A stretch of 33,778 bases of DNA from Actinomycetota bacterium. GTDB taxonomy: Bacteria > Actinomycetota > Humimicrobiia > Humimicrobiales > Humimicrobiaceae. The translations under genes and the position numbers were made by a program. This document shows, in pieces, positions 1 through 33,778 of this stretch (position 1 is the first letter of the stretch; the number at the start of each line of letters is the position of its first letter). The notes beneath the pieces are model-generated. The model was not told the DNA's origin and made no database searches. It worked only from the letters and a program-made list of their open reading frames with translations. The stretch lies in assembly GCA_013202875.1 (NCBI GenBank), contig JABMRD010000125.1:1-33778 (forward strand), read 5' to 3'.

Positions 1-146
1 ACTCCTTCTATAGATGAAAGTAGAACTCTCCTAATCGAATTACCTAAAGTGTGCCCAAAGCCTCTTTCTAATGGCTCAATAATAAACTCTCCAGAAAAAT
101 CATCTTTATGCTTAATGCTCACATTTGGCTTATGCATTTTTAACAA
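1..146 (-). CDS. rpoA: RNA polymerase subunit alpha, N-terminal part (truncated by window edge)
   Basis: Minus-strand translation [48 protein letters not shown] is the conserved RpoA N-terminus. A TTG start at 146 sits 9 nt after AGGAGGT; the ATG at 137 is the alternative. Confidence 0.93.
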
Positions 147-193
147 TTTATATCTACCTCCTAAAGAAAAGAATATCCAAATGAATATTTAAA

Positions 194-820
194 CTACTTA
201 GAATAAAGCTCTACTATTATTTGTTCATTAGCAGGAACTCTTATTTCATCCCGCTCCGGATATCTTACGAGCTTTCCTTTAAGATTATCCAGATCGACTT
301 CTAACCATTCGGGCATGGTTAGACTTCCTCCGCTTTCTTTTGCCTCCATTATTGGAATTATTTCCTTACTGGACTCGGCAACACTTATTTCCTGTCCTTC
401 TTTTAACTGATATGAAGGTTTATCAACTTTCCTGCCGTTAACTTGAATATGCCCGTGATTAATTAACTGCCTGGCCTGAACTCTGGATGCAGCAAAACCC
501 ATAACATAAACAATATTATCAAGCCTGGTCTCCAGCAACTGGAGTAATATTTCTCCAGTAACTCCTTTTCTCTTCACTGCTTTTTTGTAATAATTTTTAA
601 ATTGCCTCTCCCATACCCCGTAATATCTCTTAGCTTTTTGTTTTTCTCTTAACTGCGTGCAATAACCAGTTTCCATAAGTCTTCTCTTAGCTTTCTGCCC
701 AGGAACGTAAGGCTTTTTTTCCAATGCACACTTATCAGAAAAACATCTCTGTCCTTTTAAAAATAACTTTATTCTTTCTCTCCTGCACTGTTTGCAGGCA
801 GGCCCTTTAGCTACTGCCAT
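194..820 (-). CDS. rpsD: 30S ribosomal protein S4 (Cys-containing, putative zinc-binding N-terminus)
   Basis: ORF 208 aa; S4 motif LDNIVYVMGFAASRVQARQLINHGHIQVNGRKVDKPSY; N-terminal Cys cluster CKQC...CFSDKC. Confidence 0.98.
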   Translation of the reverse strand: MAVAKGPACKQCRRERIKLFLKGQRCFSDKCALEKKPYVPGQKAKRRLMETGYCTQLREKQKAKRYYGVWERQFKNYYKKAVKRKGVTGEILLQLLETRLDNIVYVMGFAASRVQARQLINHGHIQVNGRKVDKPSYQLKEGQEISVAESSKEIIPIMEAKESGGSLTMPEWLEVDLDNLKGKLVRYPERDEIRVPANEQIIVELYSK

Positions 821-848
821 TTATTATAACTCCTTGTTTTAAACTTTT

Positions 849-1247
849 TTAAACTCTTCTCCTCTTAGGTTGTCTGCAGCCGTTATGAGGTACCGGCGTT
901 ACATCAATTATATCACCAATTTCCAGTCCAGCTGCCTGCAGGGACCTTACAGCAGTTTCCCTGCCGGACCCAACACCCTTAACTCTCACATCTACTCTAG
1001 TAACTCCATGATCCCTGGCATTTCTAGCCACTGCAGTTGCAGTTATTTGAGCAGCAAACGGGGTACTTTTTCTGGAACCTTTGAAACCCTGCCCCCCGGC
1101 ACTACCCCAGGCAATAGTATTACCCTCCACGTCAGTTATATTCACAATAGTATTATTAAAAGTAGACTGAATATGTGCAATCCCGTAAGGTATATTTTTT
1201 CTTTCTTTACTTTTTACTCTTCTTTTACTGGTAGTTTTTTTTACCAA
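849..1247 (-). CDS. rpsK: 30S ribosomal protein S11
   Basis: ORF 132 aa; [19 protein letters not shown]-terminal [13 protein letters not shown]. Confidence 0.98.
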
Positions 1248-1268
1248 ATTTACCTCCTGAAATTTTTA

Positions 1269-1643
1269 TTATGACTGACTTTTCTTTATGCCAACACTTC
1301 TTCTCTTACCTTTCCTGGTCCTGGCATTTGTGTGAGTCCTCTGACCTCTAACCGGCAATCCTCTTTTATGCCTGATGCCCCTGTAAGAGTTTATCTCGAT
1401 TAGTCTTTTTATATTCTGGCTTACTTCTCTTCTAAGATCTCCCTCAATAGTGTAGTTCTTTTCTATATATTCTCTTATCTTAGCTAGTTCATCTTCACTG
1501 AGATCTTTAGCCTTTATACTTTTATTAATATTTAGTTTGTTCAGCATTGTTTCTACCGCTGACCTGCCAATGCCAAAAATGTAAGTCAGAGCTATGCAAA
1601 TGTGCTTATCATTTGGTATATCAACACCTGAAATTCTTACCAA
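1269..1643 (-). CDS. rpsM: 30S ribosomal protein S13
   Basis: ORF 124 aa; [40 protein letters not shown] start preceded by AAGGAGG. Confidence 0.98.
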
Positions 1644-1655
1644 CTGGAAACCTCC

Positions 1656-1769
1656 TTAACCCTGCCTCTGCTTATGGCGGGGATTTTTACAAATAATAAT
1701 AACTTTTCCTTCTCTTTTTATAACCTTACAGCTTTTACATATTTTTTTAACTGATGGTTTAACTTTCAT
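1656..1769 (-). CDS. rpmJ: 50S ribosomal protein L36
   Basis: Read directly (below ORF-track size cut-off): [37 protein letters not shown]. Confidence 0.96.
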
Positions 1770-1822
1770 TCTTATTCCTTCTTTCCATCATTCAAACCTT
1801 AAAATATAAATTTTAAATATAA

Positions 1823-2044
1823 TTACTTTTTTCTAAAAGTAATTCTTCCTCTATTTAGATCATAAGGTGATATTTCTACTTTAACTTTATCACCAGGTAA
1901 AATTTTTATATAATGCATTCTCATTCTACCTGAAATATGCGCCAATACCTTATGACCATTATCAAGCTCTACCCTGAACATAGCATTAGGAAGTGCTTCT
2001 AAAATGGTTCCCTCGGTTTCTATTATGCCTTCTTTTTTAGAAAT
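1823..2044 (-). CDS. infA: Translation initiation factor IF-1, apparent AUU start
   Basis: Read directly: (I/M)[72 protein letters not shown], 73 codons plus stop. Frame upstream is TAG CAC GGG GGT TTA AAG ATT TCT, so no ATG/GTG/TTG is available; GGGGG lies 7 nt before ATT. Confidence 0.93.
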
Positions 2045-2142
2045 CTTTAAACCCCCGTGCTAATATTTTCAATTTAAAAATAACACAAATACGTAGGTTA
2101 TCAAAAAACTTTTAGTATGTCCACAATATTTTACTACTGCTA

Positions 2143-2907
2143 TTAAATTCTGGTTAATATCAAAGGACCATTTTCCACTACCGCTACCGTATCCTCAAAG
2201 TGACAGGAAAGCTTCCTGTCTCTCGTCACAACAGTCCATAGATCACTTAATATTTCAACATCACTACTGCCCTGATTAAACATAGGCTCTATGGCTAAAA
2301 CCATACCCTTCTTTAGAACCGGTCCCTGCCCGGGAGGCCCGTAGTTTAATATCTGGGGGTCCTCATGCATTTCTCTGCCAATTCCATGACCTACAAAATC
2401 TTTAACCACTGAAAAACCATCTATTATGGCTCTGTTTTCAATTACACTTGAGATATCTGACAGTCTGTTTCCAACGACGCACAGCTCTATACTTTTATCA
2501 AGTGCCTCTTTGGTAGCATTCCATAGCCTTTCAGCAATCTTACTTACATTTCCAACTTTATAAGTCCGTGTAGCATCTCCATAAAAGCCATTTATTTTAA
2601 CTCCAACATCTATACAGACCAGTTCTCCGTCCTTTATAACTCTCTTGCCTGGAATACCATGAACCACTTGTTCATCAATCGATATACAAACACTGCTTGG
2701 AAAGGGTTTTTTGCCAACCTTCCCTACATAACCCTTAAAAGCAGGAACAGCCTTTTCACCGATTATAACCTCTTCGGCAATCTTATTTATATAACCAGTA
2801 GTGATACCAGGCTTTATAATTTCTTCTATTTTCAAAAAAACTTTAGCTACAATCCTGCCAGCCTCCCGCATTAATCTGATTTCATCCGACGATTTGCATA
2901 TTATCAT
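2143..2907 (-). CDS. map: Methionine aminopeptidase type I
   Basis: ORF 254 aa; SVCISIDEQVVHGIPGKR, VCIDVGVKINGFYGDATRTYKVG, VGHGIGREMHEDPQILNYG. Confidence 0.96.
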   Translation of the reverse strand: MIICKSSDEIRLMREAGRIVAKVFLKIEEIIKPGITTGYINKIAEEVIIGEKAVPAFKGYVGKVGKKPFPSSVCISIDEQVVHGIPGKRVIKDGELVCIDVGVKINGFYGDATRTYKVGNVSKIAERLWNATKEALDKSIELCVVGNRLSDISSVIENRAIIDGFSVVKDFVGHGIGREMHEDPQILNYGPPGQGPVLKKGMVLAIEPMFNQGSSDVEILSDLWTVVTRDRKLSCHFEDTVAVVENGPLILTRI

Positions 2908-3539
2908 AGAAATTTTAATATCCTTTCGGTTATTTCTTTCTCTTCTCCGGAACCATCGATATTTGCCAGCAGTCCTTTATCAGCATAAAAATTAATAAGT
3001 GGCATGGTTTCAGATTCGTACACTTCCATCCTGTGCTTAATAACCTCCGCATCATCATCTTTTCTTTTTATTAAATCTCCTCCACATTCTGGACATTTTA
3101 TAAAGTTTTCATTGTTATTATTAATACTGAATACACTTTTACACACTTTGCAGGTTCCTCTCTTGCTGAGTCTGCCAATAACCTCATCTTTGTCAACAAC
3201 TATATTTATTACTTTATCCAACTTTATCCCCAGATTACCCAGTGTACCTGAAAACATTTTTGCCTGCTTTAAATTCCGCGGAAAACCATCCATTAAAAAC
3301 CCATTTTCTGACCTACTGTTTCTTATCATATTCTTTATTATTTCAATTATTATTTCATCTGGAACTAATTTCCCGCTCTCAACAAATTTAACTGCCTTTT
3401 TCCCTAACTCGGACCCTTTATTTATTTCATTTCTTAAAATATCTCCCGTCGAAATACACGGTATATTAAATTTATTAGAAATTACTTTTGCCTGGGTCCC
3501 CTTTCCCGCACCCGGAGCTCCAATTAAAACTATCCTCAT
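2904..3539 (-). CDS. adk: Adenylate kinase with Cys4 LID domain
   Basis: ORF 211 aa; MRIVLIGAPGAGKGTQA P-loop, GFPRNLKQA, LID CKVC...CPEC. Confidence 0.97.
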   Translation of the reverse strand: MRIVLIGAPGAGKGTQAKVISNKFNIPCISTGDILRNEINKGSELGKKAVKFVESGKLVPDEIIIEIIKNMIRNSRSENGFLMDGFPRNLKQAKMFSGTLGNLGIKLDKVINIVVDKDEVIGRLSKRGTCKVCKSVFSINNNNENFIKCPECGGDLIKRKDDDAEVIKHRMEVYESETMPLINFYADKGLLANIDGSGEEKEITERILKFL

Positions 3540-4798
3540 TTTAGGAACCCTTCATAATCCCTCATAGTAAGCTGGGACTCAAGTTGTCTCATAGTATCTA
3601 AAGCAACACCTACAGCAATAAGTATAGATGTTCCGCCAAATCTAAATGGTAGTCCCATATAGCTAATCAATACCTCAGGAAGAAGAGCAATTATTGCTAA
3701 AAATATAGCACCTGGTAATGTTATCCTGTTTAAAATATTCGTTAAGTAATCTGCTGTATTTTTTCCAGGTCGTAGTCCTGGTATAAATCCCCCGTACCTT
3801 CTCAGATTATCTGCAGTGTCCAGAGGATTAAAAGTAATAGCGGTATAAAAGTAAGCAAATATAATAATAAGAATAGTATAAGTAATGGCATAAATTGGAT
3901 TGATTCTTCCCTGTATAGTTGGGCTTAATGCATTAGCAAAGGATTGTATCCACCTGTTGGTACTAAATTGTGCAATTGTTGCAGGAAAAAGCATAACTGA
4001 TATAGCCAGAATTAGGGGCATTACTCCAGATTGATTAACTTTGAGTGGTATGTAAGTACTTTGTCCGCCAAAAACTTTTCTTCCTACAACTCGTTTTGCA
4101 TACTGAACAGGTATTTTTCTCTCACCTTGCTGAATAAGTATTACAGCTATAATTATACCAATAGATATAATTGCAAAAAGGGCCAAGAAGAAGTAATTCG
4201 TACCCCGCAGTTCGTATAGTTTTATAAGCTCCGCCGGTATTCTGGAAATAATACTGGCAAATATTATAAGTGAAATCCCGTTTCCTATTCCGTGGATATT
4301 TATCAACTCACCTAACCACATTATTAAAGTAGTCCCGGCAGTCAATGTAATAATGATTAAAGCAACATGCATAAAGTCAAAATTAGGTATGGCACCAAAA
4401 TTTCTAAAGAAAAAAACCATTGCAGTAGATTGAATCAGGGCCAGCCCTACAGTCATATATCTTGTTATTTGATTTATTTTCCTTCTGCCGGTTTCTCCTT
4501 CCTTTGCCAGCTGCTCCAGCCTGGGAATTACCACTTGAAGAAGCTGTATTACAATAGAGGCAGTTATGTAAGGCATAATACCAAGAGAGAATACTGCAAA
4601 TCTTCCCAGCGCTCCTCCTGAAAACAAATCCATCAAACCCATTACCCCGGTTTCAACCTGTTCCAAGATTTTAGTCGCATCTACTCCCGGCAGAGTAATA
4701 TTAGCACCAAATCTATAAATAGCTAAAATACCAATAGTGAATAATATTCTGTTTCTGACTTCTTTAATTCTAAAGGCACTTACAATAGCCCGGAACAT
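3536..4798 (-). CDS. secY: Preprotein translocase subunit SecY
   Basis: ORF 420 aa; SecY motifs GIGNGISLIIFASI, PLKVNQSGVMP, RYGGFIPGLRPGKNTADYL; 4-nt overlap with adk. Confidence 0.98.
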   Translation of the reverse strand: MFRAIVSAFRIKEVRNRILFTIGILAIYRFGANITLPGVDATKILEQVETGVMGLMDLFSGGALGRFAVFSLGIMPYITASIVIQLLQVVIPRLEQLAKEGETGRRKINQITRYMTVGLALIQSTAMVFFFRNFGAIPNFDFMHVALIIITLTAGTTLIMWLGELINIHGIGNGISLIIFASIISRIPAELIKLYELRGTNYFFLALFAIISIGIIIAVILIQQGERKIPVQYAKRVVGRKVFGGQSTYIPLKVNQSGVMPLILAISVMLFPATIAQFSTNRWIQSFANALSPTIQGRINPIYAITYTILIIIFAYFYTAITFNPLDTADNLRRYGGFIPGLRPGKNTADYLTNILNRITLPGAIFLAIIALLPEVLISYMGLPFRFGGTSILIAVGVALDTMRQLESQLTMRDYEGFLK

Positions 4799-5241
4799 TA
4801 AATCACCTCTACTTTTCCACCAGCTTTTTCAATTTTAGCTGCAGCGCTCCTGCTGAAATAATTGGCCCTGACAGTTATTTTTTTAGTAAGCTTGCCATTA
4901 CCCAATATTTTTACAGGATTTGACTTTTTCATAATAAGGCCATTCTTTTCTAAAAAATCATAGTCAACAACACTATCATCTTTGAACTTTTCTAACTGCC
5001 ACACATTAATTATATTATTTATTTTCTTCCTGGTATTTTTAAAACCTTTGAGATGCGGTAATCTCCTTTGTAGAGGCATCTGTCCGCCTTCAAAACCTAT
5101 TCTGGTTTTACCACCCGACCGGGACAACTGTCCTTTCGTGCCCCTTCCGCTGGTAGTTCCATGTCCGGAACCGTTACCTCTACCAACTCTTTTCCTTTTT
5201 TTTATAGACTCAGGAGATCTTATATCACAAAGCTTCACCAT
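4798..5241 (-). CDS. rplO: 50S ribosomal protein L15
   Basis: ORF 147 aa; RKRVGRGNGSGHGTTSGRGTKGQ, GGQMPLQRRLPHLKGF. Confidence 0.97.
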   Translation of the reverse strand: MVKLCDIRSPESIKKRKRVGRGNGSGHGTTSGRGTKGQLSRSGGKTRIGFEGGQMPLQRRLPHLKGFKNTRKKINNIINVWQLEKFKDDSVVDYDFLEKNGLIMKKSNPVKILGNGKLTKKITVRANYFSRSAAAKIEKAGGKVEVI

Positions 5242-5274
5242 TTTCTCCTTCCAATATTATCCAAACCCATAATA

Positions 5275-5769
5275 TTAATTAACTTCCGGTTCTTCTATCT
5301 TTCTCATACTCATAATCTGCTCCTGTGTTTTAAGCATCTTTAGACCACTAATAGTTGCATTAACTACATTTAAAGCATTGGCACTCCCTAATGATTTTGT
5401 AAGAATATCCTTTACACCAGCCAATTCCATTATTATTCTTACCGGCCCACCGGCAATTACTCCTTTACCGTGAGAAGCCGGCTTCATAAAAACATGGCCT
5501 GCGCCAAACCAACCATCAATTGGATGGGGTATGGTTCCATCAATCAAAGGCACTTTAAACATATTTTTCTTTGCATTGTTAACGCCTTTTTGGATTGCGG
5601 TTGAAACCTCGTTAGCTTTACCAAAACCAATACCAACCATACCATTCATATTGCCAACTGCTACCAGGGCGCTAAAGCTAAATCTTCTACCGCCCTTAAC
5701 CACTTTCGCTACTCTATTTATTTTTATAACCTTTTCACTTAATTCTGTATCTTTAGAAAGACCAGCCAC
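5275..5769 (-). CDS. rpsE: 30S ribosomal protein S5
   Basis: ORF 164 aa; [53 protein letters not shown]. Confidence 0.98.
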
Positions 5770-5793
5770 TAAACATCCTCCTTAAAAATAGGG

Positions 5794-6156
5794 TTAAAAT
5801 TTCAATCCGCCTTTTCTTGCACCTTCAGCCAGAGCTTTTACTCTGCCATGATACCTGTAACCACTTCTATCAAAAACTATTTCATTTATACTTTTCTTCT
5901 TTGCCATTTTAGCCAGGGCTTCTCCAGTCCTAAAGCTTATATCTATTTTCCCTTTATCTCCATCTTTGCTTTCAATTTTCTTGCTTGATATACCAACCAG
6001 TGCAGTGCCGGCGCTATCATCTATTATCTGACCGTAAATATATTTATTGCTCCGGTAAACAGAGAGTCTCATACGATTACTGCTTCTTTTAATTTTAAAC
6101 CTGCTTCTTACTTTTCTTCTTAAACTTTTATCCCTTTTTTCAGTTTTGCTCTTCAT
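5794..6156 (-). CDS. rplR: 50S ribosomal protein L18
   Basis: Part of track ORF 5794-6207; start refined to ATG 6156 (MKSKTEKRDKSLRRKVRSR...) preceded by AGGAGA. Motif RLSVYRSNKYIYGQIIDD. Confidence 0.95.
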   Translation of the reverse strand: MKSKTEKRDKSLRRKVRSRFKIKRSSNRMRLSVYRSNKYIYGQIIDDSAGTALVGISSKKIESKDGDKGKIDISFRTGEALAKMAKKKSINEIVFDRSGYRYHGRVKALAEGARKGGLKF

Positions 6157-6175
6157 GAAATCTCCTATAATAAAT

Positions 6176-6727
6176 TTAAGAACCGCTGGTAATACCTGTT
6201 TTACCAACTTTTCTTCTTATAACTTCATCACTATATTTTATGCCCTTACCCTTATAAGGTTCCGGTTTCCTTATACTCCTGATCTTAGCAGCCATTTCTC
6301 CAACTACCTGTTTATCTATTCCTTTAACCACAATTGTGGTATTATCCGGGACATCAAATGATATCCCTTGAAGAGGATTGACTATTACCGGATTTGAATA
6401 TCCTGCCAATATTTCCAGATCATTTCCTTTCTTACTGGCTCTAAAACCCACACCGACTATTATTAAGGTTTTGCTAAAACCGCTGCTTACACCTATAACC
6501 ATATTATTTATAAGGCTTCTATAAAGACCATATTTAGCTCTATTCTCATTACTCTTCGAAACTGGTATAACAATTAGCCTGCTATCTTTCATACTTAATT
6601 TAACAGAAGTGTTGTCAAACTTTTGAGAAAGCTCTCCTAATTTTCCTTTTACGCTAATATTATCCTTATCTATTTTGAGCTCTACTTCTTCCGGTACATC
6701 AATAGGTTTCCTTCCTATTCTTGACAC
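6176..6727 (-). CDS. rplF: 50S ribosomal protein L6
   Basis: ORF 183 aa; MSRIGRKPIDVPEEVE; KPEPYKGKGIKYSDEVIRRKVGK. Confidence 0.98.
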   Translation of the reverse strand: MSRIGRKPIDVPEEVELKIDKDNISVKGKLGELSQKFDNTSVKLSMKDSRLIVIPVSKSNENRAKYGLYRSLINNMVIGVSSGFSKTLIIVGVGFRASKKGNDLEILAGYSNPVIVNPLQGISFDVPDNTTIVVKGIDKQVVGEMAAKIRSIRKPEPYKGKGIKYSDEVIRRKVGKTGITSGS

Positions 6728-6759
6728 TTTAAACTCACCTTTCTAACCATTTCCTCTTT

Positions 6760-7164
6760 CTACCATATAGAACATATTACTTCCCCGCCAACTCCTAGTT
6801 TTTTAGCTCCTGCACCTGTAAGTACACCTTTTGACGTGGACAATATAACTGTTCCCAAACCACCAAGAACCATGGGAATTTCATCCTTTTGCGCATAAAC
6901 CCTGAGTCCTGGTTTGCTTATTCTTTTAAGCGTGGTTATAACACTCTTTTTGTCTTTATCATATTTTAAGTATATTTTAATTAAGCCACCAACATTTTCA
7001 TCTTTACGGATTTCATAACTTCTTATATAACCTTCTTCATCCAATGTCCTGGCTATTTCTGTTTTAAGTTTTGAATAAGGTATACTGACGCTATCCATCT
7101 TAGCAATATATCCATTCCTTATCCTGGTTAACATATCTGAAACAGGATCTGTGACTGCCGACAT
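6760..7164 (-). CDS. rpsH: 30S ribosomal protein S8
   Basis: Track ORF 6760-7182; start refined to [20 protein letters not shown]-terminal [24 protein letters not shown]. Confidence 0.96.
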
Positions 7165-7175
7165 AAACCCTCCTT

Positions 7176-7361
7176 TTACCAACTGGACTTGGTTAGTCCA
7201 GGAATTTTTCCTTCATGAGCCATTTCTCTAAGACAAATTCTACATAACCCAAACTTTCTATAATAACCTCTGGGTCTACCACACCTAAAACATCTGCTGT
7301 ACTTTCTTGTTTTGTATTTAGGTTCTCTTCTTTGTTTTTCTATAAGTGATTTCTTTGCCAA
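7176..7361 (-). CDS. rpsN: 30S ribosomal protein S14, zinc-ribbon type
   Basis: ORF 61 aa with [38 protein letters not shown]. Confidence 0.97.
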
Positions 7362-7392
7362 TAAATGTCTCCTTTATAAAACTTGTGTTTTT

Positions 7393-7935
7393 TTATTTTT
7401 TAAATGGAAACCCAAACTCCTCCAGTAAAAATAATGCTTCATCATCATTTTCCGCACTGGTGGTAATAGTAATATTCATACCTTTTACACTTAAAATACT
7501 GTCATACTCTACTTCTGGAAAAATTAACTGTTCTTTTATGCCAATAGTATAATTTCCAGAACCATCAAAACTTTTTTTAGAAAGACCTCTAAAATCCCTA
7601 ATTCTTGGAATTGCTATACTAAGCAGTCTATCCAAAAACTCATACATTCTCTTTCCCCTTAAAGTAACCATACAGCCTATTGGGTTTCCCTGTCTGAGCT
7701 TAAATCCCGCAACCGATTTTCTGGCTTTTGTTATAACAGGCTTCTGGCCTGTAATTTTAGCCAGATCCTGGCTGGCAGATTCCAATTCTTTTATATTTTG
7801 AATCGCAGAGCCAATACCCATATTTATAGTGATTTTATTTATTCTGGGTACTTCCATTACATTATTAAATTTACGCTTTTTTAACATTTTAGGAATTATT
7901 TCTTTTTTATATTTTTCTTTTAACCTCGGCTCCAT
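7393..7935 (-). CDS. rplE: 50S ribosomal protein L5
   Basis: Track ORF 7393-7953; start refined to [13 protein letters not shown] after GAGGTG. Motifs [55 protein letters not shown]. Confidence 0.96.
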
Positions 7936-7960
7936 CAATATCACCTCAAGCATTTATTCT

Positions 7961-8272
7961 TTAAATCTGCTGATTGCACTTCTTGCATATTCTGACTTTT
8001 TCACCAGAATCCTTAACTTCAAAACCCACTCTTGCCGGCTTGCCGCAATTAGGGCAAACAAGTTTAACATTTGGAATTTTAATGGGTCCTTCCTTTTTAA
8101 TAATACCGCCAGGTTTGCTTTGATCCTTCTGCCTGACATGCTTATTTGTAATATTAGCACCCGCAACATATAATCTATTTGTAACAGACTCTATTCTAAG
8201 TACTTTTCCTGTTTTTCCTTTATCTTTTCCTTTTATTATCTCAACCTTATCATTTTTCTTTATTTTTAACAT
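7961..8272 (-). CDS. rplX: 50S ribosomal protein L24 with C-terminal CPNC...CKKC zinc-ribbon
   Basis: ORF 103 aa; KNDKVEIIKGKDKGKTGKVLRI; CPNCGKPARVGFEVKDSGEKVRICKKCNQQI. Confidence 0.97.
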   Translation of the reverse strand: MLKIKKNDKVEIIKGKDKGKTGKVLRIESVTNRLYVAGANITNKHVRQKDQSKPGGIIKKEGPIKIPNVKLVCPNCGKPARVGFEVKDSGEKVRICKKCNQQI

Positions 8273-8296
8273 TTTTAATGCTCCTGCTACAAATAA

Positions 8297-8665
8297 CTAA
8301 ATTACCTCTGGTGCGAGTGAAATTATCTTCATAAAATTTTTATCTCTTAGTTCTCTTGCTACTGGACCAAATATTCTGGTCCCTCTCGGGTTATTCTGTG
8401 TATCAATAATAACTGCCGCGTTATCATCAAACCTTATATGCGATCCGTCGGGTCTCCTAAATGTTTTTTTTGATCTTACAAGTACAGCCTTTACTACATC
8501 GCTTTTCTTTACTACTCCTCCTGGGTTTGCTACTTTTACTGCAGCAATAAAAGTATCTCCGACACGTGCATACCTTCTTTTTGTTCCTCCTAGAACTCTA
8601 ATGCATCCAATTACTCTTGCACCGGTATTATCCGCCACTTTTACCTTACTCTCAGCTTGAATCAT
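8297..8665 (-). CDS. rplN: 50S ribosomal protein L14
   Basis: Track ORF 8297-8716; start refined to [27 protein letters not shown] at 8665 (122 aa). Confidence 0.97.
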
Positions 8666-8679
8666 TTTTAAATCCTTCT

Positions 8680-8979
8680 CTACTCCGCTTTCCTGATTAC
8701 CTCGACCAGTCTCCACCTCTTAGTCTTACTAATAGGCCTTATTTCAGAAATCTTTACTACATCACCAAGCTTACAGCTGCCTTCGGGATCGTGTACCTTC
8801 AATTTCTTTATTTTCTTTAAAATCTTCTTGTATAAAGGGTGTTTATAATGAGATTCTACGGCAACAACAACCGTCTTATCCATTTTGTCACTTACTACCG
8901 TTCCCACTCTTACTTTTACTTTTCCTCTTTCCAAAAAAACCCCCTTATTTCTCTCTGTCTGATTTCTTGCTTTCCTCAT
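8680..8979 (-). CDS. rpsQ: 30S ribosomal protein S17
   Basis: ORF 99 aa; [28 protein letters not shown]; overlaps rpmC by 1 nt. Confidence 0.97.
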
Positions 8980-9179
8980 TAATCTTTATACTTGAGCTCT
9001 TTCTCTCTAAGTAAAGTTTTTATTCTGGCAATATCTTTCCTTAAATTTCGTATCTTTACTGGATTTTCTAATTGCCCTGTAGCTTTTTGAAACTTCAAAT
9101 TAAAAATACTCTTTTTTATATCCGCCAGTTTTGCTTCTAATTCTTCTTTTGTTTGTTCCTTTATCTCACGTATTCTCAT
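8979..9179 (-). CDS. rpmC: 50S ribosomal protein L29
   Basis: ORF 66 aa; [57 protein letters not shown]. Confidence 0.97.
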
Positions 9180-9194
9180 TCCACACCCGGTTTG

Positions 9195-9614
9195 TTATAG
9201 TTCTTCATAAACAAATTTTGATTTTATAGACAATTTATTACAAGCCAATCTAATTGCTTCCTTTGCAACTTCCATACTAACACCCGAAATTTCAAATAGG
9301 ATTCTTCCAGGTTTAACCACCACTACCCAATTTTCCGGCGCACCTTTTCCTCCGCCCATACGGGTTTCAGCCGGTTTTTTGGTAGTAGGTTTATGAGGAA
9401 AAACATTTATCCATACTTTTCCTCCCCTTTTTATATACCTGGTAAGAGCTACCCTTGCAGCTTCTACCTGCCTGCTTGTTAACCAGCCAGATTCCAGTGC
9501 CTGCAGCCCATATTCTCCAAAAGAGAGCTTGGCGCCACCTTTGGCAATACCTTTCATTCTTCCTCTTTGTACTTTTCTATATTTTACCCGTTTAGGCAGT
9601 AACATTGCTGCCAT
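9195..9614 (-). CDS. rplP: 50S ribosomal protein L16
   Basis: ORF 139 aa; [40 protein letters not shown]. Confidence 0.98.
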
Positions 9615-9623
9615 AAATATCTC

Positions 9624-10319
9624 CTAACTTGAAATTTTTTCTTTTTCCTTCTTCCTTTTATCAAGTTTTCTTTCCTTTCCCATCTCTTCCTTATCCAGTA
9701 TGATATCTCCTAAGTATATCCAGACTTTAACTCCAATTTTACCAAAAGTCGTATTTGCTTCTGCAAATCCATAATCAATATTCGCTCTAAGAGTATGCAG
9801 CGGGACTCTTCCTTCTCTATACCATTCAGTCCTGGCCATCTCTGCTCCGCCCAATCTTCCAGCACATTGGACCCTTATGCCTTTTGCTCCTGCTTTCATA
9901 CATAATGAAATAGCTTTTTTCATAGCTTTTCTAAAGCTAACTCTTCCAACTAGTTGTGAGGCAATACCCTCAGCTACTAATTTTGCAACCAGTTCAGGCT
10001 TCTTAATTTCTATTATATTCAACTGTATAATACTCCCAGTTTTTTTCTCTAATAAATTCCTGATGTCATTAATATTCGCCCCTCTTCTACCTATAACTAT
10101 ACCCGGCTTGGAAGTATGCATATCTACTTTTACTTCTTCTTCCGTTCTTTCAATCTCGATTTTTGAAACCCCGGCATTTTCTAGCTGACCCTCAATTATA
10201 TTCCTTATAATGATATCTTCTCTGAGAAGCCTGGCATAGTCTTTTTCAGCAAACCATCTGGATTGCCACCCTTTATTAATTACAAGCCTAAACCCATTAG
10301 GGTTCACTTTATGACCCAT
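9624..10319 (-). CDS. rpsC: 30S ribosomal protein S3
   Basis: ORF 231 aa; [39 protein letters not shown] motif; Lys/Glu-rich C-tail. Confidence 0.98.
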
Positions 10320-10322
10320 CTC

Positions 10323-10670
10323 CTAAGCCTCCTCCTCTTTACCATTAGATACATAAACCGATAGATGTGAAGTTCTCTTTCTAATTTTAGTAGCCCTGCC
10401 CCTGGCTCTTGGCCTGAACCTCTTTGAAGTTGGCCCTTTATTTACCAATATTCTAGAAATAAACAAATCTTCTTCTTTCATTTTGTTATTTTCAGTAGCG
10501 TTAGCTACGGCACTTTGTATAGCTTTCTTTACCACAGATGCTGCCTCCTTAGGTGTTAAAGACAATATATCTATAGCATCCTCTATTGACTTTGATTTTA
10601 TCAAATCAACAACATATCTTATTTTTCTTGATGATATTCTTATATACTTTTCAACAGCTTTGGTTTCCAA
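10323..10670 (-). CDS. rplV: 50S ribosomal protein L22
   Basis: ORF 115 aa; ISSRKIRYVVDLIKSK; GPTSKRFRPRARGRATKIRKRTSHLSVYV. Confidence 0.97.
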   Translation of the reverse strand: METKAVEKYIRISSRKIRYVVDLIKSKSIEDAIDILSLTPKEAASVVKKAIQSAVANATENNKMKEEDLFISRILVNKGPTSKRFRPRARGRATKIRKRTSHLSVYVSNGKEEEA

Positions 10671-10706
10671 AACTAATGCCTCCCTCTTTAGACTACTGCA
10701 CTTTAC

Positions 10707-11000
10707 TTACTTCTTAACAGTAGCCACCCTTTCACTCTTTCCTTTATAAACATGCGGCCTTATAGATCTTGACGACGCAAATTCCCCTAACTTATGACCG
10801 ACCATAGACTCCGATATGAATATAGGTACATGTCTTCTTCCATCATGAACAGCTATAGTATGCCCAACCATTTCAGGGAATATAGTCGAACTTCTGGACC
10901 AGGTCTTTATGATTTTTTTCTCTCCTGATTCATTTAGCTTATTTATTCTTTTTAATAACTTTTCTTCAACAAAAGGACCTTTTTTTAAAGACCTTGACAT
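10707..11000 (-). CDS. rpsS: 30S ribosomal protein S19
   Basis: ORF 97 aa; [61 protein letters not shown]. Confidence 0.98.
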
Positions 11001-11034
11001 TTCAGTTCTCCTCCAAATGTAAAAATCAAACCCA

Positions 11035-11865
11035 TTATTTATTCCTTCTCCTGATTATATATTTATCAGTTTCACTATTTTTCTTTCTTGTCCTATAGCC
11101 CAGCGTGGGTTTCCCCCAGGGAGTACAAGGGTGTCTTCCAGAACTTTTATTTTTTCCTTCGCCTCCACCATGAGGATGGTCAATAGGATTCATTGCCGTT
11201 CCTCTAACCGACGGTCTTATTCCCAGCCATCTTTTCCTTCCTGCCTTACCCAACCTAATTATTCCATGGGTTGTATTTCCAATCTGACCAATACAGGCTC
11301 TGCAATTCAACCCTACCAATCTAACTTCGCTTGAAGGAAGCTTTATATTGGCATATTTTCCCTCTTTTGCCAGAAGCTGAGCATATCCACCTGCTGATCT
11401 AGCTAATTCTGCCCCTTTTCCCTCCTTAAGCTCTATATTATGAATTATCGTTCCAATCGGTATATTTTTTAAGGGAAGAGTGTTACCAACTTTAATATCA
11501 GCCTTTTCTCCTGACATTACAATATCTCCCACTTTTAACTTAAGGGGAGCAATTATATAGCTCTTTTCCCCATCCTTATAAATGACAAGAGCAATCCTGG
11601 CACTTCTGTTAGGATCGTATTCAATTGCTTTTACCTTAGCCGGAATACCGTCCTTTAATCTTTTAAAATCTATAATTCTATATAATCTTTTATGTCCACC
11701 ACCGCTATGTCTCCTGGTAATCCTGCCATTAGCATTTCTACCGGCATCTCTTTTTAAAGATCTGGTGAGCGATTTCTCCGGTCTTTTTTTTGTTAAAACC
11801 GAAAAATCAGAAACTGTTGCAAACCTTCTCCCGGGAGTCGTGGGCTTATATTTTTTAACGGCCAA
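11035..11865 (-). CDS. rplB: 50S ribosomal protein L2
   Basis: ORF 276 aa; [42 protein letters not shown]. Confidence 0.99.
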
Positions 11866-11886
11866 CTTTTATACCTCCAAACTAAA

Positions 11887-12174
11887 TCAGACTGATTCAA
11901 AAAAATCAATTTTATCTTTTTTACCCAGAGTAACTACAGCTCTTTTTTTACGGGTGCTCGTACCTACCGATCTTCCTAATCTCTTTGGCTTAGATTTAAT
12001 ATTCATGGTACTTATTTTCAAAACCTTAACCTTAAATATCTCTTCAATTGCCCTCTTTATCTCACTTTTTTTTACCCTGATATCGACAAAAAAAGAATAT
12101 CTTTTATTCTGAACCGCAGCATAACTTTTTTCCGATACAACCGGGGAAAGAATTATATCTCTAGGATCTTCCAT
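11887..12174 (-). CDS. rplW: 50S ribosomal protein L23
   Basis: Track ORF 11887-12198; start refined to MEDPRDIILSPVVSEKSYAAVQNKRYSFFVDIRVKKSEIKRAIEEIFKVKV. Confidence 0.95.
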   Translation of the reverse strand: MEDPRDIILSPVVSEKSYAAVQNKRYSFFVDIRVKKSEIKRAIEEIFKVKVLKISTMNIKSKPKRLGRSVGTSTRKKRAVVTLGKKDKIDFFESV

Positions 12175-12799
12175 TGCCTGACCTCTCAATAAAATCATTT
12201 AGTGAGCTTTTGGTAAAAACCACATAATCTGCTGCAAGAATAATATAAGCATTTAGCCCCTTTGCGCTTTCTACCATAACGTTGCCAATATTCCTGAAGG
12301 ATTTTACTTCACTAATGTTTAAACTATCAAAAACCATAAGTACTTTACCACTATTCAAATTAAGTTTCTTTAGTATTTCTGCTGCTTTTTTTGTTTCCGG
12401 ATTTTTAAAACTTAATTTATCAATCACAATAATTTTTTTATTTTTAAGCTTTTCTGATAATGCTATTAACTTTGCCTGCTTTATTACTTTTTTATTTAAT
12501 TTAAAAGAATAATCTCTTGGCTTGGGCCCAAAAACCACTCCACCGCCTCTCCATATTGGAGAACGGATGGAACCGGCCCTGGCATTTCCAGTACCTTTCT
12601 GCCTCCAGGGTTTTCTCCCGCCGCCTCTTACTTCACTTCTGCCTTTGACCTTATGCGTTCCGGATCTTACGGAAGCAAGATATCTTCTTACTTCCTGGTA
12701 CAGGATCTCGGAATTCATTTTCTGACCTATTATTTCACTGGATATGTTTATTTTTTCCAATTCCTTTCCATCTGAATCAACAACATTCAAACTGGCCAT
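12161..12799 (-). CDS. rplD: 50S ribosomal protein L4
   Basis: ORF 212 aa; RSGTHKVKGRSEVRGGGRKPWRQKGTGNARAGSIRSPIWRGGGVVFGPKPRDY. Confidence 0.98.
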   Translation of the reverse strand: MASLNVVDSDGKELEKINISSEIIGQKMNSEILYQEVRRYLASVRSGTHKVKGRSEVRGGGRKPWRQKGTGNARAGSIRSPIWRGGGVVFGPKPRDYSFKLNKKVIKQAKLIALSEKLKNKKIIVIDKLSFKNPETKKAAEILKKLNLNSGKVLMVFDSLNISEVKSFRNIGNVMVESAKGLNAYIILAADYVVFTKSSLNDFIERSGNGRS

Positions 12800-12827
12800 T
12801 TCATTCTCCCAAAAACTTTATAATTTA

Positions 12828-13451
12828 CTAAACCTTCCTTAAAAAAACTAAACTGCCCTTAGCACCCGGAACACTTCCTTTAACTAAAATTAAATTCTGG
12901 TCTTCAATTATATCGACTATCTCTGATCCAGAAATAGTAACTTTGTTGCCTCCCATTCTTCCAGGCATCTTCTTACCCTTTGCTATCCTTGAAGGAGTGG
13001 CACACATTCCTACCGAACCTGGTATTCTATGAGAATGAGAACCATGGCTCATTCTTCCTCTATGGAACCCATGTCTTTTTATTACTCCGGCAAATCCTTT
13101 ACCTTTACAATTTCCGGTTATTTTGACTTTATCTCCTGCTTTGAAAATTTTAACATCCAGGCTATCTCCAGGCTTATATTCCTGGTCAAATTTATCCACC
13201 CTGATTTCCCTTAAGCTCCTCTTTAAATCTACTTTATTTTTTGAAAATTCACCCTCATGCGGTTTAGTTGCTTTTCTCTCTTTGATTTTACCAAAACCTA
13301 CTTTTAGAGCATTATATCCATCTTTTTTATCATCCTTAACCTGGACAACTACACATGGCTCAGCTTCAATCGCCGTAACATACAATGCATTGCCCTTTTC
13401 ATTAAATATTTGAGTACATCCAAGTTTTTTTCCATATATCGCATTTACCAT
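12828..13451 (-). CDS. rplC: 50S ribosomal protein L3
   Basis: ORF 207 aa; GKGFAGVIKRHGFHRGRMSHGSHSHRIPGSVGMCATPSRIAKGKKMPGRMGG. Confidence 0.98.
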   Translation of the reverse strand: MVNAIYGKKLGCTQIFNEKGNALYVTAIEAEPCVVVQVKDDKKDGYNALKVGFGKIKERKATKPHEGEFSKNKVDLKRSLREIRVDKFDQEYKPGDSLDVKIFKAGDKVKITGNCKGKGFAGVIKRHGFHRGRMSHGSHSHRIPGSVGMCATPSRIAKGKKMPGRMGGNKVTISGSEIVDIIEDQNLILVKGSVPGAKGSLVFLRKV

Positions 13452-13481
13452 CTTTGCATCACTTCCCAGAAAATATCTACA

Positions 13482-13802
13482 TTAAGACTTTATTTCTATA
13501 CCCACGCCAGCCGGTAAACTGAGCCTCATCAGCAAGTCTACTGTTTTTGGAGTAGGCTCAATAATATCTATAAGCCTTTTATGAGTTCTTATTTCAAAAT
13601 GCTCCCTCGAATCTTTATTTACATAAGGAGATCTTATAACACAATATACATTTTTTTTATTCGGTAGTGGAATTGGGCCAGAAACTTTGGCGCCGGAACT
13701 CTCAACGGTCTCCACTATTTTTTTTGCCGAACGATCAATAACTTCATGATCATAAGCTTTTAATTTGATTCTAATTTTCTGACCTAATTTACCTTCCGCC
13801 AT
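13482..13802 (-). CDS. rpsJ: 30S ribosomal protein S10
   Basis: ORF 106 aa; [40 protein letters not shown]. Confidence 0.98.
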
Positions 13803-13841
13803 TACAATTCCTCCCGTTTTTAATTACATTTCTCCTTTTTT

Positions 13842-15050
13842 CTACTCAATTATCCTGGTAACACTGCCAGCTCCTATGGTCCTTCCACCTTCACGGATAG
13901 CAAACCTCTGCCCTTCTTCCATAGCTATGGGAAATATTAGTTTTATCTCCATTTCTGTATTATCTCCGGGCATTATCATCTCCACACCTTCCTCCAGGTT
14001 CACTACACCGGTCACATCTGTGGTCCTGAAATAAAATTGAGGTCTGTACCCATTAAAGAAAGGAGTATGACGTCCTCCCTCATCTTTGGACAGCACATAA
14101 ACCTGAGCTTTGAAATTAAAGTGAGGGGTAATAGAGGAGGGCTTTGCTATAACCTGTCCTCTTTCCACATCTTCTTTCTGTATTCCTCTAAGAAGAAGCC
14201 CTACATTATCTCCTGCCTGGGCATAATCTAAAAGTTTCCTGAACATCTCAACACCGGTTACCACTGTCTTTTGTATTTTAGGCCTTATTCCCACTATATC
14301 TACTGCCTCCTGCAGAGCAATTTTTCCTCTTTCAACCCTGCCGGTAACTACAGTTCCACGCCCGGTAATGGAAAATATGTCCTCTATGGGCATAAGGAAT
14401 GGTTTGTCTACATCCCTTACAGGTGTTTTTATATACTGATCCACTTTTTCCATAAGTTCTAAGATTGCCTTGCAGTCAGGGCAGGCGGCTTTATCCGTAC
14501 ATTCGCATTTCATTGACTTTAGCGCTGACCCCTTAATTACCGGTATTTCATCTCCCGGAAACTCATATTTGGTAAGAAGATCTCTTACTTCCATCTCTAC
14601 AAGTTCTATTAGCTCAGGATCGTCTACCATATCTACCTTATTTAAAAATACCACAATGTAGGGTACCCCCACCTGTCTTGCAAGAAGAATATGCTCTCTT
14701 GTCTGTGGCATTGGCCCATCTGCAGCAGATACTACAAGTATTGCCCCATCCATCTGGGCTGCACCGGTAATCATATTCTTTACATAGTCCGCATGGCCTG
14801 GACAGTCCACATGGGCATAGTGGCGGTTTACGGTTTCATACTCCACGTGGGCAATAGCTATGGTTATGCCTCTTTCTTTTTCTTCAGGGGCATTGTCAAT
14901 TGAATCAAATGTCCTTTCCTCTACATCTAAGCCTGAACTTTTAAGACACCTTGTTATAGCTGATGTAAGTGTTGTCTTACCATGGTCCACATGGCCTATG
15001 GTCCCTATGTTTATATGAGGTTTGGTCCTTTCAAATTTTTTCTTAGCCAT
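13842..15050 (-). CDS. tuf: Elongation factor Tu (with Cys-rich insertion in the G domain)
   Basis: ORF 402 aa; [36 protein letters not shown]; insertion [27 protein letters not shown]. Confidence 0.99.
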
Positions 15051-15096
15051 AATATATCCTTTCTTTGCTTAAAAGTTAATTTCCCATATTAATAAT

Positions 15097-17187
15097 CTAT
15101 ACTGCAATCTTGCTTCCTTTAAACCTTTCAATAATTTCGTCTGCAATTCTACCTGGTGTTGGTTCATATTTTTTAAACTGCATAGTAAAAGTGGCACGCC
15201 CTTGAGTTTTGGACCGCAAATCTGTGGCATATCCAAACATCTCATCAAGCGGCACCTCTGTTTTTATAATCCTGTTCTTATTTCTTAATGTTACGGATAA
15301 TATTTTTCCTCTCCTCGAATTAAGATCACCAATAACTTCGCCCATATGCTTGTCCGGAACAACCACTTCAACATCCATTACTGGCTCAAGTAAAATAGGA
15401 AGGCATTTTTTCATAGCCTCCCTAAAAGCTTTTGACCCGGCAATTCTGAAAGCCATTTCTGAAGAATCCACTTCATGATAAGATCCATCTAAAAGTATGG
15501 CTCTGACATCAACAACCGGGTATCCGGCAACCTCGCCACTTTGCATTGCATCTACTATTCCCATTTTTACTGGCTTGATAAATTCTTTTGGTATAGCTCC
15601 GCCTTTTGTTTTATCCTCAAATTCAAATCCCTTACCGTATTCATTTGGTTCAAAACGGACAACTACATGACCATACTGTCCCCTTCCACCACTTTGCCTT
15701 ATATATTTTCCTTCCACTTGAGTTCCTTTAGTTACCGTTTCCCTGTAAGATACCTGCGGTTTACCTACATTTGCACCTACGCCAAACTCACGGAGCAATC
15801 TATCTACTATGATTTCGAGATGGAGTTCACCCATACCTGAAATAATTGTCTGCCCGGTTTCACTATCGATTTCCATTCTAAAAGTAGGATCTTCTTCTCC
15901 CAGCTTGAAAAGCGCAATGGCTAATTTTTCCTGGTCGATTTTTGTTTTTGGTTCAATAGCAATTGATAATACCGGCTCAGGGAAACTAATAGATTCATAT
16001 TTAATAGGCTTATTTTGGTCACATATGGTATCACCCGTATTTACATTCTTTAAGCCAACAACTACTGTTATATCTCCGCTGTAAGCCTCTTTTAATTCCT
16101 CTCTGCTATTGGCATGCATCTCCAATAGTTTGCTGACTCTGTTTTTATTACCATTATTTGCATTCAGCACCTGCATTCCGGTTTTAATGGTTCCGGAATA
16201 GATTCTCAAATAACTTAACTTTCCTACAAATGGATCAGTTGTTATTTTAAATACCAGCCCAGAAAAAGGTGCATCATCACTGACTTCCCTCTCAATTTCT
16301 TTTTCGTTATCCGGATTAATCCCTTTAGACAAAGGTACATCACTGGGAGATGGGAGAAAGTCCACTACTGCGTCCAGTATTGGCTGCACACCTTTATTCT
16401 TAAAAGCAGCTCCGCAAAGGACAGGAACACCGTTAACATTTATAGTTATTTCCCTGATAGCTTTTTTTAATTCTCCCTCACTTATTTCAATATTTTCAAC
16501 ATATTTGTTTAAAATATCATCGTTATAATTAGCAATATTTTCAATGAGTTGCTGCCTATATTTTTCAGCAGTAGATTCAAGTTCTGAAGGTATATCCTCA
16601 TACTCAAATTTAATTCCCATTTCATCTTTATATATAATTGCCCTCATACTTATAAGATCAATGATTCCTAAAAAGTCTTCTTCCTTACCTATAGGAATTT
16701 GTATGGGTAGCGGATTGGCACCAAGTCTTGTTTTAATCATATCCAAAACATAGAAGAAATCTGCTCCACTTCGATCCATCTTATTGACAAAAGCAATCCT
16801 GGGAACATTATATTTATCAGCCTGCCTCCATACAGTTTCAGACTGTGGTTCCACTCCTCCAACTGCGCAGAATACGGCAATCATACCATCGAGTACCCGT
16901 AGTGATCTTTCAACTTCAACAGTAAAATCAACATGTCCGGGAGTATCAATAATATTTATTTTATTATCCTTCCAGAAACAGGTTGTTGCAGCAGAAGTAA
17001 TAGTAATTCCTCTTTCCTGCTCCTGTATCATCCAATCCATAACTGCTGCTCCATCGTGAACTTCTCCCATTTTATAAGTCTTACCGGTATAATACAGAAT
17101 ACGTTCAGTCGTAGTTGTTTTACCTGCATCTATGTGAGCAGTTATACCTATATTTCTTGTATTTTTTAATGAAACCTGTCTAGTCAT
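15097..17187 (-). CDS. fusA: Elongation factor G
   Basis: ORF 696 aa; [57 protein letters not shown]. Confidence 0.99.
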
Positions 17188-17202
17188 ATATAGTCACCTA
17201 CA

Positions 17203-17673
17203 CTACCACCTATAGTGCGCAAAGGCTTTGTTGGCCTCAGCCATCTTATGTAAATCTTCTTTCTTTTTAATACTGCTCCCAGTATTACTGGCACCATCTA
17301 AAATCTCGGCAGATAACCTTGCAGTCATAGTCTTTTCCTTCCTTCTGCTTGCAAAATCAACTACCCATCTAATAGCCAGCGTATTTGCTCTTTCCGCAGA
17401 TACTTCCACGGGCACCTGATAAGTAGCTCCACCAACTCTTCTTGGTTTTACCTCCAGCACAGGCCTTACATTATCAAGACATTTATCCAATATCTCTAAT
17501 GGATTTTCTTTGGTTCTTTCCCCCAGAATTCTCAGACTCTTATATACTATATTCTCAGCAATGCTTTTTTTACCATCTGTCAGAACCTTATTAATCAGTT
17601 GAGATACAACCCTACTTTTATAAACAGGGTCTGTCTTCATTTTCCTTTTCGGAGGTTTTCCTTTTCTTGGCAT
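17203..17673 (-). CDS. rpsG: 30S ribosomal protein S7
   Basis: ORF 156 aa; ALDKCLDN-type core ([31 protein letters not shown]), [21 protein letters not shown]. Confidence 0.98.
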
Positions 17674-17691
17674 CTATTAACTCCTCATAAA

Positions 17692-18063
17692 TTACTTTGG
17701 CTTCTTAGCTCCGTACCTCGAGCGTGAAGATTTTCTATCTTCAACTCCTGCAGTGTCTAACGTGCCCCTGACAATCTTATATCTCACTCCAGGTAGATCT
17801 TTTACTCTACCGCCTCTTACTAATACTATAGAGTGCTCCTGTAGATTATGACCAACTCCTGGTATATATGCTGTAACCTCAACTCCATTTGTAAGCCTTA
17901 CTCTGGCTACCTTTCGCAGCGCCGAATTTGGCTTCTTGGGAGTAGAAGTATATACTCTAACACATACACCTCTTCTTAAAGGATTTCCCTGCAGAGCAGG
18001 TGTTTTATTTTTCTTTTTTAATCTTTTTCTTCCTTTTCTAACCAGTTGACTTATAGTAGGCAT
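17692..18063 (-). CDS. rpsL: 30S ribosomal protein S12
   Basis: ORF 123 aa; [73 protein letters not shown]. Confidence 0.99.
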
Positions 18064-18120
18064 AAATATCCTATCCTCTACCTCGATTTAACAATACTGC
18101 TACAACAAAAAATGATTAAT

Positions 18121-18179
18121 GATAACCTTTTTTTGAAGACACGAAAAAAGAGATTATCATCTAAAAATTAAAATGTCAA
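18121..18179 (-). promoter_or_regulatory. Candidate promoter and leader hairpin upstream of rpsL (str operon)
   Basis: Minus strand TTGACA (18179-18174) with candidate -10 GATAAT (15-nt spacing) or TAATCT (17-nt spacing), followed by a 38-nt imperfect inverted repeat GATAATCTCTTTTTT-CGTGTCTTC-AAAAAAAGGTTATC. Confidence 0.5.
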
Positions 18180-18221
18180 TATAAAAAAATGGCTATTTTA
18201 AAGTATTTTTTTACTTATATC

Positions 18222-21200
18222 TTAGATATTGATTTCTATTTCTTTTACGTCATCTCCCTCTGATTCCTGAAGGATTTCTATCTCATCCTTATTGTCCTCC
18301 TTATAGCCGGGGTAATCTAATTGATAGTCCCTAAAGCTTCTCGTACCTGTTCCTGCCGGTATAGCTTTACCTAATATTACATTCTCCTTTAGTCCGACTA
18401 AATTATCTATTTTATTCTCCAGAGCTGCATCTGTTAGCACTCTGGTAGTTTCCTGAAATGATGCAGCTGAAAGAAAACTATCAGTCGCAAGTGAAGCCTT
18501 GGTTATACCCATTAAATTTTGAACAGCTGTTGCTGGTACCTTCATGTTAGAAATTAATTTGTTATTCTCTTTTTCATAATAGAGCCTGTCTAACAGCTGT
18601 CCCGGGAGAAAATTGCTATCTCCGGGATCAATTATGGTAACTTTCTTCAGCATTTGTCTGGCAATTACTTCTATATGTTTATCATTTATATCCACACCCT
18701 GAGCTTTATATACGTTCTGTACCTCTTTTACTAAATATTGCTCGCATTCCTTAATTCCGTTAATTCTTAAAATATCATGAGGGTTTCTTCGCCCTTCAGT
18801 TAATTGATCTCCGGTAGAAATCTTATCCCCATTTTTAACATTTAATTTTGCTCTGGTCGAGATCTGATAAACCTTTTCCTGCTTGCCGTCCTTACTTTTT
18901 ATAGTAAGCATTCTGAAGCGGGAATCTATGTCTTCAATTTCAACCTTTCCCGATATCTCTGCTATAAACGAATATTCTTTAGGCGTTCTGGCTTCGAATA
19001 ATTCTACTACCCGGGGCAGACCGCTGGTAATATCAATACCTTCAAAAGTTTTTTCATGCTTGTGAACATGTGTTTTTCTCTTAGCAGTAAGAATTAGTTT
19101 GGCAAAAACCTCTCCAGCCTCAACATTTACTTTTTTATTTATCTGGAGTATTTCGCCTTTAGGAATAATTACATCTACAATATCTCTTCTCTCCATCTGA
19201 ACCTGGAAAATTAATTTATGTGGGATATGTTCTATATTTATCTCAATAACCTCGCCGGTATCCTTCTCAGTGAGGTCAGCTTTTTTAATATTCAACTCAG
19301 ATAATAATTCTTTTTTGAATATAAGCTTTCCTTTAACCGGTGATTTTATGGACCTCTGGATTACAGTACTTGCTACCCCCCCTGTATGGAAAGTACGCAT
19401 AGTCAGCTGGGTGCCTGGCTCCCCAATAGATTGGGCTGCTATAATCCCTACCGCTTCCCCAATTTCAACTAGTTTGCTGGCAGCAAGATCTCTTCCATAG
19501 CATTTCTGGCAAACTCCGGATTCTGCTTTGCAAGTCATAACTGAACGTACTTTTACACTCTCAATATTGGCATGTATGAACTTCTGCAGGTGCTTTTCAG
19601 TAATTTCTTCATCACTTTTTATTATATTCTTTTTAGTATTAGGATTATTAATTTCTTCCAGACAGATTCTTCCTATTAAATTAGTATTAGGTTCTCCTTC
19701 AAGAGTTAAAACATAAAGATTTATACCATCCTCGGTCTTGCAGTCATTAATTCTTACCATATTATCCTGTGCAACATCAACCAGCCTTCTGGTCAGATAT
19801 CCCGAATCTGCAGTTCGTAATGCGGTATCTGCAAGTCCCTGTCTGGCACCATGGGTGGAAATAAAATATTCCAAAACCGTAAGTCCCTCTCTAAAGTTAG
19901 ATTTGATAGGACTATCTATGATATCTCCTCTAGCATTTGCTACCAGTCCTCTCATACCTGCTAACTGACGGAGCTGTTTTATATTTCCCCTGGCACCGCA
20001 TGTAGCCATCATATAAACTGGATTAAATTTGTTAAAATTCTTTTCCATAGCATTTGCAACGCTCTCATTTGCATTAGACCATGTTTGGATTACTCTCTGA
20101 TGTCTTTCAAGCTCTGTTATTAGACCTTGTTTATAATAATCTTCTATTTTTTCTATTTTTTTCTCCACACTGCTTAAAATCCTGGCTTTTTCGGGTGGTA
20201 CCTCTATATCATCTATTCCTATAGTAAGACCTGACCTGGTACAATATTTAAATCCTGTTTGTTTGATAGCATCCAGTGTCTCAGTAACAACATTTTGAGG
20301 AAATTTGTTTATGCATTCAGCAATAATAGCAATAAGTTCTTTTTTAGATACTTCTTTATTAACAAATTTATAATCCTCGGGCAGTGATTCGTTAAATATT
20401 ATCCTTCCAACTGTTGTCCTGGTTACTTTCTCCTCAATTTTCACTTTAATATGTGTATGAAAAGATATAAAACCATAATCATAATCTAAAATAGCATCCT
20501 GTGGATCATTATAAAATCTCTCCTTCACTTCTGATTCTTCTCTTTCTGAAGTTAAATAATATATTCCAAGGACCATATCTTGAGAAGGGACAACAACCGG
20601 TTGACCGTTTGCAGGGGATAATATATTATTTACAGACAGCATCAAAATCATCGCTTCAGCTTTTGCTTCATTTGATAATGGTACATGAACGGCCATCTGG
20701 TCACCGTCGAAATCTGCATTAAATGCAGAACAAACCATAGGATGAATCTGTATAGCCTTACCCTCTACCAGCACAGGCATAAACGCTTGTATACCAAGCC
20801 GGTGAAGTGTCGGTGCACGGTTAAGCATGATAGGGTGATTTTTAATTACCTCTTCTAATATATCCCAGACTTCATTACTTTCTTTCTCTACCATAGTCTT
20901 GGCACTCTTTATATTCTGGGCAAATCCCTCATCAACTAATTTCTTCATAACAAAGGGCTTGAATAGTTCCAAAGCTATTTTCTTTGGAATCCCGCATTGT
21001 TCCAGTTTAAGATTAGGATTAACTACAATAACCGATCTTCCCGAATAATCCACCCTTTTACCTAAAAGGTTCTGTCTGAATCTACCCTGTTTGCCCTTAA
21101 GCATATCACTTAAAGACTTAAGTGGCCTGTTTCCAGCACCAACTACAGCCCGGCCCCTTCTTCCATTATCAAAAAGTGCATCAACGGCTTCCTGAAGCAT

Positions 21201-22409
21201 CCTCTTTTCATTGTTAATAATTATTTCAGGAGCATCCAGTTCTAGGAGTTTCTTAAGCCTATTATTTCTATTAATAACTCTTCTGTATAAATCATTCAAA
21301 TCAGATGTGGCAAATCTTCCACCATCCAGCTGAACCATCGGCCTCAAGTCCGGGGGAATTACGGGAAGTATATCCAGAATCATATATTCAGGCTTATTGT
21401 TCGAATCTATAAATGAAGATAATATTTTTAGTCTCTTTATGCTCCTGCTTCTTTTCTGGCCTTTGGACTTCTTCACAGTTTCCTTAAGTTCCTCGACTTC
21501 TTTTTTGCAATCAATATTTTTCAGTAGTTCTTTTATAGCTTCTGCCCCCATTCCACCTTTAAAATACTGTCCATAAATTTCTTTCATTTTCTTAAACAGG
21601 GCTTCGTCAGAAACCAGCATCTTTTCCTCTAAATTAAAGAAAAAAGTATCAGCTCTTTTTATCAGATCAATTTCTTCCTGATATATTTCATCCTCTTCTT
21701 CCAGGAGCATCTCTGTCTCTTTGATGATTTTCGCTTTCTTTGCCTCTAAGGCCAATTCAGAAATTTTTTCCTCTTCAACAATCTTATCATCTATATCCTT
21801 ATTTGCTTCCCGAACTTCAATTAAACTTTTTTTATCACCAATTTCATTATTTTCACTTATAAAATCGTCTTTATTTAATTTTAATTCTTCCAGTCTTAGC
21901 TTGTGCAATTCCTTTGCTTTATCCAGAGCCTTCTGGTACAACTTTTTAATTTCCTCTTCTTCAGCAGTTATTTTCTCTCTGTTGATGCTGGATATAATAT
22001 ATGAATCAAAATAAAGAACTTTTTCTAAATCCTTGGGGCTGATATCCAGAATATATCCCATCCTGCTGGGAACTCCTTTGAAAAACCATATATGTGAAAC
22101 CGGAGATGCAAACTCAATATGTCCCATTCTTTCCCTTCTTACATTAGATCTGGTTACTTCAACCCCACATCTCTCACAAATTATTCCCTTGAATCTCACC
22201 CTTTTATATTTCCCGCAGTAACATTCCCAGTCTTTGGTGGGGCCAAAAATTCTTTCACAGAACAGCCCATCTTTTTCCGGCTTTAATGTCCTATAATTTA
22301 TAGTTTCAGGCTTTTTAACCTCACCATTGGACCATGCTTTAATTTTTTCTGGTGAAACAAGCCCAATTTTTAAAGCATCAAAATTATTTACATCTATGCT
22401 TACAACCAT
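18222..22409 (-). CDS. rpoC: DNA-directed RNA polymerase subunit beta'
   Basis: ORF 1395 aa; [16 protein letters not shown] catalytic loop; Zn site [51 protein letters not shown]. Confidence 0.99.
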
Positions 22410-22466
22410 TTACTAAATCCCTCCAAATTAATTAGATTAGTCTTAAGCAATACTAATCATTTTATT

Positions 22467-25400
22467 TTATTTTTTACTTCTTACCTTTTTCTTTTTGGAC
22501 GCTTCGGTATTACTTTCTTCTTTCTCGTCTTCTGATTTCTTTCTCTTTATTTTTCTATCCTTTTCTTTAGTTTTCTTCACTTTCCCGTCTTCCAGATCTT
22601 TCTTTTCCTTAAGATCAATTCCTAAATCCTCCACAGTTTTCATAATCTCATCTTCAGATCTCGATACTTCTACTTCCTTCCCTTCTTCTGATAATACCTC
22701 CACATCAAGTGCCAGGCTCTGCATTTCTTTTATAAGCACCTTAAATGATTCTGGAATTCCTGGCTTCTCTATATTTTCACCTTTTACGATTGCTTCATAG
22801 GTCTTTACACGTCCTGTTACATCATCTGACTTTATAGTAAGCATTTCCTGAAGTGCATAGGCAGCACCATAAGCTTCCAATGCCCACACTTCCATTTCTC
22901 CAAATCTCTGACCACCAAATTGTGCCTTACCGCCCAGTGGCTGCTGAGTAACTAAAGAATATGGACCAGTAGATCTTGCATGAATCTTGTCATCTACCAG
23001 ATGAAGCAATTTCATTACATATACATAACCTACAGTAATATTATCAGATAGTTTCTCTCCGCTCCGGCCATCATACAAAGCCGTTTTTCCGCTCCCGGGG
23101 AGATTGGCCATCTTTAGCAGTTCTACTATATCCTCTTCTTTTAATCCCTCGAAAATAGGTGTTGAAACATAGACAGGACCGTCTCTACTAATATTCTCCT
23201 TTTTATTATTCCATCCTTTATAAGCTGCCCAGCCAAGATGAGCTTCCAGTAACTGGCCCACATTCATTCTTGAAGGAACTCCCAGAGGATTAAATATTAT
23301 ATCTATTGGTTCACCATCTTCAGTATAAGGCATATCTTCTTCAGGAAGAATTACTGATATGACTCCTTTATTACCATGTCTCCCTGCAAGCTTATCACCA
23401 ATGGAAATCTTTCTTTTTTCTGCAATAAATACTCTGACAAGCTCGTTTACTCCTGGTGGAAGGTCGTGCCCCTTTTTTCTGGAAAATAGCTGTACATCTA
23501 AAACTTTACCGCCTTCACCATGAGGCAATTTAAGGGAGCTCTCTCTGACTTCCCTTGCTTTTTCGCCAAAAATTGCCCTCAACAATTTTTCTTCTGCCGT
23601 AAGCTCTGTTTCACCCTTTGGTGTTATCTTGCCAACCAGTATATCTCCTGGTCTTACCTCAGCTCCAATTCTTATAATTCCGTGTTCATCTAAATTTTTT
23701 AAAGTTTCCTCTCCTATGCTTGGTATATCCATTGTTATCTCTTCCGCTCCAAGCTTTGTGGTTCTGGCTTCTACTTCCTGTTTTGAAATATGAATAGATG
23801 ATAGAATATCTTCTTTTACCAACCTCTCCGAAATAATAATTGCATCCTCATAGTTATATCCTTCCCAGGACATGAAAGCTACTCTTAAGTTCTTACCCAG
23901 CGCCAGTTCACCCGCACTGGTTGCAGGCCCGTCTGCAATTACACTACCATTTTTAACTTTTTCACCTTCTTCTACGATGGGCTTTTGATTTATACAGGTT
24001 CCCTGGTTTGATCTTCTAAATTTATACAAACGATGAATATAGTTCTTTTCTTTCTTGTAATTTATCTTAATGTGGTCTGCACATACTTCTTCAACTACGC
24101 CATCGTCTCTGGCAAGAATTAATACTCCACTATCCCTTGCTACCTCTTCTTCAATTCCTGTACCTACCAGTGGAGGCTCAGGATCAATCAATGGAACTGC
24201 CTGGCGTTGCATATTAGAACCCATTAATGCCCTATTGGCATCATCGTGCTCCAGAAATGGTATAAGCGATGCAGCGGCACTAAAAATTTGCCTTGGCGAT
24301 ACATCCATATAATCTATCGTGCACGATTCAACAGTGACTATTTCATCACCTGAACGCGCCTTGACTCTTTCTTCCAGAAATTTACCGTCTTTTCTGACTT
24401 TTGCAGTTGCCTCAGCAATTACATAATTTTCTTCATTATCTGCAGATAAATACTCCACCTTATTGGTCAATTTACCATTAATAACTTTCCTGTAGGGTGT
24501 TTCTATAAATCCATACTCATTTAATCTTGCATAGGTAGCCAGAGAGCCAATCAGTCCAATATTAGGACCCTCTGGCGTTTCTATGGGACACATTCTCCCA
24601 TAATGAGATGGGTGAACATCTCTCACTTCAAAACCAGCTCTCTCCCTGCTCAGTCCACCAGGACCAAGAGCACTTAGCCTTCTTTTATGAGTAATTTCAG
24701 CTAAAGGATTGGTTTGATCTAAAAACTGTGAAAGCTGCCCGCTGCCAAAAAATTCTTTTAGACTGGCAACTAAGGGCCTAATATTAATTAAAGATTTTGG
24801 AGTTATTGTATCAACATCCTGGATGGTCATTCTTTCCTTTACAACCCTTTCCATCCTTGAAAGACCAATCCTTACTTGATTTTGTATGAGCTCTCCAATA
24901 TTTCTGATTCTTCTATTGCCAAAGTGGTCAATATCATCTATTTCACCTATACCACCCATAAGTTGAACCAGATATTTAACTATTAAGAATATGTCCTTAC
25001 AATTCAGGATATGTTTCTCACTTGTATCTATACCCATTTTTGCATTAATGGCACCAAGCCTGTCTAAAATATTTTTATCAGTTTCCTCCATTAGCTTTTG
25101 ATCTATTTTATATCTCCCTACTTTTCCAAAATCATATCTTTTTGGATTGAAAAATAAGGAGTTTATAAGATTTCTGGAACTTTCAACTGTTGGTGGCTCT
25201 CCGGGTCTTAATTTTTTATATATCTCAATTAATGCTTCTTCCTCAGTTTCAGTAAAATCTTTCTCCAGAGTATTTTTAATATAGCCTTTTTTATCATATG
25301 GCCCAAAAATGTTTAGCAGGTCTTCATTATTTCCAAAACCTACTGATTTTAAGAAAATAGTAAGTAAAAACTTTCTTCTTCTATCAATTCTCATATAGAC

Positions 25401-25925
25401 AATGTTTTTTTTATCAGTTTCAATCTCAATCCATGAACCTCTGGTAGGTATAACTTTACACATATATATGTCTATTTCAGTCTTCTTATCTATATCTGTA
25501 TCGAAATATACTCCCGGAGAACGGACTAATTGAGATACTACCACTCTCTCCGTTCCATTAATTATAAAAGTTCCATTTTCAGTCATCATAGGAAAATCCC
25601 CCATAAAGACTTCTTGCTCTTTTATTTCACCAGTTTCTTTATTTATAAATCTTGACAGAACTTTTAAAGGAGCAGTATAAGACATATCCTGCATTTTACA
25701 CTCGTCTGGAGTTGAATTCTCATCATCAAAATTATAGTTTAAAAACCCAAGTGACCTATTGCCTGTAAAATCTTCAATGGGTGAAATACCCTTTAGGGCT
25801 TCCATGAGTCCTTCTTCCAGGAACCATTGGAAAGACTTCCTCTGTATATCCAGAAGGTGTGGCATACTCATTAATTGTGGGATTTTGCCAAAGTTATACC
25901 TCTGATTTTTTTTGATTTTTTGCAT
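22467..25925 (-). CDS. rpoB: DNA-directed RNA polymerase subunit beta, with Lys/Glu-rich C-terminal tail
   Basis: Track ORF 22467-25955; start refined to ATG 25925 ([19 protein letters not shown]) 9 nt after GAGGAG. Motifs [67 protein letters not shown]. Confidence 0.98.
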
Positions 25926-26073
25926 TAATTTATTCTCCTCTTTATTATATTCCAAGTTTAATAAAGCAGTAAAAAAGAGCTACGACAAAATCAATATAAA
26001 AACCTATGCATTGGATAAAAAACTATATAAAATAGCATTGGTAAATTTTTCCAAGAAAAACTCGCAAACAAGT

Positions 26074-26102
26074 AGTTTATCAAATATAAATCAATAGTCA
26101 AC
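26074..26102 (-). promoter_or_regulatory. Candidate sigma70-type promoter in the rplL-rpoB gap
   Basis: Minus strand TTGACT-ATTGATTTATATTTGA-TAAACT (16-nt spacer), inside the 343-nt gap before the rpoB track ORF. Confidence 0.3.
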
Positions 26103-26298
26103 TATTTACTTTAAATCAAAATAATATATGCTTCTCTTTAAATAGTGTAATAGCTCAGTGACATTGTCATCTTTAAATATCCGGAATTAGTATGGTTTTT
26201 ATAAAGGATTAATGTAGGAGTTTCTATACAACCTATGAATGTATAAACAGATATTAAAACCAACTTTACTTCCTATATCTCAATTACTTTTACCTGCA

Positions 26299-26832
26299 CT
26301 ACTTTATTTCAACCTCAGCACCAGCTTCTTCCAGCTGTTTCTTTACTTTTTCTGCTTCTTCTTTTGAAACTTTTTCTTTAACCATATTTGGTGCTTTGTC
26401 AACTAATTCTTTAGCCTCTTTTAGACCAAGACTGGTCATAGACCTTACTACTTTAATAACCTGTATTTTTTTATCTCCAACTGACTTTAATTGAACATCA
26501 AATTCTGTTTTTTCCTCAGCGGGGGCTGCTCCCTGAGTTGAAGCTGCTCCACCGGGCACAGAAGCTGCAACTGCCATCACTTGCGCACTAACTTCAAATC
26601 TTTCTTCAAGAGCTTTTACCAGCTCAGAAAGTTCAAGTACGGTCATCTTTTCGATAGCACTTAAAATTTCATCAATAGATTTACTTTTAACAGTGGTTTT
26701 TTCTTTTACTTTTACTTTACCGGTTTCTTTTTTTTCTTCACTCATTTTTGGTTCATCCTCTCTTTTTTCTACCTTACTTTTTTCTACCTTACTTTTTTCT
26801 TCTTTATTACCTGTTTTTTCTGTTTCAGCCAT
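26299..26832 (-). CDS. rplL: 50S ribosomal protein L7/L12 with about 50-aa charged N-terminal extension
   Basis: ORF 177 aa; core [30 protein letters not shown]...[71 protein letters not shown]; first ATG preceded by AAAGGAGG. Confidence 0.97.
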
Positions 26833-26840
26833 TATTCCTC

Positions 26841-26880
26841 CTTTAATTATTATTTCTCTCCTTTAATTATTATTTCTCTC
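26841..26880 (-). repeat. Perfect 20-bp tandem duplication at the rplJ/rplL junction
   Basis: ctttaattattatttctctc at 26841-26860 and again at 26861-26880. Confidence 0.97.
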
Positions 26881-27393
26881 TTTTTTTTCTCTAATTGCAC
26901 CCAGAATCAGTACCAGATCTCTGGTTAGGGCACTTAAAACATTTACCAATTTAGTTATTGGAAATTTAATTGATATCATCAAATTGGTAAGTAGAACTTC
27001 TTTTCCAGGCAAACTGGCAAATCGGCAAACTTCTTCCGGATTTAAAAGTCTATTTTCAAGTATTCCCGCTTTTACTTTTAATGCATCCAGATCTTTTGAA
27101 AAATCTTCTATTATCTTAGCAGTTGAAACCATATCCTTACCGCTTACAACAATACTGGTTGGCCCTTTTAATACTTCCTCAAGATTTATATCTTTAAAAA
27201 CATCTTTAGCTGCAATAAGAGCAAGAGTATTTTTTATTATTTTAAGATAAGAATTTACCTCCACTAGTTTATCTCTTACCCCTACAGCATCTTCGGCTCT
27301 AAGCCCACTATGATCGGTAAAAATAAGACCATAGCTGTTCTTAAATATCTCTTTTAACTCATTTACTTTATCCACTTTTTCTTGTTTGACCAC
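26863..27393 (-). CDS. rplJ: 50S ribosomal protein L10
   Basis: ORF 176 aa; YGLIFTDHSGLRAEDAVGVRDKLVEVNSYLKIIKNTLALIAA, LKGPTSIVVSG. Confidence 0.96.
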   Translation of the reverse strand: MVKQEKVDKVNELKEIFKNSYGLIFTDHSGLRAEDAVGVRDKLVEVNSYLKIIKNTLALIAAKDVFKDINLEEVLKGPTSIVVSGKDMVSTAKIIEDFSKDLDALKVKAGILENRLLNPEEVCRFASLPGKEVLLTNLMISIKFPITKLVNVLSALTRDLVLILGAIREKKERNNN

Positions 27394-27433
27394 ATTAACC
27401 TCCAGACTATATATCTAAAAAACGTGCAAAATA

Positions 27434-27465
27434 AAATCGACCCCAACTATCTTAAAGGTCGACTT
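27434..27465 (-). terminator. Attenuator-like hairpin within the rplJ leader
   Basis: Minus strand AAGTCGACC-(14 nt)-GGTCGATTT (9 pairs incl. one G-U) followed by TATTTTGC. Confidence 0.5.
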
Positions 27466-27478
27466 AATTTTTTAAATC

Positions 27479-27542
27479 AACCTCGGTAGGAAATTAAGTT
27501 ATTAAATCCTTATAACAACACCTACAGTCTATGGCTGTATTA
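27479..27542 (-). ncRNA. Ribosomal protein L10 leader (autoregulatory mRNA element)
   Basis: Minus-strand ACAGCCATAGACTGTAGGTGTTGTTATAAGGATTTAATAACTTAATTTCCTACCGAGGTTG; TGTAGG pairs with CCTACC and the position directly before rplJ matches the known L10 leader class. Confidence 0.75.
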
Positions 27543-27576
27543 TATATTTGTTTACATCAAATTCATTTTAGTTTTC

Positions 27577-28284
27577 TTATGCTACCTCTGCTACTTCAAT
27601 ACTCTTGCCAGGATCAATCTTAATACCTGGACTCATAGTTGCTGATATATAAATACTTTTTATATATTTACCTTTAGCTGAAGCAGGTTTTGACTTTATA
27701 ATTGCACCCACTAGAGCCGCATAATTTTCCAGTAGTTCTTTTAAGCCAAATGACACTCTTCCTATGGTACAGTGTACCACACCATCTTTACCAGTCCTGT
27801 ATTCCAGCTTTCCTCTTTTTGAATCCTCCACCGCTTTTTTCAGTTCAAAAGTAACTGTTCCGGATTTAGGATTGGGCATTAATTTTCTGGGGCCTAAAAT
27901 CTTACCAATTTTGCCTACATGCTTCATCATGTCCGGTGCTGCAATACAAACTCCAAAATCCAGCCATCCCTGACTGATTTTATCTGCAAGATCTTCTCCT
28001 CCGACATAATCTGCTCCGGCTTTCTTGGCTTCTTCGGCTTTTTCACCCTGCGCAAAAACAAGTACCTTGGGAACCTTTCCGGTTCCGTTAGGTAAAACTA
28101 TAGTTCCCCTCACTATCTGATCAGCTTTTCTGGGATCAATACCTAAATTCACACTAATATCTACAGACTCATCAAAATTAGCATAATGGTTCTCTTTAAT
28201 CCAGCTAATAGCTTCTTTGGGGCCTACCATCTTATTTTTATCCAAATTTTCTAATTTCGATAAATATTTTTTCCCTCTCTTCAA
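27577..28284 (-). CDS. rplA: 50S ribosomal protein L1
   Basis: ORF 235 aa; LGIDPRKADQIVRGTIVLPNGTGK; PDMMKHVGKIGKILGPRKLMPNPKSGTVT. Confidence 0.98.
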   Translation of the reverse strand: MKRGKKYLSKLENLDKNKMVGPKEAISWIKENHYANFDESVDISVNLGIDPRKADQIVRGTIVLPNGTGKVPKVLVFAQGEKAEEAKKAGADYVGGEDLADKISQGWLDFGVCIAAPDMMKHVGKIGKILGPRKLMPNPKSGTVTFELKKAVEDSKRGKLEYRTGKDGVVHCTIGRVSFGLKELLENYAALVGAIIKSKPASAKGKYIKSIYISATMSPGIKIDPGKSIEVAEVA

Positions 28285-28358
28285 AACCTACCACCTTTTT
28301 TACTTATTACTTTATACTATGTACCAATCACTTACCTACTGCTAACATAGAATCAAAC

Positions 28359-28784
28359 TTAGGAACCTACTTTTATCCCCATATTTTTAGCTGTTCCTTC
28401 TATTATTTTAACCGCACTCTCTAAATTTCTTGCATTTAAGTCTTTTAGCTTAATTCTTGCAATTTCTTCAACCTGTTTTCTTGAAAGTTCTCCAACTTTT
28501 TCCTTATTAGGTTCGCTTGACCCCTTTTCTAAATTCAAAGCTTTTTTTATAAGAACTGCAGCTGGCGGGGTTTTGGTAATAAAACTAAAACTTCTGTCTT
28601 TGTATACAGTTAAAATCACAGGGATAATCATTCCCTGTTCTTTTGCCGTCTTTTCATTAAAAGCTTTGCAGAATTCCATAATGTTAACTCCGTGCTGCCC
28701 AAGAGCAGGACCAACAGGAGGAGCAGGATTTGCCTGCCCTGCCGGAATTTGCAATTTAATTTGTGCCATAATTCCTTTAGCCAT
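28359..28784 (-). CDS. rplK: 50S ribosomal protein L11
   Basis: ORF 141 aa; [57 protein letters not shown]. Confidence 0.98.
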
Positions 28785-28849
28785 AACTAGTTACCTCTAA
28801 TAAAATAATTTCGTATTATACATTTTAATAGAAATATTTCAATTTTCTT

Positions 28850-29374
28850 CTATATTTTTGACACCTGATTAAAATTTATTTCAACAGGTGTCTGTCTTCC
28901 AAATATAGAAACTAGAACCTTTAATTTACCCCGATCTAAATTTATCTCACTTATAGTACCGTCAAAATTCGCAAATGGCCCTGTGGTTACTTTTACAGGC
29001 TGACCAATTTCAAAATCGGTCTTAGGTTTGGGTTTCCCGGCACCCTTCCTTTTCATAATTTTTTTAACTTCATAATCTGGCAAGGGAACTGGTTTATCTT
29101 CCCTGCCTACAAAGCCCGTAACTCCAGGAGTATTTCTTACCACATACCAGGAATCATCATCCAGCTGCATCTTCACCAGTAGATAGCCCGGAAGCACTCT
29201 TTTAGATAATACCTCTTTCTTCCCGCTCTTAATTTCAACAACATCCTCTTTAGGTATATGTATATCGAAAATTTTATTACCCATATTCATGGATTCTATT
29301 CTGTGCTCCAGATTAGTTTTTATTTTATTTTCATATCCTGCATATGAATTAATTACATACCATCTTGGTCTCAT
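28850..29374 (-). CDS. nusG: Transcription termination/antitermination protein NusG
   Basis: ORF 174 aa; [39 protein letters not shown]-like [35 protein letters not shown]-terminal [21 protein letters not shown]. Confidence 0.98.
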
Positions 29375-29390
29375 TCAAATCACCAAACAA

Positions 29391-29702
29391 TTAAATCTTT
29401 GTCATCAGTTCCACTAGTCGTAAGAAGCCCAAATCAAAAACTCCCAGGATAATTGCAAAAATAATAATAGTAACTATAACTACTATAGTATAATTTAAAA
29501 GTGCTTTTCTGGTAGGCCAGGTTACTCTTTTTAACTCGTGTATAACATTCCTGTAAAATTTTGCAATTCTCGAAGGCAGTTTTTTTATAAATTGCTTCCA
29601 ATTTATTTTCTTCCTTGGCTGCGATGGGAGCTTTCTTTCCTGCATCTGCCTTTCCATTATTGCTTTCTTTTTATACTTTCTTGAAACTTTTCTTTTAGCC
29701 AT
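29391..29702 (-). CDS. secE: Preprotein translocase subunit SecE
   Basis: Track ORF 29391-29879; start refined to ATG 29702 (MAKRKVSRKYKKKAIMERQ...FYRNVIHELKRVTWPTRKALLNYTIVVIVTIIIFAIILGVFDLGF). The upstream part of the track ORF is the tRNA-repeat region. Confidence 0.95.
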   Translation of the reverse strand: MAKRKVSRKYKKKAIMERQMQERKLPSQPRKKINWKQFIKKLPSRIAKFYRNVIHELKRVTWPTRKALLNYTIVVIVTIIIFAIILGVFDLGFLRLVELMTKI

Positions 29703-29730
29703 TATAAAATTATCCTTTGCATTTTGACTT

Positions 29731-29752
29731 CTGGCAGGGCTGGAGGGATTCG
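29731..29752 (-). repeat. Duplicated 3' end of tRNA-Trp (T-loop/T-stem/acceptor/CCA)
   Basis: ctggcagggctggagggattcg is identical to 29895-29916, which covers the 3' end of the tRNA gene; 164-bp period. Confidence 0.95.
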
Positions 29753-29894
29753 GTCTTCCGTCTCGCTTTGCTCGCTGCAGAGCCGCGGACTCCCTCGTCT
29801 TCGACTCAGTCCGTCTTTTCGAATCCCGCAAACATGCCACTGGCATGTTTCCCCAAACTACCTCTACCGTACTCAACATTTTACGTATATAAAC
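29753..29894 (-). other. 142-nt structured intervening sequence between duplicated tRNA-Trp 3' ends
   Basis: Contains AAACATGCC-AGT-GGCATGTTT (9-bp perfect stem), CGGACT...AGTCCG, and GGGATTCG that pairs with CGAATCCC of the distal tRNA 3' copy. Confidence 0.75.
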
Positions 29895-29895
29895 C

Positions 29896-29972
29896 TGGCA
29901 GGGCTGGAGGGATTCGAACCCACAACACCCGGTTTTGGAGACCGGCGCTCTACCAATTGGAGCTACAGCCCT
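29896..29972 (-). tRNA. trnW: tRNA-Trp (anticodon CCA), 3' CCA encoded
   Basis: AGGGCTGTAGCTCCAATTGGTAGAGCGCCGGTCTCCAAAACCGGGTGTTGTGGGTTCGAATCCCTCCAGCCCTGCCA; 7-bp acceptor stem AGGGCTG/CAGCCCT, anticodon loop CTCCAAA, T-loop TTCGAAT. Confidence 0.97.
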
Positions 29973-29974
29973 AT

Positions 29975-30124
29975 CTATCTGGTCTCCTTATGAATAGTAT
30001 GTTTCTTGCACCATTTACAATACTTTTTTAATTCTAACCTATCAGGTGTATTTTTTTTATTTTTTTCAGTACTATAATTTCTTCTTTTGCATTCAGTACA
30101 TGCAAAAATCGTTATCTGTCTCAA
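29975..30124 (-). CDS. rpmG: 50S ribosomal protein L33 (two CxxC motifs)
   Basis: Read directly (below ORF-track size cut-off): [52 protein letters not shown] start. Confidence 0.95.
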
Positions 30125-30381
30125 GTCTTTTCACCAGTTATTATTTTCTTTAATAGAAATCGCAAGTCAATAACTTAGCACTATATTTATTTGATGTCAA
30201 TAATAGAAAGAAGAAAAATCACTCGTCAGAGCTGATTCCTCATCTGCAATTCAGACACTGACTCTCTAATAGCGCCACTTTCTGGTTAAAAATAATTGTA
30301 ATATTAAAAATAGGAAGTAGAAATAATTCCCACAGTGATTATTTTCTAAAACTAAAAGCCAATATTGCCAATAATAGCAAA

Positions 30382-30408
30382 ATAAGGGGTAGTCTTACTA
30401 CCCCTTAT
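30382..30408 (-). terminator. Perfect 12-bp stem hairpin with triloop, likely bidirectional terminator
   Basis: ATAAGGGGTAGT-CTT-ACTACCCCTTAT; minus-strand read continues TTTTGC. Confidence 0.6.
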
Positions 30409-30457
30409 AAAATTTTAAAAATTATAGATTAAGATTTTATTTACCGCTTGCCTGTAA

Positions 30458-30902
30458 TTATGGAGGATCCTTATTCCACAATCTAATCTTTTTTTTGAGT
30501 CTTTCTTTATAGGCCAGAGGCAGATCCATGATAATAAAACTATATTCATCTATATCAAACACACCATAATTTGAGCCACTATAGCATATTACAACATACC
30601 TTCCCCTCTCTTCTCTTTTCTTTATAGTGGATATAGTTTTTCTTGCTAAGTGCTGCATATCAGAGCAGACAAGATAAAACTGCAAGTAAAAACAATGGTG
30701 CAACTTCTTTTTTAACTCTTGGGCTTGGGTAGGTTTTTTCACAGAATGAAAAGAAATCAGAAGATAATAGATAAGAGAAAAACTCATCAACAAAGCCAAT
30801 TTGGCTAAAGGCTCCATTATCTATATTTCCCTCTTTAAGTGCTTTGTCTACTTTTGACTTATTCTGAGCATAGACAAAATAATTATTTCTCTTTTGGTTC
30901 AT
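30458..30902 (-). pseudogene. Fragmented transposase-like N-terminal region (two ORFs in different frames)
   Basis: MNQKRNNYFVYAQNKSKVDKALKEGNIDNGAFSQIGFVDEFFSYLLSSDFFSFCEKTYPSPRVKKEVAPLFLLAVLSCLL ends at a stop and overlaps an out-of-frame 119-aa ORF. The length is far below a complete transposase. Confidence 0.5.
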
Positions 30903-31227
30903 AGCTAGATGTTTTAATTTTTTTTATCATAGCTACCATCTCATAAATTTTTTTATCAATTTTATTTAGCCTTGCCATACGGGTGGTATACTTTCTGTAA
31001 TTTGTAACTCCCCTCTCTATATTATCTTCGTCAGCTCTTCTGACAAAGGTAAGCTTTGTTTTACCACCAACTTTTTTTGACAGATAATTAAATGGACCGT
31101 GTAGTTTTCCTCCAGAACATCTGCAATTTTTATTGCCGCATTTTTTATATACTGTATATATCGATCCTTCTATCATATCTCGTAGATTTAGAAGATAGTC
31201 TACTATTTTTTTCCTCTGCCCTTCCAA
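30883..31227 (-). CDS. Small Cys-motif protein of the type found beside transposases (DUF6788-like)
   Basis: ORF 114 aa; GSIYTVYKKCGNKNCRCSGGKLHGPFNYLSKKVGGKTKLTFVRR. The CGNKNCRC...HGPFNYL pattern is as recalled for that family; not searched. Confidence 0.6.
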   Translation of the reverse strand: MEGQRKKIVDYLLNLRDMIEGSIYTVYKKCGNKNCRCSGGKLHGPFNYLSKKVGGKTKLTFVRRADEDNIERGVTNYRKYTTRMARLNKIDKKIYEMVAMIKKIKTSSYEPKEK

Positions 31228-31495
31228 CTGTATATATTTTTTCGTAGATTGCTTATATTATCCATGATATTGTATGTATTATATATTATTACATGCCATG
31301 TTATACTAAAAAATGCGACCTTTTTAAAATTAGTTTTATTTTTTTCTTTTTGGGCAGATGAATGTTAAATTATTTTCTTAAAATATGCCTATTTTATGGG
31401 TATAATTCATGTTATTAGAAATCACTTGTTTCCAGTGTCTGAATCACAGTTAACTTACAGTAATTTGAATTATTAAAAAAAAGATAAATACTGCT

Positions 31496-31524
31496 TTGAC
31501 AGGTTGCGTTGAATAGCTTATGAT
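31496..31524 (+). promoter_or_regulatory. Strong sigma70-type promoter for the GH30 gene
   Basis: TTGACA-(17 nt GGTTGCGTTGAATAGCT)-TATGAT. Confidence 0.7.
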
Positions 31525-31607
31525 TATTGTCAAAAAATGTATATAACAATTATAAGAGGAAATTATTTATAGAAAAACTAAACTTTGTGCAAGGAGAAAA
31601 GGGGCAA

Positions 31608-32960
31608 GTGAAGGATAAATATGATCGCGTACGAATAATCCGAACTGCAAGAGATACAGATGACCGCATATCGGAAGTAGAAATCATAGAAATAGGGAGC
31701 AAAAAAGAAGAAAGTACGATTTCTGTTCAGATTGATCCCTATGAGCAACATCACTCTACATTGGGATTCGGTGGTGCATTTACAGAAGCAGGTGCATATG
31801 TTTTATCAAAAATAAACCGGAAAAAACGGCAAGAGGTTATTGAAGCTTATTTCTCTCCCTATCATGGACTGAATTATAGTCTTTGCAGGGTACACATGAA
31901 TAGCTGTGATTTCTCCCTGGGAAATTATTCATGCGATGATACCGATGGAGATATAGAATTAAAAAACTTTAATATCAACCGGGACCGGGAGTATCTTATT
32001 CCATTTATAAAAGATGCAATTAAGATATCGAAATCTCCTATTCGTCTGCTCGTTTCTCCCTGGAGTCCTCCCGCATGGATGAAAACAAATGGCAAAATGA
32101 ATTTCGGTGGCAGTCTGAAAAGAAAATATCTTGCAACCTGGGCTCTCTTTTTCTCTAAATTTATTCAGGAGTATGAAAAAGAAAATATTGCTATTTGGGG
32201 TGTATCGGTTCAAAATGAACCCCTGGCGAAACAAATATGGGAATCCTGCCTGTATACCGCTGAGGAAGAAAGGGATTTTGTTCGTAACCACCTGGGTCCC
32301 CTGCTTCAAAAAAACGGTCTTGCCGATAAGAAAATACTTATCTGGGATCATAATCGCGATCTTTTATATGAAAGGGCAAAGATAATACTATCTAGCCAGG
32401 AGGCTGCAAAATACATTTGGGGCATTGGATTTCACTGGTATTCAGGTGACCAGTTTGACAATGTTGCAAAAACTTACCATGATTTTCCCGACAAACACTT
32501 GCTCTTTACGGAAGGGTGCATTGAGGGTGGCGTAAAACTTGGTCAGTGGGATCGTGGTGAAATCTACGCACATAATATAATTGGAGATTTAAAAAATGGA
32601 ACTGAAGGGTGGATTGACTGGAACATGGTCCTTGACCATACCGGCGGCCCTAACCATGCAGGAAACTTATGTGATGCACCTATAATCATTGACACAAATA
32701 CTGGTAAAATACATTATCAGAGTTCGTATTATTATATCGGTCATTTTAGCAAATATATTCATACTGGAGCAAAGCATATCAGTTGCCGTTCTAACGATAA
32801 TAATCTGGAAATGATAGCTTTTTTAAACCCTGATAGCAAAATTATATTTATTGTATTAAATAGGAAAAATGAAGATATTGAATTTACACTTGAGTTAAGC
32901 GGATATTCAGTGCCCATTAAAAGTCTCAGACATTCAATTCAAACACTAATAATTGAGTAA
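31608..32960 (+). CDS. Glycoside hydrolase family 30 (glucosylceramidase-like)
   Basis: Track ORF 31527-32960; GH30 motifs LGFGGAFTEAGAYVLS, LLVSPWSPPAWMKTNGKMNFGG, WGVSVQNEP (acid/base Glu), LLFTEGCIEGG (nucleophile Glu). Start refined to GTG 31608 because AAGGAG is at 31591-31596 and the predicted transcription start lies downstream of or at the track start. Confidence 0.9.
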   Translation: MKDKYDRVRIIRTARDTDDRISEVEIIEIGSKKEESTISVQIDPYEQHHSTLGFGGAFTEAGAYVLSKINRKKRQEVIEAYFSPYHGLNYSLCRVHMNSCDFSLGNYSCDDTDGDIELKNFNINRDREYLIPFIKDAIKISKSPIRLLVSPWSPPAWMKTNGKMNFGGSLKRKYLATWALFFSKFIQEYEKENIAIWGVSVQNEPLAKQIWESCLYTAEEERDFVRNHLGPLLQKNGLADKKILIWDHNRDLLYERAKIILSSQEAAKYIWGIGFHWYSGDQFDNVAKTYHDFPDKHLLFTEGCIEGGVKLGQWDRGEIYAHNIIGDLKNGTEGWIDWNMVLDHTGGPNHAGNLCDAPIIIDTNTGKIHYQSSYYYIGHFSKYIHTGAKHISCRSNDNNLEMIAFLNPDSKIIFIVLNRKNEDIEFTLELSGYSVPIKSLRHSIQTLIIE

Positions 32961-33030
32961 ATGATGACTATAATGCTTTAATCAGAATAATAAAAGTACC
33001 AGAGGGTAATTTGAGGATTAGTTTAGCATG

Positions 33031-33580
33031 CTAAGAGCTTTTTCTTACAATTAATTCAACAGGGAAAATTTTATACTCCGGTGGCAGTTTTGGGTTCTTT
33101 ATTTTACGGAAGAGCATTTCTGAAGCAGTTAAACCCATATCGCACAGGGGATGTTCTTACGGGGGATATCTACAATCTTAGGATTTTCCATATCCGGAGT
33201 AATAAGGATCAGACCATCCACCTTGCGTTGAAAATAGTATCAGAGGTAGCCTACCTGTACTCTTCGTTACTATACATAGACAACAGCAAATCAAAACCTT
33301 CAGCCATAGTTGATTTCTCAATCCCCGCAATAAGAAGATTATAATAATATGTTGCATGGACAGAAACGTTTGCAGGTGCTGGGATTATAATGCCAATTGT
33401 ATTAACACTTTTAAGATGTAGTGCGCGCCCAATATGATTTGTATAATAATTAAGCTCCTTTATGGTCTGCTGTACTTTTTCGCGAGTCTCTTTTTTTACA
33501 TAACCCTTATTGTTAATTACCCTTGAAACTGTGATAAAGGATACACCCACTTTTTCCGCAGCATCACTTTGCGTTACCAT
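33031..33580 (-). pseudogene. LacI-family transcriptional regulator, frameshifted and internally deleted
   Basis: N-terminal ORF MVTQSDAAEKVGVSFITVSRVINNKGYVKKETREKVQQTIKELNYYTNHIGRALHLKSVNTIGIIIPAP...; then in another frame YYFQRKVDGLILITPDMENPKIVDIPRKNIPC; then MGLTASEMLFRKIKNPKLPPEYKIFPVELIVRKSS (C-terminus). Confidence 0.85.
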
Positions 33581-33649
33581 CTGACTTCTCCTATTGATAT
33601 TAGTTCTAACTTACTGAATACTAATACTTTCCTCTAAGGCTTTCCCCCC

Positions 33650-33778
33650 TACTCAATTATCCTGGTAACACTGCCAGCTCCTATGGTCCTTCCACCTTCA
33701 CGGATAGCAAACCTCTGCCCTTCTTCCATAGCTATGGGAAATATTAGTTTTATCTCCATTTCTGTATTATCTCCGGGC
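33650..33778 (-). CDS. tuf: Second elongation factor Tu gene, 3' end only (truncated by window edge)
   Basis: 129 nt identical to 13842-13970, the 3' end of the internal tuf copy including its stop codon. Confidence 0.9.

Follow-up and report, generated by a model that had tools for sequence, protein, structure and literature searches.

RtT RNA (Rfam RF00391; rttR of the E. coli tyrT operon) is the closest described counterpart of the sequence reported here. It forms units of similar size (156 to 178 bp) behind a tRNA gene, and these units end in the 3′ 18 to 19 nt of their own tRNA. RtT RNA is released from tyrT and other tRNA operons and affects the stringent response (PMC4986893), and strains lacking it, such as E. 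coli OV2, are viable (PMC12584984). Current classification treats it as an E. coli cis-regulatory or small RNA. Tyrosine-integrase elements and islands at tRNA 3′ ends likewise duplicate the 3′ part of the tRNA and leave the tRNA intact, and islands leave tRNA fragments at their attachment sites (PMC9897764). These islands, however, span kilobases, carry an integrase and have one att sequence per element. Furthermore, group II introns and the IS110 bridge-RNA elements choose their targets by pairing through a short guide segment borne on the element. Tail switching, in which the duplicated tRNA end changes with the host tRNA, was not found described in our literature search, the coverage of which was incomplete.

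The present study concerns a stretch of 33,778 nucleotides (the window) in which the 3′ end of a tRNA-Trp gene is repeated around a short structured sequence. This unit is a new family of the RtT kind. Unlike tyrosine-integrase islands, it is about 160 bp long and gene-free, and its tail is switched with each tRNA. Unlike group II introns and IS110 elements, it lacks intron domains and a reverse transcriptase or recombinase gene and is bounded by a 21-bp target repeat; a guide role for its anti-T segment can only be proposed by inference.

The repeat between tRNA-Trp and secE

The features of the locus, with the evidence for each, are as follows.

29896..29972, minus strand: tRNA-Trp(CCA), the host gene, with CCA encoded (ARAGORN, Rfam RF00005, sequence check)
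29909..29918, minus strand: T54-C63 of the tRNA (TTCGAATCCC), the stretch complementary to the anti-T (sequence; covariation across copies)
29896..29916, minus strand: first copy of the direct repeat, C56-A76 of the tRNA (sequence)
29732..29895, minus strand: whole repeated unit of 164 bp, comprising linker, H1, anti-T, core and tail copy (other copies; empty site in genome G008)
29853..29895, minus strand: linker of 43 nt (similar behind different tRNAs)
29828..29852, minus strand: hairpin H1, GGAAACATGCC-AGT-GGCATGTTTGC (9 of 9 pairs vary on both sides among the copies)
29818..29827, minus strand: anti-T, GGGATTCGAA, complementary to T54-C63 of the host (sequence, covariation)
29787..29816, minus strand: helix H3 (RGAC...GUCY) with a variable loop (closing pair covaries, GC 44 and AU 27)
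29753..29783, minus strand: helix H4/H5, with conserved CUCUGCAGCGA...GAGACGRAAGA (covariation GC 44 and UA 23, and AU 43 and GC 24)
29732..29752, minus strand: tail copy, a second C56-A76 of tRNA-Trp (sequence; the rule holds in related copies)
29391..29702, minus strand: secE, the next downstream gene, whose true start is probably 29702, ATGGCTAAAAG (Pfam SecE; start kept in relatives)

The sequence CGAATCCCTCCAGCCCTGCCAG stands at 29895-29916 on the minus strand and again at 29731-29752 on the same strand, an offset of 164. Thus, the original prediction that a 22-bp tail of tRNA-Trp recurs 164 bp downstream toward secE is borne out. Of these 22 bases, exactly 21 (C56 to A76) derive from the tRNA, and the final G is an additional shared base. 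By our own estimate, about 3e-5 chance exact repeats of 22 bp are expected in 33.8 kb. An assembly error is ruled out because the same arrangement recurs at the orthologous tRNA-Trp of three separately assembled genomes (G001, G002 and G003) and about 150 analogous copies exist. The repeat is therefore real, neither chance nor an assembly artefact.

On the minus strand, the tRNA-Trp gene is followed by the unit, secE and genes that we take, from their sequences, to be nusG, rplK, rplA, rplJ and rplL. Automatic ORF calling at 29391-29879 stretches SecE upstream across the unit and the tail copy, past the conserved start at 29702. This upstream extension of secE is the only sizeable minus-strand ORF in the unit, so the earlier view that it holds no credible ORF stands. 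A coding function was rejected, as the unit has no ORF of its own and the 162-aa ORF is SecE plus its upstream extension.

Structure of the unit

The linker is similar behind different tRNAs and therefore belongs to the unit. The anti-T, a 10-nt segment which the original prediction had overlooked, is the reverse complement of T54-C63 of tRNA-Trp. It also pairs with 8 nt of the downstream tail copy (helix H2); anti-T and tail copy thus form a closing helix that encloses H3 and H4/H5. In the refined structure, 95.3% of cells are paired and 20 of 25 pairs show changes on both sides (84 distinct rows). Over the same rows, the covariation score was 0.330 against 0.130 for shuffled and 0.03 to 0.06 for slid partners, absolute values that lean toward the related structure to which the alignment was fitted. 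The pairs missing from the original model (columns 50-128 and 133-200) came from a free column-pair search.

Comparison with RtT RNA

The original prediction assigned the unit to no named family. This holds for Rfam, none of whose models scored above threshold for the unit in the window or at the loci of other copies. It does not hold for architecture, where RtT RNA is a clear counterpart. In both families the unit lies directly behind a tRNA gene and ends in the 3′ end of that host. RtT units of E. coli, Salmonella, Klebsiella and Providencia stand behind tRNA-Tyr, tRNA-Pro(CGG) and tRNA-Lys, each with the matching tail. RtT also carries an anti segment that is complementary to its tail and depends on the host (GGGGAAGGAT for Tyr, (A)GAGGAT for Pro and GTGCAGG for Lys); the Lys units of E. 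coli use another complementary segment. Tandem arrays occur in both families, as 178-bp units in RtT and, for example, in genome G032 in the new family; the copy in the window is single.

In contrast to the new family, RtT additionally carries a copy of the 5′ strand of the T-arm. Its tail copy begins at about A58-T60, whereas that of the new family begins at C56. The hosts differ as well, being Enterobacterales and Pasteurellaceae for RtT and Actinomycetota for the new family. The RtT units inspected in Enterobacterales (L254-L264) contain a near-complete reverse complement of the T-arm and then a T-arm copy that is split; at Tyr, Pro and Lys they show changes specific to the tRNA.

RF00391 gave no match in the window at its gathering threshold (45 bits) and none in the loci of carriers at E values up to 5 and 3, while true RtT loci score 47 to 137 bits with it. 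Conversely, our covariance model R1 of the new family found no significant match in RtT (best E 0.12). Because the two families' covariance models fail to recognise each other, we speak of a likeness of plan rather than of homology, which is undetectable in their sequences.

That a second family, unrelated in sequence, obeys the RtT rule behind tmRNA and at least 21 isoacceptors points to tail-copying repeats as a general class. The matched variation at tRNA, anti-T and tail copy makes the choice of target directly testable, in the RtT of E. coli as well. Such repeats also break assemblies and leave partial tRNA genes in annotations. Weak sX4 matches were seen to overlap tRNA-Ser.

Distribution among relatives

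Model R1, built from seven copies, matched in 24 of 61 relatives, all in the family of the window. A second model, R2, made of the core only with the refined structure, gave about 150 matches, spread over 24 of the 40 genomes of the class; these too all belong to this family (f1). Copies are thus present in 24 of 35 family genomes (the Ca. Hydromicrobium/Humimicrobium lineage of the Actinomycetota), and the covariance model search found none in the other 11 of 35. In a draw of 347 genomes of the phylum, R2 gave nothing credible outside the family. The exact core pattern occurred in 81 stretches among 85,462 species genomes, all from MAGs labelled Ca. Hydromicrobium, Ca. Humimicrobium, Actinomycetota/Actinobacteria/Actinomycetes or simply "bacterium". 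In these searches, the unit is confined to one family of Actinomycetota.

The lone weak match in the phylum outside the family (G351, E 2.9e-4) was rejected as a GC-rich repeat with no tRNA. This repeat (GTCGTTGAGCGAGCGAAGCGAGACGAAACG, L273, 1100-1260) lies away from tRNAs, and its likeness to helix H4/H5 is one of chance. A viral origin was also rejected, the core pattern being absent from the viral contigs searched (viral_contigs).

Within its own genome, blastn found further copies behind Arg-ACG, Leu-GAG, Ser-GGA and Ala-GGC, each with the tail of its own host. The search proposed at the outset, for copies behind other tRNA genes with the 3′ ends of those tRNAs, was therefore successful. 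Those behind Ser-CGA and Ser-TGA are incomplete, either through truncation or because the contig ends within them. An orphan copy (contig C133) has neither an upstream tRNA nor hairpin H1, and it has an apparent orthologue in G001. On contig C16 (L021, 10141-10544), a unit behind tRNA-Leu is fused after AAAAGACGG straight to tRNA-Ala; this is probably a deletion, judging from the complete unit and spacer at the equivalent place in G001. In another copy, on contig C80, the tail is that of tmRNA, a gene located 1.4 kb upstream on the far side of an integrase remnant. Between tmRNA and its unit (L006/L020, about 4200-6400) are a tyrosine-integrase C-terminal remnant and a lipoprotein-like ORF, and a RelE-like toxin/antitoxin pair follows the unit; the region looks like a decayed island at tmRNA.

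Tail copy and anti-T across the family

A tRNA or tmRNA on the same strand ends within 400 nt upstream in 126 of the 148 matches examined. Of the remaining 22, most begin near a contig end, yet a tRNA tail still terminates them. First units begin 33 to 52 bp past the CCA in nearly all cases, and later units follow at multiples of the unit length. The hosts comprise at least 21 tRNA isoacceptors and tmRNA, including Trp, Ala, Arg, Leu, Ser, Asp, Lys, Glu, Pro, Tyr, Gln and Met.

In 97 of 118 scored copies, the tail copy is identical over all 21 nt to the tRNA in front of it. The mean identity over all 118 is 19.9 of 21, compared with 13.6 after shuffling of the tRNAs. Among the matches examined, no intact unit was seen to carry a foreign tail. 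Since each tail copy matches C56-A76 of its own host, the tail appears to be taken from the target at each insertion, leaving the tRNA intact.

In 105 of 118 copies, the anti-T is a perfect complement of T54-C62 in the host tRNA (mean 28 and maximum 42 in 2000 shuffles of the tRNAs), counts left as computed even though a few of the 13 imperfect scores are parsing errors (e.g., L089 Arg and L097, cores read GAAAGAGCGG). At position 59 the pairs A-T, G-C, C-G and T-A are all present and G-T is nearly absent; the complementarity stops at position 62 or 63. That the anti-T is a copy of the 5′ strand of the T-arm was rejected, as it is the reverse complement, for example in the Ala and Leu copies. 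A few copies have a tail copy that differs from the tRNA. Here the anti-T agrees with the tRNA in some (G003 Trp and G001 Pro), with the tail at the differing base in one (G003 Ala) and with neither in the others. On these small numbers, such mixed behaviour is as expected if the anti-T is not kept up after insertion.

Probable gain and spread of copies, and their decay

Ten relatives in the family have tRNA-Trp before secE with no unit. In G008, tRNA-Trp is followed directly by the secE leader, which matches the sequence past the tail copy of the window; therefore, the 164-bp unit is a block difference. On the sequences compared, this difference is most simply read as a gain.

Linker, hairpins and core sort by genus and not by tRNA. 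On a tree of 104 units (anti-T and tail excluded), genus changes 14 times against 56 when shuffled, and tRNA identity changes 49 times; the tree has few columns, and its single forks are weak. Near-identical units stand at different tRNAs within one genome with tail and anti-T switched. For instance, the Arg-ACG and Ser-GGA units of G029 differ at 8 of 162 positions outside anti-T and tail and at 7 of 21 within the tail, and the single change in their anti-T matches the tail switch. Tandem repetition is seen in G032, where three near-identical units lie at tmRNA, Gln and Leu loci. Arrays of identical tandem units with a truncated last unit are common, and decayed and 3′-truncated copies are frequent.

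In one genome (G011, contig C126, L140, around 1364-1491), a group II intron seems to be inserted in a unit just past hairpin H1. It has a domain V/VI-like 3′ end (CTACTCGATT) and a reverse transcriptase with one in-frame TAG. Group IIC introns insert behind stem-loops, as this intron appears to.

Nature of the unit

Taken together, these findings make it probable that the unit represents a mobile repeat of the RtT kind, structured and non-autonomous, with insertion sites behind tRNA and tmRNA genes. As in mobile elements of this sort, many dispersed copies lie in flanks independent of the element, orthologous sites occur empty, and the terminal repeats derive from the target. Of the origins offered by the original prediction, a non-autonomous tRNA-targeting repeat gains support from the copies behind other tRNA genes, each with the 3′ end of its host. 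The scar of an excised element finds none, as a structured core recurs about 150 times with covariation.

How the element moves can be sketched. A folded transcript or single strand would pair through the anti-T with the T-arm of the tRNA gene. A staggered cut, between U55 and C56 on one strand and past A76 on the other, would then give the 21-bp target duplication, a step suggested by the end points of the repeat alone; the anti-T spans the U55/C56 end point. The element would finally be copied in behind the tRNA gene. Alternatively, the anti-T may not choose the target and may instead be rewritten from it during or after insertion, and we regard guidance of insertion by the anti-T as possible but rather doubtful. 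Equally tentative is the wider proposal that RtT and the new family, whether unrelated or diverged long ago, represent a single class of tRNA-tail mobile RNAs. In that view, a short segment complementary to the T-arm would guide insertion behind tRNA and tmRNA genes, copying would regenerate the tail and host enzymes would supply the chemistry. If true, this would amount to a programmable mobile element, about 160 bp in size, with no protein of its own.

In carriers such as G018 and G020, neither reverse transcriptase nor Y1 transposase nor TnpB was detected; in carrier G006 the first two were likewise not detected. Among the genomes examined, none of these proteins, nor tyrosine recombinase, showed a useful correlation with the unit, and tyrosine recombinases, being present in every genome examined, are uninformative. 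No mobilising enzyme was thus found among them, each of the first three escaping detection in some of the good carriers; the enzyme may belong to the host. An autonomous version of the element was not found.

The best surviving alternative, which we nevertheless consider unlikely, is an RNA that serves the host and is kept under selection. Its anti-T would pair with the tRNA T-arm or the tail copy and so switch tRNA maturation or downstream expression, here of secE-nusG. The strong covariation of the unit structure and the complementarity of the anti-T to tRNA and tail copy alike would suit such an RNA, as would RtT, a released RNA tied to the stringent response (PMC4986893). However, an RNA under such selection is hard to reconcile with the 11 of 35 family genomes in which no copy was found, the common unit-free orthologous tRNA-Trp loci and the many truncated or decayed copies. 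Moreover, where tRNA and tail differ, the anti-T consistently tracks neither, and RtT loss is tolerated by E. coli OV2 strains (PMC12584984). The original suggestion of an RNA offering the tRNA an alternative 3′ half may hold, but the truncated and decayed copies and the empty sites speak against a needed host function.

Next in order, and likewise improbable, is vertical inheritance with gene conversion. Here, units of a single origin behind several tRNAs would be homogenised within each genome and selection would restore the anti-T, with no active mobility. The clustering of units by genus speaks for this, and linker subfamilies do endure at orthologous tRNAs within a genus; gene conversion with re-adaptation of the anti-T could mimic part of the pattern. 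It accounts poorly for the clean block difference at empty orthologous sites and for the close similarity of units at different tRNAs whose tails are fully switched, and the foreign tail copies expected from conversion across the tail were not seen.

Far less probable is that the unit is what remains of an attachment site for tyrosine-integrase islands targeting tRNA 3′ ends, although the repeated part spans T-loop to CCA, as is usual for such sites, and the tmRNA-linked copy adjoins an integrase C-terminal remnant. Conservative recombination at a new tRNA would leave the donor tail, which was never seen. Furthermore, the units are about 160 to 200 bp with no integrase (none lies between the repeats of the 164-bp unit), one covarying core recurs behind many tRNAs, and several carriers have just two tyrosine recombinases, as expected for XerC/XerD. 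A decayed second tRNA gene or an assembly error, for which the repeated tail itself is the sole argument, is refuted by the absence of tRNA features ahead of the tail copy and by a structured core conserved in about 150 copies, which come from independent assemblies, and its probability is negligible.

Other observations in the window

A long exact direct repeat links an internal stretch at 13842 with the contig end from 33649 onwards, near an ORF for a LacI-type regulator. The window also encodes a DUF6788 protein (Pfam PF20586), whose small family has no known function, at 30883-31227 and a Glycosyl hydrolase family 30 protein at 31527-32960.
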